Positions 1 to 64,000 of a stretch of 64,000 nucleotides of DNA are shown one piece after another. Source of the stretch: Nitrospinota bacterium (GTDB taxonomy: Bacteria; Nitrospinota_A; UBA7883; JACRGQ01); assembly GCA_029881495.1 (NCBI GenBank), contig JAOUMJ010000015.1, positions 1-64,000 on the forward strand, given 5' to 3'. The first letter of the stretch is position 1; the number at the start of each line of letters is the position of its first letter. A model generated the notes under the pieces. It was not told the DNA's origin. It did no database searches and saw only the letters and a list, made by a program, of their open reading frames with translations. Made by a program: the position numbers and the translations under genes.

Positions 1-315
1 CTGATGCTCGCTAACGGCAAAGGTGTGGCGCAGGATTACAAGGCGGCGGCGAGATGGTACCGCATTGAAGCGGGGAACGGCAACCCGGACGCTCAGTTCA
101 ATCTCGGACTCATGTATCTCTTCGGCATCGGCGTCGATACCGATCATTCTATCGGCGAGAAGTGGATATACATGGCGGGTCAGACGTATGCCGACCAAGG
201 GAGATGGAAGAGGGTACTTGAATCGATCGACGCGATAAAGATATTCAACGATGAGAACCCGCTCGCTAAAAAGTTATACAAAGAGATGTATAACGGCGAA
301 GCAAAAGCGTATTAG
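1..315 (+). CDS. Sel1-repeat/TPR-like protein, C-terminal part
   Basis: The reading frame is open to the left window edge, so the gene begins outside; only the last ~104 codons are here. The segment shows Sel1-like repeat features: A-x-W-Y-x-x-A-G-N-G-N-P-D-A-Q, then the N-L-G-L-M-Y-L-F-G-I-G-V stretch, then a further W-I-Y-M-A helix. Sel1 repeats form alpha-helical solenoids for protein-protein contacts; no enzymatic role can be inferred from the fragment. The tail after about codon 62 departs from the repeat pattern and probably caps the solenoid. A TAG stop is followed by the first copy of a 115-bp repeat. The upstream part could hold a signal peptide or other domains that cannot be seen. 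Confidence 0.8.
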   Translation: MMLANGKGVAQDYKAAARWYRIEAGNGNPDAQFNLGLMYLFGIGVDTDHSIGEKWIYMAGQTYADQGRWKRVLESIDAIKIFNDENPLAKKLYKEMYNGEAKAY

Positions 316-638
316 CTTTTCCCGATTTCCCTGACTCATTAATTTCCATTCTGCGTCCTGCGGACGCACCACAGACTGAAGTCTGTGCTACCGAAGAATT
401 GAGATCCGAAAATCTGCTGGAGAGATCTAACCCAACGTGATGATGGTGGCCCCTTCGCCCCCCTGCTTCAGCGAGGGTGAACTGCAAGGGGGCGGAGTCT
501 GATAATTTCCAGCCTCCGTGTAGCAATCTCTGCTCTTCAACCCGGACTTGATATTACACGTTTCCAGGCATCCTTATGCGCGTTCAATCTATTGTGTTAA
601 TATGTGTACAACTGAACACTTTTAGGAGGAAAAGCTGA
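316..638. other. gene-free stretch with repeat copy 1 and TA operon upstream region
   Basis: There is no convincing gene on either strand. It holds direct-repeat copy 1 (352-466). After it lies about 100 bp that does not match copy 2. On the minus strand, in the mutS2 frame, that part can be read as a diverged gene tail ending in Q-G-G-E-G-A-T-I-I-T-L-G. Then comes the region upstream of the antitoxin gene, including an imperfect palindrome at 604-619 (12 of 16 positions symmetric) that could be the autoregulatory operator. A strong ribosome binding site, aggagg, lies at 624-629. Confidence 0.5.
352..466. repeat. 115-bp direct repeat, copy 1 (contains a duplicate of the mutS2 3' end)
   Basis: By eye it matches 1416-1530 over 115 positions with one mismatch (c460 against a1524). 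It starts with two tight hairpins: gcgtcc-tgc-ggacgc (353-367) and cacagact-ga-agtctgtg (370-387). Its right third is the reverse complement of the last ~12 codons of mutS2 including the stop. The two copies flank the toxin-antitoxin genes in direct orientation. The hairpin part looks like a REP-type intergenic element. The gene-end part resembles the duplicated 3' end made when an element inserts at the end of a gene. Confidence 0.9.
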
Positions 639-887
639 ATGGCGCAATCAACTACCCTGACAGTCCGGCTCGACGCGAAGCTGAAAAACAAACTCGATAA
701 ACTTGCCAATTCTTCAAAGCGCAGCAAATCATTCCTGGCGGCTGAGGCGATAGCAGGTTTTCTTGAACTGAACGAGTGGCAGATAAAGGAAACAAAGGAA
801 GGGATAAAGGAAGCGGATAGCGGGGATTTTGCCACAAACGCGGAAGTAAAAAAAACGTTTGGCAAGCTGACCGGTAATGCGCGTTAG
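639..887 (+). CDS. ribbon-helix-helix antitoxin (CopG/ParD type)
   Basis: An 82-residue protein. Its N-terminus, T-T-L-T-V-R-L-D followed by two short helices and R-S-K-S-F-L-A-A-E-A-I, is the classic ribbon-helix-helix DNA-binding fold. The acidic-basic C-terminal half would wrap the toxin. It should bind and neutralise the ParE-like protein encoded immediately downstream and repress their shared promoter as a dimer. An aggagg site sits 9 bases before the ATG. The stop overlaps the toxin gene by 11 bp, the usual coupling of such pairs. The imperfect palindrome at 604-619 just upstream is a candidate operator. ParD-type and RelB/CopG-type labels are both possible. Confidence 0.88.
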   Translation: MAQSTTLTVRLDAKLKNKLDKLANSSKRSKSFLAAEAIAGFLELNEWQIKETKEGIKEADSGDFATNAEVKKTFGKLTGNAR

Positions 888-1161
888 GTGGACAAGAAAA
901 GCGCTGAAAAACCTTGTTGACGAAGCCGAGTTTATTTCGAGGGATAACCCGCAAGCGGCAAAAAAAACGGCAATCAGGATTCAAAAGGTGATCGAGCATC
1001 TGGAGAAGAATCCTTCGCTTGGGAGGCCGGGTCGTGTTGCTGGCACAAGGGAACTCATCGTTCCCGGCACCCCGTACATAATTCCGTATCGCGTGAACAA
1101 AAAGAACATCGAGATATTAAGGGTCTTCCACACCTCCAGAAAATTACCGGAAGAATTTTAA
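877..1161 (+). CDS. RelE/ParE-family toxin
   Basis: A 94-residue basic protein of typical length for the RelE/ParE superfamily. Family features are the N-terminal W-T-x-x-A-L-x-x-L motif, the helix containing A-A-K-K-T-A, the L-G-R-P-G-R loop, the I-V-P-G-T-P-Y-I-I-P-Y-R-V strand pair and the terminal I-L-R-V-F-H-T-S-R-K. R-P-G-R and the final R-V-F-H-x-S-R favour the ParE branch (gyrase poisons) over mRNA-cleaving RelE, but activity cannot be fixed from sequence. The start codon lies inside the antitoxin gene (11-bp overlap). The pair lies between two 115-bp direct repeats, consistent with acquisition as a small module. Confidence 0.88.
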   Translation: MRVRWTRKALKNLVDEAEFISRDNPQAAKKTAIRIQKVIEHLEKNPSLGRPGRVAGTRELIVPGTPYIIPYRVNKKNIEILRVFHTSRKLPEEF

Positions 1162-1490
1162 TCTCTTTTTTATGTATAGTCTTTGTTCTTAAAGCTGGCT
1201 GGACATCTCTGTATCCCCGCCTTCGCGGGGATTACGCGCCATTATAGAGGGGGTTTTAATTTTCCTGGTGTAACGAAATTGTTTGGTAACTTTTAAATTT
1301 CAAGTAGCACGCTTGTCATAAGTACGGTTTTCTGCCAATTTGCAAAGCGTGGATATTCACTGCTAATACTTATAGTAATTATGCTTAGAGATGATATACA
1401 AGGGAAGTAATACTTTGCGTCCTGCGGACGCACCACAGACTGAAGTCTGTGCTACCGAAGAATTGAGATCCGAAAATCTGCTGGAGAGAT
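1162..1490. other. gene-free stretch downstream of the toxin gene
   Basis: There is no gene here. It contains an 8-bp perfect hairpin, atccccgc-cttc-gcggggat (1213-1232), of the kind found in abundant dispersed REP-like elements; it has no T-run, so I do not call it a terminator. An AT-rich segment (about 1250-1400) shows no structure I recognise. The outer part of direct-repeat copy 2 begins at 1416. Confidence 0.5.
1213..1232. repeat. REP-like GC hairpin
   Basis: A perfect 8-bp inverted repeat with a CTTC loop. Its form, a CCCCGC arm, short loop and GCGGGG arm next to a tacg-type flank, is typical of dispersed palindromic units in many proteobacterial genomes. It could also slow transcription leaving the toxin gene. 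Confidence 0.5.
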
Positions 1491-1530
1491 CTAACCCAAC
1501 GTGATGATGGTGGCCCCTTCGCCACCCTGC
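1416..1530. repeat. 115-bp direct repeat, copy 2 (overlaps the mutS2 3' end)
   Basis: Partner of 352-466. Positions 1491-1530 are the true 3' end of mutS2 on the minus strand, and 1416-1490 are the flank downstream of it with the two hairpins at 1417-1431 and 1434-1451. Lying just past the mutS2 stop, the hairpins may also serve as its transcription end, although no clear T-tract follows them. Confidence 0.9.
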
Positions 1531-3851
1531 GCGGGGGCGGCGGGTGAGAACGATCTTACATAAGATGAGCTTTTCAAGTACTCCTCTATCTTCCCTTTCA
1601 GCGGCCCGCGGCCATGGACGATGCGAACGGTCTCGCTTCCGGCAAGAAGGTGCTTATCGAAAAACTGTTCCATCTGCGTAAGCGACTCTTCGAACGTAAG
1701 GCCGAGGAGCAACAGCTCATACGGCAGATATTCTTCCGATTCATCGACGTGGATCTTCGTCTCTCTCTTTTTCTTCTCGGGCGGGAGTGCGCCTTCCTTT
1801 AAACCGACGACATCGGAGGCGGCAAGGGTCATCTTTATTCCGCCGGACTGAACTTCGACCTTCCCCCCTTCGGCTTTCTTTACGAGTTGGGCCCTTCGGT
1901 CGAGCGGTATTATCCAGACGTTCCCCCCGGCGGGAACATCCTCAAGCGGTATAGATTCCGGCGTTCTGCTCTCCCTTACGATGACGTTCTCCATCTCTTT
2001 CAGCTTTGAGGAGGTCTTCCTTTTGTCCTTCAGCTCCGCCTCCTCCGCTTCGTCTATCATCGCTGAGAGTTTCGTTTTCGCTTTCCTTACTTCGTCTTTT
2101 AACAGCCTTCGCTTTTCGTCTTCGAACGCCCTGGCGTTCCGGTTAGACTCCTCAAGATTGGCGGCGAGCTCCTTTTCAATCCTTTCCGATTCAGCGCGAC
2201 TCCGCTCGTACTCTTCTATGGTTCTGTCGAGCTTGTCCGCCTTCTCCTGAAGCGCCTGAAGCGCGGACTGGTAGATATCCTGCGTGGAATCGAGCATCGA
2301 CTTGGCGCGTTCAATTATCTCTGGCGGGAGTCCGATGCTAGCGGCGACAGCGAGCGGATAGCTGACGCCGGGATGCCCCTTTTCAAGTTTGTATGTAGGT
2401 TTCCCCTCCTGGCTGAAACCCATCGCGCCGTTTACCATCTCCGCGCTCTCCTGCGCCGCTATCTTCAGGTCGGGTAGGTGGGTGGATACGAATACCTTGC
2501 ATCCGATGCCGATGAAGTGTTCGAGCACCGAGAGGGCGAGCGCCGACGCCTGTCGCGGGTCGGTGCCGTTCAGTATCTCGTCGATGATTATCCAGTCCCC
2601 CCGCTGAACGCCGAGGGCCGCTTCCTTTATACCGTTCAACTGCGCGGAGAATGTGGATTCCCCCTCTTCGACCGACTGCTCGTCGCCGACCATCGCGAAG
2701 AGGTTCTTCGTGAACGGGAAGGTTGTCCCTTCTCCGCATGAAGGGAATATTCCGCACGAGGCGAAGACGACGGAAAGGCCTGCGGATTTGAGTAGCACCG
2801 TTTTGCCGCCAGCGTTCGGCCCGGAGATGACGAGCGCCATCTCGTTCTTTGCCATCTCCACGCTGTTGGCGCGGGGATTCTCGCCGCGGAATACCATCAT
2901 CGGATGGGTTATCTCCCTCAATATTATCGAGCCGTCATCGGAGAAGAGCGGTCTCTTCCCCTTGATCCTTATGGAGAACTGCGCCTTGGCGGAGATCGCG
3001 TCGATGCGCCCCATCACGAGATAATTTCTCTCTATCTCGTCATGGTTGTCTTTCAACTGCTGCGCCGCGAGACGAAGGAGACGGTATATTTCCACCTCCC
3101 TTTCGCTTAACGCTTCCTGCAGGGAGTTGTTCTCCCTTATTAGTTCCTGCGGTTCCATGAACGCGGTTTTATCCGACGCCGAAATTCCATGTATTATTCC
3201 GGGGAAGATGTTTTTGTACTCCGCCTTTATCGGGAGGACTATTCTGTCGTTCCTTATGGTGACGTATGTATCCTGGAGTATGTCGACTATCTCCTGCTTT
3301 TTCAGGAAGGAGTCCGCTTTTTCCCTGATATGTTTTTTAAGGGAGTTTATCCGTTCCTCGATTTCAATGAGCGCCGCGCTCGCGGTCGGCTTTACCTTGC
3401 CGTCGTCGCCGAAGGTGGCGTCGAAGAAACCGGCTGTCTCTTCCAGCGGGTTCAGCTCCCCGATGATCTTCATGATCACGCCGTTCTTGAGTGCGGGATC
3501 CGAATGGAAACCGTTCAGGAGTTTAAGCTGTCGCCAGAATGAGATTATTTTTTGTATATCGTCCGGCTCCGGGAGGAGGCCGCGCGATGTTTTCTTGAGA
3601 AGCGAAGCGGGATTTTCCACCGGGGAGGGGAATATGTTTATGCCGGAATTGAATATCTCTCTTAATTCGCCTGTTTCGTCGAGAAGGGTTTCCGCTTCGT
3701 TCCTTGTTTTGGCCGGCTTGAGCGAACGGCAGATATCAGCTCCGGTTTCCGTTTTGCAAAACGAAGCGACCCTCTCGCGAACGTCGTCGAACTCAAGAGC
3801 GCGCGCGGAACGGGCGAAGATACCTTTTTCCCTGACTGATAATGAGTTCAC
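1491..3851 (-). CDS. mutS2: MutS2 family ATPase/endonuclease
   Basis: 786 residues, normal for MutS2. The N-terminal core and lever region is followed by the ATPase with Walker A G-P-N-A-G-G-K-T near residue 345 and the I-I-I-D-E Walker B. A long charged coiled coil (about 510-620) precedes a C-terminal Smr domain. MutS2 dimers act on branched DNA to limit recombination or rescue collided ribosomes, depending on lineage. The start is GTG and overlaps the stop of the upstream 56-codon gene as GTGA. One oddity is the Smr LDLRG motif, which reads E-L-L-L-L-G, while H-G-R-G-P-L-K-G is intact. Loss of the Asp/Arg suggests altered or absent Smr nuclease activity. The gene is last in the infB-peptide-mutS2 run, and its tail lies in a direct repeat. 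Confidence 0.95.
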   Translation of the reverse strand: MNSLSVREKGIFARSARALEFDDVRERVASFCKTETGADICRSLKPAKTRNEAETLLDETGELREIFNSGINIFPSPVENPASLLKKTSRGLLPEPDDIQKIISFWRQLKLLNGFHSDPALKNGVIMKIIGELNPLEETAGFFDATFGDDGKVKPTASAALIEIEERINSLKKHIREKADSFLKKQEIVDILQDTYVTIRNDRIVLPIKAEYKNIFPGIIHGISASDKTAFMEPQELIRENNSLQEALSEREVEIYRLLRLAAQQLKDNHDEIERNYLVMGRIDAISAKAQFSIRIKGKRPLFSDDGSIILREITHPMMVFRGENPRANSVEMAKNEMALVISGPNAGGKTVLLKSAGLSVVFASCGIFPSCGEGTTFPFTKNLFAMVGDEQSVEEGESTFSAQLNGIKEAALGVQRGDWIIIDEILNGTDPRQASALALSVLEHFIGIGCKVFVSTHLPDLKIAAQESAEMVNGAMGFSQEGKPTYKLEKGHPGVSYPLAVAASIGLPPEIIERAKSMLDSTQDIYQSALQALQEKADKLDRTIEEYERSRAESERIEKELAANLEESNRNARAFEDEKRRLLKDEVRKAKTKLSAMIDEAEEAELKDKRKTSSKLKEMENVIVRESRTPESIPLEDVPAGGNVWIIPLDRRAQLVKKAEGGKVEVQSGGIKMTLAASDVVGLKEGALPPEKKKRETKIHVDESEEYLPYELLLLGLTFEESLTQMEQFFDKHLLAGSETVRIVHGRGPLKGKIEEYLKSSSYVRSFSPAAPAQGGEGATIITLG

Positions 3852-4018
3852 TTTGATGATTCGGGGTTTTCAGGCTTTTGTGCCGGATCGCCGTTCGTCC
3901 CTTTTTTTTTGAGACGCTCGGCGGTTTGTCCGTATGCGATGTAGTTAAAAAAGATCGTCAGCTTCACGGCGAGATATATCCCGGCTATCAGGACCGGAAG
4001 CATCCAGGCGCCGTTCAC
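3848..4018 (-). CDS. small single-span membrane protein, 56 aa, unknown
   Basis: I found this gene by translating the gap between infB and mutS2. It starts at GTG six bases after the infB stop and ends in TGA within GTGA, overlapping the mutS2 start by 4 bp. The product begins M-N-G-A-W-M-L-P-V-L-I-A-G-I-Y-L-A-V, a hydrophobic helix of about 23 residues continuing to F-F-N-Y-I-A. A basic patch, E-R-L-K-K-K-G, and a hydrophilic Pro-rich tail follow. Expected topology is one membrane span with a cytoplasmic tail. Tight packing between two co-directional genes and stop/start coupling argue that it is translated. I recognise no family. No clear ribosome binding site precedes it, so it may depend on ribosomes finishing infB. 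Confidence 0.7.
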   Translation of the reverse strand: MNGAWMLPVLIAGIYLAVKLTIFFNYIAYGQTAERLKKKGTNGDPAQKPENPESSK

Positions 4019-4024
4019 TCAAGC

Positions 4025-6337
4025 CTACAGTACCGGGGCGACTTCTTCCTTATGGAAGGTTTCAATCTCGTCCCCGACTTTGATGTCGTTGAATTTGTCT
4101 ATTCCGATGCCGCATTCAAAGCCGTTTTTGACTTCCTTCGCGTCGTCCTTGAACCGCCTGAGAGACGAGATTATCCCTGTGTGGATGACAACTCCGTCCC
4201 TGATGATCCGGCATTCCGCGTTTCTTTTCATGACGCCGGAGACAACCATGCAACCGGCTATCGTACCTATCTTCGAGGCCTTGAACACGTCCCTTATTTC
4301 CGCCTTGCCAAGAACTACTTCCACAAATTTCGGCTTCATCATGCCTTTTACGGATGCTTCCACATCTCCGGTGATCTCGTAAATTATGGTGTACATCCTG
4401 ATCTCAACCCCGGTTTTATCGGCAAGGTCCTTTGCCTTTTCGGTTGGGCGGATGTTGAACCCTATGATGATAGCGTCCGACGCGTCGGCGAGCGATACGT
4501 CGGACTCGGTTACCGCGCCGACGCCGCTGTGTATGACGTGTATCTTCACTTCGGTGAATTCAAGTTTTCCAAGAAGTTCCTTTACACCTTCCACGGAGCC
4601 TTGGGTGTCAGCCTTTACTACCAGCTTAAGTTCCAGCGTTTCCCCTTCGGAAACCATCTCAACGATGTTTTCGAGGCGAACATGCTTTTTATCCAGTCTT
4701 TTTTCGCGGAGCGCGTCCTCCCTTGTCTGCGCAATCTGCCTTGCGCGCCTTTCGTTTTCAACGACGGTGATGACTTCGCCCGGATCGCAGATATCGTTCG
4801 CGCCGAGAAGTTCAAGCGGTGTTGAAGGGCCGGCGGAGTTTATTTTCTGCCCGCTGTCGTTTATCATCGCGCGTATCTTGCCGTGTGTATTCCCCATGAC
4901 GAACGGATCGCCTATCTTCATCGTGCCGGAGGTGATAATGATGGAGTGTACCGGGCCGCGTGTTTTATCGAGTTTTGATTCGATGACCACAGCGTGTCCG
5001 TTCGCGTCTGGTTCCGCCCTCAATTCAAGCACCTCGGCCTGGAGGAGGATCATTTCAAGAAGAGTATCTACACCCGTACCTGCTTTTGCCGAGACGTTGC
5101 AGAAGATGTTCGTTCCGCCCCAGTCTTCAGGAACGAGGCCGTATTTGGTCAGTTCCTGTTTTACCTTTTCCGGCTGAGCGCCAGGTTTGTCTATCTTATT
5201 TACAGCGACGATTATGTTTACGCCAGCCGCTTTTGCGTGGTTGATAGCTTCAACGGTTTGCGGCATCACGCCGTCATCCGCCGCGACGACGAGGACGACC
5301 ATGTCGGTAACCTGCGCGCCTCGTGCGCGGAGGGCAGTGAAAGCTTCATGGCCGGGAGTATCCAGAAAGGTTATCTGTTTGCCAGAAACGTTGATGCTGT
5401 ACGCGCCTATGTGCTGTGTGATTCCGCCCGCTTCTCCGGATGCAACGGACGTTTTCCTTATGGTGTCGAGAAGCGAGGTCTTTCCATGGTCGACATGCCC
5501 CATGACCGTTACGACAGGAGGACGTATCGGGAGGTGAGAGGTGTCTGCCGCCTCCTTTTTTACAACTTCAGTTTCTTCGACAGTTTTTACCTTGATGGTA
5601 TAGCCAAGTTCCTTTGCGATGTCCTGGGCAAGATCGACGCCAAGCGTCTGGTTCACCGTGACAGCGGTTCCTTTCAGGAAGAGTGTTTTGATGATCTCGT
5701 TTACAGATAGGTGCAGCTTGTCCGCGAACTCCTTCACCGTAATAGCCTCGTCGATAACTATCTGCCGGGCCTCTTTCTCCTTTTCCGCCTTTTCTTCCTC
5801 TGCAATGAGCCTTTCAAGCTCACGCATTTCTTCAGACTCTTTCTTTCTCGCTTTAAGATCTTCGACAACCTTTTTCTTGGCGTCTTTTATCTTTTTTCGC
5901 TCATTTTCAGCCGCCTGCCGTTTTTCTTCTTCATCCTTTTTTCTGGTAGCGTCGGAAACCGGTTTTTCTTCGGCTTTTGGCGGAGCTTTGACTTCGACAG
6001 GTTTTACTGCCGCCTCCACCTTTGCGGGCTTTTTGGCCTCGACCGCCTTGGCGGCAGGTTTTTCCTCAGGTTTCTTAATGTCTGTCTCTTCCGCGGCCTT
6101 TGCCGGTTTCGAGGACTTGGCCGCCGCTTTTTTGGCAGTTTTCTTTGCAGCGGTTTTCGCAGCCGGTTTTTTCAGATTTTCCGGAAGTTTTTTGCCAAAT
6201 GTGCCGGCAATTTTCGAAGCTGTTTCGTCGTCTATAGCCGATGCGGCTACCTTATCCTCTATTCCGAGTTTTTTAAGCTCGGCGATAACATCCGCGCTTT
6301 TTAATCCCAGTTCTTTAGCTAGTGCACTGACTCTCAT
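4025..6337 (-). CDS. infB: translation initiation factor IF-2
   Basis: 770 residues. IF2_N module 1 (residues 1-48) is followed by a long Lys/Ala/Glu-rich linker (about 50-190), a second IF2_N module (about 197-248) and the GTPase domain. G1 is G-H-V-D-H-G-K-T at 280-287, G3 D-T-P-G-H at 326-330 and G4 N-K-I-D at 380-383. The beta-barrel and C-terminal fMet-tRNA-binding domains complete the protein. It places initiator tRNA on the 30S subunit and promotes subunit joining. The usual neighbours nusA and rbfA are not adjacent here; instead a small membrane-protein gene and mutS2 follow. The ATG start gives the exact IF2_N beginning, [10 protein letters not shown]. Confidence 0.98.
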
Positions 6338-6463
6338 TTACCCATCCTTCTTTTGAACGAACCACTATAACATATTTATGCCTCGTGTGAAGGGAGGTTT
6401 AAGTTTAATTAGTTGGCGAATGAAATCCGTTAAAACTGAAAAAGGTGCGTTGGGAGGGGAGTT

Positions 6464-6898
6464 TTATCTGAATTTCATGGCGGCGGAGTTGGCAAGAACG
6501 TCACACCGTTCGTTTTCCAAGTGACCGTTGTGTCCCCTTATCCATTTCCAGGTTATCTTGTGGGGCGAGGCAAGTTTATGCATCTCCTCCCATAGCTCGC
6601 GGTTCTTGACAGGTTTCCTGCCGGCGGTTTTCCAGCCGTTTTTTATCCACCCGGTTATCCATTCAGTCATCCCTTTCTGTACATATTGGGAATCGGTTGT
6701 AACGGTAATGACGGAAGGCTCCTTGATGGTGCGTAACGGCTCAATTACCGCGGTAAGTTCCATAATGTTATTTGTGGTGTGGGGCTTCCCGCCGGAAAAT
6801 TCCTTTTCACCCTCCGGTGTTCTAAGGATGGCCCCCCATCCACCGGGACCAGGATTTCCAAGGCAGCTTCCATCCGCGAAGATTTCAATATTTGGCAT
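6464..6898 (-). CDS. rnhA: ribonuclease HI
   Basis: 144 residues, standard for type 1 RNase H. It cleaves the RNA strand of RNA-DNA hybrids, removing primers and R-loops. The acidic catalytic set is present: D9 in F-A-D-G-S-C, E47 in M-E-L-T-A, D69 in T-T-D-S-Q-Y and D133 in E-R-C-D-V-L-A. The basic W-I-T-G-W-I-K-N-G-W-K handle for substrate binding is also present. An aaggga site lies nine bases before the ATG. It is monocistronic or follows the outer-membrane protein gene upstream, 36 bp away. Confidence 0.97.
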   Translation of the reverse strand: MPNIEIFADGSCLGNPGPGGWGAILRTPEGEKEFSGGKPHTTNNIMELTAVIEPLRTIKEPSVITVTTDSQYVQKGMTEWITGWIKNGWKTAGRKPVKNRELWEEMHKLASPHKITWKWIRGHNGHLENERCDVLANSAAMKFR

Positions 6899-6934
6899 TT
6901 CAATTAGTCCCTTTTTTGCGGTTTAACTACGGGA

Positions 6935-7666
6935 TCAGAAGTCGAAATCAACCTGCAGGGAGGTGAGGTTTGCTTTTACAGGCGACACCATTTCGTCGTT
7001 GTAGCGAACGTAGGCAATGGTAAGGGTGGCCGCTTCTGAAAAGGACCATGCAAAACCGAAGCTGAGCGCGCCGTAAAGAGAGTTTGTGGCCATGTAATCG
7101 ATACCGAACCAGAGTTTTTCGTTTATGTCCGGCATTCTCCTGTCGAATCCGATCATCGTCCCCTGGTTATCGATCTTGCCGTTCCTGTCCTTGAGGAGAT
7201 CCTTGTTGCCTATGAAATATCCCCCGGTGAAACGCCCGATGAAGGAGAAGGTTTTCGCAAAGCCTCCGTAGACGATGTTGTAATCGGTGCGTTGCAGGCG
7301 GAGCCCGAAATCGTAGCCGCCGAAGAAGAGCGCCGGCATGAAGTCGTTAATGGAGCCTTCCGGCGAGACGAATTTCACGTTGAAATATGCCGGATCCTTT
7401 GAGACCTCCCTCAGGTCGACCCCTATCTCTGTCTGCAGGACAACGGCATCGTAAGTGCCAGCCGTAAGGCCGTATGTGGCGGGCAAAGCGCCGCCGCCGC
7501 TTTTGGGAGGGACGAAAAAGGTAGTGTTGTTGTCGATGCCGAGCCGGAAAGTTCCAAAAGGCTGTACGTCGCCAGAAGGTATCCTGATGATGTTCGACGG
7601 CGTGGCGAAGACAGCAGGTGGGAGAATAGTGAGAGCAAGAAAAGCAAGTAAACAACTCTTTTTCAA
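6935..7666 (-). CDS. predicted outer-membrane beta-barrel protein
   Basis: 243 residues starting at a TTG that follows a strong aaggagg site; no ATG is placed correctly. A signal peptide is clear: K-K-S, a hydrophobic core, then P-P-A-V-F-A, cleaved before T-P-S-N. The mature part consists of alternating hydrophobic/polar strands, such as F-G-T-F-R-L-G-I-D and L-W-F-G-I-D-Y-M-A, and ends in V-D-F-D-F. A terminal phenylalanine is the usual Bam-recognition signal of outer-membrane barrels. At this size it would have about 8-10 strands. Substrate and family are not recognisable. Its place between rnhA and a FadL-like gene says only that outer-membrane genes cluster here. Confidence 0.75.
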   Translation of the reverse strand: MKKSCLLAFLALTILPPAVFATPSNIIRIPSGDVQPFGTFRLGIDNNTTFFVPPKSGGGALPATYGLTAGTYDAVVLQTEIGVDLREVSKDPAYFNVKFVSPEGSINDFMPALFFGGYDFGLRLQRTDYNIVYGGFAKTFSFIGRFTGGYFIGNKDLLKDRNGKIDNQGTMIGFDRRMPDINEKLWFGIDYMATNSLYGALSFGFAWSFSEAATLTIAYVRYNDEMVSPVKANLTSLQVDFDF

Positions 7667-7926
7667 AGAGCCTCCTTTTCGGCACAGGACGAAATAGTCA
7701 AGGTTGGTACGTTGATCGTCTTTCGGCCATTACTCATCAATTGAAATAGGTATTCCATATTTTAATATGTTGTATTGTATTTCATGAGTACGGCTGTGTC
7801 AAATCTTTTTAGAGTTAAATATATGGCAGGGATTGTGGCGAAAAACCGAGCCGGTAAAACCGGAGAGGGAGGGGGGGGGAATTCAAATTTCAATCAGGGG
7901 GGTTGTGGCCCCTCTGATATTCATAT
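7667..7926. other. intergenic region with possible terminator of the FadL-like gene
   Basis: About 260 bp without a gene. A stem near 7894-7917 (tcagggggg / cccctctga with one mismatch, 6-base loop) lies just past the stop of the leftward gene at 7927 and is followed on the minus strand by a moderately T-rich run, so it may terminate that operon. The AT-rich part around 7740-7830 probably holds the promoter of the leftward gene at 7666; no clean consensus is visible. Confidence 0.4.
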
Positions 7927-9327
7927 CTAGTAGGCTACGGATGAGCCGAGGAAGAGGAGTATTGAGTTCATATTTGCGTCGGCAATCGGTTCGTTCCCTT
8001 TTTGAGCCTGACCGGCTCCGAATCCGTAACTGAATCCTGCGGAGAGGGAAGTTCCTTTTGAGAAGTGAGTAAGGCTGGCGGAGAGGCCATAGAGGTCTAT
8101 ATGTTCATCGGATCCTTCCTGCCCAACGGGGTAGGTGTTTGTCATATCGTTGAAGGCGCCTGCCCTGAGGGCCCATGTGTCGGCCAAATAGTATTCCATT
8201 CCGATCGAGTAGTTCGAGACAGCGATTTTCGGATTTATAGATAATTCCTTATTCCCCTTGGTTTCGCTGTAATAGTTGTAGTCGAAAGAGATAAGGAGGG
8301 CATTGTTTGGGAACCATGCTATCCCGAGGGCGATCTTTGTCGGCAGTTCCCTTTGTTCCGTCGATTTAGTGCGAATTTCCCTGGTCAGGATATCGTTATC
8401 GAGTCTGTAGCCAAGCAGGGATAAAACTGTAGTGAGCGTATCCTGGCTCCAGGGTACCGGGAATGCCGGGCCGCCGTACGCAGTTTCAAGATTGGATTTG
8501 AGAATTGTCAGCTCTTCCTCTGAAAGCCCTTCTTTGTACACCTGTTGGAACGCGGTCGGCGACCAGTAGACGGTAGTTTTTGAAATTGACATCCCGAAGG
8601 AGAACTTTCCTTCCGCCGGTGTCCACATAATGCCGAGCAGAGGCCTCGATCCGTACTCTTCAGTTTCGAGGTAGGTGTTCTGCCAGATATTTTTTTTATT
8701 GGTTTTTGTGAGGAAGAGGTTGTTTATGACCTGTTTATTTCGGTGATGCAGGTAGAGGGTGAGGCCGATCGACAAAGTAGGTGTGACCTGCATTGAGTAT
8801 GAGGGGCCGGCGTTATACGAGCTGTCTTCCTTGTTAAAGTTGATAGCGAAAACGTCGTAGCGCGATGTAGGTCTTTCGAATATCTGGTCCTGGTCCTCCA
8901 GAACGGAGTCGGGAACGGCATATGAAAATCCGAGCACTCCCGGCCCCAGCGGCTGTGTTATCCCGAAGAAGTTTGGCAGGAGGATGGAGGATGTTCTGAC
9001 CCAGCTCTGGTTTCCGATCGCGTTTTCATATGTTGTGAGGGAGGCGTAAAAACCGTTTGTTGAGACGTTGAGATTTTTTCCGGCCCCGTATATTACACCG
9101 GCAGGATTGTAGTATAGCCCGGTAGAATCGTCTGATATTGCCGTGTAGGCGCCTCCCATGCCGGCAGGTCTTTCCCCAACTACGATATTTGTATAGTGTT
9201 CTTCTCCAGCGAAGGCAGGTATAAAAGCTGAAAAGGTAAAACAGAAAAGGAGAAGCGCTCCGATACCCCCGATATTAACCTTTTTTGAATCTATTAAAGC
9301 GTGCGCTCTCCGTTCTAAACTCGCCAC
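7927..9327 (-). CDS. FadL/OmpP1-like outer-membrane transport protein
   Basis: About 466 residues. A signal peptide with a longish basic N-region ends in A-F-I-P-A-F-A before G-E-E-H-Y. The mature start contains G-E-R-P-A-G-M-G-G-A-Y-T-A-I-S-D-D and Y-Y-N-P-A-G-V, the hallmark of the FadL/OmpP1/PorV-type family, followed by barrel strands to the C-terminus. Such proteins pass hydrophobic compounds across the outer membrane; the substrate here is unknown. The start is uncertain. GTG at 9327 has a gagggg site 7 bases upstream, while ATG at 9342 is weaker; both overlap the upstream M48 gene. The order SH3 protein, M48 protease, barrel suggests an envelope-assembly unit. Confidence 0.8.
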   Translation of the reverse strand: MASLERRAHALIDSKKVNIGGIGALLLFCFTFSAFIPAFAGEEHYTNIVVGERPAGMGGAYTAISDDSTGLYYNPAGVIYGAGKNLNVSTNGFYASLTTYENAIGNQSWVRTSSILLPNFFGITQPLGPGVLGFSYAVPDSVLEDQDQIFERPTSRYDVFAINFNKEDSSYNAGPSYSMQVTPTLSIGLTLYLHHRNKQVINNLFLTKTNKKNIWQNTYLETEEYGSRPLLGIMWTPAEGKFSFGMSISKTTVYWSPTAFQQVYKEGLSEEELTILKSNLETAYGGPAFPVPWSQDTLTTVLSLLGYRLDNDILTREIRTKSTEQRELPTKIALGIAWFPNNALLISFDYNYYSETKGNKELSINPKIAVSNYSIGMEYYLADTWALRAGAFNDMTNTYPVGQEGSDEHIDLYGLSASLTHFSKGTSLSAGFSYGFGAGQAQKGNEPIADANMNSILLFLGSSVAY

Positions 9328-10147
9328 CTGATAACCCCTCATTTTGAATTGTCTCTTCCACCCACTTTATCCTATTAGAGAATGCCGGATGTAATTTAAT
9401 TAGAGATGATACCTTATTGCTCTCGGCTTTTTCCATTCGGCGGAAAAGGTTTGCCAGCGCTTCGGGATTATAGCCAAGTGAAGCGGCGAGCATAATGCCC
9501 AGCGTATCGGCCTCCTGTTCATCTTTTTGGGCGTAACCATTCTGGAAGAGGACATTCATGGCATTATCCACGGCCTGCGTAAACGCGACTGTCATGGTTT
9601 CACCGCCCCCGCCGATGAGTTTGCCGAGACTTGCTTCGCTGCTACCGCTTTTACCTCTTATATTAAGTTCCTTGACGATATGTTTTTGAGATATGTGAGT
9701 GATCTCGTGCGCGATCGTGGCTGCCAGTTCCGCCTCGTTCTCCATAGCTTCAATCGCCCCTTTTGTGATGAATATATATCCTCCTGGAGCGGCAAAGGCG
9801 TTTACTGTCGGAGTATCCAGAATTCCGACCTTGAACTGTAATTCCGGCCTGTTTGAATTTTCTGCCAATGACCGGGCTATCAGATTGCAGTAACGGGTAA
9901 GGTTGTCGTTTTTATACAGGGAGTAGCGGCCAATAATTCTCGCGGCAACTTCCCGGCCGAAGACGATTTCCGCCTTTATGTCGTCTTCGTTTGTCCAATC
10001 TATCTGATTGTGCGCCCTTGCACGCGCCCTTGCGGAGTTTTGCGCGTCGGCGATGGCGGAGTAGGAGATGGAAACAGCCATGAAAATAAGGCTAACTGTA
10101 AGGGTGCTTGTTCCGATTATCAGGTTTTTTTTCTTCATCCGATTCAA
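9275..10147 (-). CDS. M48-family metalloprotease (BepA/LoiP-like)
   Basis: 290 residues with an N-terminal hydrophobic signal or anchor. The zinc motif A-H-E-I-T-H near residue 146 lies within T-I-A-H-E-I-T-H-I-S-Q-K-H, and the third ligand region is Q-E-A-D-T-L-G. These define M48 peptidases. Periplasmic M48 enzymes such as BepA degrade misassembled outer-membrane proteins, and a neighbouring beta-barrel gene would suit that role (inference). The ATG overlaps the stop of the SH3-domain gene as ATGA, indicating translational coupling. The 3' end overlaps the barrel gene. There is no TPR extension like that of BepA, so a short-form protease is more likely. Confidence 0.88.
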   Translation of the reverse strand: MNRMKKKNLIIGTSTLTVSLIFMAVSISYSAIADAQNSARARARAHNQIDWTNEDDIKAEIVFGREVAARIIGRYSLYKNDNLTRYCNLIARSLAENSNRPELQFKVGILDTPTVNAFAAPGGYIFITKGAIEAMENEAELAATIAHEITHISQKHIVKELNIRGKSGSSEASLGKLIGGGGETMTVAFTQAVDNAMNVLFQNGYAQKDEQEADTLGIMLAASLGYNPEALANLFRRMEKAESNKVSSLIKLHPAFSNRIKWVEETIQNEGLSGGEFRTESARFNRFKKG

Positions 10148-10623
10148 TTCCCGGTTTTGTTGAATTCCTCAACCTCTTCATCGGAGATCTTATCGGTGAA
10201 ATTTTCAAGCCTGTTAAGAGTGTTGTAATCGGCCTTTTCCTGATCGCTCCGTCTTTTTCTGTCCTTTTCGGAAAGCCCCCTCGCCGCCGCGGCTGATGTA
10301 ACAGCGGAAGCCCTTCTTCTCGATTTGTCTTCGAGATTTTCCGTTGCCTCGGTGATAATGGAAACTCTTTCCATAGGTTCATTTCTGGATACATTCAGCT
10401 GGTTGATCCAGCCGGTCATGTCGCCTGTTTTTACCTGGTACCATCCTTTCCCCTTTTCGATCACCTCAAGCTGGTCCCCTCTTTTAAGGGTGCCTGTAGT
10501 TTCGGCCTTGAATGAAGGGGAGTTCATGATTTTTGCGGATTTGCTTTGCACATAAAGAGTATCGGCTGCGGATGCAATATATGAGGATAGAGAGATAATA
10601 GATAGTATCAGTAGCCGTTTCAT
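10144..10623 (-). CDS. secreted SH3-domain protein
   Basis: 159 residues from the internal ATG at 10623, chosen because an agga site precedes it and a signal peptide, K-R-L-L-I-L-S-I-I ending A-S-A-A-D, starts there. A longer frame reaching 10665 lacks this logic. The mature N-terminus is a bacterial SH3-like domain: L-Y-V-Q-S-K-S-A-K-I-M, then G-T-L-K-R-G-D-Q-L-E-V, then W-Y-Q-V-K and G-W-I-N. Such domains bind peptidoglycan or proteins in the periplasm. The C-terminal half is charged and Arg/Glu-rich and looks disordered. It is coupled to the M48 protease gene by a 4-bp overlap, so the two probably act together. Confidence 0.8.
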   Translation of the reverse strand: MKRLLILSIISLSSYIASAADTLYVQSKSAKIMNSPSFKAETTGTLKRGDQLEVIEKGKGWYQVKTGDMTGWINQLNVSRNEPMERVSIITEATENLEDKSRRRASAVTSAAAARGLSEKDRKRRSDQEKADYNTLNRLENFTDKISDEEVEEFNKTGN

Positions 10624-10695
10624 TTCCTGGTCTCCAACATAAAATAATCCTCTCGACAGCTCCACTTATGTCGATTTAAAAATTGTCAACGTCCT

Positions 10696-12810
10696 CTATT
10701 TTCCCTCTTCCATACCTTCGCATCTCCTGATGAAAACTTCCCTTATAGGCGATTCTTTCATGGATCGGTAAATTTCGAGAGCTTTTTTCATCTCTCCATT
10801 CGAATAGAGCTCATACGCCGTATCCGAGGTTTTTACCAATTCCCAAGCCCTTTCAAGAGATTTCTCATCATCGAAACCTATTGCTTCATATATGCCTATC
10901 ATATCACGCTTTCCCCGAACTTGTACCTTGTCCAGAATTCTGCACGGCAGGACATCCTTTATTTCGCGATATGTGAATTCCGAGATGATTATCGGAACAG
11001 GGTATTGTTTATTCAGGGATTCCAGCCTTGAGGCGAGGTTTATCGTGTCGCCGATGACGGTATAGCTGAGCTTTTTTTCGGAACCGATGTTCCCGAGTAT
11101 TGCCGGTCCGGTATTGATTCCTATTCCTTGCATTACCGTGAAATCGACCCCCATTTCCTTGATTTCAGCGTTGACGGCATCCATTCTGGCGGCCATTTCA
11201 ATGGCGCTTCTCACAGCCATTTCAGCGTGGTTTTTAATCTTTAGCGGCGCTCCCCAAAACGCCATGATAGCGTCGCCGATAAATTTATCGACGGTACCCT
11301 GATTTTTCAGAATGACATCGCACATCCTCGATAAATAGGAATTCAGCATTTTAATAACCATTTCGGGCGATGTTTTATCGGAGAAGGCGGTGAATCCGCG
11401 GATGTCCGTAAACATTATTGTTAGATTGACCTCTTCTCCCTTGCCAAGCGCGGCGAAATCCTCGATATTCTCCGCCATCTGGTTCAGCACTTCTGGTGAA
11501 ACATACTGGGAGAACATCTTTTTAACGCGCAATTTTTCCCGTCCTTCCGTTGCGGCAAGAAAGGCAAAGGCAGTGGCGCCTGAAAAAACTATCGACCCCG
11601 CAGGCGGCATCAGCTCCATCAGGAAATTTCCGTTAAAAGCGTAGATGTAGGCACCAACCCATCCGCCAAGGCAGGCAAGCGGCAATGCAAGTTTATCCCT
11701 GAATTTTCCGAGATAGAGGACTGCAAGAGTACAGATGATCGAGAAAATAATGATAAATACGAAAGTTGTTTTCCGGTCAACGTAGGAGAAAAAATCGTTA
11801 TCGATGTAATTGCTGGCAAGCGACGCATGAAGGTAGACCCCCGGAGTGAGAGGGGAGATGGCTGTCGGTTTAAGGTCTTCAACTCCGACGGCGCTAGCGC
11901 CTATGTAGACGATCTTGTCCCTGAACTCATCCGGATGCACGAGCAGGGATTCAATGTCGCCGCTTTTTATCATCTGTAGCGAGGAAAAAAGTCCGCTTAT
12001 AGAGAAGGGGTTTATTTTTCCGTAAGGATTGATGATTATTTTTCCTTCCCTGTTTGTCGGGATATTTTTATCTCCTATCCTTATCCGTTTCTTTTCAATT
12101 TCTATCTTTTCGCCACTCAATAGAGGCGCGATACCGGCAACGGGAAAATATTTTCCATGATATTCCCTGAAAGGCCTTGTCTGTCTGTATATTCCGTCTT
12201 CGTCCGAAGTGAACTCAACAACCCCTATCCCCTTGGAGGCCATTGCCAGTTCGTAGATAGGGGTGTAATAATTATTTGCTTCCCCGTGATGCTCGAAATT
12301 TATTGATACTTCAGGGAGGGAGAAGTTATCGGCAAACTCCTTCGGGAGCGGCCTGTTGAGCAGGGTTTTGTTCTTTTCATCTTCCTTGTCAACCAGCAGC
12401 TGCATTGCATGGAATACGTTTCCCGAGTCGTATGTCGCAAGGACAAGCGCCCTGTCGTTTGGGCCTATCTCCCCGTCATCAAGCGTCTCCTGATTTTCGG
12501 CGAACATGATATCGAAAAATACCGCTCGCGGCTCACCCATCGCAAGGAACTCAAGAAGGTCGGAGTAGACCGCTCTTGGCCACGGCCACCTCCCGACAAT
12601 GGAATTAAGAGCCTGAAGTGACGCTTCATCTATCAGGATCACAACCACGTCCTGTGTGGTTTCCAGGTTGCCCCTCAACTGCCTGGCAGTTGCGTCAAAT
12701 GCAATATGTTCCAGACGTATAAAGGAGTCCGATACATATAGGAAGACGGCAAGCAAGGTATTGCCAATGACAAGGAGTATGGAGACCTTTCTTTTTCTTT
12801 TATCTTTCAT
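10696..12810 (-). CDS. CHASE2-domain adenylate cyclase
   Basis: 704 residues. An N-terminal transmembrane helix is followed by an extracytoplasmic CHASE2 sensor (about 35-340, with I-D-E-A-S-L near its start and W-P-W-P-R). Two or three membrane helices (about 345-430) and a class III cyclase domain (about 455-640) come next. Metal-binding aspartates lie in F-T-D-I-R-G-F-T near residue 468 and in G-D-A-I-M-A-F near 510. V-D-K-F and V-I-G-D-T-I-N-L-A-S-R give the Lys/Asp pair expected for ATP rather than GTP. A short C-terminal extension follows. It should make cAMP in response to a periplasmic or membrane signal that is not known. No ribosome binding site is evident before the ATG. Confidence 0.92.
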   Translation of the reverse strand: MKDKRKRKVSILLVIGNTLLAVFLYVSDSFIRLEHIAFDATARQLRGNLETTQDVVVILIDEASLQALNSIVGRWPWPRAVYSDLLEFLAMGEPRAVFFDIMFAENQETLDDGEIGPNDRALVLATYDSGNVFHAMQLLVDKEDEKNKTLLNRPLPKEFADNFSLPEVSINFEHHGEANNYYTPIYELAMASKGIGVVEFTSDEDGIYRQTRPFREYHGKYFPVAGIAPLLSGEKIEIEKKRIRIGDKNIPTNREGKIIINPYGKINPFSISGLFSSLQMIKSGDIESLLVHPDEFRDKIVYIGASAVGVEDLKPTAISPLTPGVYLHASLASNYIDNDFFSYVDRKTTFVFIIIFSIICTLAVLYLGKFRDKLALPLACLGGWVGAYIYAFNGNFLMELMPPAGSIVFSGATAFAFLAATEGREKLRVKKMFSQYVSPEVLNQMAENIEDFAALGKGEEVNLTIMFTDIRGFTAFSDKTSPEMVIKMLNSYLSRMCDVILKNQGTVDKFIGDAIMAFWGAPLKIKNHAEMAVRSAIEMAARMDAVNAEIKEMGVDFTVMQGIGINTGPAILGNIGSEKKLSYTVIGDTINLASRLESLNKQYPVPIIISEFTYREIKDVLPCRILDKVQVRGKRDMIGIYEAIGFDDEKSLERAWELVKTSDTAYELYSNGEMKKALEIYRSMKESPIREVFIRRCEGMEEGK

Positions 12811-12883
12811 ATCAAGGGATTAATTATAGAAACCGGATGGCATGAATGTCCAGCATGAGGCGGTGTGCGGGAAACGGCTGTTT

Positions 12884-14566
12884 CTATTTTTCGCCTGCCA
12901 GAGCTTCGGCGATATTGAGAGTGTGATCCTTGACTCGTCTGTAATCGTTGATCATGTCCGTGTATGCCATAGTAATGAGCGGCTCTATTTTCTGGTGTGA
13001 AAGCCTTTCGATATGATGGGTTCGGGTTTTTCTGACTTTATGGTTGATAGCTTCTGACAGAGTGTGCGCCCTGCTGATCACCTGTTTCTGTTTTTGCGCG
13101 TAAGCGTTTGTTATCAACTCCATGTAGGCAAGCGTGTCATCATGAAGGCTGGATATGGCTTGAAGTTCTTCCGCCGGAAGTTTCATATTGTTGTCCCTGA
13201 GCCTGAGATGGAGCTTCAATATTTTTTCTATGTAATCGCTTATCGACTCGTATTCGTCGGCGATTCTCAGCTGTTGGCGCGCCTCTATGGTGATTTCGTG
13301 AGGAAGACCCGATGAGAGGAGTTCGGTAAGGAATACTGACACTTCGTTTTGCAGGCCGTCCAGTATCTCTTCCTTGTGGAATACCTTGGTAGCGGACTTC
13401 TCGTTCAATGTTTCACCGCCGATGGCGTCCTTCAGGTTCGTCATCATCCTTGTCGCGATCCTTCCCATTTTCACTATCTCAATATGCGCGTTATCAATGG
13501 CGATGAGCGGAGTGTCTATTATCATCGGATCAAGATGTGTTGTGTAGACTTTCCCGGCAACCTCCTTGTCGGGCGCAAGCCACAGGAGGAGCTTTTCGAA
13601 ATATGCCACAAACGGTATGAAGAGCGCCGTGTTGGTGACATTAAAACCGGTATGAACAATCGCGATTCCCGCGATTATGAACGGGAAGGTTTCATGGTTG
13701 TCCACCATCAGCATCGTATTCGGATCCGTACCTAGGAATCCTTTTATAATATCAATATATATTCTGAATACGGCCGTTATCCAGAGCACCCCTATAACGT
13801 TAAAGATGATATGCGCGTATGCAGCCCGCTTGGCGTTGGTTGTTGCGCCAAGCGAAGCCAGGAATGCGGTGATCGTAGTACCGATGTTTTCGCCAAGCAC
13901 CAGCGCGGCGGCCGATTCAAAATGGATCACTCCTGTTGATGCCAGGCTCATGGTTATGGCAAGGGTTGCCGAAGACGACTGTACAATAAATGTGAGAATA
14001 CACCCGATGAACGCAAGTTTCAGCACCCCGAAATAGCTGTCTGCCTCGAAAAGCGAAAACCACGCCACAAATTCAGGGAGGGATCGCATCGGTTTGAATC
14101 CGTCTTTCATCAGTTCGAGGCCGAAAAATATCATCCCGATCCCCATTATTATCATTCCTATAAAACGGAATTTCTCATTTTTGGAAAAAAGATAGAAAAA
14201 CGAGGCGAATCCAAGCATCGGCAGGCCGTATTTTCCTATTTTGAGAACAAGTATCCAGCCTGTAATGGTCGTTCCAATGTTGGCCCCCATTATGATCCCG
14301 AGTGATTGAAACAGCGTCATGACGCCGCTGTTCACAAGGCCTACTGTCATAACCGTAGTTATGGAGCTTGACTGTACAAGACATGTGAACAGAATGCCGA
14401 CCGCAAGGCCGGAAAGCCTGTTGTTCGTGACAGAGCCGATAAGCTTGCGGAGCCTGCCACCAGCGACGGATTGTACTCCGTCAGACATGTATCTCATTCC
14501 GAGGAGGAAAAGGCCAAGCCCGCCGGCTGCCTGAAAAATCATTGTGGTTATCAGCTTATAATCCAA
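12884..14566 (-). CDS. Na/Pi cotransporter family protein with PhoU-like tail
   Basis: 560 residues starting at TTG with a gggag site eight bases upstream. Two homologous membrane halves each carry the Q-S-S-S signature (residues 65-68, and V-Q-S-S-S-A near 195), typical of the NptA/PF02690 family that moves phosphate with sodium. After about nine membrane spans, residues about 345-555 form a helical PhoU-like domain, often linked to phosphate-dependent control. It is probably an inner-membrane phosphate importer or exporter; direction is debated for the family. It lies upstream of the cyclase gene in the same direction, 73 bp away. Confidence 0.92.
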   Translation of the reverse strand: MDYKLITTMIFQAAGGLGLFLLGMRYMSDGVQSVAGGRLRKLIGSVTNNRLSGLAVGILFTCLVQSSSITTVMTVGLVNSGVMTLFQSLGIIMGANIGTTITGWILVLKIGKYGLPMLGFASFFYLFSKNEKFRFIGMIIMGIGMIFFGLELMKDGFKPMRSLPEFVAWFSLFEADSYFGVLKLAFIGCILTFIVQSSSATLAITMSLASTGVIHFESAAALVLGENIGTTITAFLASLGATTNAKRAAYAHIIFNVIGVLWITAVFRIYIDIIKGFLGTDPNTMLMVDNHETFPFIIAGIAIVHTGFNVTNTALFIPFVAYFEKLLLWLAPDKEVAGKVYTTHLDPMIIDTPLIAIDNAHIEIVKMGRIATRMMTNLKDAIGGETLNEKSATKVFHKEEILDGLQNEVSVFLTELLSSGLPHEITIEARQQLRIADEYESISDYIEKILKLHLRLRDNNMKLPAEELQAISSLHDDTLAYMELITNAYAQKQKQVISRAHTLSEAINHKVRKTRTHHIERLSHQKIEPLITMAYTDMINDYRRVKDHTLNIAEALAGEK

Positions 14567-14750
14567 TGTCAGATCTCCCGGTTAAGATTTGTTTTCCATG
14601 CTGAAGCGTAATTGGCAATAACATATAACATCCTTTTGGCGCGGACAACTTATATATTTTTAAACCGGCGGCAGAATAACTCATGTTGAACCTCGTATTT
14701 TGGAAAACGGAGGTTTTGTGCAGGTTTGATGCTAAAAGAGGCGGAATATT

Positions 14751-16034
14751 CTAGGAAAAGCGAAACGCCTTTTCGAAGGTATTCCGTTCCTTGTAGGGAC
14801 CGATGACGGAGAGTTTCATCTGGTCGTCCACGAAATATTTCTGCGCCACGGCGTTAACTTGCTCGATGGTAACGGCGTCGATCTCTTCCGCTATCTCTTC
14901 CGGCGTTTTTATTCTGTTGTAGAGTATCTCCCTCATGCCGTAGAGGGTTGCCACTCGCCTGGTATCTTCAAGCGCGAGGTCTGTATGCCCTTTGATGTTC
15001 TCCTTTGCGCGTGTAAGCTCCTCGGGAGTAACTTTCTCTTCCCTTATTTTCCTTATTTCCTCCATCGCGCATTTGATGGCCTCTTCCACCTTGTCGAGAT
15101 TTACGCCGGCGCTCACCTGGAAAAGCCCCACATCCTCGTACATGTTGAGGCTGGAGTTGATGTAATACGCCAGGCCTCTCCTCTCCCTTATCTGGTAGAA
15201 GAGCCGGCTGCTCATCTGTCCGCCGAGGATGGTATTTAATACCCTGAACGGAGCCACGTCTTCATGTTCCGCCCTGCATCCGTATGTTCCGAAAATGAAG
15301 TGCGCCTGTTCCGTCTCCTTGTTCCGCAGGTAGATGCGGTCGGTATCCATTTTTTTAAACGGCTCCGCCTTTGCAGGCTCCCCACCTTTGTCGAATTTGA
15401 AATACTTGCGGCATAGAGCCTCATGCTCTTCCGGAGAGATCCCCCCGGCGGCGGTGATCACGCTGTTTGATCCATAGTAGAAGCGCTCATGGTGTTTCAC
15501 GAAATTATCCCTTGTCATGGAGGTAACTGTCGCTTCCGGCCCGGCGATATCCCACCCGAGTGGCTGGTCGCCGAGAATCAGGGAGTGATAGTCGAGGTTT
15601 ACCTGGCTCATCGGGTCGTCGTGGTACATTCGTATCTCTTCCACGATCACCCCGCGTTCCCGTTTTATTTCATCTTCGTCGAATTTGGAGTTTAACAGCA
15701 TATCCGAAAGAACGTCATAGGCTGTCTCCTTTTTGGCAGTCGATATCTTTACGAAATAGCCTACCATCTCCTCGCTTGTGAAGGCGTTGAAGTTCCCGCC
15801 AGCCCCGTCAATAGCGCTGGAAACCGCCATCGCGTCCGGGTATCTCTCTGCACCCTTGAAGAACATATGCTCCATGAAGTGGGATATGCCGTTGTCTTCC
15901 CTCGTTTCATACCGGCTACCGGAACGGACGAGTATCATCAAGGTAAGCGACCTGGATGTCGGCACTGGTATCGTGAGGCAGCGGAGTTTTCCGTCGAGGA
16001 TCGTCTTTGTGTGTTCAAACATCTTTTTTGCCAT
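14751..16034 (-). CDS. M16-family zinc peptidase
   Basis: 427 residues, the single-unit length of PqqL/YmxG-type M16 peptidases. The inverted zinc motif H52-F-M-E55-H56 is present with the third ligand E132 in V-I-V-E-E-I-R, 76 residues later as expected. The C-terminal half contains the R-x-x-x-Y-x-x-x-S signature region, R-R-G-L-A-Y-Y-I-N-S-S. It is predicted to be cytoplasmic, since no signal peptide is seen, and to degrade short unfolded peptides. It stands alone, with a 155-bp divergent gap to the small gene at 16190. Confidence 0.93.
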   Translation of the reverse strand: MAKKMFEHTKTILDGKLRCLTIPVPTSRSLTLMILVRSGSRYETREDNGISHFMEHMFFKGAERYPDAMAVSSAIDGAGGNFNAFTSEEMVGYFVKISTAKKETAYDVLSDMLLNSKFDEDEIKRERGVIVEEIRMYHDDPMSQVNLDYHSLILGDQPLGWDIAGPEATVTSMTRDNFVKHHERFYYGSNSVITAAGGISPEEHEALCRKYFKFDKGGEPAKAEPFKKMDTDRIYLRNKETEQAHFIFGTYGCRAEHEDVAPFRVLNTILGGQMSSRLFYQIRERRGLAYYINSSLNMYEDVGLFQVSAGVNLDKVEEAIKCAMEEIRKIREEKVTPEELTRAKENIKGHTDLALEDTRRVATLYGMREILYNRIKTPEEIAEEIDAVTIEQVNAVAQKYFVDDQMKLSVIGPYKERNTFEKAFRFS

Positions 16035-16189
16035 TGCGCACGATTATAACCCTTTAAATGATGAATGTGTGAAATGGTTCATTTGAACTATTTTTGTTTG
16101 AGCCTCAAATGTTGTTAAATGGGAATAGGGAAACGTATGTTGAGTATCGATAGATAACGATACATAACGCCTTTGGACAGTAAAGCGGG

Positions 16190-16423
16190 GTGATTAACAT
16201 CTGTTTCATATTCAGTTTTTTTCCAGCGACAATCTGGTTTGTCATTGGCTATATAGTCCTTGCCGTCTCTTCGAGGACTGAAGGGAATATTCAAAAATTC
16301 GGGCGCATCCTGGCTTTTTGGGTTTTCACCCTTGCTTCGATGATCCCTGTTATCGGAGCGTATTCCACCCTTTCGGGCGACTGCCCCATCCTCGACATCC
16401 TCTCCCTCCTCCGTGAGATGTAG
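16190..16423 (+). CDS. small two-span membrane protein, hypothetical
   Basis: 77 residues from a GTG start. Two hydrophobic helices are evident, about residues 5-27 (containing F-F-P-A-T-I-W-F-V-I-G-Y-I-V-L-A-V) and about 41-60 (V-F-T-L-A-S-M-I-P-V-I-G-A-Y). A basic stretch, S-S-R-T-E-G-N-I-Q-K-F-G-R, separates them, so both ends probably face the periplasm or both are translocated with a cytoplasmic loop. I recognise no family. The ribosome binding site is weak. It converges on murI with 15 bp between stops. Membrane-like composition favours a real gene, but this is not proven. Confidence 0.5.
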   Translation: MINICFIFSFFPATIWFVIGYIVLAVSSRTEGNIQKFGRILAFWVFTLASMIPVIGAYSTLSGDCPILDILSLLREM

Positions 16424-16438
16424 GAGATCCTTTCCCTC

Positions 16439-17248
16439 TCAGGCGAAGCGGGTGAGGTCGGTGAGTTCCAGGTGAGGGGAGATGTCCTCGCCGAGGAAGC
16501 GGCCGCCAACCTTTTCGGCGCGCGCAGGGGAGTCGGTTACGAAATACTGCCGTTTCCCCCCCTTGGTATCGCTGAGGAGTTTGAGGCTTCCTAATGTATC
16601 GCGCAGTTTCTTTGCAACGGCGCTGGCAGAATTTATCAGCTTGATCTCATCCCCGCAGACCTTCGCTATCGTCTTTTCAAGCAAGGGGTAATGGGTACAA
16701 CCGAGTATCAGTGTGTCCACCTTGCCGGGGAACTCTTCGAGGTAAACGCGGGCTACGTCTTCGGCAATTTTGTTATCTGTCCACCCCTCTTCGGCGAGAG
16801 GAACGAACAACGGGCATGCTTTTCCTACGACCTCCTTTGCCCCATGTTCTCTGAGGAGGGTGTCATACCTTCCCGATTCTATCGTCGCATTCGTTCCGAT
16901 CACCCCTATCTTTCCGGTGACCGTGGATCTCATCGCCTCTTCTACGCCGGGTTCTATCACGCCGAGTATCGGCAGATCGAAGCTCTCCCTCAGGATCGGG
17001 ATGCTTGTCGCCGACGCGGAGTTGCAGGCGACCACGACGGCCTTTACTCCATGCGAGATAAGGAAGCGGCAGTTCTCCATCGAGTACCGTATTACCGTCT
17101 CCTTCGATTTCGTTCCGTATGGAACCCTGGCTGTATCGCCAAGGTATAGAAGTTCCTCGTTCGGTAAAAGCTCCCCTAGCGCGTGCAGGACCGTAAGCCC
17201 CCCTATGCCGGAATCGAATATCCCTATCTTCTTTTTACTGTCGCTCAT
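16439..17248 (-). CDS. murI: glutamate racemase
   Basis: 269 residues. It interconverts L- and D-glutamate for peptidoglycan. Signature segments are F-D-S-G-I-G-G-L-T-V (residues 11-20), catalytic C75 in V-A-C-N-S-A-S-A and catalytic C184 in L-G-C-T-H-Y-P-L-L. The start at 17248 (M-S-D-S-K-K-K-I-G-I) overlaps the GerMN gene stop as ATGA; the frame continues upstream but that sequence is the GerMN gene in another frame. The operon amidase-GerMN-murI groups three cell-wall functions. Confidence 0.97.
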   Translation of the reverse strand: MSDSKKKIGIFDSGIGGLTVLHALGELLPNEELLYLGDTARVPYGTKSKETVIRYSMENCRFLISHGVKAVVVACNSASATSIPILRESFDLPILGVIEPGVEEAMRSTVTGKIGVIGTNATIESGRYDTLLREHGAKEVVGKACPLFVPLAEEGWTDNKIAEDVARVYLEEFPGKVDTLILGCTHYPLLEKTIAKVCGDEIKLINSASAVAKKLRDTLGSLKLLSDTKGGKRQYFVTDSPARAEKVGGRFLGEDISPHLELTDLTRFA

Positions 17249-17775
17249 TCCGGGATCTCCTTGAGCCATGTAGAAACGGTTTCGCGGGAAATAGGCCTCT
17301 TGAGGTCTATATGACCCGCTATTGTTTCTATCTCCTTCCCCTCTACCAGTATTTTCACGGAGCGGACCTCGAAGTTGGAAAAAACGGTCCTGCATATTGA
17401 GGCGACCGTGAGTGTCTCGGTCCATACTCCGCCGGGGTGTTCCTTTACGATCTCCCCGCTGAAGTCTATGTAGACTATCAAAGTTGCGTCGATAAATATC
17501 CGCTTCACCTTCGTGTTTTTCGGAACGGTTCGGGTATATTCATGCTCCCCTGCTATCAGCGATTCGAGCACCGATTTGATCTTCTCCTCGTCGAACTCCT
17601 CCCACGGCATCTTGATGGTGACCGGCACGAGCCTCCCCTCATTTTCAAGATAGATGTAATACCCCCTCCGCGAGCTGTCGTGGTGTGGCAAGGGGAGGAC
17701 ATCCTGCGATAAGGCAAAACCTTGCAGAAGTGAAACGCAGATTAATAGCGATAGTGTGCTTCTGGAAAACTTCAT
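17245..17775 (-). CDS. GerMN-domain protein, secreted
   Basis: 176 residues with an N-terminal signal peptide (K-F-S-R-S, hydrophobic core, cleavage near F-A-L-S-Q). The mature protein matches the GerMN fold: V-Y-I-D-F-S-G-E-I-V followed by H-P-G-G-V-W-T-E, a helix T-V-A-S-I-C-R-T-V, then V-K-I-L-V-E-G-K-E and A-G-H-I-D-L-K-R-P. GerMN proteins were first seen in spore germination, but many non-sporulating bacteria have one beside an amidase, probably as a cell-wall-binding partner. Both ends overlap their neighbours by 4 bp (amidase upstream, murI downstream), indicating coordinated translation. Confidence 0.9.
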   Translation of the reverse strand: MKFSRSTLSLLICVSLLQGFALSQDVLPLPHHDSSRRGYYIYLENEGRLVPVTIKMPWEEFDEEKIKSVLESLIAGEHEYTRTVPKNTKVKRIFIDATLIVYIDFSGEIVKEHPGGVWTETLTVASICRTVFSNFEVRSVKILVEGKEIETIAGHIDLKRPISRETVSTWLKEIPE

Positions 17776-18455
17776 CTGTTGATACCGTATTCGAGGAGGG
17801 CGCCATAAACCGCCTTCGAGAATTTAATATAGAAATCTTCCCTGCTGATCTCCATTTCGTCGCGCGGATCGTTCAGCCCGACCGCTTCAACCAGCACCGC
17901 GGTCATCCCTATCCCTTGGAGCGGGATGAAGTTCCCCCTGCGAATGACGAACTCCTTATACGGATAGATGGCATCAAGATGGATCTTCAGAGTGCGCGCA
18001 AACTGTAGGTTCTCTTGAGCATACTGAAGGCCGACCGTTTCCCATGATGTTCCCGGCTTATCCTCGAAAACGAAAATGCCAAGGTCGTGGGAGTCCTTGC
18101 CGTATCCGGAAGCCGCGTGGAAGGATATATAGATATCCCCTTTATTGCTGTTTGCAATATGCGCCCTCTCTTCCTGTGTGAAATCGTTCTTTCCCGGCCT
18201 GGTGAAAACCACTTTCACTGCATCGCCGTTATTGCTAATGATCTCTTTTTTTAGCGCATTGGCAAGTTTTCTGGTGAAGTTCTTTTCAACGGCAAGGTTG
18301 GAGTTTTTTGCCCCGAGGTTTCTCCCTCCGTGGCCGGCGTCGATGACGACGGTCGATATAAGCCTGAGAGGTTCCGATGCAACGGTATTAACGCCGATGA
18401 TGGCGATCAAGGGAAAGGTTGCGGCGAAAAGGCGTAATTTTTGGCTGTAAAGCAT
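17772..18455 (-). CDS. N-acetylmuramoyl-L-alanine amidase (Amidase_3)
   Basis: 227 residues. A hydrophobic N-terminal signal precedes the catalytic domain. Zinc ligands and catalytic residues are visible: H42 in D-A-G-H-G-G, E57 in A-V-E-K-N-F, the histidine of I-S-F-H-A-A and the glutamate in V-L-V-E-A-V-G. It cleaves the bond between N-acetylmuramic acid and the peptide stem in the periplasm, for cell separation or wall turnover. The usual AMIN targeting domain is missing, so the GerMN partner may provide localisation (inference). The ATG has a short ggcgga site. Confidence 0.92.
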   Translation of the reverse strand: MLYSQKLRLFAATFPLIAIIGVNTVASEPLRLISTVVIDAGHGGRNLGAKNSNLAVEKNFTRKLANALKKEIISNNGDAVKVVFTRPGKNDFTQEERAHIANSNKGDIYISFHAASGYGKDSHDLGIFVFEDKPGTSWETVGLQYAQENLQFARTLKIHLDAIYPYKEFVIRRGNFIPLQGIGMTAVLVEAVGLNDPRDEMEISREDFYIKFSKAVYGALLEYGINR

Positions 18456-18638
18456 TTCCGCCTATTATAGTCCCGCTGTTTTAAAAAGAAACCGCTTTCA
18501 AAGGCGGTACCCCGCGGAAACTGTTCCGGGTGATATTGTTTTGCATGAAAGAGGTTGTTTTTTCTGACGCCTGAAGGTGAAATAGATACAGATGAATCCG
18601 GGTTACTTATTTACCTGAATTTTGGTATGTTATGGGCC

Positions 18639-21284
18639 ATGCCGAAAACATTAAGGGGAAGCGAGATCAGGCGATTGTTCCTGGAATACTTCGCTTCAAA
18701 GGGACATAAAGAGGTAAGGAGCTCAAACCTTATCCCCGCCGCCGACCCTACCCTTATGTTCACAAACGCGGGGATGGTGCAGTTCAAGGATGTCTTTACC
18801 GGCAAGGAGAAACGCGATTTCGTCCGTGCAGTCAGTTGCCAGAAGTGCCTCCGCGTCGCCGGCAAGCATAATGACCTGGAAGAGGTAGGGAGAACCAACC
18901 GTCACAACACCTTCTTCGAGATGCTCGGAAACTTTTCATTCGGCGACTACTTCAAGAAAGAGGCGATCGCGTACGCGTGGGAGTTCCTCACCGAAGTGGT
19001 TCATATACCGAAGGACAAACTATGGGTATCGGTATTCCATGAAGACGAGGAAGCCGGGAAGCTCTGGGTGCAGGAGACAGGGATAGAGGCAAACAGGGTC
19101 ATCCGCCTCGGCGAGAAGGATAACTTCTGGTCGATGGGGCCGACGGGGCCGTGCGGCCCATGCTCCGAAATTTTCATTGATAACGGTCCCGCAAAGGGTT
19201 GCGGCAAACCGGACTGCGCCCCCGGCTGTGAATGCGAGAGGTACGAAGAGATCTGGAACCTCGTGTTTATGCAGTACGACAGGGACAAGGAGGGGAACCT
19301 CACCCCGCTCCCGAACCCGAGCATCGATACGGGAATGGGGCTGGAGCGCATCGCCTCCGTATTGCAGGGGGTTGATTCGAATTTCGATTCCGACCTTATA
19401 AGGCCGATGATCGCAAGGGCAGAGAGCGTCCTTGAAAAGCCGTACGGCAACAACAGGGAAGATGATATCTCGCTTAGGGTTATCGGCGACCATATACGCA
19501 CCGCCGCCTTCCTTATTACGGAAGGGGTTCTCCCGTCAAACGACGACAGGGGTTACGTTCTTCGCAGGATAATGCGGAGGGCGATGCGACACGGCAAGAT
19601 GCTTGGCGCCACCGAACCGTTCCTGTACAAGGTGGTCGGCTCCGTGATCGACTCCTTCAAGGAATCATACCCGGAACTTGCCGACGCCGAGGAGACAATG
19701 GCAAGGATCATCGAAGTGGAAGAGCTCCGTTTCGGACGTACGCTTGAGAACGGGCTTCGCATCATGAACGACCTTGTGGGGAAAGCGGTTGCGAAAGGGG
19801 AAAAGAGAGTTGACGCTAGGGAGGTGTTCAAGCTCTACGATACTTTCGGTTTCCCTATCGATCTTGCCAGCGACATCATAAAGGACGCCGGGCTGGTCTT
19901 TGACGAAGCCGAGTTCAACAGCGAGCTTGAACGTCAGCGCGAGATGGCAAGAAGCTCCGCAAAAACCGCGCCGCAAGAAGTTGCTGAGGTCTACAAGGCT
20001 CTTCAAAATGAGATCACGCTCTTTACCGGCTATGAAATGCTGGAGATGGATTCGGATATCGTGGCTTTAATAAAGGATGGCGCCAGGGTGGAGAGCCTCT
20101 CCAAAGGTGAGAAGGGTGAGGTTATCCTGTCAGAGACCCCTTTCTACGCCGAATCGGGCGGCCAGGTGGGGGATACCGGGATAATAAACTCCATGTCGGG
20201 GAGAGGGAAAGTAATCGACACGAAGAAGGCGATGCCAAACCTCTACACCCATTTCGTTGAAGTTGTCGACGGGGAACTAAAAGCGGGGCAGGACGCAGGG
20301 GTTAAGGTGGACAGGGCGAAACGCGAAGCGACAGTGCGGAACCATACGGCAACGCATATGCTCCACGCCGCGCTGAAAACCGTTATAGGGGAGCATGTCA
20401 AGCAGGCTGGCTCGCATGTTTCTCCCGATAGGCTGCGATTCGATTTTTCCCACTACACCGCCGTGACGCATGAGGAGTTGCGCGAGGTGGAGAGGATAGT
20501 AAATGAAAAGATCCGGGAGGACCTGCCGGTCACTACCGATGAGAAGGACCTTGAGGATGCGATAAAGGACGGCGCGACCGCGCTCTTCGGCGAGAAGTAC
20601 GAATCGAAAGTGCGTGTTGTATCTCTCCCCGGATTTTCGAAGGAGCTTTGCGGAGGGACGCACGCGAGATCGAGCGGGCAGATCGCTGTTATCAAGATAG
20701 TCGCCGAGACAGGCGTAGCCGCCGGGGTGCGGAGGCTGGAAGCTGTAACCGGCGAAGGGGCGTTCAACTACTTTCTGAAACTGGAAGACGAAGCGAAAGA
20801 TATCGCGTCAGTTCTCAAATGTTCCGCCGATGAAAGCGCGGAGCGTGTGCAGAGGCTCCTCGACAAGGGGAAGGATCTTGAAAAGGAGATCAAGAAACTT
20901 AAAACGGAAAAAGCGCGCGGCGGCGACGGCGGCGGCGGTGGTGAAGAGCGCGACGTGAAAGGGATAAAGGTCGTGAGCCGGAAGCTGGACGGCGCGGACG
21001 TCGAAACGCTTCGCGGGATAGTGGACGACGCAAAGGTGAAGATAGGTTCCGGTGTAGTGCTGGCGGGAACGGTTGAGAATGAAAAAGTGATTCTCGTGGC
21101 AGGAGTCACGAAGGATCTGACTAAAAAGCTGAAGGCCGGCGATATAGTAAAGGCGGCGGCGGCGATAGTAGGGGGCGGCGGAGGTGGGAGGCCAGACATG
21201 GCCCAGGCCGGAGGTCCCGACGCGGCAAAACTGGACGAGGCGGTTGCATCCGTTTTCGCGACGGTGGAAAAACTGATAGGGTAA
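18639..21284 (+). CDS. alaS: alanyl-tRNA synthetase
   Basis: 881 residues from ATG 18639, where the canonical beginning (T-L-R-G-S-E-I-R-R-L-F-L-E-Y-F) lies; an upstream in-frame ATG would add 28 unrelated residues. Present are the class II catalytic core with F-T-N-A-G-M and the G-P-T-G-P-C-G-P motif, the tRNA-recognition domain, the editing domain with zinc ligands in H-T-A-T-H-M-L-H and C-G-G-T-H-A-R, and the C-terminal oligomerisation domain. One oddity is a glycine run (G-G-D-G-G-G-G-G, about codons 760-770) interrupting the coiled coil before the C-terminal domain. It is the first gene of a four-gene operon whose members overlap or abut. Confidence 0.98.
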   Translation: MPKTLRGSEIRRLFLEYFASKGHKEVRSSNLIPAADPTLMFTNAGMVQFKDVFTGKEKRDFVRAVSCQKCLRVAGKHNDLEEVGRTNRHNTFFEMLGNFSFGDYFKKEAIAYAWEFLTEVVHIPKDKLWVSVFHEDEEAGKLWVQETGIEANRVIRLGEKDNFWSMGPTGPCGPCSEIFIDNGPAKGCGKPDCAPGCECERYEEIWNLVFMQYDRDKEGNLTPLPNPSIDTGMGLERIASVLQGVDSNFDSDLIRPMIARAESVLEKPYGNNREDDISLRVIGDHIRTAAFLITEGVLPSNDDRGYVLRRIMRRAMRHGKMLGATEPFLYKVVGSVIDSFKESYPELADAEETMARIIEVEELRFGRTLENGLRIMNDLVGKAVAKGEKRVDAREVFKLYDTFGFPIDLASDIIKDAGLVFDEAEFNSELERQREMARSSAKTAPQEVAEVYKALQNEITLFTGYEMLEMDSDIVALIKDGARVESLSKGEKGEVILSETPFYAESGGQVGDTGIINSMSGRGKVIDTKKAMPNLYTHFVEVVDGELKAGQDAGVKVDRAKREATVRNHTATHMLHAALKTVIGEHVKQAGSHVSPDRLRFDFSHYTAVTHEELREVERIVNEKIREDLPVTTDEKDLEDAIKDGATALFGEKYESKVRVVSLPGFSKELCGGTHARSSGQIAVIKIVAETGVAAGVRRLEAVTGEGAFNYFLKLEDEAKDIASVLKCSADESAERVQRLLDKGKDLEKEIKKLKTEKARGGDGGGGGEERDVKGIKVVSRKLDGADVETLRGIVDDAKVKIGSGVVLAGTVENEKVILVAGVTKDLTKKLKAGDIVKAAAAIVGGGGGGRPDMAQAGGPDAAKLDEAVASVFATVEKLIG

Positions 21285-22033
21285 TGAAGAGCCTCATCGT
21301 CTTTGCGAAGGCGCCCGTGAAGGGCGCGGTAAAGACGAGGCTGAAAAAGGATACTCCGCTCTCCGATACTGATCTTCTTGTTCTCTATACCGCTTTTCTG
21401 AAGGATACCTTTGTCACAGCGGGAAAATCTTCCGCGGACAGGGTGATAGTCGCCTACACTCCGGCAGAATCGGAGGATGTCATGCGAAACCTGGCGGAAG
21501 AGTTTATTGGCGGCAAGGATATCGACTACCTTCCGCAGGAGGGGGAGAGCTTCAGCGATCGTATCGGCCACTCGTTCGACCATTCGCATAAAGCGGGGTC
21601 GGATTTTTCAATAATGATAGGGAGTGATTCGCCCACCCTTCACTCCACGGCAATAAACAAAGCGTTTGATCTCCTTGAGGAGAGGTGGGGATGCGTTCTC
21701 GGCCCGTCCGGCGAGGGGGGCATATACCTGATAGGGATGAAAAGCGGGATGTCGTTTGATTACGAAAGGATATTTTCAGATGGAAGCGAACTTGTGAACT
21801 TCTCCCTTGAGGCGCAACGGGCGGGGGGGAACCTTGCCCTCCTCGGAGAAGTTTCTGATATCGATGTCGCCTCCGATCTAGTCACTCTCCTTTCGATTGT
21901 CGAGTCGATGAAGGCGGCAGGGGAGGAGAATTTTGATTTTCCATTTCACACGGCGCAGGAGCTCTCCCGCCTCGGTTTAAAGGTGGAGCGGAGCGCGGGG
22001 ACGAGGGAGAAGATGGTGGTTAAAAATGGGTAG
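21284..22033 (+). CDS. TIGR04282-family (DUF2064) glycosyltransferase-like protein
   Basis: 249 residues. The N-terminus, L-I-V-F-A-K-A-P-V-K-G-x-V-K-T-R-L, is the nucleotide-binding start of the TIGR04282 family, and the D-S-P-T-L-H segment gives the metal-binding acidic site. Members resemble nucleotidyltransferases such as CofC and are annotated in arsenosugar biosynthesis, but the general substrate is unsettled. The ATG shares one base with the alaS stop, and the 3' end overlaps queC by 8 bp, so all are on one message. The C-terminal ~40 residues look like a family-specific extension. Confidence 0.85.
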   Translation: MKSLIVFAKAPVKGAVKTRLKKDTPLSDTDLLVLYTAFLKDTFVTAGKSSADRVIVAYTPAESEDVMRNLAEEFIGGKDIDYLPQEGESFSDRIGHSFDHSHKAGSDFSIMIGSDSPTLHSTAINKAFDLLEERWGCVLGPSGEGGIYLIGMKSGMSFDYERIFSDGSELVNFSLEAQRAGGNLALLGEVSDIDVASDLVTLLSIVESMKAAGEENFDFPFHTAQELSRLGLKVERSAGTREKMVVKNG

Positions 22034-22706
22034 AGCGGTTGTTCTCCTATCCGGAGGTGCCGATTCGGCGACATGCCTCGGCGCGGCGGTCCGCGACGGA
22101 TACGAGATATACGCGCTGACTATCGATTACGGCCAGAGCCACAAAATTGAAATTGAGATGGCGAAGAAGCAGGCGGAACATTTCAGGGTAAAGGAGCACC
22201 TCGTGCTTGATATCGACCTGCGGCGCCTTGCGAAGTCGGCCCTCACCGGAAGCATGGAGGTGCCGAAGGGGAGAGGGGATAACGAGATCGATAGCGGGAT
22301 ACCGTCTACATACGTTCCGGCGAGGAATACGATATTCCTTTCGCTCGCCCTCGGTTGGGCCGAGACGGTGGGGACGGGGGATATCTTCATCGGCGTGAAC
22401 GCCGTCGATTACTCCGGCTACCCCGATTGCAGGCCAGATTTCATCGAGTCGTTTGAAAATACGGCGCGGCTCGCAACGAAGATGGGGGTGGAGCATGAGC
22501 GGGAGCTGGAGATCCATACTCCGCTGATACATCTATCAAAGGGTGAGATATTCAAGCTGGGGAGCGGGCTTGGCGTCGATTTCTCGAAGACGCACAGCTG
22601 TTACTCCCCTGTCGGCGCGAAGGCTTGCGGCGAGTGCGATAGCTGCCGCCTTCGCCTGAAAGGTTTCGCCGACGCTGGATTGAAAGACCCGCTGGAGTAC
22701 AAATAA
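22026..22706 (+). CDS. queC: 7-cyano-7-deazaguanine synthase
   Basis: 226 residues. It converts 7-carboxy-7-deazaguanine to preQ0 using ATP and ammonia, for queuosine in tRNA. The PP-loop S-G-G-A-D-S (residues 9-14) has A where most members have M or L. The zinc-binding end shows C-Y-S-P-V-G-A-K-A-C-G-E-C-D-S-C-R-x-R, four cysteines as required. S-T-Y-V-P-A-R-N-T-I-F and G-V-N-A-V-D-Y-S-G-Y-P-D-C-R-P-x-F are strictly family-like. No queD, queE or queF is nearby. It overlaps the preceding gene by 8 bp. Confidence 0.97.
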   Translation: MGRAVVLLSGGADSATCLGAAVRDGYEIYALTIDYGQSHKIEIEMAKKQAEHFRVKEHLVLDIDLRRLAKSALTGSMEVPKGRGDNEIDSGIPSTYVPARNTIFLSLALGWAETVGTGDIFIGVNAVDYSGYPDCRPDFIESFENTARLATKMGVEHERELEIHTPLIHLSKGEIFKLGSGLGVDFSKTHSCYSPVGAKACGECDSCRLRLKGFADAGLKDPLEYK

Positions 22707-22708
22707 AG

Positions 22709-23374
22709 ATGGATATGGAAAGCAAAGTGAAGTGCAGGGTGTGCGGAATACCTTCCGAGGAGTTCTATAAGGATACGCGCACATTCTACAAATGCCCCGT
22801 CTGCTTCCTTATATTCACCGAGGAGATGGCGGACGAAAAGGGGAGCGAGGAGCATTACAAGAAACAGTGGCGCGAGGTTGATCCCGCGTTCTTCAAACAG
22901 CAGTCGGACGTACTGCTGGACGTGGCGAACCGGTTCGTGAAACCGGAGAGGATACTCGATTACGGCTCCGGCTCCGGCGGGATCACCTTGGAGCTGAGGA
23001 GCAGGGGGTACGATGTCACGCCGCTTGAACCGATGGAGCATGGATACCTGAAGGATCAGGAGTATCCGCACCAGTTCAATCTGATTATCGGAGTTGAGGT
23101 TATCGAACACCTCCCTGATCTTTGGGAAGAGCTAGGCGAGCTTGATAAAATTCTTCAGCCGGGGGGCGTTATTATCTTCAGTACCGGTATGACAGACAAG
23201 TTCATAGAGCATCCGCAGGCTGTCGAGGTCTTCAAGGGGTGGTGGTACAAGGACGACCAGACCCACGTAAGTTTTTTCTGCGCCGATTCGATCGCGATGA
23301 TCGCCCACAGGATGGAGTACGAATCATACTTCCTCGGCGACCAGCTTTTCGTCCTGAAGAAACCTGCGCTTTAG
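22709..23374 (+). CDS. class I SAM-dependent methyltransferase with zinc-ribbon N-terminus
   Basis: 221 residues, two bases after queC. The N-terminal zinc ribbon has C9-x-x-C12 and C29-x-x-C32. A Rossmann methyltransferase domain begins at I-L-D-Y-G-S-G-S-G-G near residue 80, with the V-E-V-I-E-H-L-P-D motif and L-Q-P-G-G-V-I-I-F-S-T typical of the methyltransferase type 11/23 group. The N-terminal ribbon followed by this fold is common in enzymes acting on sugars or metabolites. The substrate is unknown, and proximity to queC does not establish a role in tRNA modification. It is the last gene of the alaS operon. Confidence 0.85.
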   Translation: MDMESKVKCRVCGIPSEEFYKDTRTFYKCPVCFLIFTEEMADEKGSEEHYKKQWREVDPAFFKQQSDVLLDVANRFVKPERILDYGSGSGGITLELRSRGYDVTPLEPMEHGYLKDQEYPHQFNLIIGVEVIEHLPDLWEELGELDKILQPGGVIIFSTGMTDKFIEHPQAVEVFKGWWYKDDQTHVSFFCADSIAMIAHRMEYESYFLGDQLFVLKKPAL

Positions 23375-23444
23375 CGGGAGGGGAACCGTTCCAGCTCAGG
23401 GATTGATCCAGTTTTATTCGATATACGCGCGAAGGAATGCGCCG

Positions 23445-24683
23445 CTATTCGTAGCGGAGTGCTTCGGCGGGATCGATTCTGCTTGCGCGCCATGCGGGAT
23501 AGATCGCTGATATCAGAGTAATGGAGAGCGCGCATGCGGAGACTACGATGAAATCGGTCATGTTCATCTCCACCGCAAGAGTTGTGACGTTATAGACGTC
23601 CGCGGGGAGCTGTATGAACTGGTATTTTTTAAGGCCTATGCAGAAGAGGAACCCGGCGATATTGCCGAGCAGTGTTCCAGAAAAGCCGATGATGAAACCT
23701 TCCAGGAAGAAGATGCGCATGACAGTGTTTTGCGTCGCCCCCATGGCGCGTAGTATCGCGATGTCGCGCCCTTTTTCCATCACCACCATCATCATGGTGC
23801 TTATGATGTTGAATGCCGCCACGAAAACTATCAGCACGAGAATTATGAATATGGCGGTCTTCTCGAGCTTAAGCGCGTAAAAGAAATTCTCGTTCATCTT
23901 CATCCAGTCGCGGACGTGAAACGATGATTCCAGCGAATCTTCCAGTTCGGCGGCAACCTTGTCGGCGGTGTATATGTCCCGCACATTCAGGGCCACTCCG
24001 CTGATGCGGTTCTCCATCCCGAAGAAATCCTGTGCCGCCTTAAGCGATACCACCGCCATGCCGGAGTCGTAATCGTACATCCCGGAGTGGAATATCCCCA
24101 CGACGATGAACTGCTTCATTTTCGGAACCATCCCGAGGGCGGTTCTTTTCCCTTTTGTGGTGAGGAGGGCGATCGTGTCGTCCATCACGACTCCCAGGCG
24201 CGCGGCTAGCTCGTCGCCGAGGATTATCCCGTATCTGTCAAACTCCCCCTCCTTCATTATTTCCGAAAGGGATTCCACTTCGCCGTAGATCAGGTAGTCC
24301 TTGATCTTCGTTACGCTCCCTTCCTTTTGGGGATCGATGCCCCTGAGTATCACCCCGGAGGTAGCAGTGGAAGTCGAAGCCATGACTTCGCCGTAAATGT
24401 ATTCCGCAACGGCGACCACATCGGGGTGGGAGGCGATTTTATTTATGAACTCCTCCGAGTGGACCATTTTGTCCCCCATTTTCGTGATGACGATGTGTGA
24501 ATATGTGCCGAGGATCTTGTCCCGCAGTTCATTCTGCATTCCTGTCATTACGGATAGAACGACGATGAGGGCCATCACTCCCAGCCCGACCCCACCTACC
24601 GATATCCATGTGATTAGCGAGATGAAGGTCTGCTTCCGTTTCGCCATCAGGTATCGAAGGCTCATGAATAGTTCAAGTTTCAT
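23445..24683 (-). CDS. LolC/LolE-family lipoprotein-releasing ABC permease
   Basis: 412 residues with the LolCE layout: one N-terminal membrane helix (about 25-48, beginning F-I-S-L-I-T-W-I-S-V-G-G-V-G-L-G), a large periplasmic domain (about 50-270), and three C-terminal helices forming the FtsX domain. F-x-x-x-F-N-I-I-S-T-M and R-D-I-A-I-L-R-A-M-G-A-T are diagnostic. It extracts lipoproteins from the inner membrane to LolA. No lolD ATPase gene lies next to it. With a single permease gene a homodimer is possible, unless a partner is encoded elsewhere. Confidence 0.92.
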   Translation of the reverse strand: MKLELFMSLRYLMAKRKQTFISLITWISVGGVGLGVMALIVVLSVMTGMQNELRDKILGTYSHIVITKMGDKMVHSEEFINKIASHPDVVAVAEYIYGEVMASTSTATSGVILRGIDPQKEGSVTKIKDYLIYGEVESLSEIMKEGEFDRYGIILGDELAARLGVVMDDTIALLTTKGKRTALGMVPKMKQFIVVGIFHSGMYDYDSGMAVVSLKAAQDFFGMENRISGVALNVRDIYTADKVAAELEDSLESSFHVRDWMKMNENFFYALKLEKTAIFIILVLIVFVAAFNIISTMMMVVMEKGRDIAILRAMGATQNTVMRIFFLEGFIIGFSGTLLGNIAGFLFCIGLKKYQFIQLPADVYNVTTLAVEMNMTDFIVVSACALSITLISAIYPAWRASRIDPAEALRYE

Positions 24684-24762
24684 ATCGGTTGATAATACAA
24701 CATGAAGGGGGGTGGTTGGGAGTAAAGCTGTAAAGCGAAATTAAATGAAGTGAAGAAAGTGA

Positions 24763-24784
24763 GCGGGACCCGTAAGGGCCCCGC
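24763..24784 (-). terminator. hairpin downstream of the pentapeptide gene
   Basis: Stem gcgggaccc / gggccccgc with one mismatch and a GTAA loop, eleven bases past the stop of the leftward gene at 24796. On the minus strand it is followed by a pyrimidine-rich stretch (tcactttcttc). It is probably an intrinsic terminator, and it may also shield the lolC/E promoter. Confidence 0.55.
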
Positions 24785-24795
24785 CGTGGATAGAA

Positions 24796-25539
24796 TTACT
24801 TGTCCCAGGATGGAACAGGGAGGCCGAACACAAAGAGGTGGTCGGCGTGGGTATGTATCTTTTTTGGTATTTCCTTCGCCTTGTCGAAGTTCGCTTTCTT
24901 GATGTAGGCGTTGTTCAGTTCGACACTGGTGAGGTTTGCCGACGCAAGTGTGGCCATGCAGAGGTCGGCGGATTCAAGGTTGGTTTTCTCCAGATTCGCG
25001 AAGGACATATTGGCGTATGAAAGGTTGGCCCCCATCAACTCAGCCTTGTATGCGCTTGCGTCCGTAAGATCGGCCCCCTGCAAATTAACCGATTCCATTG
25101 AAGCCTTGGAGAGGTCCGCGCCTCTTAGAGTTGCGCCTGAAAGGTTCGCTCCTTCGAATTCGGCCCCGTTAAGGTCAACGCGGTCGAGGTTGAAACCGGA
25201 GAGATTCGCGCCATTGAACGTGTAACCGCTGAGGTCTACAAGGCCGGCCTTGGTTTTTTGCACGTTGTTCCTGTCACCTTCCAGGATCGATTTTGCGGTC
25301 TCGGGATCCTTGTACATCAACAATGCAAGTTTGTCGGAGGAGTATTCAACCCCTTCAACCGGCTTTTCGGCCTTTGCTTCCAGCTTTGCTACGTACTTTT
25401 CGTCTATCGCGACGGTTTTTGCTCCTCGCCATTTCGCGCAACCTGCTTCATCCAGCGGGCCGGAGCCTTCTTCAGCCGATGCGACGCCCGAAAACGCAAT
25501 GAACAGCCCCAAGGCTGTGCCCAATATCCCATATCTCAT
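24796..25539 (-). CDS. secreted pentapeptide-repeat protein
   Basis: 247 residues with a good ribosome binding site (ggagga) and a clear signal peptide ending G-V-A-S-A before E-E-G-S-G. Residues about 105-215 are tandem pentapeptides of the A-(D/N)-L-x-x type, for example F-N-G-A-N-L-S-G and L-R-G-A-D-L-S-K-A, predicted to fold as a right-handed quadrilateral beta-helix. Only short flanks lie outside. Pentapeptide proteins range from DNA mimics to structural proteins; an exported one is likely to be structural or binding. It is not coupled to its neighbours and no partner is evident. Confidence 0.88.
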   Translation of the reverse strand: MRYGILGTALGLFIAFSGVASAEEGSGPLDEAGCAKWRGAKTVAIDEKYVAKLEAKAEKPVEGVEYSSDKLALLMYKDPETAKSILEGDRNNVQKTKAGLVDLSGYTFNGANLSGFNLDRVDLNGAEFEGANLSGATLRGADLSKASMESVNLQGADLTDASAYKAELMGANLSYANMSFANLEKTNLESADLCMATLASANLTSVELNNAYIKKANFDKAKEIPKKIHTHADHLFVFGLPVPSWDK

Positions 25540-25635
25540 AAAGTAAGTCCTCCAATCAAATAATATAGTTAATGAACTTGTTAATTATCCTACTCCTATC
25601 TCGCCGACCTGAAAAGGATGTTTTCGTAACGCGGT

Positions 25636-26826
25636 TTATTTCAGCAGTTTCCTTATCTTAAGGCGGAGAGCGTTCAATTTTATAAAACCGGTAGCATCGG
25701 CCTGGTCGTAGTCTCCGCCGGCTTCAAATGTGGCAGTCTTTTCGCTGTACAGCGATTTCTCCGCTTTCCGTCCCAGCACCTTCACGTTCCCTTTATAGAG
25801 TTTCAGGCGGACAACGCCGGTGATCGCGGATGCGGCCTCGTCCACTACCTTCTGAAGGAGTTCCCTTTCGGGAGCGAACCAGAATCCGTTATAAACAAGC
25901 TTCGCGTATCTGTTCATTATATCCCGCCTTATGGCGGCGACTTCCGCGTCGGTGGTTATCGATTCAAGCGCGGTTCTTGCTTCGTGCAGGATGGTTCCTC
26001 CAGGTGTCTCATATACGCCTCGCGACTTCATTCCTGTGAAGCGGTTCTCGACCACGTCGGCGCGTCCTATTCCGTTCTCTCCTCCAATAGCGTTAAGGGT
26101 ATCGATAAGCTGGTATGGGGAGAGTTTTTTCCCGTCAACAGTTACAGGATTTCCGTTTTCATAACCGACCTCGATGATCTTAGGTTTATCCGGAGCTTTT
26201 TCCGGCGAGACGGAAAGGATGAACATATCCTCGCTCGGCTCGTTCCACGGATCTTCCAGTATGCCCCCTTCGAAGGAGATGTGCAGGAGGTTCCTGTCGC
26301 TGGAATACGGTTTCGCGGCGGTGACAGGGATGGGGATGTTGTACTTTTCGGCGAATGCGATAAGTTCCGTTCTTGATGTAAGATCCCACTCCCGCCATGG
26401 GGCGACGACTTTCATCTCCGGCGCAAGCGCGGCGAATGTAAGCTCGAAACGTACCTGATCGTTCCCCTTGCCGGTAGCGCCGTGCGAGAGCGCTACGGCC
26501 CCTTCTTCTCTTGCTATTTTCACCTGTTCCTTGGCTATCAGCGGGCGGGCTATCGATGTCCCGAGGAGGTATCGGTCTTCGTATATCGCTCCCGCGCGGA
26601 GCATCGGGAAGATGAAATCGCGGGCGAACTCTTCCCGGAGGTCGCTGATAAGGCATTTTATCGCCCCGGTGTTTTTCGCTTTTTCAGGTATTCCGCCAAG
26701 CTCCTCTTTCTGTCCGATATCCGCGGCGAACGCCACAACGTCGTATCCCCTTTCAACCTGGAGCCATTTCAGAATTACGGAGGTATCGAGACCGCCGGAG
26801 TAGGCGAGCACTATTTTTTCAGCCAT
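25636..26826 (-). CDS. argG: argininosuccinate synthase
   Basis: 396 residues, normal for the family. It joins citrulline and aspartate with ATP to form argininosuccinate. The PP-loop A-Y-S-G-G-L-D-T-S (residues 8-16), the [10 protein letters not shown] motif and Y-S-x-D-x-N-L-L-H are intact. The start overlaps the argF stop by 8 bp. It is the third gene of the argD-argF-argG operon, giving the route from N-acetylglutamate semialdehyde towards argininosuccinate; argH is not in the window. Confidence 0.98.
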
Positions 26827-27745
26827 GTAAATCTCCCAATAGAACCATTTTTAATACAGCTTTTTGAGCGTGCAGTTTGTTTTCAGCCTGATCCCAGACG
26901 ACGGAATTCGGCCCATCGATAACGGAAGCGGATATCTCCTCTCCTCTGTGAGCGGGGAGGCAGTGCATGACAATGCAGTCCGGTTTCCCCTTCGCAAGGA
27001 GTTTGTCATCCACTGTGAATCCGCTAAACGCGGCTTTTCTCTTTTCCGACTCCTCTTCCTGCCCCATGCTCGCCCATACATCTGTGTATATGACGTCGGC
27101 GCCGTCCGCCGCTTCAGCAGGTCTCGAGGTGATCATCAATTTACCGCCGCTTGTTTTGTTTATGGTTTCCGCTCTAGCCACTAGCTTCTTATCGGGCTTA
27201 TAGCCATCCGGGGAGGCGATGTTAATATCGACCCCGAGTTTGGCCCCAGCGATGATCAGCGAATTCGCGACGTTGTTGCTGTCCCCTATGTAGGCGAGCT
27301 TGATCCCTTCAAGTTTTCCCTTTTTCTCAAGGATCGTAGTAAAATCGGCAATCGCCTGACAGGGGTGATAGTCATCGGTAAGGGCGTTTATCACCGGGAT
27401 GGTCGCTTCCCTGGCGAGTTCCTCTATCTCCGAATGGGCAAACGTGCGCACAACCAGCCCGTCGACATACCGCGACATCACCTTGGCGGTATCGGCGAGG
27501 GTTTCGCCTCGTCCCAGCTGAATATCCCTATGGCTCAGGAAGGAGGCGTATCCACCCAGCTGTTGCATCCCTATTTCGAAACCCATCCTTGTGCGGGTAG
27601 AGCTCTTGCTGAATATTATCGCTATGGTTTTTCCGGCCAGCGACGTGTCGCCGTACCGGTCTTTTTTCATTACCAGCGTATTTTCCAGCAGTTTCCTAAC
27701 TGACGCGGTGGAACAGCTTTCGATAGTCAGGAAATCTTTCGGCAT
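26819..27745 (-). CDS. argF: ornithine carbamoyltransferase
   Basis: 308 residues. It condenses ornithine and carbamoyl phosphate to citrulline. The carbamoyl-phosphate motif S49-T-R-T-R53, the H-P-C-Q-A-I-A-D segment and the ornithine-binding [10 protein letters not shown] loop are all present. The 5' end overlaps argD by 19 bp with a gaggaa site inside argD; the 3' end overlaps argG by 8 bp. Coupling suggests balanced production of the three enzymes. Confidence 0.98.
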
Positions 27746-28929
27746 AGCACTTTCCTCAGTATCCCTATCCCTTTCCGCATTTCGGCGGAGGTGACATTGA
27801 GAGGGGGGAGGAAACGGATAACCTTTTCCTGTATGCAGTTTATTATCAGCCCCTCTTTCATGCAGTCTGCGATGATCTCGGCCCCTTTGCCGGGGGGGAT
27901 ATCAAGCTCTATCCCCATCATCAAGCCTTTGATCCGGATCTCCTTTACATCCTTGAATTCCTTTTTGAGCTTTTCAAGCTCCTTGAGGGTCTCTTTCGAA
28001 ACTTTCTGAACATTTTTAAGGAGCCCTTTTTTCTCTATGGACTCTATCACAGCGAGCGCGGACACACATGCCAGTGGACCGCCGCCGAATGTGGAAGCGT
28101 GCGTTCCCGGCCCGAAGGTGGCCATGATCTCTTTCTTTGCCATCATCACACCGATGGGGAATCCTCCGGCAAGCCCTTTGGCGAGGGTCATTATGTCCGG
28201 CTCGGCCCCCTCATTCTGCCATGCGAACCATTTACCGGTTCGTCCCATTCCGCACTGCACCTCGTCGAAAATAAGGAGAAGGCCCTGTTCGTCGCATAGC
28301 TTTCGCAAAGCCGAAAGGAATCCGTCAGGCGGGATATTTACTCCACCCTCTCCCTGTAGCGGTTCCACTATTATCGCGGCGGTCTCGGGGGAGATCGCTT
28401 TCTCAACTTCTGAGATATTCCCATAAGGGACATGCTTGAATCCCGGCAACAGCGGGGCGAATCCCTTGTGGTATTTTTTCTGGCCGGTTGCCGAAAGCGC
28501 TCCGTACGTCCTTCCGTGGAACGAGTTCTCCATCGCGATGATCTCATGCCGTCCAGTTCCCTTGTCGTGGTGGTATTTCCGGGCTAGTTTCAAGGCCGAC
28601 TCCACCGCCTCCGCGCCCGAATTTACGAATAGAGCTTGCCCCGGAAAGGCGATCTTGCTCAGCTTCTCGGCAAGTTTCCCCTGGGGGATCGTGTAAAAGA
28701 GGTTTGAAGTGTGGAGAAGCTTTTTAGCCTGCTTCGCCAGCGCCTTTTCCACTACCGAAGGGGAATGGCCGAGGATGTTCACCCCTATGCCGGTTATCAG
28801 GTCGAGGTAGAGGTTCCCCTCGCTGTCCTTTACCTTGCATCCTTTCCCTTCGACGAGCGCGACCCGTGTCCGCCCGTAGTTCGGGGCTACGAACCTGTCG
28901 TATAGGGCAAATATTTCTTCGCTTTTCAT
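27727..28929 (-). CDS. argD: acetylornithine aminotransferase
   Basis: 400 residues, a class III PLP aminotransferase. It converts N-acetylglutamate semialdehyde to N-acetylornithine. The PLP lysine lies in T-L-A-K-G-L-A-G-G near residue 248, preceded by I-F-D-E-V-Q-C-G-M-G-R-T-G; N-S-G-A-E-A-V-E binds the cofactor phosphate. It is the first gene of argDFG, reading away from the argA-like gene. The 77-bp divergent gap contains a 16-bp palindrome that may bind an arginine-responsive regulator. Confidence 0.96.
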   Translation of the reverse strand: MKSEEIFALYDRFVAPNYGRTRVALVEGKGCKVKDSEGNLYLDLITGIGVNILGHSPSVVEKALAKQAKKLLHTSNLFYTIPQGKLAEKLSKIAFPGQALFVNSGAEAVESALKLARKYHHDKGTGRHEIIAMENSFHGRTYGALSATGQKKYHKGFAPLLPGFKHVPYGNISEVEKAISPETAAIIVEPLQGEGGVNIPPDGFLSALRKLCDEQGLLLIFDEVQCGMGRTGKWFAWQNEGAEPDIMTLAKGLAGGFPIGVMMAKKEIMATFGPGTHASTFGGGPLACVSALAVIESIEKKGLLKNVQKVSKETLKELEKLKKEFKDVKEIRIKGLMMGIELDIPPGKGAEIIADCMKEGLIINCIQEKVIRFLPPLNVTSAEMRKGIGILRKVLCRKIS

Positions 28930-28948
28930 GGAGTAATACTACATTAAC

Positions 28949-28964
28949 TTTCCATACATGGAAA
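28949..28964. promoter_or_regulatory. palindrome between argD and argA, putative operator
   Basis: tttccat-ac-atggaaa: two perfect 7-bp arms around a 2-base centre, in the 77-bp divergent gap between argDFG and the ArgA-like gene. Position and symmetry suit a dimeric repressor controlling both directions. It does not obviously match the E. coli ARG box. I see no clear terminator potential. Confidence 0.5.
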
Positions 28965-29006
28965 ACTGTTTTAAACTTATGTATCTTTTTACAGGAGTAT
29001 GGCCGG

Positions 29007-29456
29007 ATGATTAGAGACGCAGTAATAAAAGACGCAAACGCGATTCAACAGTTGATCAGGGTCCGGGCGGATGAAGGGGCGATGCTCCCCCGTTCGATAA
29101 ACGACATTTATGAACAGTTAAGAGACTTCATCGTATTCGAGGAAGACGGGAAGATCATCGGCGCGGCGGCGACCCATATCGTATGGGAGGATATAGCCGA
29201 GATACGATCCCTTGCCGTGAACAAGGACGCTGAAGGGAAAGGTGTTGCCAAGAGCCTTGTGAACAAAAGCCTCGAGACGGCAAAAAGCCTGGGGGTGAAG
29301 AAGGTTTTCGTACTGACCTACGTCCCTGAATTTTTCAAGAAGCGGGGATTCAAGGATGTCGACAAGCACGACCTCCCGCATAAGATATGGAGCGACTGCA
29401 TACGATGCCACAAATTCCCCGACTGCGACGAGTTCGCGCTGGCAATAGAGCTGTAG
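29007..29456 (+). CDS. argA: short-form N-acetylglutamate synthase (GNAT), ArgA-like
   Basis: 149 residues from ATG 29007; a longer frame begins inside argD and lacks homology. It has a GNAT acetyl-CoA fold: R-S-L-A-V-N-K-D, G-K-G-V-A-K-S-L-V, then F-V-L-T-Y-V-P-E-F-F-K-K-R-G-F. The C-terminal extension W-S-D-C-I-R-C-x-K-F-P-x-C-D-E is characteristic of the short ArgA proteins of deltaproteobacteria and relatives. Divergent placement against argDFG strongly supports a role in the first step of arginine synthesis. It is followed 10 bases later by nadC. Confidence 0.82.
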   Translation: MIRDAVIKDANAIQQLIRVRADEGAMLPRSINDIYEQLRDFIVFEEDGKIIGAAATHIVWEDIAEIRSLAVNKDAEGKGVAKSLVNKSLETAKSLGVKKVFVLTYVPEFFKKRGFKDVDKHDLPHKIWSDCIRCHKFPDCDEFALAIEL

Positions 29457-29466
29457 GGATATTCCC

Positions 29467-30303
29467 GTGATGTCTCCATCTTTTCTCGCAAAGGTAAGGG
29501 GAGATATCAAAAGCGCTGTCATTGAGGATTGCCCGGACGCGGATATCACATCGGAAGGTTCCGTCAGGAGGGATGCCATGTCGAAGGGTATCGTCGTGGC
29601 GAAGGAGGGGATGACGCTCGCGGGGATAGATATCTTTTGCGAGGTGATGAGGATCATCGACCGGAAAACGGAGATAACGCGGCATTTTAATGACGGGCAG
29701 AAAGTCTCCGCCGGGAAAAAGATAATCTCCATTTCGGGGAGGAGCCGTTCCATCCTCAAGGGGGAGCGCGTGGCACTGAACTACATGCAGAGGATGTGCG
29801 GTATCGCAACGGTGACCGCGCGGTTTGTCCATGAAGCAAGAGGGACGAAAGCAAAGATCCTCGACACGAGAAAAACCACGCCGAACATGCGCGCACTGGA
29901 GAAGTACGCCGTCCGATGCGGAGGGGGGGTGAACCACCGTTTTTCACTTTCGGATGTGCCGCTGATAAAGGAGAACCATATCGCCGCCGCCGGCGGGATA
30001 ATGAACGCGGTAAGAGGTATCAAAAGGAAAAACCGGACGAAGGTTATCCTGGAAGTCACAAATAAAAGAGAGGTGATCGAGGGGATGGAGGCCGGAGCCG
30101 AGATACTCCTTCTGGACAACATGACCCCGGCGCAGGTGAAGGAGATGGTAAGGATAATAGGAAGGAAAGCGCTCGTGGAGGTATCGGGCGGCGTCAATCT
30201 GAAAAACGTGAGGAGCTACGCAAAGGCGGGGGTCGATAGGATATCGGTCGGCGCGATAACGCACTCCGCTCCGTCAGCCGATCTCTCGCTGCTTTTCATC
30301 TGA
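29467..30303 (+). CDS. nadC: quinolinate phosphoribosyltransferase
   Basis: 278 residues. It makes nicotinate mononucleotide from quinolinate and PRPP for NAD synthesis. Family motifs are L-N-Y-M-Q-R-M-C-G-I-A-T, L-D-T-R-K-T-T-P-N-M-R, R-C-G-G-G-V-N-H-R and L-I-K-E-N-H. The start may be GTG 29467 or the next codon ATG 29470. It is probably cotranscribed with the ArgA-like gene, an unrelated pathway. It converges on the DUF115 gene. Confidence 0.97.
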   Translation: MMSPSFLAKVRGDIKSAVIEDCPDADITSEGSVRRDAMSKGIVVAKEGMTLAGIDIFCEVMRIIDRKTEITRHFNDGQKVSAGKKIISISGRSRSILKGERVALNYMQRMCGIATVTARFVHEARGTKAKILDTRKTTPNMRALEKYAVRCGGGVNHRFSLSDVPLIKENHIAAAGGIMNAVRGIKRKNRTKVILEVTNKREVIEGMEAGAEILLLDNMTPAQVKEMVRIIGRKALVEVSGGVNLKNVRSYAKAGVDRISVGAITHSAPSADLSLLFI

Positions 30304-30333
30304 ACAGACTGCCGGACAAATACGGCAAGCAAC

Positions 30334-31806
30334 CTAAGCGAACAGGAGTTGTTCCAGTTTCTTCATCAGTGCCCGGTTCTCTTTTTCGGGCGGGACGTTG
30401 AGCGGAGGTTTCGGCTTTCCAGCTCCCTTGAAAAGTTTTACCGTCTCCCCCCACGATACGATGTTACGGCAACCGGCTATCACCGCACCGGAGGAGTTTA
30501 TGCTTATAAAGCTCCTCTCCGGGTATCGGGCGATTATCTCTTCGAAAGTTTTTCTGTATCCGTTCAGGTGCGGATGCGTGAATCCCTTTTCGCCGGAGTA
30601 GAACTCGGTCTCAAGCCTGTCATGCTGAAGCGTGATGCTGTCGTAACAGCTTCCGTCCATCATGGAGCCGGGGTTGGTTGAATCCATATCGGAGAAGGTG
30701 GACCTGTTGTATGGCGCGCCTTTGGGGAACCCGAAATCCTGCCCGACGAAACCTATCGGATCCGCTCCGCTTTTCGCTAGAAGGTCGAGGGCGAAACAGG
30801 AGACGGAGCCGCCCGCGTCGACAACGCCCCTCTCTTCAAGGAGCGTTTCCGCAGGCTGGAATATCGTGTGCCCCTTTTTCAGGAGGAGCATCCGGGAGTT
30901 TTTGAATCTCTCGACCACCTGGGGATGCGTTGTCGGGGAAAAAAAGAGAGGCGCTCCCCCTCTCGCCCCGGCGAAGTGGGAGAATGATATCACCTGGGGG
31001 TCGACCGAGATGACCGCGTCGTAACCGATGCCGTTTTCGCGCAGCGCTTCGGCGGCGGTGTCGACGGCGAGGATGAAACTGCTGTTCTGCACTTTGTCGA
31101 GGAACGAAAGGTTCCTGTCGAGAGAAGGCCCCGCCCCCACGAGGATGGCCGGGTATCCTTTTAGCGCGCCGAAGATGGACGATGCGCCGGGGGAGGATGC
31201 TATCGCTTCGAGGTTTGCCTTTATGTTCTCCCTCTCCACGCCGGAGAAGCGCGCCTTGAATCTTTTTTCGCCGAGGAGGGAATCGAATATATCTTTTACC
31301 CTGTCGAAGCCTTCCGGTATGCAGCGAAAAGAGGGGAGATGGATTGCGACCTCCCAGTTCTCTCCGCCATCTTTTATCGCCTCAATGATGCTTTTCGTAA
31401 GTTCCTGTTCGCTCTCCGCGGTTACCAGTTCGAACCGGCTGTCGGAAAGGAGCGTTGATAGATCTCTATGGTTCAGCGCCGCGGAGAGGATATCCCTGCT
31501 CGCTTCGATTGCGACTATCCTCTTCAGTTCCGGGCGGGTTGAGACGACCGATTCAAGATGGTACCCGAGGCCGAAGCCGTAAACGAGGAGGTTATCTTTT
31601 CCGTCAAGCGAGAGAGAGTTTGCGAATTTATCCCCTTCTCTTTTCGGGTCGACCTTTCCGGCGAGAAGAAGGCCGTTGATAGCTACTGTTACTTCGCCAT
31701 GTTTTGTCTTTTCAGGTTTCGGAGGCGCGGGGAGGTTGCGCAGTGGAGCCGAAACGCGGCTGTGGCGCTTGTCGATTATCTCAAGATTCTTGTTAAGAAA
31801 GTTCAT
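30334..31806 (-). CDS. DUF115 (MptE-like/motility accessory factor family) protein
   Basis: 490 residues from ATG 31806, chosen for its aggag site five bases upstream and the M-N-F-L-N-K start; seven extra codons upstream are possible. The core of DUF115 lies at about 225-400: P-A-I-L-V-G-A-G-P-S-L-D-R-N, then L-A-V-D-T-A-A-E-A-L and V-I-S-V-D-P-Q. Relatives include archaeal 6-hydroxymethylpterin diphosphokinase MptE and flagellin-glycosylation Maf proteins. G-F-G-L-G-Y-H in the N-terminal half is also family-typical. No flagellar or sialic-acid genes are near, so the substrate stays open. Confidence 0.83.
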   Translation of the reverse strand: MNFLNKNLEIIDKRHSRVSAPLRNLPAPPKPEKTKHGEVTVAINGLLLAGKVDPKREGDKFANSLSLDGKDNLLVYGFGLGYHLESVVSTRPELKRIVAIEASRDILSAALNHRDLSTLLSDSRFELVTAESEQELTKSIIEAIKDGGENWEVAIHLPSFRCIPEGFDRVKDIFDSLLGEKRFKARFSGVERENIKANLEAIASSPGASSIFGALKGYPAILVGAGPSLDRNLSFLDKVQNSSFILAVDTAAEALRENGIGYDAVISVDPQVISFSHFAGARGGAPLFFSPTTHPQVVERFKNSRMLLLKKGHTIFQPAETLLEERGVVDAGGSVSCFALDLLAKSGADPIGFVGQDFGFPKGAPYNRSTFSDMDSTNPGSMMDGSCYDSITLQHDRLETEFYSGEKGFTHPHLNGYRKTFEEIIARYPERSFISINSSGAVIAGCRNIVSWGETVKLFKGAGKPKPPLNVPPEKENRALMKKLEQLLFA

Positions 31807-32041
31807 TGAAGCTCCTGATTTTGCCATGCCGAGTGGTGCCAGTCAAATAGAGAGGCTATTGTCTTTCCGGACAGGGAGGAGTTTCTCGATGGACAGGTGC
31901 GGAATTGCGATCCCTTTTGAACACCGCATTATCCTTGCCATCGACTGGTAATAATATGCTAATAGTGTTATGGTATTTTTATTCATCATGTCGAGCGCTT
32001 TTTTGTTTGTCGGGAGTCTGTTTTTGCAGGAGGGCCGGTTC

Positions 32042-33409
32042 ATGAAGTTGGTATCTGGATTAGCTTTAATTTGCGGAGTTTTGCTATTTGGTTGCAGTGG
32101 AGATATGACGGCTTCCACGAACGATGCAGGCACGAGCGTAGAATTCAAGACTATCATCAGTTCGGATTTCCTTGGTCAAAGCGAGAAAACCGAGAAAAGA
32201 TTTGATGTGTTACGCAGTCAGAGTACCCTTGACTATATATACCCTGAATATGATCCAGAAGGGAAATATCCGATACCCGCAGTCGATTTTGAAAAAGATA
32301 TGGTAATTCTGGCAAGCCTGGGCGTTAAAGGTTCGGGAGGTTACAGCATCGCTGTTACCGGAATTACTAACAAGAAAGAGTCTGTGCTGGTTGATGTCGA
32401 ATCGGAGTATCCGGGAAATTGTTATACAACAGCGATAATTACGCTCCCTTTTACCTTTGTGATTATGCCCAGGTTCGATAAGAGCGTTGATTTTCAGGAG
32501 AAGGTGACACTCCGCGATTGTAGCGGTACATCAACGGATGCAGGGACGGTTATTGATGTTGGCACCAGCGTTCCATTTACCACGAATGTAAACTCGGATT
32601 ACCTCAGCACAAGTGATAGAACTGCCAGGGTTCATATGTTGATAAACGACCAGGCTACTTTTGAAGAAGAGTGGGCCGCCTATGATCCGGAAGGGAGAAA
32701 TACCCTTCCAGAAGTCGATTTCAATACAAATTCGGTAATTGTAATCAATATGGGCATTCAGGGGAGTACCGACTATGGCATGACTATTACCGGGATAACT
32801 GCGGTGGAGAGCTATCTGCTGGTTGACGTTGTATCCGATCGTCCAGGATATTTTTGCGGGGCAGGAGCCGCGATGACACGACCGTACAGCTTTGTGACCA
32901 TCCCAAAGAGTTTTGATCCGATCATTGTTCAGGATGCAATAATCCATAAACCACCATGTGCTGAAGGACCGATCAAGAGTGAAACCAGTGTCAATCCTGA
33001 TAAAGGATCTAGTGTTACATTCATGAACCTTGTAAGTTCGGACTATCTCGGTCAAAGCGATAGGACAGCCAGAGTGTATATGGAGATAAATGACCAAACC
33101 ACTTTTGAAGAAGAGTGGGTCGCCTACGATCCGGAAGGGAGAAATCCGATTCCCACCATTGATTTTGAAAAAGATATGGTAATTGTGATCAATATGGGTC
33201 TTCAATATTCAGGTGGTTACATAATTGGCGTTGCCGGGGTAACCGAAATGGAGAACTACGTAATGATCGAAACAAAATCTGAGATTCCTGGTAAAGATTG
33301 TTTGGTAACGAATGCGCTTACACGACCATATACATTTGTGGCAATTCCAAAGACAAATAAAGAAATTGTGTTCCAAGATAATATAAAAACCACATCTTGT
33401 ATCGAATAG
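32042..33409 (+). CDS. lipoprotein with three tandem PrcB-like domains
   Basis: 455 residues from ATG 32042 (aggagg nine bases upstream). The signal peptide ends in a lipobox, L-L-F-G-C, so the mature protein is lipid-anchored. Three homologous units follow (about residues 30-160, 173-308 and 323-455). Each has (S)-S-D-(Y/F)-L, a Y-D-P-E-G-(R/K) turn, the P-x-V/I-D-F-x-x-(D/N)-x-V-I strand, a G-(G/D)-Y-x-I/M-x-(V/I)-(T/A)-G-(I/V)-T core and a P-(Y/F)-(S/T)-F-V-x-(I/M)-P end with conserved cysteines. The core resembles the PrcB C-terminal domain, found beside proteases. Units 2 and 3 are close at DNA level, so the last duplication is recent. Base composition is more AT-rich than the flanking genes. 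Confidence 0.8.
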   Translation: MKLVSGLALICGVLLFGCSGDMTASTNDAGTSVEFKTIISSDFLGQSEKTEKRFDVLRSQSTLDYIYPEYDPEGKYPIPAVDFEKDMVILASLGVKGSGGYSIAVTGITNKKESVLVDVESEYPGNCYTTAIITLPFTFVIMPRFDKSVDFQEKVTLRDCSGTSTDAGTVIDVGTSVPFTTNVNSDYLSTSDRTARVHMLINDQATFEEEWAAYDPEGRNTLPEVDFNTNSVIVINMGIQGSTDYGMTITGITAVESYLLVDVVSDRPGYFCGAGAAMTRPYSFVTIPKSFDPIIVQDAIIHKPPCAEGPIKSETSVNPDKGSSVTFMNLVSSDYLGQSDRTARVYMEINDQTTFEEEWVAYDPEGRNPIPTIDFEKDMVIVINMGLQYSGGYIIGVAGVTEMENYVMIETKSEIPGKDCLVTNALTRPYTFVAIPKTNKEIVFQDNIKTTSCIE

Positions 33410-33429
33410 CCAGCCAGCATAGACACGGC

Positions 33430-33466
33430 CCGGGCATTATATTGATTTCCCGGTGTTAATGCCCGG
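33430..33466. terminator. stem-loop after the lipoprotein gene
   Basis: A 10-bp perfect stem, ccgggcatta / taatgcccgg, with a 17-base loop, 20 bases past the lipoprotein stop. No T-run follows, so termination is only a possibility. Confidence 0.4.
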
Positions 33467-33572
33467 TACAACTCCCCGAATAACCGCTCTTTCCATGCGT
33501 CTGGAATATGGTATATTGTATCGATAAGTACCTTTTAATCACAAACCAGCAAAGAGTAGGTTAATAAATAGC

Positions 33573-33989
33573 TTGTCGCCAGCGGAAATCGATTTTAAAA
33601 ACCTTTCGGCTCTCGTAGTTGACGATTACGAAGCTATAAGAAGCAAGCTTACCTCAGCGCTGAACGCGCTTGGAATAAAGACAACCGAGGCGGTAAACGG
33701 CGTAAACGCGCTGGAGGTGCTTGCCAAGGAGAGCTTCGATATGATGTTCACCGACATAGTCATGCCGGAAATGGATGGCTTTGAGCTCTGCGAAGAGGTG
33801 AGGCGCAAGCCGGAACTTCGGAAAATGCCGGTGGTTGTCACCTCCACCCATGCCGACACGAACTACATCATAAAGGCGCTGAGGCTTGGCGCGGACGACT
33901 ACCTGGCAAAGCCGATCGATAAGGAGCTTCTTCAAAAGGTTGTCCAGCGGATAATGCTCCCTTCAATGGATGAGGAAGAGAATGGCTGA
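33573..33989 (+). CDS. single-domain response regulator (CheY-like)
   Basis: 138 residues beginning at TTG; no ATG or GTG lies at a suitable place. A complete receiver domain has the acidic pair D17-D18, phosphorylation site D61 in F-T-D-I-V-M-P-E-M-D-G, the switch threonine in V-T-S-T-H and lysine in L-A-K-P-I-D. There is no output domain, so it acts by protein contact or in a phosphorelay. Its stop overlaps the start of the CheA-like kinase by 8 bp, making that kinase the likely phosphodonor. The ribosome binding site is weak (gtagg, 12 bases away). Confidence 0.9.
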   Translation: MSPAEIDFKNLSALVVDDYEAIRSKLTSALNALGIKTTEAVNGVNALEVLAKESFDMMFTDIVMPEMDGFELCEEVRRKPELRKMPVVVTSTHADTNYIIKALRLGADDYLAKPIDKELLQKVVQRIMLPSMDEEENG

Positions 33990-36123
33990 ATCGGTGTCGT
34001 CCGAAAACCTTCTGGTAAAGGTCGAAAATCTCGACAAGCTTCTTACCCTTGCGGGGGAGGTCATCATCTCCTCAAGCAACCTTGGTAACACATACAAAAA
34101 TCTTCAGGCGCTCTACGACAGCAAGAAGCCTGTGAACCGGGACACGGTGGAGGTGATGGGGGATCTCTCTGCCGCAACCGCCGACATATCATCCGAGCTT
34201 CATCATCTGGTTCAGGCTATCAGGACGGTAAGCCTCAAGGATCTCAGTTTCCGCACAAGAAGGCTGGTGCGCGATATCTCCCGTAAAACGGGGAAGAGGG
34301 TCAATTTCGAATTTGAAGGGGAGGAGACCACAGTAGACAAAACTATAGTGGAAAATCTTTACGATCCGATCTCCCACCAGCTGAGGAACGCGATCGACCA
34401 CGGGATAGAGGATTCCGAAGAGAGGAAAAAGAAAGGGAAGCCGGAAGAGGGGCTTGTTGTTATCCGCGTGTCGAACAGTGAAAACGAGACCATCATCGAC
34501 ATAGAGGATGACGGCGCCGGTATCGATCTTGAGAGGTTGCGCAAAAAAGCGATCGAACTTGGAAGGGTAAACGAATCGGATAATTTTACCGAGGGGATGG
34601 CGCTCGACATTATGTGCATGGCGGGGGTATCTACAGCCGAAGTCGTCTCGGAAGTATCGGGGCGCGGGGTCGGGATGGACGTGGTAAGGAGCATGCTGTC
34701 AAATCTTGGCGGTTCCATATCCTTTAAAACGGAAAAGGACAAGGGCTCCACGTTCACGTTTCGGGTGCCATTGGTATCGGCGGTCAATATTGTCGATGCG
34801 CTGGTGATAAGGAGCGGGAAACATATGTTTGCGTTCCCCATATCGACCGTAGCCGCGAGCATGTCGGTGCCGAAAAAACAGATAAACTCGACACTCGGCA
34901 AGGGGGAGATGGTGCATTACCTGGACAAGCTCCTGCCGCTGCACAATTTAAATAAGCTGCTGGACGGAACGGTAGTCGAGCACGAAGGTGAAAACCTCCC
35001 GGTGCTTGTGCTTGAGCACAAGAAAGAGTGGATAGCGCTTTCAATCTCGGAATTTCTCTCCCCGCAGAAACTTGTCATCATTCCGTTCAACGGCGCGCTG
35101 GAAGTCGAAGGGATCTCCGGCACCACCATCCTCGGAGGGAGGAGTCTCGGATTTATAGTTGATGTGAATTCGCTCATCGCCAGGGCTACGGGAAAGGGTA
35201 GGCGTCACCACCTGAGCCTTGCGGAAGCGGAATCCGCCGCCGGGAAGGCGCTGAAGAAAGGGAGGCTGGAAACCCAGGCTGTAAAAGTTGAAAAACACGC
35301 TGAGGTTGCGGATGAAGCGGCTATGGCGGACAAGAGGCCGGAAGCGGCGGCAAGACGCGAGATCGAAATACAGGAAGAGCCGCAGATAGAGAACGTAACG
35401 GAATTCATTCTTGAGATAGAAAAACTGGTGCCTCAGCTGAACGAATCCATTTTCGCTCTGGAGAAAAACCCCGGCGATATGGAAACCATCAACCTTGCTT
35501 TCAGACTGTTCCATACGATAAAGGGAAACCTCATAATGATCGGGTATTCAAAGGGCGGACAGACAGTTCACGCCGTCGAATCGGTTCTCGATTACGCGAG
35601 GGGGAAGAAGATAGATATCTCTCCGGAGATGATGGATATCCTTATGGACGGCGTTTCATATATTGAGGATCTTGTCAGGAAGGGTAAGGCCGGAGCCTGG
35701 CAGGATGAAGTATCGCAACATGTTTTGGAGGCGAGTGCGCGGGTATTGCCGGAGCAGAAGGTCGAGAAGAAGGAGGTCGGGGATGTCGTTACGGCGGAGA
35801 TAGGGCTTTCGCACGAATCGTCCTACCGCATGAACAACTACCGCAAGCTCAAGACCCCGTTTTACAACTGCTATGTGGAATTCGATTCCGGTAGACAGCC
35901 GCCGTTCCTCGTCGCGTGCCTTATCTATAAGCGCATTTCAGAAGTGGGCGACGTGCTAGGAACGGTTCCACCTCTTGAAGATATTGAGAATGGAATTATG
36001 GAAGGGAAGTTTAAACTGCTGTTTGCTTCCTCCAGAGAGCCGGAAAAGGCCGAAAAATTTCTCTACTCGGTACTTACCCGGCATTACGGGGCCACGATTG
36101 TAAAAATAAACAGGTTCGGATAG
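33982..36123 (+). CDS. CheA-like histidine kinase with rearranged domain order
   Basis: 713 residues from ATG 33982 (gagg site six bases upstream; ATG 33970 is an alternative). It begins directly with a dimerisation domain (about 7-95), then the HATPase (about 100-270; N-box R-N-A-I-D-H-G-I, D-D-G-A-G-I-D, S-G-R-G-V-G-M-D) and a CheW-like domain (about 270-410). A charged linker leads to an Hpt domain with the phosphorylatable histidine H511 in L-F-H-T-I-K-G-N. The C-terminal ~100 residues (F-Y-N-C-Y-V-E-F onward) look like a P2/CheA-associated alpha-beta domain. Classical CheA carries Hpt first, so the order here is P3-P4-P5-P1-P2-like. No chemoreceptor, CheW, CheR or CheB gene is near. Confidence 0.9.
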   Translation: MAESVSSENLLVKVENLDKLLTLAGEVIISSSNLGNTYKNLQALYDSKKPVNRDTVEVMGDLSAATADISSELHHLVQAIRTVSLKDLSFRTRRLVRDISRKTGKRVNFEFEGEETTVDKTIVENLYDPISHQLRNAIDHGIEDSEERKKKGKPEEGLVVIRVSNSENETIIDIEDDGAGIDLERLRKKAIELGRVNESDNFTEGMALDIMCMAGVSTAEVVSEVSGRGVGMDVVRSMLSNLGGSISFKTEKDKGSTFTFRVPLVSAVNIVDALVIRSGKHMFAFPISTVAASMSVPKKQINSTLGKGEMVHYLDKLLPLHNLNKLLDGTVVEHEGENLPVLVLEHKKEWIALSISEFLSPQKLVIIPFNGALEVEGISGTTILGGRSLGFIVDVNSLIARATGKGRRHHLSLAEAESAAGKALKKGRLETQAVKVEKHAEVADEAAMADKRPEAAARREIEIQEEPQIENVTEFILEIEKLVPQLNESIFALEKNPGDMETINLAFRLFHTIKGNLIMIGYSKGGQTVHAVESVLDYARGKKIDISPEMMDILMDGVSYIEDLVRKGKAGAWQDEVSQHVLEASARVLPEQKVEKKEVGDVVTAEIGLSHESSYRMNNYRKLKTPFYNCYVEFDSGRQPPFLVACLIYKRISEVGDVLGTVPPLEDIENGIMEGKFKLLFASSREPEKAEKFLYSVLTRHYGATIVKINRFG

Positions 36124-36127
36124 GGAT

Positions 36128-37042
36128 ATGAAAAGCTACATTCTGGAAAACAAAAAGAACATGATCGACGCCGAGGTGAAGGAGAACCTTAAAAAGGGGA
36201 TGGAACACAAGGTTGAAGAGCTGGAACTCCCGGAGAACCATGAGGATATTTATCCCATTTTTGCTGACAAGGAGGACGGAATAATATTCATCCCTGCCAT
36301 ATGGACCGACCTTTATTGCGTGAAGATAATCAACGAAGTTGAACATCTAAAAGGGGTATTCGGAGCGGTAATCGTTGGGAAAACCCCGAAGGCTTCGGAA
36401 CTGGTGGTGGCGTTCAACGAAGGGCTTTACGCCTACCTTGAGACGCCGATGGACAAGCAGAACTTCAAGCAGACGCTTACAAGGGTCTTCGGAAAACTGA
36501 GAAAGAAATCGGGAGAGAATCTTGTGCTCGGGCGTATCAAACAGTATGAGTCGGGCCTGTCGCCCAGATCGTTTTCCCATCAGATGCACGAGAGGGACCA
36601 CCTTTTGGCGAAGGCATATATCGATGTTCTAAAGGACCGGGGGCCGCTAATGGACGGTACGGTCAAAGTGCTTCTAGTTACTGCTTCCAAGGCGCAGGAG
36701 GGGAGGCTGGAAAAATTCCTGAAGGAACTCGGCCTTAAGATCGAGTCGGTCGATTCTATGGCGGCCGCTTTGGAGAAGGCATCGGTAGGCAAGTTCGAGC
36801 TCATCATCACGGATAATATGCTCCCAGACGGCGATGCGATCACATTCGTTGACAAGCTTCGCAAACTGATGAAGAAATCGCTCCCAAGGGTAATAGTCTG
36901 GTCCTCTTCTCCCGAGAAATTCGCCAGCCTTTTGGGGCCTGAAAACCACATCGACGACGTGATACTGAAACCCGGCCCCGGCGCGGGGATCGAGGTGATC
37001 CTCCCTTCCATTGTCGCCGCGATCTATTCGCTCCATACCTGA
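36128..37042 (+). CDS. double receiver-like protein (one degenerate receiver)
   Basis: 304 residues, four bases after the kinase gene. Residues about 170-300 form a receiver domain with D-site I-I-T-D-N-M-L-P-D-G-D and lysine in V-I-L-K-P. The strand-1 acidic pair is replaced (V-L-L-V-T-A-S), so metal-dependent phosphorylation may be poor. Residues about 30-130 have a receiver-like alternation ending E-T-P-M-D-K, where P-M-D resembles the K-P-x-D of receivers, but have no recognisable phosphosite. It is likely a partner of the reordered CheA and upstream regulator, perhaps binding rather than being phosphorylated. No DNA-binding output is visible. Confidence 0.75.
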   Translation: MKSYILENKKNMIDAEVKENLKKGMEHKVEELELPENHEDIYPIFADKEDGIIFIPAIWTDLYCVKIINEVEHLKGVFGAVIVGKTPKASELVVAFNEGLYAYLETPMDKQNFKQTLTRVFGKLRKKSGENLVLGRIKQYESGLSPRSFSHQMHERDHLLAKAYIDVLKDRGPLMDGTVKVLLVTASKAQEGRLEKFLKELGLKIESVDSMAAALEKASVGKFELIITDNMLPDGDAITFVDKLRKLMKKSLPRVIVWSSSPEKFASLLGPENHIDDVILKPGPGAGIEVILPSIVAAIYSLHT

Positions 37043-37107
37043 AAGTTCATCGGTTTAGCATTCATGGGGAGTGACAGAGCCAGATCATCATCTATGATGG
37101 AGCCGGA

Positions 37108-38103
37108 ATGGATCTGAGGTCGGCAATAGGGCAGATGACCCTCGTATCGTTTCCGGGAGATTCATGGAACCAGGGCATCGAAGAGCTTCTGCGGAAATAT
37201 CTTGTCGGCGGCATCATCCATTTCAGGGAGAATATCCCCGAGAGCAGGGACGATCTGATAGTTCTGAACAAAAGGATAAGGGATGAGGCGCTCTCCACGC
37301 CACCCGGCCTTATCCCTTTCATCACGGTCGACGAGGAGGGGGGGCGCGTCTCCCGCCTCAAGAAAATTATCGGGGCTTTTCCAACACAGGAGGAGCTGGG
37401 GAAAAAAAGTCACGAAGAGTTGGCGGCAAATTATGTTTCGCTTGGCTCAAAAGTAGCGGAGCTTGGATTCAATACCACCTGGGCGCCGGTATTCGACATT
37501 AATACGAATCCTGAAAATCCTGTGATCGGCGACAGATCGTTTGGAGCGGAGGCAAAGATGGTTTCGGAAAAATGTTCTATCGCCCTGCGCGCGCTTAGGT
37601 CCGCAAGGCTCTTCACAACAGCGAAACATTTCCCGGGCCACGGGGATACTTTCATCGATTCGCATATCTCCCTTCCGGTGCAGGATACATTGATTGAGAC
37701 TATTCTTGAACGCGAACTCTCCCCTTTCAGAAGAGGGGTTGAGGATGGCATAGATTTCATCATGACAGCGCATATTCTCTTTGAAAAAGTTGACGACAAA
37801 TTCCCCGTCACATTCTCGCGCAAGTTCCTGCGGGAAATCCTTCGCGACGGAATGAGGTATGAAGGATTGATAATAACTGACGATCTGAATATGGGGGCGG
37901 TAAAGGAGAACTACACGCTGGAAGAAAGGATACTCCTCTCCGTGGATGCCGGGGCCGATGTTCTCCTTCTGCGTGACAGCCATGAGGGTGTTGTAAAGTT
38001 TCTCGAAACCTTTTACGCGCTTGCAGAGTCGGGCGATTTAAAGAAGGAGCGGATATTCGAATCGGCTGAGCGGATAAGAAGGGTGAAGGAGAGAGGGCTT
38101 TAA
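37108..38103 (+). CDS. nagZ: beta-N-acetylhexosaminidase, GH3
   Basis: 331 residues, the compact single-domain NagZ type. It removes N-acetylglucosamine from cell-wall fragments for recycling. The substrate loop K-H-F-P-G-H-G-D-T-x-x-D-S-H is exact, with the catalytic Asp/His of NagZ, and the nucleophile lies in I-I-T-D-D-L-N-M-G-A. D-E-E-G-G-R-V binds the sugar. It has no signal peptide, so it is cytoplasmic. It may be transcribed with the regulatory genes, 65 bp after them. Confidence 0.95.
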   Translation: MDLRSAIGQMTLVSFPGDSWNQGIEELLRKYLVGGIIHFRENIPESRDDLIVLNKRIRDEALSTPPGLIPFITVDEEGGRVSRLKKIIGAFPTQEELGKKSHEELAANYVSLGSKVAELGFNTTWAPVFDINTNPENPVIGDRSFGAEAKMVSEKCSIALRALRSARLFTTAKHFPGHGDTFIDSHISLPVQDTLIETILERELSPFRRGVEDGIDFIMTAHILFEKVDDKFPVTFSRKFLREILRDGMRYEGLIITDDLNMGAVKENYTLEERILLSVDAGADVLLLRDSHEGVVKFLETFYALAESGDLKKERIFESAERIRRVKERGL

Positions 38104-38153
38104 GTATATTTAATAGCAACAGGCATGGTGAAGCATGCTATTACGCGGGAGTC

Positions 38154-39248
38154 TCAGGCGGTCGCTTTCTTTAGCATGTTTTTTGCCTCTTCCAGGGTAG
38201 GGTCGAGCTGGATCGCCTTCTTGAAAAAATCAGCCGCCTTTTTATTGTCTTTCTGTCTGTGATACATCATCCCCATATTGAAGCGGACACCTGCGTCGGA
38301 CGGATCCAGCTGCATGGCCCTTTGGTATTCCACCTCGGCTTCCACGAACCTCCCCGCTCGGCTAAGCGCGATGCCGATCCTGTTGTAAACCTGGAGAAAT
38401 TCCGGATTTTTACTTTTGGCAAGGTTGAAATACCGAAGTGCGTCATCTATCCAGTTCTTGTCGAGGCAGGCGTTGCCGAGATCGATAAGGAGATGGACGT
38501 TTTCAGGCTCGACCTCCGAGGCCTTGTCGAATGCGGAAATGGCAGAATCCTTATTGTCCTTTATCGAGTGGATCAGCCCAACGAAGTAGAATATTTCCCC
38601 GTATTCCGGGTCGACTGAAACTGCTTTTTTCAGAACTTTCATGGCGAGTTCAAAATTCTTTTTCTCAATCAGTATCTCAGCGAGCTTGGTGTAGCCGTCG
38701 ATAAAGCCGGGGTCGGCCTTTACGCATAGCATCAGTTCCTTTTCCGCCTCATCGAGTTCTTCTTCCTCGAAATGCTTTGTCCCCTTGTTGTAATGTTCGA
38801 GCGCCTCGGAAATATTGGTTATCTGGTTTTTGTCGTATTTTTCATGCCCGGCAATTCCGAGGAGAGCGTTTTCCAGCGCCGCCGCGGTGAACGGCATTTC
38901 CAGGAACCGTCCGATCATCTGCTTCTTCTTATAGCTCCCGCGCAGTGCCTTGGGGCTTTTGGAGAAAACTATCAGAGGCGTCTTCATGAATCGCCTGCAT
39001 GCAACAAGCTTGGAAAGGAGCGTGGGGCATGAAGCGGCTTCGGCGTTCATGATAAGGAAGTGGTACTGCGCCAGTTCCAGTTTTTCAAAGACCCCCACGC
39101 ATTCGGTAATTTCATCCACTTTCTGGATGCGTCGCTCGCGCAGAGTTTGCTTGATAAACTTCGCCTCATTCTGCGGGAAGCCGACTACCAGAAAAGCGCA
39201 CTTTTCAAGCGTCGCAAACAACTTATCTTCAGGACTTTCTTTAGCCAC
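38154..39248 (-). CDS. pseudo-receiver plus TPR protein
   Basis: 364 residues. The N-terminal ~125 residues follow the receiver alternation (F-L-V-V-G, then F-L-I-M-N-A-E, P-L-I-V-F-S-K-S, and F-L-E-M-P-F-T ending) but lack the acidic pair, the phosphorylatable aspartate and the lysine. Residues about 145-360 hold six or so TPR repeats, e.g. Y-F-V-G-L-I-H and D-P-S-D-A-G-V-R-F-N-M-G-M-M-Y-H. It resembles a scaffold that may bind the products of the nearby two-component genes. It is encoded on the opposite strand, converging with nagZ and divergent from rsmI. Confidence 0.8.
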   Translation of the reverse strand: MAKESPEDKLFATLEKCAFLVVGFPQNEAKFIKQTLRERRIQKVDEITECVGVFEKLELAQYHFLIMNAEAASCPTLLSKLVACRRFMKTPLIVFSKSPKALRGSYKKKQMIGRFLEMPFTAAALENALLGIAGHEKYDKNQITNISEALEHYNKGTKHFEEEELDEAEKELMLCVKADPGFIDGYTKLAEILIEKKNFELAMKVLKKAVSVDPEYGEIFYFVGLIHSIKDNKDSAISAFDKASEVEPENVHLLIDLGNACLDKNWIDDALRYFNLAKSKNPEFLQVYNRIGIALSRAGRFVEAEVEYQRAMQLDPSDAGVRFNMGMMYHRQKDNKKAADFFKKAIQLDPTLEEAKNMLKKATA

Positions 39249-39294
39249 TTTTAATACTTTCCCCTATCTGATTGTTTTCAATTATATTACATAT

Positions 39295-40026
39295 ATGCAA
39301 ACAAACAACAGTGGGGGGGGGACGTTATATCTTGTGGCAACTCCGATAGGGAATCTCGGCGATATCACCATCCGGGCAGTGGATATACTCTCAACTGTCG
39401 ACAACATCGCCGCGGAGGATACCAGGAAGAGCAGAATACTTTTCAATCACCACGGGATAAAACCGAAAAGGCTACTCAGCTACTTCGGCCCGAAGGAGGA
39501 GATAAAGGCGAAAGAGCTTTTAAATCTGCTGGAGCAGGGGGAAACGGTAGCCCTCATCACCGATGCCGGGACACCAGGGATATCCGACCCCGCGGGGAGG
39601 ATAGTGCGTCTTGCGATAGAAAATGGGATAAACATCATTCCGATTCCGGGGCCTTCCGCGCTTATCGCGGCGTTGCCGGTCTCCGGGTTTGATACATCTT
39701 CGTTCGTCTTCGAGGGATTCCTCCCTGTGAAAAGCGGGAGGAGAAAGGCGACCCTGGAAAGGCTCTACTCCGAAGGGCGGACGGTAATTCTATATGAGTC
39801 AACACACCGTATATTGAAACTTCTCGACGAGCTTGAGAGCGACATTCCCGAAAGAAAGATCGTCGTGGCAAGGGAGTTGACGAAGATGTTCGAGGAGTTC
39901 GTCCGCGGCACCCCGTCAGAAGTAAAGGCTCAGCTTACTGGCAAGCGCACCAAAGGGGAGTTCGTAGTCCTCATTGAAGGTGAAGATAAAAAAATCAAAG
40001 GTGGAAGTTGCGACGGATCCAGTTAA
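39295..40026 (+). CDS. rsmI: 16S rRNA 2'-O-ribose C1402 methyltransferase
   Basis: 243 residues from ATG 39295, where the family start is T-L-Y-L-V-A-T-P-I-G-N-L-G-D-I-T. The other signatures are A-E-D-T-R, L-I-T-D-A-G-T-P-G-I-S-D-P and P-I-P-G-P-S-A-L. It methylates C1402 of 16S rRNA to tune decoding. The long open frame upstream is the TPR gene in antisense. No ribosome binding site precedes the ATG, suggesting a leaderless or weakly initiated message. A strong hairpin ends it. Confidence 0.97.
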   Translation: MQTNNSGGGTLYLVATPIGNLGDITIRAVDILSTVDNIAAEDTRKSRILFNHHGIKPKRLLSYFGPKEEIKAKELLNLLEQGETVALITDAGTPGISDPAGRIVRLAIENGINIIPIPGPSALIAALPVSGFDTSSFVFEGFLPVKSGRRKATLERLYSEGRTVILYESTHRILKLLDELESDIPERKIVVARELTKMFEEFVRGTPSEVKAQLTGKRTKGEFVVLIEGEDKKIKGGSCDGSS

Positions 40027-40031
40027 AATGC

Positions 40032-40064
40032 CGGGAAAAGGTTCGACGGACGAACCCTTTCCCG
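40032..40064. terminator. bidirectional terminator between rsmI and the lipoprotein gene
   Basis: A 14-base stem, cgggaaaaggttcg / cgaaccctttcccg, with one mismatch and an acgga loop, five bases after the rsmI stop and 40 before the end of the convergent gene. Moderate T/A-rich flanks on both sides allow use in both directions. Confidence 0.75.
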
Positions 40065-40105
40065 AATCGGATTTTTATCTGCAACCTGTTTTCCTTTATG
40101 CCCCC

Positions 40106-41635
40106 TTATGGTGTAACCATGAACTTATCCGGAGATACATCGTCAAGCAGTACTTCATATGGACGGGATGGGTCGAACCCGACCTTATCTGCAAGGACAA
40201 CCCATACAGTTGTACTTGTAAACCGATTACAACTGCTGTCGCCTGTTTCGGCGTATCCATCCCAGAGATAATTGTATTTCATCGGAGAGTCGGCGAGGCT
40301 GAAGGTCAATTCCACGCCATCCTGTGTAACGGAACTCCCTGGGTAACATAGAAAAACCCCACTACTTGTTTGCGGAGTGAATGTTGTCTTGAATCCGTTG
40401 GTGTACGGAACAGTTACCGCAACTACCTCCAGTGTGTTGCGATAGTCGTATCCGTTGACCGTAACGCTGTTCCCGCCTGTCGGGCTTCCTATGAGCGTAG
40501 TAATATCGGTACTGGTACTGGTATTGGTGCTTGTGTTTGTAGTCGTGCCTGTCGCAGTGCTGGTAGAAGTTGAGGTGCCCGTGCCTGTTTGAGTTGGGGC
40601 AATACCGGCTTGAAGGTCGTACCAGTCGTAGTTCCCCAAGCTTTCTCCGGCATCCGCGTAGTCTCCGTCGCCGTTCTCATCCACTTCCATCTTGCACTGG
40701 CCTCCGGTCTGGACGGTGAGTTTCACGGACGTGTTGTCAGAACCTGAATAGATTATCACTCCCTGCGACGGTGTGCCGTCCCATGAAAATTTGAGCGGCG
40801 TTGTAGTGCTTATCGTGACGTACCCGTAATCGGAGTGATATACGTCGCCGGATATGCTTGTTTCTGTTACTTGTCCAGCGGAGCCGAGTGTCATGGATGT
40901 TTTATATTGATTCAGCTTGACCTGTATGCCGTCGATAGTGTCTATAACCGTGTTTAAGGTAAGTACCATGCTGGTCTCGGTATTCGAAAAGCTAAAGGAG
41001 CCCGAAAAGCTGTATGTCTCCTCCGCGGATTCGGTTGTTATGCCGGTTGTTGACATGGTCATCGTCATTGAGGTCATGTTGCCGGCGCTGTCCGTAGCGT
41101 ATGAGCCTCTAATGGTGAAAGTACCGTTTTGGGTTTCGTTATTGTCGCAGAAATCATCAAAGACATATTTGCCGCTCAAAGTTTTTGCTTCTTCATCGAC
41201 AGTCATTGTGATGGTATTGCTCCCACCGCAGGATCCTGATTCCACAGAGGTCTCCGTTTTAAAAAGAGGGAATCTTAAGTCGTAAAAATTTAATATGCGT
41301 TCGTACGGTTTGAGAGACGGTTTTGAAAAGGATGACGCCGCTCCACCGCCTATGGACGCTCCTCCAGAGACCGCGAATATCATGGTCTCTGCGTTATCAG
41401 CAGAAAGTTTTACCTTGGTAGTTTTCCCCTTGTATTCGATTCCCGAAGGGGTGGACGAATTTTCTTTTGCGTTGTCCTCCAGCAGAGAACCGCATGACAT
41501 GAACGCGAGAGAGGGTGCCGTCAATGCCAGGGCCAAGCAGAGCGTAAACGCGGGCCGCGAGATTCTGCCTCCCTTTTTTGCGACGGCGATCCTTGCCGCG
41601 TTATAGAACTGTGAAACCCTTTTGATTATCGACAT
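40106..41635 (-). CDS. lipoprotein with Thr/Ser-rich linker, unknown
   Basis: 509 residues from ATG 41635, which has an aaggagg site nine bases upstream; a longer frame adds 56 unlikely residues. A long basic N-region, a hydrophobic stretch and lipobox L-A-F-M-S-C mark a lipoprotein. The mature part is Thr/Ser/Gly-rich beta-structure (about 60-370) with scattered cysteine pairs. A low-complexity linker of alternating T-G, T-S and T-N (about 390-425) is built from imperfect 6-bp repeats, and a compact C-terminal domain (about 430-509) follows. No family is recognised. The linker resembles that of the CFI-box protein at 49865, suggesting shared envelope use. Confidence 0.8.
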   Translation of the reverse strand: MSIIKRVSQFYNAARIAVAKKGGRISRPAFTLCLALALTAPSLAFMSCGSLLEDNAKENSSTPSGIEYKGKTTKVKLSADNAETMIFAVSGGASIGGGAASSFSKPSLKPYERILNFYDLRFPLFKTETSVESGSCGGSNTITMTVDEEAKTLSGKYVFDDFCDNNETQNGTFTIRGSYATDSAGNMTSMTMTMSTTGITTESAEETYSFSGSFSFSNTETSMVLTLNTVIDTIDGIQVKLNQYKTSMTLGSAGQVTETSISGDVYHSDYGYVTISTTTPLKFSWDGTPSQGVIIYSGSDNTSVKLTVQTGGQCKMEVDENGDGDYADAGESLGNYDWYDLQAGIAPTQTGTGTSTSTSTATGTTTNTSTNTSTSTDITTLIGSPTGGNSVTVNGYDYRNTLEVVAVTVPYTNGFKTTFTPQTSSGVFLCYPGSSVTQDGVELTFSLADSPMKYNYLWDGYAETGDSSCNRFTSTTVWVVLADKVGFDPSRPYEVLLDDVSPDKFMVTP

Positions 41636-41924
41636 GTGAAGAATCCTCCTTAATACAGACAAATGAACCCTCTTTTTCCGGTTTACTGTTAATTCCCGTT
41701 CAGATGCATGTTGTATTTGCGATATCCGACAAACTGCGGGAATTGTAACAATATTCTCCTTATATGGCAATATATAAGCGATAAATATGCGCGGAATTCT
41801 CAAGATGCGGAATTTAAGGGTATGCGATTTGCTTGCGCAGGTTTCGAAATTCAGCCGCCTCTTTCCTGCGGAGGCGAAACATGGGCATGGGGGGCAAGTG
41901 CGCCGACCTTGATGCCGTCAGTTT
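41636..41924. other. intergenic region between the lipoprotein gene and grpE
   Basis: Includes the ribosome binding site and AT-rich probable promoter of the leftward lipoprotein gene (about 41640-41810). A weak stem near 41862-41880 could end grpE transcription. No gene or RNA is recognised. Confidence 0.35.
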
Positions 41925-42545
41925 TTACTGTTGGCCTTCCTTCGGTTCCGGTTCGGCGGCCTTTTCCGGCTTGCGGTTGACGACTACGCCTGAGGGCCTG
42001 ACCACCCTGTCGTGGAGGAGATAGCCTACGCGCTGTTCCTCGATTATCACGTTATCCTCCACATCGGGATTCTGATGAATTGAGACCGCCTCGTGGTATA
42101 CGGGATCAAATTTTTCCCCGGAGGTTTTTATAGGTTTCAGATGGTGCTGTTCGAGGGTCTTCTTCATGCCGTCAAGCGCCATATTCACGCCGTCGCGCAG
42201 TGGGTCCTTCTGGTCGGCGTATTTGAGGGCAAGCTCAAGGTTGTCCATTACCAGCAGCAGATCCCTCATCAGGGGAAGAGATGCGTATTTTAACGCGTCA
42301 TGCTTCTGCTTCTCCAGCCTCTTGCGCGAGTTCTCCATCTCGGCCATGCTTCTTAAAAGCTGATCCTTCAGAGAGGCTACTTCGGCCTCAAGTATTTCTT
42401 CTTTGGAAGGTTCGGGCTGGGCGGGAGCTTTATCGCCAGCATCCATTAATTCTTCCGTCTCCTTGTCGGCAGTTGCAGTTTTTTCGCCCTGCTTCTTTTC
42501 GTCAGTTGCGGTTTCATGCTTTGCAGTTTTACCCTTTTTCGTCAC
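41925..42545 (-). CDS. grpE: nucleotide exchange factor GrpE
   Basis: 206 residues. An acidic/basic disordered N-terminus (about 1-48) leads to the long dimerising coiled coil (E-A-E-V-A-S-L-K-D-Q-L-L-R-S-M-A-E-M-E-N-S-R-K-R) and a C-terminal beta-wing domain with F-D-P-V-Y-H-E-A-V and V-G-Y-L-L-H-D-R-V-V-R-P-S-G-V-V-V. It releases ADP from DnaK. It starts at GTG overlapping the hrcA stop as GTGA, so it is translationally coupled. dnaK and dnaJ do not follow here. Confidence 0.97.
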   Translation of the reverse strand: MTKKGKTAKHETATDEKKQGEKTATADKETEELMDAGDKAPAQPEPSKEEILEAEVASLKDQLLRSMAEMENSRKRLEKQKHDALKYASLPLMRDLLLVMDNLELALKYADQKDPLRDGVNMALDGMKKTLEQHHLKPIKTSGEKFDPVYHEAVSIHQNPDVEDNVIIEEQRVGYLLHDRVVRPSGVVVNRKPEKAAEPEPKEGQQ

Positions 42546-43573
42546 TTTGAAGAAAACCTCCTGTTTATTTCCGATGATAAATGTTCAAGCAGGCCGAAAA
42601 TGTACGGATAATCCATTCTGATGGGACCCATTACCCCTACGGTCCCCTGCAATCCGTCCATGTCCACGAAGGATGACGTAACAAGGGAGCATCCGTTGAA
42701 TTCGTCCGAAGTAAAATCCGAGCCGAGGCTTGCGTGTACTTTTCTGTTCTCAATGCATTTTTCGATTATCTCAAGGAGCCTTTTCCTGTCCGAAAGCGTC
42801 TTTAATACCTGCTTCAGCATCTTTCTGTTCTTTTCGAATTCGGGAGCATCAAGGAGGTCGGCGGTCCCCTCCAGCGTTATTTCCGGCGCCGGGATCAGTT
42901 CCAGCATCTTTTCATGGAACGCAAGCGCGGTTTCCTGGAGCCGTTTGTACCTGTTCTCGTGGTGCGTCACCGATTCCCTCAGCCTGTTCCTTATCTGCCT
43001 CAGCGTCAGCCCGCTGTATCCGAGGTTAAGGAAGTTGGAAAGTTCCGTCAGCTCGCTTTCGTTCCACTCCTCCTCGATGGAAAAGAGGATGTTCTGCGTT
43101 CTTGAGTGCGGAGTGACAAGCACCGCCTGGATGAGGTTCCTGTTTATTTTCAGAAAATGGAATTTCTCGATGGGAGAATCGGTTACCGAGGGGAGGAGCA
43201 TCAGGCTTGCCTGATGGGAAAAGGTGTTCAATATCTTTGTCACCTTTTCGAAACTGTTCTCGCCCGATTCAGCCGAGCTTGCAATGGTATCGTTGATAAG
43301 TTTCTTCTGGCTTTCAGGGAGCGGTTTTGCCGGCATAAGCTCTTCCACGAAGAAACGGTACCCCTTCTCCGTAGGTATCCTGCCGGATGAAGAGTGCTGT
43401 TTTATCAGGAATCCCTCCTCGTCGAGATCGGCGAGGACGTTTCGGATCGTTGCTGGGCTAAGATCGAGATCGGAGAGGGCGCTTTTAGAAAGTGTGCGTG
43501 AGCCTATCGGCGCCGAACTCTCTATATGCCCGAGCACCACTTCCCGCAGTACCCGCATCTTTCTGTCTTCCAT
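42542..43573 (-). CDS. hrcA: heat-shock repressor HrcA
   Basis: 343 residues. The N-terminal winged helix has I-G-S-R-T-L and L-S-P-A-T-I-R-N-V-L-A-D-L-D-E-x-G-F-L and S-S-G-R-I-P-T-x-K-G-Y-R, the canonical HrcA DNA-binding features. A GAF-like middle and C-terminal dimer domain follow. It normally represses dnaK and groE operons through CIRCE elements; I found no CIRCE inverted repeat just upstream of this gene. It is coupled to grpE. Confidence 0.96.
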   Translation of the reverse strand: MEDRKMRVLREVVLGHIESSAPIGSRTLSKSALSDLDLSPATIRNVLADLDEEGFLIKQHSSSGRIPTEKGYRFFVEELMPAKPLPESQKKLINDTIASSAESGENSFEKVTKILNTFSHQASLMLLPSVTDSPIEKFHFLKINRNLIQAVLVTPHSRTQNILFSIEEEWNESELTELSNFLNLGYSGLTLRQIRNRLRESVTHHENRYKRLQETALAFHEKMLELIPAPEITLEGTADLLDAPEFEKNRKMLKQVLKTLSDRKRLLEIIEKCIENRKVHASLGSDFTSDEFNGCSLVTSSFVDMDGLQGTVGVMGPIRMDYPYIFGLLEHLSSEINRRFSSK

Positions 43574-43658
43574 ATCTTTCCCGTCCCTTTATGTTGATGT
43601 CAGATATATTTTATAACAGATTCCGTCGCAACTTGGCTAAGTCAGTTTCCTCTTTATA

Positions 43659-44858
43659 TCAGTTCTTTGCGCCAAGCATGACGAAATCGGCCTTTTTGGC
43701 TTTGAACACGGCATCAAGCGGCTCTTTCAAGCCGTCCTTCATTTTAAACGCGATAAGGTCGGCGTCTCTCCCTTTCTCTATGCTGCCGGAATTGAGGTCA
43801 AGCGCACGCGCGCCGTTGACAGTCGCCATTTCGATCAGTCGTTCGCGCGGGAGAGATGGAAAATAGGCCGCCCCCATCCGCAGTTCATTCAGCATGGATA
43901 GCGAGCTGTTTGACGCAAGCGAATCGGTGCCGAGCGCGGGCTTCAACCCGTAATCCAGCAGTTTTTTAAGCGGCATGACGTTCCCTCGCCCGAACCAAAC
44001 CGACGAGCCGGGACAAAACACGGGAACAGCGTTCGCGGACGCGAGCAACTTTATATCGTTCTCGTCTATCTCGTTGAGGTGAACGGCGAGCGTATTCTCC
44101 AGAATGCCAAGCGAATGCAAATGCGCAACCGGCGATTTACCGTACCCTCTGAATCCGTCGGGTAAAAAACCTCTCTCTTCAAGGAGCCCGGCGAGTTCGC
44201 CGGAACCGTGCCAGATGAACTCATCTTCATCAAGCGTCTCTGCCAGATGAATGGAGAAGGGGATGGAGAGTTCCTCCGCCAGCATTTTTAGAAGTTTAAG
44301 GAGTTTCGGCGAAACATTGTACGCGGAGTGCGGGGCGATGCCGACGTCAATCCCTCTTCGGGCAAGCTCCTCTGCGGTTGCCCTTGTCTTTTGGAGAGCC
44401 TCCTCGGCGTCCTTTTCGTGCGGAGCGAGCGGCTCAAGGAAAGTTATCCCTTTCAGGCGTGAACCGGCGAGTGGTGAAACGAAATCGCCGGAACTCGCGA
44501 TGTCCCCTACTGCGGAGATCCCGGAGCCCTGCATCTCTTCTATCGCCTCTTTCATGGATGCTTCCCGGAGATCCTGCGGCGTCTCCATGTTGTACCTTAT
44601 CACTCCGGGTATCCATTTGGAGAACGAGCCGGGATACTTTCTCCCTCTCATGCCGGAAAGCTGGAGGTGGCAGTGCGCGTTGACGAATCCGGGGAGGACT
44701 ATATGCGATGAAAGGTCGATGATGTTGTCGACCCTTTCCGTAGCGGTGTTGATCGGGCCGAAACCGGCAACTTTCCCCTTGTCGACGAGGATGTAGCCGT
44801 TTTCGATAGGGTGTGAGGTGACCGGATAAATGATACCGGCTTTTAGAAGGGTCGCCAC
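43659..44858 (-). CDS. amidohydrolase, possibly aminodeoxyfutalosine/adenosine-type deaminase
   Basis: 399 residues starting at GTG with a ggagg site close by. Metal-dependent amidohydrolase fold: N-A-H-C-H in strand 1, S-I-H-L-A-E-T, an H-L-N-E segment and G-T-D-S-L-A-S-N. This subgroup contains S-adenosylhomocysteine, guanine and aminodeoxyfutalosine deaminases. The N-terminal and C-terminal beta-sandwich parts (V-D-K-G-K-V-A and G-R-D-A-D-L-I) are complete. A role in the futalosine menaquinone route would be plausible, but no other mqn gene is present, so the substrate stays open. Confidence 0.85.
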   Translation of the reverse strand: MATLLKAGIIYPVTSHPIENGYILVDKGKVAGFGPINTATERVDNIIDLSSHIVLPGFVNAHCHLQLSGMRGRKYPGSFSKWIPGVIRYNMETPQDLREASMKEAIEEMQGSGISAVGDIASSGDFVSPLAGSRLKGITFLEPLAPHEKDAEEALQKTRATAEELARRGIDVGIAPHSAYNVSPKLLKLLKMLAEELSIPFSIHLAETLDEDEFIWHGSGELAGLLEERGFLPDGFRGYGKSPVAHLHSLGILENTLAVHLNEIDENDIKLLASANAVPVFCPGSSVWFGRGNVMPLKKLLDYGLKPALGTDSLASNSSLSMLNELRMGAAYFPSLPRERLIEMATVNGARALDLNSGSIEKGRDADLIAFKMKDGLKEPLDAVFKAKKADFVMLGAKN

Positions 44859-44913
44859 AGGCCTCCCTTACCGTGAAGGAAAGCCTGCGGCAATCCGCGA
44901 ATCGTTCGGCTTG

Positions 44914-45642
44914 TTATCGCCTCTCGCCAAGAAGCCTCAGCAACATTATGAAGAGGTTGATGAAGTCGAGGTAGAGCCTGAGCGCGCCGGAGATCGCCTC
45001 CTTGGTATCTTCCTGTGTACCTTCGTTGCCGATTATGTTCATCTTCAGTATCGACTGGGTGTCGTAGGCGATGAGGCCGGTGAAGATGAGCACACCCGCG
45101 TATGTGGTTATCCAGTAAACGGCAGGGCTTTGAAGGAACATGTTCACTAGCGAAGCTATTATTATTCCGATCAGGCCCATGAATAAGAAGGAGCCCCACG
45201 AGGTAAGATCCTTTTTAGTGGTCGCGCCGTAGAAGGACATCGCCGCGAACATTCCGCCGGTCACGAGGAACGCGGTGGTAATCGACGACTGCGTGTACGC
45301 AACGAAGATCACCGAGAAGGTGAGGCCGTTTAGCGCGGCGTAGCCGATGAACACGTTCATCGCCCTCTGCGCGCTCATTTGCATAACACGCGAGGCGAGG
45401 TAGAAAACGAGACCGAGCTCGCCGATGATAATGCCGAAAAAGAGGATCGGGTTGCCGATAATAGCGTTGTAAATCGATGGCGTGTTCGCCACATACCATG
45501 CCACAATGGCGGTAACCGCAAGTCCGGCCGCCATCCAGTTGTAAACGCGTATGAGAAACCTGGACTGTTCCGCCGCGATGGAGCTGGAAGGGGCGTAAGC
45601 GGCTTTTGCCCTGGGTCTGTTCAAATCACGAAAATCCTGCAT
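44914..45642 (-). CDS. Bax inhibitor-1/YccA-family membrane protein
   Basis: 242 residues from ATG 45642 (aaaggag eight bases before); a longer frame is not supported. Seven hydrophobic helices are visible. Family marks include N-W-M-A-A-G-L, A-L-N-G-L-T-F-S-V-I-F and the C-terminal I-A-Y-D-T-Q and R-L-Y-L-D-F-I-N-L-F. BI-1 proteins are pH-sensitive calcium-leak channels or bind FtsH in E. coli (YccA). FtsH is in this window but far away. It is divergent from rplM. Confidence 0.93.
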   Translation of the reverse strand: MQDFRDLNRPRAKAAYAPSSSIAAEQSRFLIRVYNWMAAGLAVTAIVAWYVANTPSIYNAIIGNPILFFGIIIGELGLVFYLASRVMQMSAQRAMNVFIGYAALNGLTFSVIFVAYTQSSITTAFLVTGGMFAAMSFYGATTKKDLTSWGSFLFMGLIGIIIASLVNMFLQSPAVYWITTYAGVLIFTGLIAYDTQSILKMNIIGNEGTQEDTKEAISGALRLYLDFINLFIMLLRLLGERR

Positions 45643-45756
45643 CTGTTCGACTCCTTTAATTGTTCGATTGTTTATGCCAATATATAAGACCATTATAGAG
45701 AAGGGTCAAGCAAAGGGCAAAAAAAGTTTCCCTTAAGAAATATCAAATAAATTCGT

Positions 45757-45784
45757 TTGACAAATCCCCGGCAAGGCGTATAAT
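45757..45784 (+). promoter_or_regulatory. consensus sigma-70 promoter of rplM-rpsI
   Basis: TTGACA at 45757-45762 and TATAAT at 45779-45784 with a 16-bp spacer; both boxes are perfect consensus. Transcription would begin near 45791, about 30 bases before the rplM ATG. It is the clearest promoter in the window and suits highly expressed ribosomal genes. Confidence 0.88.
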
Positions 45785-45823
45785 TTCTCTTTCGAATTAA
45801 CTTTAGAGAATATGGAATAGGCA

Positions 45824-46267
45824 ATGAAAACAACGTATTTTGCGCGAAAAGAAGACTTCCCGGAAAACGGGAAAAAGTGGCGGATAATCGATGCCGACGG
45901 CATTGTGCTTGGAAAGCTGGCTGTAAAGGTGGCGGACGCATTGAGAGGCAAGGATAAGCCTACATTCACCCACCATGTGGACACAGGCGACTATGTAATA
46001 GTCGTAAACGCAGCGAAGGTTAAGCTGACCGGGGCCAAAGTGGACAAGAAGATATACTATCATCACACAGGTTTTATAGGTCATCTCAGGAGCGCGACAG
46101 CTTCCGAGATGCTGGAAAAGCACCCTGAAAGGGTGATCGAGGCGGCTGTTTCGGGAATGCTCCCGAAGAACAAGCTTCGCTCGAAGTTTATGAAAAAGCT
46201 GAAGGTGTATGGCGGTGCGGCTCATACGCACGAGGCGCAAAAGCCTGAAAAAATGGAGATTAACTGA
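45824..46267 (+). CDS. rplM: 50S ribosomal protein L13
   Basis: 147 residues. The beginning K-T-T-Y-F-A-R-K-E and the signatures W-R-I-I-D-A-D-G-x-x-L-G-K-L-A and K-I-Y-Y-H-H-T-G-F-I-G-H-L are standard, as is the V-x-G-M-L-P-K-N segment. An early-assembly 23S rRNA-binding protein. It is two bases before rpsI, as in most bacteria. The strong promoter at 45757 drives the pair. Confidence 0.99.
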   Translation: MKTTYFARKEDFPENGKKWRIIDADGIVLGKLAVKVADALRGKDKPTFTHHVDTGDYVIVVNAAKVKLTGAKVDKKIYYHHTGFIGHLRSATASEMLEKHPERVIEAAVSGMLPKNKLRSKFMKKLKVYGGAAHTHEAQKPEKMEIN

Positions 46268-46269
46268 CT

Positions 46270-46674
46270 ATGGCTAAAGGGCTGGTCGACGGAAGGGCAT
46301 ATGCCACTGGGCGGAGAAAGACCGCTTCATGCAGGGTCTGGGTTAAGCCCGGCTCCGGCGTTATCAAGGTAAACAGGCAGGAGCTTGGCGCCTACTTCAA
46401 AAGGCCGACCTCCGAGATGCTGGTAAAACAGCCGCTCACGATAGTTGACGGACTGACAAAATACGACGTAACCGCCACCGTATGCGGAAGCGGTCTGAAC
46501 TCGCAGGCAGGCGCAGTAAGGCACGGTATCGCCCGCGCGCTTCTGAAGCTTGACCCCGGTTTCCGTCTGCCGCTGAAAAAGAAGGGGCTTCTCACAAGGG
46601 ATCCCCGCATGAAAGAGAGAAAAAAACCGGGACAGCCGGGCGCAAGGAAGAAGTACCAGTTCTCCAAGCGTTAA
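46270..46674 (+). CDS. rpsI: 30S ribosomal protein S9
   Basis: 134 residues. It has the G-R-R-K-T-A-S-C-R-V start, the G-G/S-G-L-N-S-Q-A-G-A-V-R-H-G-I-A-R-A-L segment and a terminal K-K-Y-Q-F-S-K-R whose last arginine contacts the P-site tRNA anticodon loop. Paired with rplM. A small open frame and a strong terminator follow. Confidence 0.99.
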   Translation: MAKGLVDGRAYATGRRKTASCRVWVKPGSGVIKVNRQELGAYFKRPTSEMLVKQPLTIVDGLTKYDVTATVCGSGLNSQAGAVRHGIARALLKLDPGFRLPLKKKGLLTRDPRMKERKKPGQPGARKKYQFSKR

Positions 46675-46690
46675 TAGAGAGATTACAAAA

Positions 46691-46810
46691 ATGGATCTAT
46701 TTATTTTGATTTCGGCAATGATTCAGGCAACGCTAGCGGTGCGTCTCGGCCTGGTCACGCTTCCAACCTTTTCCCATATGATATGGGTGAGGAGAAACTG
46801 GCGGTTTTAA
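46691..46810 (+). CDS. 39-aa hydrophobic peptide after rpsI, possible gene
   Basis: Found by translating the gap between rpsI and its terminator. The product has a hydrophobic first helix (M-D-L-F-I-L-I-S-A-M-I-Q-A, continuing to V-T-L-P) and a basic Trp/Arg-rich tail (W-V-R-R-N-W-R-F). It has one likely membrane span. A weak gagag site precedes the ATG. It would be cotranscribed with the ribosomal genes, 16 bp after rpsI. Unknown family; chance cannot be excluded at this length. Confidence 0.4.
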   Translation: MDLFILISAMIQATLAVRLGLVTLPTFSHMIWVRRNWRF

Positions 46811-46834
46811 GACGACAGAAAATTCGTTTTCACA

Positions 46835-46869
46835 AGCCGCCGGTTTTAAGAACCGGCGGCTTTTTTTTT
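46835..46869 (+). terminator. intrinsic terminator of rplM-rpsI
   Basis: An 11-bp perfect stem, agccgccggtt / aaccggcggct, with a TTAAG loop, followed by eight more T residues: a textbook Rho-independent terminator. Confidence 0.95.
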
Positions 46870-46899
46870 GGTCAAAAATAATTTGCAGAGGATAAAAAG

Positions 46900-47889
46900 G
46901 TGAACCGCTTAAAGGATCTACAGAGTTCGGGCCTCGCGTTGATGTTGCTATCGACCTTCTTTTTCGGCTTCAAGCCGATTCTGGTAAGGATGGCGCTCGA
47001 CGAAGGGGTAACGCCGGAAGATATTCTGATACTCCGCCTGATGATAGCCGTGCCGCTTTTCTTCCTGACCGTTCTGCTGATGCGAAAACTTGGCGATATG
47101 TGGATGCCGCCGGTTGAGTTTATTCTTTCATCAATCGTCGCCGTTGCCGGTATGGGGGGAGCGATGCTCTTCTCCTTCTACGCCATCAAGTACCTCGGCG
47201 CTTCGGTATCGACGCTGGTGATTTTCGTCTTTCCGGCGATTACGGCCCTTCTGTCGTTCGTCTTTTTCGGCGAACCGGTAACGAGCAGGAAGAAGCTTAG
47301 CCTCCTCATTTCGTTCCTCGGGATAATCCTTGTCGTTATCCCGCTGTCGAACGGCAACGGATTTGGCAATATCGCCGGATTCGATCCCGGCAAGGGGCTT
47401 TTCTTCGCGATGCTCTGCGCCCTCTGCTGGGCGTCGACGCAGGTGGCGTATCAGAAGATATTGGAGAAGAGGTCGCCGGTAACGACCGCGCTGATGACCT
47501 CTGTTGCGATGCTGGTTTTCTTTTTCGCCATGAACGGAATGCCGTCTACCGGTCTGACCACCAGGGCGTGGACGGCGGTAATCCTTCTCGGCACTGTAAG
47601 CTGGTACGTCCCGTTCTTCCTCGCGATGTACGCGCTAAAGATGATCGGCGCATCGAAGGCGGCGATAGTGCAGAGCACAGGCCCCGGTCTTACGGTTCTG
47701 ATAGCCGGCCTTATGCTGGGCGAGAAGCTGGTGGCGCTTCAGTTCGGCGGGATGTTCCTCCTTATATACGCGGTGTATATGATAGGGAGCGAGAAGTCGC
47801 CAGCGAGGGCCGATCAGGAGCCGTCAACAGTGGCGATCAGGAACGGCGGAACGATAGAGCCGGAGCCTCTCCCCGTGCGCGACGAATAA
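46900..47889 (+). CDS. EamA/DMT-family transporter
   Basis: 329 residues from GTG (agagga site nearby). Ten hydrophobic helices are arranged as two EamA repeats: repeat 1 about 10-145 and repeat 2 about 165-300, with G-A-S-V-S-T-L-V-I-F-V-F-P in the first and G-A-S-K-A-A-I-V-Q-S-T-G-P in the second. These drug/metabolite exporters move small molecules; the substrate is unknown. The C-terminal ~25 residues are hydrophilic. The gene ends three bases before a terminator whose near-copy appears at 49822. Confidence 0.92.
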   Translation: MNRLKDLQSSGLALMLLSTFFFGFKPILVRMALDEGVTPEDILILRLMIAVPLFFLTVLLMRKLGDMWMPPVEFILSSIVAVAGMGGAMLFSFYAIKYLGASVSTLVIFVFPAITALLSFVFFGEPVTSRKKLSLLISFLGIILVVIPLSNGNGFGNIAGFDPGKGLFFAMLCALCWASTQVAYQKILEKRSPVTTALMTSVAMLVFFFAMNGMPSTGLTTRAWTAVILLGTVSWYVPFFLAMYALKMIGASKAAIVQSTGPGLTVLIAGLMLGEKLVALQFGGMFLLIYAVYMIGSEKSPARADQEPSTVAIRNGGTIEPEPLPVRDE

Positions 47890-47891
47890 CG

Positions 47892-47925
47892 AAAAACAGA
47901 TAGCCGGGCGGTTCTCCGCCCGGCT
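47892..47925. terminator. terminator of the EamA gene; copy 1 of a duplicated 34-bp unit
   Basis: Stem agccgggcgg / ccgcccggct with loop TTCT, preceded by aaaaacagat. The same 34 bp recur at 49822-49855 with three differences, all in the loop. The two copies bound the AT-rich islet. Confidence 0.85.
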
Positions 47926-48152
47926 TTAAAACTAACAAATTTGTCTAGTCACCACAAATACAATTAGTTGTAGTCTGATATGCGCTCTTAATAGATTTTG
48001 AGCATAAAGTCGAAAAACATTATCACGAAAAAATACCATAATTGATGTTGATTCTCCTATGAATTTATATTATTTTCGAAAAAACAATAAATGGGGGAGT
48101 GATTTTAACAATGGATAGATAAATTATTAACCTTTTTAGTGGAGATAGCAAA

Positions 48153-48380
48153 ATGACAGATTATGATTCGTATTACGATGTTATAAAAAACAAACTTGGC
48201 ATCGAAGAAGCATATAAGGAGGCTAAAGAAGATTCTATAGATAGGTCACATGTTATAAATATGTTGTTAACTTGCATTACGACACTCCTATCTACTTGTT
48301 CACCATATGATTCTAAATCTACATTAATAAAAAATAAGGTAGCAAAAAGTTTGGAAAATCTAAAACCATTGATCCGATGA
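48153..48380 (+). CDS. hypothetical protein, 75 aa
   Basis: 75 residues with a ggaga ribosome binding site about six bases upstream. It is mostly helical and charged (Y-D-S-Y-Y-D-V-I-K-N-K, E-A-Y-K-E-A-K-E-D-S) with a mildly hydrophobic centre, I-N-M-L-L-T-C-I-T-T-L-L. No signal peptide or known motif. Codon use is A/T-biased like the rest of the islet. Convergent with the pentapeptide gene. Function unknown. Confidence 0.55.
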   Translation: MTDYDSYYDVIKNKLGIEEAYKEAKEDSIDRSHVINMLLTCITTLLSTCSPYDSKSTLIKNKVAKSLENLKPLIR

Positions 48381-48486
48381 AATAAATCTCAAAAACCTGT
48401 AGATACTTAATCGTATATTGCTAACAAATTACTAGACGAATTACAAATAACAAATGGTCGCGTGGGGGACACCACGAGGCATATTT

Positions 48487-49707
48487 TTATTGAAGCCTGA
48501 ATTTTCGCCTAACAGCAAGGATAAAAAGGGCACTAGATGTATATGTAAGTAATGTGTGAATAATCGCAAGAATATATTCTAGTAGATTCATGTTTGTAAT
48601 ATCACATGCCTTGACAAAGGATAAGGGGCGAAATGCGTTTAGAAAAAGTATCTGCAATGCCTCGTCAGACCACGAATACCGAAAAATCCAGAAAAATACA
48701 AATTGAATGATAATTAGCCATATAAAAGGATATGTGTAGCTTTGTCCAAAATTTGAGAATCCCCAATATGCATATATTCCGAGCTTATGAGATAGAGTAG
48801 TTTCTTTTCCTTTTAATAAGCATTTTTGTTCAAGGGCGAAGAATTTGGCTTTATATTTAATTGTTCCCGCTTCATCCATTTTCTTTTCCAAATTGCGATA
48901 TTTGCCATTGTCTTCATATTGCGTGCTGATAAATTCTGCTTCATCAAAATTAACGCTCTCGTTAAACTTGGTTTCAAAAAAAATTGGTGCTTTTTTAAAA
49001 ACTGCCCCAACAAAAGAAGCCTCACCTTTGAATGCTCTATTCCTGAAATTGATACGTTCATAAAATTTCGCATTAGAGAACAAAATATCATTAATAGTGA
49101 GTGCATGAGCATGATTATGAGAGACCGAGAAATTTGCAGGTCCATGGAAAATAGCATTTAAAAAAGTGGACTTGCCCGGAAAATGCGTATTGTGAAAATT
49201 TGCTTCCCTAATAAATTCTGAATGATTGAAAAAGATATCACCCTTTAATTCATAGTCAGACATATCAAAAGAACCATGAAATTTGCATTTTTTAAAACTT
49301 ATAGCTCTTCCATTTGCTAAATTAGGAGGTCTAAATGGTTGTGCGAAAACAGCTCCCTCAAGGTTAAGGCATTCTTCCCTTGAAGTATTGAAGTTCTGTG
49401 CGATATTAGTGATTCCATTATTGAATCTACTGAGTAGATCATCTCTCCTGTTAGAAGCTGCAACCCAAGGATATTTCCCTTGGTTTTCATATTTTTCGTT
49501 GTACAGGTCGTATGGAAGGTGGAAAAGGCAATATTTATATTGGTCAAAACCGTAATCAGGAGAGTATGTATAATTCATATAACCTTTTACAAATTGGCAG
49601 GTTTCCTTTGAGCAAGGAGTCGGCAGAGTTGTTTTGCTATCACGCCATTTGGAAAGATTCCTAGCATCACCGTATTTACCGTTATACATTGGGTTATAGT
49701 TTAGCAA
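48487..49707 (-). CDS. pentapeptide-repeat membrane protein
   Basis: 406 residues. The first ~110 residues contain Cys-x-x-x-x-Cys (C-S-K-E-T-C) and a Tyr-rich region. About 115-265 is a degenerate pentapeptide array with phenylalanine at the central position (C-K-F-H-G-S-F-D, A-N-F-H-N-T-H-F, A-I-F-H-G-P-A-N-F). A linker follows, then two C-terminal membrane helices (P-F-I-W-L-I-I-I-Q-F-V-F-F-W-I-F near 335 and L-A-I-I-H-T-L-L-T-Y near 385). Such proteins recur in accessory regions, with ion-channel-like tails. It lies in the AT-rich islet and is probably acquired. Function unknown. Confidence 0.8.
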   Translation of the reverse strand: MLNYNPMYNGKYGDARNLSKWRDSKTTLPTPCSKETCQFVKGYMNYTYSPDYGFDQYKYCLFHLPYDLYNEKYENQGKYPWVAASNRRDDLLSRFNNGITNIAQNFNTSREECLNLEGAVFAQPFRPPNLANGRAISFKKCKFHGSFDMSDYELKGDIFFNHSEFIREANFHNTHFPGKSTFLNAIFHGPANFSVSHNHAHALTINDILFSNAKFYERINFRNRAFKGEASFVGAVFKKAPIFFETKFNESVNFDEAEFISTQYEDNGKYRNLEKKMDEAGTIKYKAKFFALEQKCLLKGKETTLSHKLGIYAYWGFSNFGQSYTYPFIWLIIIQFVFFWIFRYSWSDEALQILFLNAFRPLSFVKACDITNMNLLEYILAIIHTLLTYTSSALFILAVRRKFRLQ

Positions 49708-49821
49708 TAAATCTGTTACTAATCCATCTAGCAGAACTTTAAGGCGCTACCCCTACAACAATTTTGTTAATTATCACATATAACCTCTTGATTATTAGTG
49801 GTATTAGTAAAGAAAGTTACA

Positions 49822-49855
49822 AAAAACAGATAGCCGGGCGGATGGCCGCCCGGCT
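49822..49855. terminator. terminator copy 2, facing the CFI-box gene
   Basis: Stem agccgggcgg / ccgcccggct with loop ATGG, preceded by aaaaacagat like copy 1 (31 of 34 positions equal). It lies ten bases beyond the stop of the leftward gene at 49865 and can terminate it. Confidence 0.8.
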
Positions 49856-49864
49856 ATTGGAAAA

Positions 49865-51574
49865 TTACCATAACTCCCTTCGGTTTCGCATGACTAGAGG
49901 GAGCGCAAAAGTCGCAATTATCATTAACGCGATGAAGGGGTACTGAATCCCGTATACAACCGGTGTAAGCGCAACCCGTGTCACAATCCTGAACGTCTCA
50001 TGCGAGGCGATGAAATCTGCCACCGGAGGAGAGTAGGTGTAGTAAAGGTCAACAAGAAGCCGTCCGGTGTCGCTGACGAGGAGCTGTTTATCCCTGAAGT
50101 TGCGCAGTATTTCGACATGCGGTTCCATGTAACTCCCGTACGCGGCGGTCGCTATGAAACAGCCCCCGCCGGCACTATCACCGGCTGCGCTGTCGGTGGT
50201 GCTAGTGTTGGTTGCCGTACCTGTTCCGGTGTCCGTATTCGTTCCTGTGCCCGTACCAGTTCCCGTTCCTGTACCAGTGCCTGTACCAGTGCCTGTTCCG
50301 GTATCGGTAGTTGTGTCGGTTGAAGTCCCCGCTGTGGTGAAGCTCCATGAATGCGCTGTTGTCAGCGGGTTCCCGGCGAGATCGTTCGCCCCTGTCGAGA
50401 TGGTCGCCGTATATGTCGTCCCGGCCATGAGGTCTGCCGACGGAGTAAAGGTAGCGGTGGTTCCGTCGTAGGCGACAGCTCCAGTCGCTCCGTTATCCAG
50501 CGTGAAATTTGCCGCAATGATCGTATCCGCCGACATAGGTTCGCTGAATGTCGCTGTGACTGTTGTGTTGACTGCAACATCAGTAGCGCCATCGACAGGT
50601 GTTGTCGATGAAACGGTCGGTGCTGTAAGGTCTGGCGCGTCCCCTGTTGTGAAGGACCAAGTGTATGCGGCGGCAATCGCGTTAGTAGCGACGTCGGTTG
50701 CCCCCGTAGTGATAGTCGCCGTATAGGTTGTCGAATACGCAAGACCAGCGTTCGGCGTAAATGTCGCTGTCGTGCCTGTATATGTGACCGTACCGGTTAT
50801 GCCGTTATCGAGAGTGAAGGTCGACGACGTAATCGTTGCGGCATCCATCGGCTCGCTGAATGTAGCCGATACCGCGCTGTTCGTAGCGACCCCTACTGCC
50901 GAATCTGCCGGAGCGACGGCGGTTACCGTCGGCGGAATTGTGTCTACACCATTTCCAATCAGCACAAATGTGCTGGTAGGGTTGGAGGCATCGTTTGATG
51001 TTATCGTTACTGTAAGCGTTTTTGAAGCACCGACAGATGTAGGACTGAACGCAACTGTTACCGTGCAGTTACCGGCTGATGGAATTACCGGCGATAAACT
51101 CGCGCATGTCCCGCCGGTTATGCTGAACTCGGTTTTGTTTCCGGTAAGCGCAATGATGCTTACCATATTGCCAGACCCTGCATTCGAGATGGTAAAGCTC
51201 GTACTAGAGGTTGTCCCTGTTTCGACGTCTCCGAAATTGTGCGGGGATGCGGTTGTAAATACCATTGTGGGAGTAGAAGCGGTGATCACTTTATTGGTGA
51301 TGTTCCCCGCGGCATCATAGGTGTAGGCTATCTGGTTTCCACCGATGAACGCGTTTGTGAGCCGTCCCGCACCGTCGTAGGTATAGTATTCATTTACTGC
51401 CGCCGCAAAAGCGCTTGACGCAAACATGGCGATAATGAAGATCGGCAGGAAGAATAACCCCGTCTTTATCGGTCTCATTTTATCGGACTCCTTTTTTTCG
51501 GCGTTAACCATTTTCAGTAAAGACCCGGCAGAGGGAAGAGACTTTTTTAAGTTTTCAAATATGTTTTTCATCAT
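49865..51574 (-). CDS. surface protein with YD motifs, Ig-like domains and CFI-box C-terminus
   Basis: 569 residues (ATG 51574, good gggggg site six bases after the RHS stop; ATG 51478 with aaggag is an alternative and starts directly at the signal peptide). After F-A-S-S-A-F-A come two YD-type motifs ([10 protein letters not shown] and [10 protein letters not shown]). An HYDIN/ASPM-like Ig domain (about 105-205) and two Big_5-type Ig domains (about 210-310 and 315-415) follow, then a T-G repeat linker. The C-terminal box [10 protein letters not shown] with a membrane helix and basic end is the CFI-box-CTERM signal. Probably exported and anchored, and cotranscribed with the RHS gene. Confidence 0.85.
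50218..50325. repeat. imperfect hexanucleotide repeat encoding a Thr-Gly linker
   Basis: Roughly 18 units of the form ccngtn (minus strand acnggn) encode alternating Thr-Gly in the CFI-box protein. Units are 6 bp, so slippage would change linker length without shifting frame. A similar, more degenerate tract lies at about 40500-40595 in another lipoprotein gene. Confidence 0.75.
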
Positions 51575-51582
51575 CCCCCCCC

Positions 51583-54500
51583 TTAGTATGCAAACGCGCC
51601 ATAGAGTTTAGTGAACATGCCGCCGATACCCTCTTCGGCCCACTGCTCGCCGCATCGGTTTACTTCCTGCGCCACCGCGCCGTATTGCCCCGATGTGACA
51701 GCCTTGTTATAGGCCCGTCTCGACTTTTCGTCGCCATTGGCAAGGGTGGTTCCAATCCTCGCGACCTGTTTGACAGAATGACTGAAGTTCCCTCCCGTTG
51801 CGGCATCGGCGATGGCAAGCGGAGCGCCGAACGCGACCCCAACGGCAACGTCGGTAGCGGCAGATGCGGCGGCTCTTGTCACGACCGTTCCGGTACCCTG
51901 TCCTTCAGCAAGGGCATCAGTAGCTTCATCGTAGGCCGCTGTCAGGGCGCCAACTGCCGTCCCTAAGGTCTTCACAGCCTTTGCGCCTTTGGCCAGTTTG
52001 GCCGCCTTTGCCGCTTCGTCCGCGTTTTTAGCTCCGGCCTCCAGCCCTTTTTCAACACCTTCGAAAAGGCTTTGTGTGGCAACTCCCTGCCAGTCGGGAT
52101 TGATACCGCCGCCGGGAGCCGCAGCCTTTTCAACTGTCCGTTCGGTCTGATCGCCGTCACCGGGCGATTTGGCGGTAGTTGGAACCGGGCTTGGCGGTTC
52201 GGGTATGGCGCTGGCAGGCGCTTTTTCATGCCACGACTCGGTATCCGGTGCCAGCTGGCCCGGCAACAGATCGTTCGGATTTAATCCAAAGAAGCTGGCG
52301 TAGGCGCCGCTCATCTCGTCACCGAGGATATGACCGAGTTTTAACGAATCGACGACAAGTGCGTCGAAGCCGTTCGGGTCGGCGTACTTTTTCGGGTTCC
52401 CCATAGCGTACTGGTAAGGGTTGATGCTCTTCGGCCCGATAGAAGCCACGGAGTCTCGCGAGAGGAACCTGCCGTTCGACGCATCGTAATAGCGCGCCTT
52501 GTTGTAATAAAGCCCCGTGGTACCTTCCTGCATTACTCCGGCTCTCCCCTGATAGGTGAAGGGATTTTCGACCGCGCCACCCGAACCTATTATCTCGCCG
52601 TAGGGGGAGTATGCGTAGGAGTTGACTACCGCTCCCGCATTATCGGAGGTGAATAAAGTGTTGCCGGATTCGTCGTAGTGATAGAAGTAGCGTGTGGTGT
52701 TGTCCGCTTCGACCGCGTGGAGGAGACCGCCTGTCGGAGTATGGATATAATACCTAACCACTGTGCCAATCTTATCTTTCACTACCGATACCGCTGGTGC
52801 GCCGAGAATATTATTCCACACATAGTTGGTTACGGTTGTTCCTCCATCGTTTGTGCGGGAGAGCATCCGCCCATGCGCGTCATATGTGATGTCGACGGTT
52901 GTTGCTCCTTCGGTGTAGTTGGTCAAGCGTGAAGCGCCGTCCCATGTATATGTCCTGGTGCCATCGGCAGTAGTCCGGCCAAGAGAGTCGTAGGAAAATC
53001 CAGCAGTGCTGACCTGCGATGCGGCGTCGAAAGTCCGGGCTGTCGTAGCGGTCACGGGCGCGGGTGCTACAGGGACACTCCTGGCGGCGGAGGAGATCTC
53101 TCCTACGCTGTTCCTTGCCAGAGTGATAGAAGAAAGTGCGCCTTCGGTAATCCCAGTGACATTGCTGTCATTGTCGTATGTATAGGTGGTGATGACTCCA
53201 TTCGGCCTTGTTATTGTCGACAACCTGCCGGCAGAATCATATGCGAAGGCGGTCGTTCCCCCAACCCAGTCGCTGACGCCTGTAAGACGTTTTCTGCTGT
53301 CGTATGTGTAGGTGACAATTTTGCCTGTAGAAAGCGTCACGGTCGCAAGGTTGTTGTCAGGGTCATATGTGGCTGTGATGCCGTTGCTGTTTGTTTTCCT
53401 GCCGAGAAGGTCATACCCGATCATAATTCCAGAACCTGTGATGAGCCTCCCAACTTCATCGTATGTGTAGTTAAGCGTTAGTCCTGTCGAGAACGCCCTC
53501 TGCGTGACGTTGCCGACACCGTCGTATGTCATGGCAACGGTAGATGTATCGGGGAAGGTGATGTTGGATAGCCTGTTGCGCGAGTCGTATCCGTAGGTTG
53601 TTTCTTTCGCAAGCGGATCGGTGTTGGAAGTGAGTCTCCCTTGCAGGTCGTATCCGCTATCCCAGAAATTTCCGTTCGGGTCGGTGACGCGGGTAATCTG
53701 CCCGATCGCATTTCGGGTGTAGCTTGCGCTGACAGCGCTCGCAAGAGTTACCCCTGTCAGAACGCCCCCTGGGCCATATGTCCTCTCGATTGTATCGCCG
53801 TTAGGTTTTGTCACCCCTGTTACCAGCCCCATTGCGTTGTGCGTGATGGAGGTTTTATCACCCTGCGGGCTCGTAACTCCGGTAACGCGCCCCATGCTGT
53901 CGGTGTCGATAGTGGCGGTATTGTTTGCCGGGTCGGACGAGGATGCGGGGGTCCCCTCCGCGGTGTACCCCTGGCTTATCGATTCGGCTGAGGTGTTGTC
54001 GGTTACCGATGCCACGCGACCGAGCTTGTCGTAGTTTATTGTCATGGTATTGCCGGACGGCGAGGCGAATGTGGATGGCCTCCCGAGCGAGTCGTATGTC
54101 CGTGTGACTGTGTTTCCAGCCGGGTCAGTGACGGAAAGGAGCCTGTCCATCAGATCGTATGTAAAGGTGGTGATGGCGCCGGTGCGGTCGGTCATGCTGG
54201 TCATATTACCGTTCATGTCGTAGGCGTAGTCTGTGAAATTCCAATTTTCATCCGTGATGCGCATTACCTGGTTCGCCTTGTTGTAGCTCATCATTTTCGT
54301 AGTAGTATCCGCGTGCGTAACTGTTATCAGCCTGTTGTTGTTATCGTAGGTATGACTGGTAACGTTTCCTGAGTGATCCTGAATAGTGTTCAGGGTCCCG
54401 TCTGTGTTGTATGTGAATGTCGTTGTTCCGCCGAGTGTGGTGGTGACGGTCTCCATCTGCCCGCGAGCGTTGTATGTGTATGCCGTAACGCCAAGGATCC

Positions 54501-56211
54501 TGTCCAGCTTTGTGGTCAGGTTTCCTGCCGCGTCGTACTGGAAGGTCTCAAAAGTGCCGTCCGGGTAGTCTATCCTTGAAACCTTCTTGAAGGTGAACCC
54601 GTTGAAGGTTATCGGCGTGTACTGGTAGCTTACCGAGTTGCCGTCCGGGAGGCTGATGGACGACGCCTTCCCGCTTGCAGGGTCGATGGTGATGGATGTT
54701 GTGTTTCCCCGCCTGTCGGTGATCGAGTTTCGCGCGCCGCTTGCGGCGGAGCCGAGAGTTAGCGTCTTTGCGTTCTTATCGGTGACCGATTGCAGTTCGC
54801 CGTTCGCGCTGTGCGTGTGCTGTGTGGTGTCGGTGTTCGGGTCGGTCATCGTTGTGGTGTTCCCGCTGTAGGTGAATGTCTGTGTGTTTCCGTATGCGTC
54901 GGTCTGCGTCTTCACCTTGCCGCTGTGGTACTGCGACTCGGCAATGGTGTAGTAGGTTTGGGTGTAGGGGGTGTTCCCTTCGGGGAGAGTTTTCGAGATG
55001 AGCTGTCCCTTGTCGGCGCCGTCCGGCGCGGCGTAGGCATAATCGGTGAAGTAACCGTATACATCGGTGAATCTCGTGAGGTTTCGGCTGGTATCCCTGC
55101 CGTACCAGACGGTTCTGTCGGTAGTGCTGGTTGTCGGGCTGGTCTTTTTCCACTCCCTGACCATATAGAGGTATCCGTTCGCGTCATGGGCAAGTTCAAA
55201 CTTCCTTTCCATATTGTTATCGGTGATCTCGTTAAGGAAACCGTTCGTGCCGTAATTCAGGTAGAGGACGTTCCCCTTTCCGTCTTCTATCTTCGTCAGC
55301 TTGTGCGCTGTCGCCGACCACGGAACGGAGAATGTGTAGAAGAGTTTTGTGCCGGGGTCACGGACGATTATCTCCGAGCCGGGTTGCTGAATCTCGTATG
55401 GGGTATCGAGGTTCGTATCCTGTGTCCATGACCCCGCTCCGTCTGAATGGAACTTCGTCATCTTCCCCTTGTCGTTTACAAGTGAGAGGAGGTTCCCGGT
55501 CCAGTGGATGCTCCACTCAAAGTTGTGCCTCCAGTTGTTGCCGAGCGAACCGCCAATTCCCGCTACTCTCATCCTGGAGGCGTAGTAGCGCTGAAACCTT
55601 AATGGTAGCGGACCGCCAAGATTTATGTCGGGCGGTTCGGTGAAGAAAAGCTCTCCTGTATGTGTGTTTACCGGGTCGCCGTCCGTTCCAGCATCGGGGA
55701 AATCGGAGCCGCTCCCGCCAACAGGGGTGAGCGGGAGGTCTATATATATGAAGATGGTGATACTGCCTGATGAGTTGCATAGGTTGGTGTCTCCATAGTC
55801 GTTAACAACCGGATTTCCATCCTGCGCCCATGTAATGGTTATCGATGTTTCACCCCCAGCTGCGGCGGTGACAGTGAAAGTCTCAATTCCGGATGCGGAA
55901 ATTGCCGTGGGGGAGACGGTCGCCACGCCAGAATCTGCGACGACCGCGGAGCCGGTCCAGCCGCATCCGTAACCGTCTATGTCGAATGTACCGGTCTGGC
56001 CTATCTCAGTAATGGTGACCGAGCCGACGGACGGGTAATTGTTTGATGAATAGTCGACCGCCCAGGCGGAGGGTAATCCGGTAATTATTAATGATGCTAA
56101 AAGCAGTGCGAAAAACGTTGCCATATGTGAGACCCGTTTTCCGATTGGTTTCAGGATATCTCCAGATTTACCGGAAGTGAATGGTTCCGCATCAGATTTT
56201 TCGACAGTCAT
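51583..56211 (-). CDS. RHS-repeat protein
   Basis: 1542 residues from ATG 56211 (ggggg five bases upstream; an earlier ATG at 56250 is possible). A signal peptide ends P-S-A-W-A. Residues about 40-150 form an Ig-like module ([10 protein letters not shown], then V-A-T-V-S-P). A DUF6531-type start ([11 protein letters not shown]) follows, then a long YD-repeat shell to the RHS core [14 protein letters not shown] near residue 1250 and [10 protein letters not shown]. The final ~260 residues are unlike the shell: Pro-rich, then Ala/Gly-rich helices. RHS shells enclose polymorphic toxins; no toxin motif is recognised and no immunity gene follows, only the CFI-box gene. It is the largest gene in the window. 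Confidence 0.92.
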
Positions 56212-56531
56212 GTTTACCCCCAATAAATAGAATCTTTTTTCGCACCCCATGTTGTGGATATTTGCAAGAGCGACCGGCTGAGATCAAAGGTGCAAGGCAA
56301 GGTAGAACAGCTATTTTGAGCGCCCCTCAACTATTTTTAACTTACCCCATATAGCCGAAAAATGGAATACTCAATTATGCTACCATTACGGGTACCGGTG
56401 CGATTTTTTACAGTCATATCGGCAAAACGGTTTGAATCGTCAGGCTTTAAGTATGAAGAGCTTGATCATAAAAAAGATGTTATTTTGCCTTGGATGCAAC
56501 GGCGCCTTAGGCTTTGAAATAATTCGATTAA
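56212..56531. other. gene-free region upstream of the RHS gene
   Basis: About 320 bp. Its left end must carry the promoter of the leftward RHS operon. No gene, riboswitch or clear hairpin is recognised. Confidence 0.4.
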
Positions 56532-56608
56532 TGGTGGCCTCGGCGTGATTCGAACACGCGACCTCCAGATTAGGAATCTGTTGCTCTATCCTACTGAGCT
56601 ACGAAGCC
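56532..56608 (-). tRNA. tRNA-Arg(CCT)
   Basis: A 77-base cloverleaf. The acceptor GGCTTCG pairs with CGAGGCC, the D-stem is GCTC/GAGC, the anticodon loop is TTCCTAA with anticodon CCT (56572-56574), the T-stem is GCGTG/CACGC with loop TTCGAAT, and the 3' A-CCA is encoded in the DNA. It reads AGG codons. The top anticodon-stem pair (A-G) is a mismatch. No integrated element is attached to it. Confidence 0.95.
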
Positions 56609-56848
56609 ACACTAAAAAAACGACTTGCGTATTATACGGGCAAATTACCAAACCTGCTACCGTATATATGAATCTTTAGTTATTCACCCGGTATCCATAT
56701 ATAATGAACAAATAGAATACGGTTTTGCCGTTTCTTGTGCCACGTATGCACCTGTGATATCGTTAGTGGAAATTACAGTTTAAACCATGTGGTACCTAGG
56801 CGGGCTCCAACGGCCTTTTCCTGGTATGACTTTAAAAATGAGGTAGTT

Positions 56849-58783
56849 GTGACGCAATTTCAGAAAAACTTGGCGCTTTGGCTGGTAGTTCTCCTTTTCA
56901 TGATAGCTCTTTTCAACGTTTTCAATCAGCAGGAGCAGGGCCGAAACGAGATCCTTTATAGCGAGTTCGCGGAGGCTGTGGATGCCGGGCGCGTTGACGA
57001 GGTGAAGATACAGGGTGAAATTATTTCCGGCAGATACACCGACGGCGGATATTTCGAAACTTTCGCCGCGGAGGACCCTCAGCTCCTTCCGCTCCTTCGG
57101 GAAAAGAAGGTGCGCATCTCCGTCCGCCCTATGGAGCAGGGTTCATGGTTCATGAACATATTCATTTCATGGTTCCCCATGCTCCTTCTCATAGCGATAT
57201 GGATATTCTTCATGCGCCAGATGCAGACAGGCGGATCGAAGGCGATGAGTTTCGGAAAGAGCAGGGCGAAACCTCTGCACGAATCCAAGAACAGGGTGAC
57301 TTTCAACGACGTAGCCGGAGCTGACGAGGCGAAGGAAGAGCTTGAGGAGATAATTGAGTTCCTCAAGAATCCACAGAAGTTCACAAAGCTCGGCGGAAAA
57401 CTCCCCAAAGGGGTTCTCCTTATGGGCCCTCCCGGCACAGGAAAGACACTCCTTGCGCGGGCTGTCGCCGGAGAAGCGCAGGTTCCGTTCTTCAGTATTT
57501 CAGGCTCCGATTTCGTGGAGATGTTCGTAGGCGTAGGCGCGTCGCGCGTGCGCGACCTATTTGAGCAGGGGAAGAAAAACGCTCCGTGCATAATTTTCGT
57601 AGACGAGATAGACGCAGTAGGGCGTCATCGAGGCGCGGGTCTCGGCGGCGGACACGACGAAAGGGAGCAGACGCTCAATCAGCTCCTCGTGGAGATGGAC
57701 GGTTTCGAAGGGAACGACGGCGTAATAATGATAGCGGCGACAAACCGCCCGGACGTTCTCGACCCGGCGCTCCTTCGACCAGGCAGGTTCGACAGGCAGG
57801 TAGTGGTTGCGATCCCGGATATTCGCGGACGCGAAGGAATTCTGAAGGTACACGCCACTAAGGTACCCCTTGCCGATGACGTTGACATGAAGGTCATCTC
57901 CCGCGGAACGCCCGGCTTTTCCGGTGCCGATCTCGCCAATCTCGTAAATGAAGCCGCTCTTCTCGCCGCAAGCCACGAAAAGGACAAGGTTACGATGAGC
58001 CATTTCGAGGAGGCGAAGGACAAGGTGATGATGGGTAAGGAGCGTCGAAGCGCCGTCATCAGCGAGGTAGAGAAGAAGAGCACCGCCTATCACGAAGTGG
58101 GGCACGCGGTTGTGGCGATGATGCAGCCGGACGCGGATCCGGTGCACAAGATAACGATAATCCCGCGCGGCATGGCGCTTGGTCTCACGCAACAGCTTCC
58201 GGTAGAGGACAAGCATACCTATTCGCGCGATTCGCTCCTTATCAAGATAGCGATACTGATGGGGGGAAGGGCCGCCGAAGAGATCTTCCAAAACGAGATG
58301 ACTACCGGCGCGGGGAACGATATCGAACGTGCTACAGACCTTGCGCGAAAGATGGTCTGCTCATGGGGAATGAGCGACAAGATGGGGCCGCTCGCTTTCG
58401 GCAAGAAGGAAGAGCAGATATTCCTCGGGCGCGAGATACAGAACCACCAGAACTACAGCGAGACCACCGCCGAGCATATCGACGACGAGGTGACGAGAAT
58501 AGTAAAGGAAGGGATGGAAAAAGCGAGAAACATCCTTATCCAGTACAAGGACAAGGTTGAGATCATGGTGGAGATGCTCCTGGAGAGGGAGACCCTTAAC
58601 GGAGATGAGGCGAGGCGGATAATGTTCGGCGACAACGAACCGAAAGCGAAGTCGAACGATTCCGGCAAGAGCGGAGTTGAATCGAAGGAAGCCAGGACAA
58701 CGAAAAAGAGCGAGAAGAAGAAAGAGCCGTCGTCAGGCGGTCCGTTGCCGGGCGACATTTCGCCGACACCGGCAGTTTCGTAA
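56849..58783 (+). CDS. ftsH: ATP-dependent zinc metalloprotease FtsH
   Basis: 644 residues from GTG 56849 (gagg site five bases before), which places the first membrane helix at residues ~8-26; the frame is open further upstream but that part is not family-like. Present are the second helix (about 103-122), the AAA domain with Walker A G-P-P-G-T-G-K-T near 193, I-I-F-V-D-E-I-D and the second region of homology. The zinc site is H415-E-V-G-H419. It degrades misfolded membrane proteins and regulators. A terminator follows and metH comes next. Confidence 0.98.
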
Positions 58784-58801
58784 GCAAATCTGATATTCAA
58801 G

Positions 58802-58832
58802 GGGGCATCGCTTTCGGACGATGCCCCTTTAA
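58802..58832 (+). terminator. terminator of ftsH
   Basis: A 9-bp perfect stem, ggggcatcg / cgatgcccc, with an 8-base loop and a short T-run followed by A's, 20 bases after the ftsH stop. Confidence 0.8.
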
Positions 58833-58930
58833 AAATGTTTCCATTCTCCGTATCCGCATCATGAAAAAATTTTAAAAACGGGAAGTAAACGGTTTTGCAA
58901 CCAACCCAAAAAGGGTAGAATGAGCCACTT

Positions 58931-61363
58931 ATGAAATTCATGGACAGACTCCGCAAGGAGGTAATGATAATCGACGGCTCGATGGGGGTATTCCTCCAGT
59001 CGGAAGGACTCCCAAGCGGATACGCCCCCGACCTCTGGAATCTTGAGAGACCTGATCTGATAGCCAAGGTTCACAAGACCTACCTCGACGCGGGATCACA
59101 GATAGTTATTACAAACTCGTTCGGCGCGACATCTCCGAGGCTTGCCGACTACGACGCTGAAAGAAAAGTACGTGAAATAAATCACGCCGCCGTCGCGAAC
59201 GCGCGCAAAGGGGTAGGGGACAAGGCGTACGTTGCCGGCGGGATGGGTCCCTCGGGCAAAATGATAGCTCCAATAGGTGACGTATCCTTCAAGGAAGCTA
59301 TTGCGATATTCAGCGAGCAGGCGTCCGCGCTTGTCGAGGCTGGTTGCGATCTCCTGATAATAGAAACAATGTTCGACCTCATGGAGGCAAAAGCCGCCAT
59401 CATAGCGTGCAACGATTTCCGCAAGGATATCCCTCTCATCTGTTCGATGACATATTCCGCTGGCGGGCTTACCGATACCGGGACGACGCCCGAAGCGGCC
59501 GCCGCTGTCATGGAAGGTCTCGGCGTGGACGTTATAGGTGTGAACTGCTCCACCGGCCCGGACGAAATGCTCCCGGTTATCGAAAGGCTCGGCAAGTCCA
59601 CAAAACTCCCGATAATGGTAGAGCCGAACGCAGGTCTGCCGGTGATGGAGAAGGGACAGACAGTATTCAAGGAGTCGTCCGATGTCCTGGCCGGTTACGC
59701 CGGAAAGTTCGTCGATCTCGGAGCGAACATCATCGGAGGCTGTTGCGGCACAAAGCCGGACTATATAGAAAAGATAAGCAAACTTGTAAAAGGGAAACCT
59801 CCAGCCCCCAGAAGCGGGCATACCGGCGTGGTGATAGCCTCGCGCTCGAATGTCGTCTGGATCGGAGCGGGACATCCTTTCCTGAAAATAGGGGAGAAGA
59901 TAAATCCCACTGGTAAAAAGAAATTTTCGCAGGCGATCAAGGAAGGGCGGCTCGACATGGTGCTCGCCACCGCCAGAGAGCAGGAAGAGAACGGCGCCAT
60001 GGCGCTCGACGTAAATGTCGGCGTACCGCTTATAGACGAACCGGGGATGATGGGGAAGGCGATCACCGCCTTGCAGAATGTTACGAGACTGCCGCTGGTC
60101 ATAGATTCTTCGAATAATCACGCCCTTGAAACCGGCCTCGACTTTTACGGCGGGCGCGCGCTTGTGAACTCCGTCAACGCCGAGCCTGAAAAGCTCGAAG
60201 CCGTTCTGCCTATGGTGAAAAGGGCGGGCGCGGCTGTGATGGCGCTCTGCGCGGGGGAAGAGATACCTGAATCGGCAGAGAAGCGTTTCCAGTTCGCAAA
60301 GACCATTCTCGACCGCGCGCTTTCGCTTGGCATGAGGAGGGAAGATATAGTTTTCGACTGTCTGGCGGTTGTCGCTTCCGCGATGCAGAATGGCGCAAGG
60401 GAGACTCTCAAACTCGTGAAGATGATAAGGGAAGAGCTCGGCTGTTCGACCACGCTCGGCATTTCGAATACGTCGTTCGGTCTACCGGACAGGCCGTCGA
60501 TAAACAACTACTACCTCGCCATGGCAATGGGCGAAGGGCTCGACGCCGCGATAGTAAATCCATACTCGGCGGGGATGCACAAGGCCGTCGCCTCCGCCTC
60601 GATATTCACGGGACGGGATGAAGGGTGCAAGAGCTACATCGAGTTCGCGACGCATTACGAATCGGGTGATGGTACCGACACTCTGAGAAAGACCGCCGGC
60701 TCCGATGTGGAGGAGAAACCGAAAAAGAAGATGACGACGCGGGAAGAGGTCTACTCCGCCGTTCTTGAAGGGGAGAAAGATTCGATACACGCGCTGATAA
60801 ACAGGGCGCTGGAGGAGAAGATACCGGCGCTTGAACTTTTCATGGATATCATGACTCCTGCCATACGGCAGCTCGGGGATCTCTTCGGCGCTAAAAAGAA
60901 ATTCATCCCGCACCTGGTCGCCTCCGCCGATACGATGAAAAAGGGGATGTCAATACTCACCCCGATACTCCTTTCGGGCGGGTCGGTGGAGAAGAAGGGG
61001 ACTATCATTTTCGCCACGGTAAAGGGTGACGTGCACGATATAGGGAAGAACGTCTGCTGTATAATGCTTGAGAACTTCGGATGGAAGGTTGTCGACCTGG
61101 GGCGCTCGGTCCCTATGGAGGATATCTTCGAGGCGGCGGAAAAGCACAAGGCCGATATACTCGCGCTCTCGGCGCTAATGACGACCACGATGGTGCGTAT
61201 GCCGGAGATAATCGATGAAGTGAAAAAACGCAAACTCCCATACAAGGTTATGGTCGGCGGAGCGGTCGTCACGAAGTCGTTCGCCGACGAGATAGGGGCA
61301 GACGGATACGGCAAGGATGTAGGCGAAGTAGCGGGCCTGGCGGAGAGCCTTCTGGTAAAATGA
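58931..61363 (+). CDS. metH: cobalamin-dependent methionine synthase, short form
   Basis: 810 residues. The homocysteine-binding barrel (about 1-290) has zinc ligands C206 (V-N-C-S) and C271/C272 (G-G-C-C-G-T). The pterin-binding barrel (about 310-575) contains G-E-K-I-N-P-T-G and D-V-N-V-G-V-P. The cobalamin module (about 610-810) has D-V-H702-D-I-G where histidine ligates B12. The ~330-residue C-terminal AdoMet reactivation domain of E. coli MetH is absent, so oxidised cobalamin must be reduced by another protein. No B12 or SAM riboswitch is visible in the short leader. The stop overlaps the next gene as ATGA. Confidence 0.97.
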   Translation: MKFMDRLRKEVMIIDGSMGVFLQSEGLPSGYAPDLWNLERPDLIAKVHKTYLDAGSQIVITNSFGATSPRLADYDAERKVREINHAAVANARKGVGDKAYVAGGMGPSGKMIAPIGDVSFKEAIAIFSEQASALVEAGCDLLIIETMFDLMEAKAAIIACNDFRKDIPLICSMTYSAGGLTDTGTTPEAAAAVMEGLGVDVIGVNCSTGPDEMLPVIERLGKSTKLPIMVEPNAGLPVMEKGQTVFKESSDVLAGYAGKFVDLGANIIGGCCGTKPDYIEKISKLVKGKPPAPRSGHTGVVIASRSNVVWIGAGHPFLKIGEKINPTGKKKFSQAIKEGRLDMVLATAREQEENGAMALDVNVGVPLIDEPGMMGKAITALQNVTRLPLVIDSSNNHALETGLDFYGGRALVNSVNAEPEKLEAVLPMVKRAGAAVMALCAGEEIPESAEKRFQFAKTILDRALSLGMRREDIVFDCLAVVASAMQNGARETLKLVKMIREELGCSTTLGISNTSFGLPDRPSINNYYLAMAMGEGLDAAIVNPYSAGMHKAVASASIFTGRDEGCKSYIEFATHYESGDGTDTLRKTAGSDVEEKPKKKMTTREEVYSAVLEGEKDSIHALINRALEEKIPALELFMDIMTPAIRQLGDLFGAKKKFIPHLVASADTMKKGMSILTPILLSGGSVEKKGTIIFATVKGDVHDIGKNVCCIMLENFGWKVVDLGRSVPMEDIFEAAEKHKADILALSALMTTTMVRMPEIIDEVKKRKLPYKVMVGGAVVTKSFADEIGADGYGKDVGEVAGLAESLLVK

Positions 61364-61929
61364 AGTCCATGCGATATCTTCCGGTTGCGGCGCTCTCTCT
61401 CCTCTTTTTCGCCTGCGCCGATTTTTCCTCGTACAGGTACTTTCATGTATATGCGATGGTGAAGCCTTCCAGTAGCTCTTCGGGGATGCACGAGGATTCC
61501 GACCTCGCGTTCCGCTTTGCCATTTCCGAGAAAAAGATTAAGGCATACATAACGAATAAGTCTGCTTCCGATGTGAACATCAAGTGGTCGGAGGTGGCGT
61601 ATATCGATTTCAAGGGCGCCTCGCACAAGGTGGCGAACAACGAAGTCCTCTTTACTAACAGGATGGACAAGGCAAAGGATACGGTTCTGAAGCCGGGGAT
61701 CACCGAGGAGAACGTGATAGTTCCCGTTGATAATGTGGAAAAGCTGGAGGAGCAGTGGACATGGTCGATAGTTCCGCTGTTCGATCAGGAAACCGATGCG
61801 GCACTGCTAAACAGGGATAAGACCTTCGGGGTTATTCTCCCGGTGAATCTCGCGACAGGGGAGAAGGTATACCGGTTTGAATTCAAGGTTGCCGCCGTAA
61901 TACCCCACCGCTACCACAACCCGCGATAG
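61360..61929 (+). CDS. lipoprotein of unknown function
   Basis: 189 residues. Signal peptide with lipobox L-F-F-A-C at the cleavage site. The mature protein begins A-D-F-S-S-Y and looks beta-rich, with V-N-I-K-W-S-E-V-A-Y-I-D-F-K-G and a later V-I-V-P-V-D-N segment. No family recognised. It is translationally coupled to metH by a 4-bp overlap, which seems to be an operon accident rather than a functional link, though this is not certain. Confidence 0.8.
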   Translation: MKSMRYLPVAALSLLFFACADFSSYRYFHVYAMVKPSSSSSGMHEDSDLAFRFAISEKKIKAYITNKSASDVNIKWSEVAYIDFKGASHKVANNEVLFTNRMDKAKDTVLKPGITEENVIVPVDNVEKLEEQWTWSIVPLFDQETDAALLNRDKTFGVILPVNLATGEKVYRFEFKVAAVIPHRYHNPR

Positions 61930-61981
61930 CCAAACGCCAGACATAAAGTAGAGCATTCTCCCTCCTTTAAAGGAGTATATG

Positions 61982-62005
61982 CGGAAAGCAGTTTGCCGCT
62001 TTCCG
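61982..62005. terminator. hairpin between the lipoprotein gene and clpB
   Basis: A perfect 8-bp stem, cggaaagc / gctttccg, with an 8-base loop, 52 bases after the stop. No T-run follows on either strand, so the role is uncertain. Confidence 0.35.
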
Positions 62006-62135
62006 AAATGTCCCCGGCTATTTTCATCAAAACAAAAAACTGAACGATTTTCATTTTTCCCGGACAAGTCCTCAAATTGCAGGAATTGAATCGCAATACC
62101 TTGACTCCAGCCGGAACGAATCTTAGAAAAAATAC

Positions 62136-64000
62136 ATGAGAGACTTTAGCAAATACACGATAAAGGCATCCGAGGCGGTGCAGTCCGCTATGCAGAGCGC
62201 CGGGAGGCGTCAGCATCAGGCGATCACTCCCTTGCACTTTTTGCACGCGATTGCCGCGCAGGAGAACGGCGCTGTTCCTCTCCTTCTGGAGAAGCTCGGC
62301 AAGCCTGCGAAGAGCATCCTTTCACAGGTTGAAAAAAAGCTTGAAGGGTTGCCGAAAATATCGGGTTCCGGCCAGGTATACCTCTCGCCGGAGGGTGACG
62401 CTCTTTTGAAAAAGAGCGAAGAGGAGAGCGCAAAGCTGAAGGATGAATTCGTCAGCGTGGAGCATCTCTTTCTCGCGATGCTTGATGATGAAACATGCCG
62501 GAAGATAATCGGATTTTCCCGTGATGAAATTCTGGAGGCGCTCGCTTCTATCCGCGGTAACCAGAGGGTGACCGATCAGGATCCGGAGGGGAAATACAGG
62601 GTGCTGGAAAAATACTGTCTTGATCTGACAGAGCTGGCATACAGGGGGGAGATAGATCCCGTCATCGGGCGGGATGAGGAGATAAGGCGGGTAATGCAGA
62701 TACTCACGAGAAGGACAAAGAACAATCCTGTCCTTACCGGGGAGCCTGGAACCGGAAAGACCGCGATAGTGGAAGGGCTCGCAAGGAAGATAGTCGATGG
62801 CGACGTGCCGGAGAACATAAAGGATAAAAAGATTCTTTCGCTTGATATGGGTTCCCTCCTTGCCGGGACGAAATACCGCGGGGAGTTCGAGGAGCGACTG
62901 AAAGCCGTCATAAAGGAAGTTGAGCAGAGCGCCGGGAACATCATCCTCTTCATTGATGAGCTCCACACGATAGTCGGCGCCGGGAGCGTCGGCGAGGACG
63001 GGAGCATGGATGCCGGGAACCTGCTGAAACCCGCGCTTGCGCGAGGGAAACTTCATACTATCGGGGCCACAACTCTCAAGGAATACCGAAGGTATATAGA
63101 AAAGGACGCCGCACTTGAACGGCGTTTCCAACCGGTGATGATAGACGAGCCGTCGGTGAAGGACGCTATCTCCATTCTGCGGGGCATAAAGGAGAAATAC
63201 GAGGCGCATCACGGCGTGCGGATACAGGACGACGCGATAGTTGCCGCCGTGGAACTTTCGTCGAGGTATGTTCCGGACAGGTTCCTCCCGGATAAGGCGA
63301 TAGACCTGATAGACGAATCGGCAAGCAGTCTCAAGATGGAGCTGAATTCCAAACCTGCGGAACTCGACAGACTGGAGAGGGTTTCGCGCAGGCTTGAGAT
63401 AGAGCGCGAGGCTCTGAAGAAAGAGACCGATAAGTCGTCCGGCGGACGGCTGAAGGAGATCGAAAAGGAACTCGCGGACATTAATGAGGGGCGGAGAGAG
63501 TACGAGCTCCGGTGGCTTCGCGAAAAAGAGGCGATAGACATTTTGAAGAACGGCACAAGGGAGCTTGATGCGCTGAAGGAAGAGGCGATACGGTGCGAGC
63601 GCGAAAGCAATTTCCAGCGGGTGGCGGAGATAAGGTACGGAGAGCTTCCTGATCTTGAAAAGAAGATGGCTTTCGCGCGTGAAAGCGCCGCAAAAGGTGG
63701 GGAGCATGGCGGAACGCTTCAGGAAGAGGTTACAAGAGAAGATATAGCGAAGGTCGTATCGCGCTGGACCGGAATACCGGTTGCGAGGATGATCTCGGAA
63801 GAGAGTGAAAGGCTTTCGATGATGGAGAGCGTGATAGCAAGAGAGGTTGTCGGGCAGGAAGCGGCGGTAAAGGCGGTCTCGAACGCCGTGCGAAGGAGCC
63901 GTGCAGGGATACAGGAAGAAGGGAGGCCGATAGGTTCCTTCATTTTCCTCGGGCCTACCGGTGTGGGAAAGACGGAGCTTGCGAAAGCGCTGGCAAACTT
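62136..64000 (+). CDS. clpB: disaggregase ClpB, 5' part (cut by window end)
   Basis: The frame starts at ATG 62136 ([11 protein letters not shown]) and runs off the right edge after 621 codons, so about a quarter to a third of the gene is missing. The N-domain has two Clp_N repeats (about 1-145). AAA-1 has Walker A G-E-P-G-T-G-K-T (202-209) and F-I-D-E-L-H. A coiled-coil middle domain (about 410-525) and the beginning of AAA-2 with G-P-T-G-V-G-K-T follow. ClpB works with DnaK to dissolve aggregates. No clear ribosome binding site and no recognised heat-shock promoter. Confidence 0.95.

Follow-up and report, generated by a model that had tools for sequence, protein, structure and literature searches.

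The kinase CheA defines bacterial chemotaxis, and P1 ahead of a P3-P4-P5 block is regarded as its standard domain order. A kinase gene in the 64,000-nucleotide stretch of Nitrospinota DNA analyzed here (the window) departs from that order and raises the question of whether it encodes a differently assembled CheA and, if so, whether such a kinase still sits in a chemoreceptor array. The gene occupies positions 33982..36123 of the + strand. Its product is 713 aa long if translation begins at the ATG at 33982 and 717 aa long if it begins at another ATG in the same frame, at 33970; the reading frame is free of interruptions from either start. Numbered from the ATG at 33970 (subtracting 4 gives the numbering from 33982), the Pfam matches are H-kinase_dim at residues 16-81, HATPase_c at 135-268, CheW at 277-405, Hpt at 476-564, and P2 (PF07194) at 632-700, with E-values across the five domains from 1e-4 to 1e-15. 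This domain search bears out the P3-P4-P5-P1-P2 architecture proposed in a preliminary description of the locus, and the coordinates and phosphorylatable histidine given there, H511, are likewise correct. The order is not, however, the reverse of classical CheA, as that description had it, but a rotation: a circular permutation in which P1-P2 has been shifted to a position after P5.

The catalytic residues of the kinase are intact. The P3 dimerization domain (34003..34236, +) consists of two long helices, predicted by AlphaFold at residues 18-50 and 57-85; its H-kinase_dim match (E 1.2e-4) scores 22.9 bits, slightly below the 23-bit cut-off, and reaches E 1.4e-8 in other family members. The ATP-binding domain P4 (34237..34773, +; HATPase_c E 8.9e-15) has an intact N box (H136/N140/H144), G1 box (D180-G184), and G2 box (GRGVGMD). 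By phmmer, residues 12-402 (from 33970) match the P3-P4-P5 portion of structurally solved CheAs, and the kinase core matches PDB CheA chains such as 3ja6 with an E-value of 1.9e-61. P5, discussed below, is followed by a disordered linker (35191..35379, +; residues 412-471, pLDDT below 50) and then by the P1 Hpt domain (35380..35745, +; Hpt E 4.5e-9), whose phosphorylatable histidine is encoded at 35512-35514 and is H511 from the ATG at 33982 or H515 from that at 33970. Residues 479-581 align gap-free with the N-terminal P1 of E. coli CheA, so that H515/K518/H534/E537 line up with E. coli H48/K51/H67/E70, which we take to be the functional P1 quartet. The C terminus is formed by a PF07194-type P2 response-regulator docking domain (35860..36117, +; P2 E 1.3e-9), a ferredoxin-like fold with predicted beta-alpha-beta-beta-alpha-beta order. 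The AlphaFold model thus recovers the P3 helices, P4, P5, linker, helical P1, and P2 in the permuted order; the single domains are mostly confident, and their mutual placement is not (mean pLDDT 77, pTM 0.42).

The same order is found in 62 distinct homologs. The P3-P4-P5 block is contiguous in every intact family member, and in every one P1-P2 lies C-terminal to P5, none having P1 N-terminal to P3 as in the classical arrangement; wherever a locus has an intact kinase, its G2 box comes before the phospho-histidine. Pfam finds HATPase_c, CheW, Hpt, and P2 in all 19 of the aligned family proteins and H-kinase_dim in 17, which places the permuted order far beyond chance. The tested kinase-box residues are invariant (62/62 distinct members), and the P1 quartet H/K/H/E is present wherever it could be tested (61/61). 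The unusual order by itself might suggest a conventional CheA altered artefactually by frameshift, misassembly, or gene fusion, and the preliminary description had named the first of these as an outcome that would undo its reading. Such an artefact can be dismissed with near certainty, given the uninterrupted frame and the recurrence of order, linker, and neighbors among these homologs in independent assemblies that include the complete Smac51 chromosome.

To describe the distribution of the family, we combined genome collections with a scan of public genomes, whose taxa are given here by record titles. A search of 60 genomes returned full-length matches at E <1e-129, one per genome, with 59-63% identity within the family of the window's organism and 35-39% within its class, whereas conventional CheAs aligned over residues ~10-430 at most. 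The P1-P2 end is intact in 19 of 24 genomes of the window's phylum, and one further copy (in G004) is severed by a contig end. The public scan gave 62 loci. Of these, 17 lie in metagenome-assembled genomes (MAGs), most of which bear the titles Nitrospinota, Nitrospinales, or Nitrospirae; the other 45, Smac51 among them, come from records under the names Ca. Adiutrix, Deltaproteobacteria, Proteobacteria, or Planctomycetota. Many of these bins are presumably of termite-gut origin, as we read the bin names and the name Ca. Adiutrix. Elsewhere the order is rare, occurring in 1 of 361 sampled genomes of other phyla (G273, which has the full cassette described below), in 1 of 44 genomes of the phylum of G273, and in 7 of 395 of the phylum of Smac51.

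When the P3-P4-P5 blocks of 25 permuted and 32 conventional CheAs were placed in a maximum-likelihood tree, the permuted proteins formed one clade (100/100 support), whose stem, 1.13 changes per site long, separates it from every conventional sequence. By this phylogeny, the permuted CheAs share a single origin, and they appear to constitute an undescribed branch, or class, of the CheA family, set apart from the 32 conventional CheAs sampled. Outside the family, a model of the P1-P2 end matched G295 and G187, whose proteins are classical P1-first CheAs, and G158, congeneric with G295; in G295 and G187, the match covers P1 and then P2, as in the model. Because this mutual order is common to classical CheAs, the data fit either one permutation or the joining of a liberated P1-P2 to the end of P5, and a five-domain ancestor that underwent one of these events would account for the family.

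The kinase does not stand alone. It is the second gene of a conserved cassette that comprises, in order, a CheY-like receiver, the permuted CheA, and a tandem-receiver protein of ~305 aa. In the window, the stand-alone receiver (33573..33989, +; 138 aa from a TTG start; Pfam Response_reg E 4.5e-30) has D17-D18, D61, T92, and K113 intact, and the corresponding DD, D, T, and K are invariant across 15 of 15 aligned orthologs. The last 8 bases of this gene overlap the beginning of the kinase gene, and the third gene begins 4 bases past the kinase stop, a spacing that suggests a single operon. The coupling of kinase to receiver gene reported in the preliminary description holds at 58 of 61 loci with room for it; that description omitted the third conserved gene of the unit, the tandem-receiver frame at 36128..37042 (+; 304 aa; Response_reg E 8.3e-10), which follows the kinase at 56 of 59 loci. 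Its product is predicted (AlphaFold pLDDT 89.5) to comprise a degenerate N-terminal receiver fold, a helical linker, and a C-terminal receiver that keeps D229 and K281 and, in the window's lineage, has lost the acidic pair. Foldseek matches it to the receiver-receiver part of PleD and to 3luf. It has no output domain, and Pfam recognizes no sensory domain in it.

The exceptions to the cassette are mostly loci with a broken kinase frame or a mis-set start (L060, L061, and L067). At two of these, in MAGs titled Planctomycetaceae or Planctomycetota (L060, 6472-8729; L061, 1730-4059), the permuted CheA frame is broken by sequencing error or decay and the tandem receiver is intact. Downstream of the broken cassette of L060 lies a 598-aa open reading frame (10039-11835, +) that matches MCP signaling domains and carries a CxxCxxC motif early in its sequence; a redox-sensing cytoplasmic receptor is a possible identity for its product.

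Genes for an array are not a regular part of the surroundings of the cassette, as the preliminary description had noted at the locus and as now extends across the family: the flanks of related loci contain no regular MCP, CheW, CheR, or CheB. Sporadic matches there are limited to an MCP ~9 kb away, the MCP downstream of the broken copy, a CheW-like frame, and a marginal CheD-like frame. On the window's contig, the sole CheW match is the permuted CheA itself, and the matches listed include no MCP or CheR. The Smac51 neighborhood offers no functional clue, its 192-aa downstream frame having no Pfam match. In the window, the cassette is directly preceded by a gene (31970-33409, +) for a 479-aa protein with three PrcB C-terminal domains (PF14343), which was not seen as a conserved neighbor. 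Farther upstream, on the opposite strand (30334-31827, -), lies a gene for an MptE-like protein with a weak match to a Maf-type glycosyltransferase N-terminal domain.

The unusual domain is P5 (34786..35190, +; CheW E 1.3e-12), the most divergent part of the kinase. Where conventional CheAs are conserved, the family agrees with them at 48 of 61 positions in P4 and at 10 of 24 in P5. Among the losses are a glutamate and an arginine of the CheW fold, replaced by A296 and L318, and an otherwise invariant lysine, replaced by I371. The first two were identified by alignment to the CheW motifs VxEI and LRG, whose E and R we take to be numbered E38 and R62 in E. coli CheW, a numbering that also appears in PMC3828127. 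The E38-R62 salt bridge of E. coli CheW is fundamental for the function of the signaling complex and not for its assembly, and the R62A mutant retains partner binding (PMC3828127). The E-R pair is present in 0 of 62 permuted and 30 of 37 conventional CheAs, so that 7 of the latter lack it too, and the equivalent of K371 in 0 of 62 versus 37 of 37. Judged by the E-R pair as a sequence proxy, then, the P5 of this family does not appear fit for coupling to CheW and receptors in the manner of an array CheA. A separate variant of the pair occurs in a conventional CheA (L036 in G048, 1396-4209, -), where it is inverted to R-E, which resembles a compensatory exchange.

Taken together, we consider it probable that the cassette is a self-contained phosphotransfer module with a permuted CheA at its core, with the partner receiver as output and with probable uncoupling from arrays; our best reading of the kinase is that it is dedicated to phosphotransfer and that its coupling to chemoreceptor arrays is either absent or altered. 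In the scheme we infer, the kinase would dimerize via its N-terminal P3, and P4 would use ATP to phosphorylate H511 of P1, tethered C-terminally by the flexible linker. P1 liberated from CheA is functional, as cited in the 2023 CheA survey (PMC10782961), and this activity together with the long disordered linker makes a C-terminal tether plausible. The C-terminal P2 would then dock the partner receiver, whose D61 would take up the phosphate; this CheY-like, single-domain protein, the product of the gene directly before the kinase, would probably serve as the output by binding to a target protein. The tandem receiver, with its degenerate receivers, may be devoted to the module as a regulator, a decoy, or a sink for phosphate. 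Since P5 lacks the coupling signature and no dedicated receptors are encoded with the kinase, the latter would probably lie outside the usual chemoreceptor-array position.

This reading must be weighed against the chemotaxis repertoire of the hosts. The window's genome encodes six further CheAs, all P1-first, so the permuted protein is not its only CheA; the preliminary description had counted a separate conventional CheA against its view, yet their presence fits the permuted CheA as a separate system. Elsewhere, the same genome has ten MCP places and five CheR-domain places, and several of its other CheW matches are grouped in che-type clusters (C10 and C18). MCPs are present in all 42 carrier genomes checked, and further CheW-domain genes in all 20 checked. 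One could therefore picture an auxiliary CheA that docks into the host's arrays via P5, with receptors and CheW encoded elsewhere and a CheY-like output to flagella or pili. The retained CheW fold of P5, which may allow residual scaffold binding, and the conventional CheAs of the genomes examined are consistent with such an arrangement, and, given the MCPs, array dependence is compatible with gene content. Paralogous CheA systems can mix within one array (PMC6759762); Azospirillum reportedly has such a mixed array. Against this stand the loss of the P5 E-R pair and invariant lysine in 62 of 62 members, the lack of conserved linkage to MCP, CheW, CheR, or CheB, and the lack of a flagellar tie in genus g12, and we regard the auxiliary role as unlikely.

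The flagellar evidence comes from a few genomes. In g12, the cassette is present and FliM and FlhA were undetected in all three genomes (81-94% complete); conversely, G002 has FliM and FlhA and no cassette. A strict flagellar link is thus unsupported, and the kinase, being retained in g12, need not act on flagella. Other CheAs persist in the g12 genomes, however, so the missing flagella of this genus do not set the system apart from ordinary type IV pilus chemosensing. PilT-family matches occur across the 24 genomes, that in G014, which lacks any CheA, being a sub-threshold match only. The "non-chemotaxis" role suggested in the preliminary description would rest on the loss of the P5 coupling residues together with the retention of the kinase in g12.

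A more specific form of the phosphotransfer-module reading assigns the tandem receiver to the input: as a non-phosphorylatable or ligand-controlled pseudo-receiver on P5 or P2, it would switch the kinase in place of chemoreceptors. The tandem receiver adjoins the kinase in 56 of 59 loci, a co-occurrence that suggests a physical partner, and its acidic pocket is degenerate in the window's lineage. Yet the lack of any sensory domain recognized by Pfam speaks against such an input, and the C-terminal receiver, having kept Asp and Lys, may simply accept phosphate; on balance, we find this role improbable. Bolder still, and offered tentatively as a possible if rather doubtful extension of the module, is the idea that this CheA class has left arrays altogether: a permuted, receptor-independent, pseudo-receiver-controlled kinase whose own CheY relays the signal to a target other than flagella, with deep inheritance or spread between phyla explaining its distribution.

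Compared with the classical five-domain CheAs (E. coli, Thermotoga maritima; F-class), the permuted proteins share all five domains, the kinase boxes, the P1 quartet, a PF07194-type P2, and the mutual order of P1 and P2. They differ in that P1-P2 follows P5 rather than preceding P3, in a P5 without the E-R pair and invariant lysine, in the absence of linked MCP, CheW, CheR, and CheB genes, and in forming a separate clade. Split CheAs such as CheA3/CheA4 of Rhodobacter sphaeroides, with Hpt in a separate gene, likewise indicate that P3-P4-P5 is separable and works with a P1 that is not N-terminally attached (PMC10782961); in the permuted family, however, P1-P2 is fused C-terminally within one polypeptide and belongs to a conserved three-gene cassette. 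CheAs with a C-terminal receiver (the CheAY, ACF, and Tfp classes) also carry extra domains after P5 (PMC10782961), whereas in the permuted proteins P5 is followed by a phosphotransfer and docking pair and the receivers are separate genes. The tandem receiver, for its part, resembles PleD-type proteins, its top Foldseek matches, in having two receiver folds in a row, but has no GGDEF or other output domain and a degenerate acidic pocket.

The 2023 survey of 13,673 CheAs records P2 loss, duplications, fusions, added receivers, multiple Hpt/CheW domains, and bipartite CheAs, and its introduction mentions that the configuration of Hpt and P2 was not always the same in a 2010 study; the portion of its text consulted describes no P1-P2 behind P5 (PMC10782961). 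Searches of open-licence papers for CheA domain order, for CheA in Nitrospinota, and for chemotaxis in Adiutrix likewise yielded no account of the P3-P4-P5-P1-P2 architecture. A conserved permuted class of single origin with an altered P5 and private receivers amounts to a natural experiment on which connections of CheA matter, and it makes testable whether CheA can function without chemoreceptors. With P1 attached at the opposite end, it should also serve as a naturally occurring construct for work on P1 access and trans-phosphorylation.

Other unusual CheA-related proteins were found among the same genomes. Contig C10 of the window's genome (G000) encodes a 323-aa direct fusion of Hpt and CheW without P3 or P4 (L041, 5737-6708, -), which adjoins a conventional CheA and a likely CheB and resembles the P1-P5 part of Rhodobacter CheA3; a 317-aa frame with an Hpt-type histidine motif occupies the same position in G012 (L150, 9266-10219), from another family of the class. 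On contig C34 of G000, a 665-aa CheA (L040, 5985-7982, -) has no recognizable G2 box and an HATPase_c match below the cut-off, and is possibly a pseudokinase.
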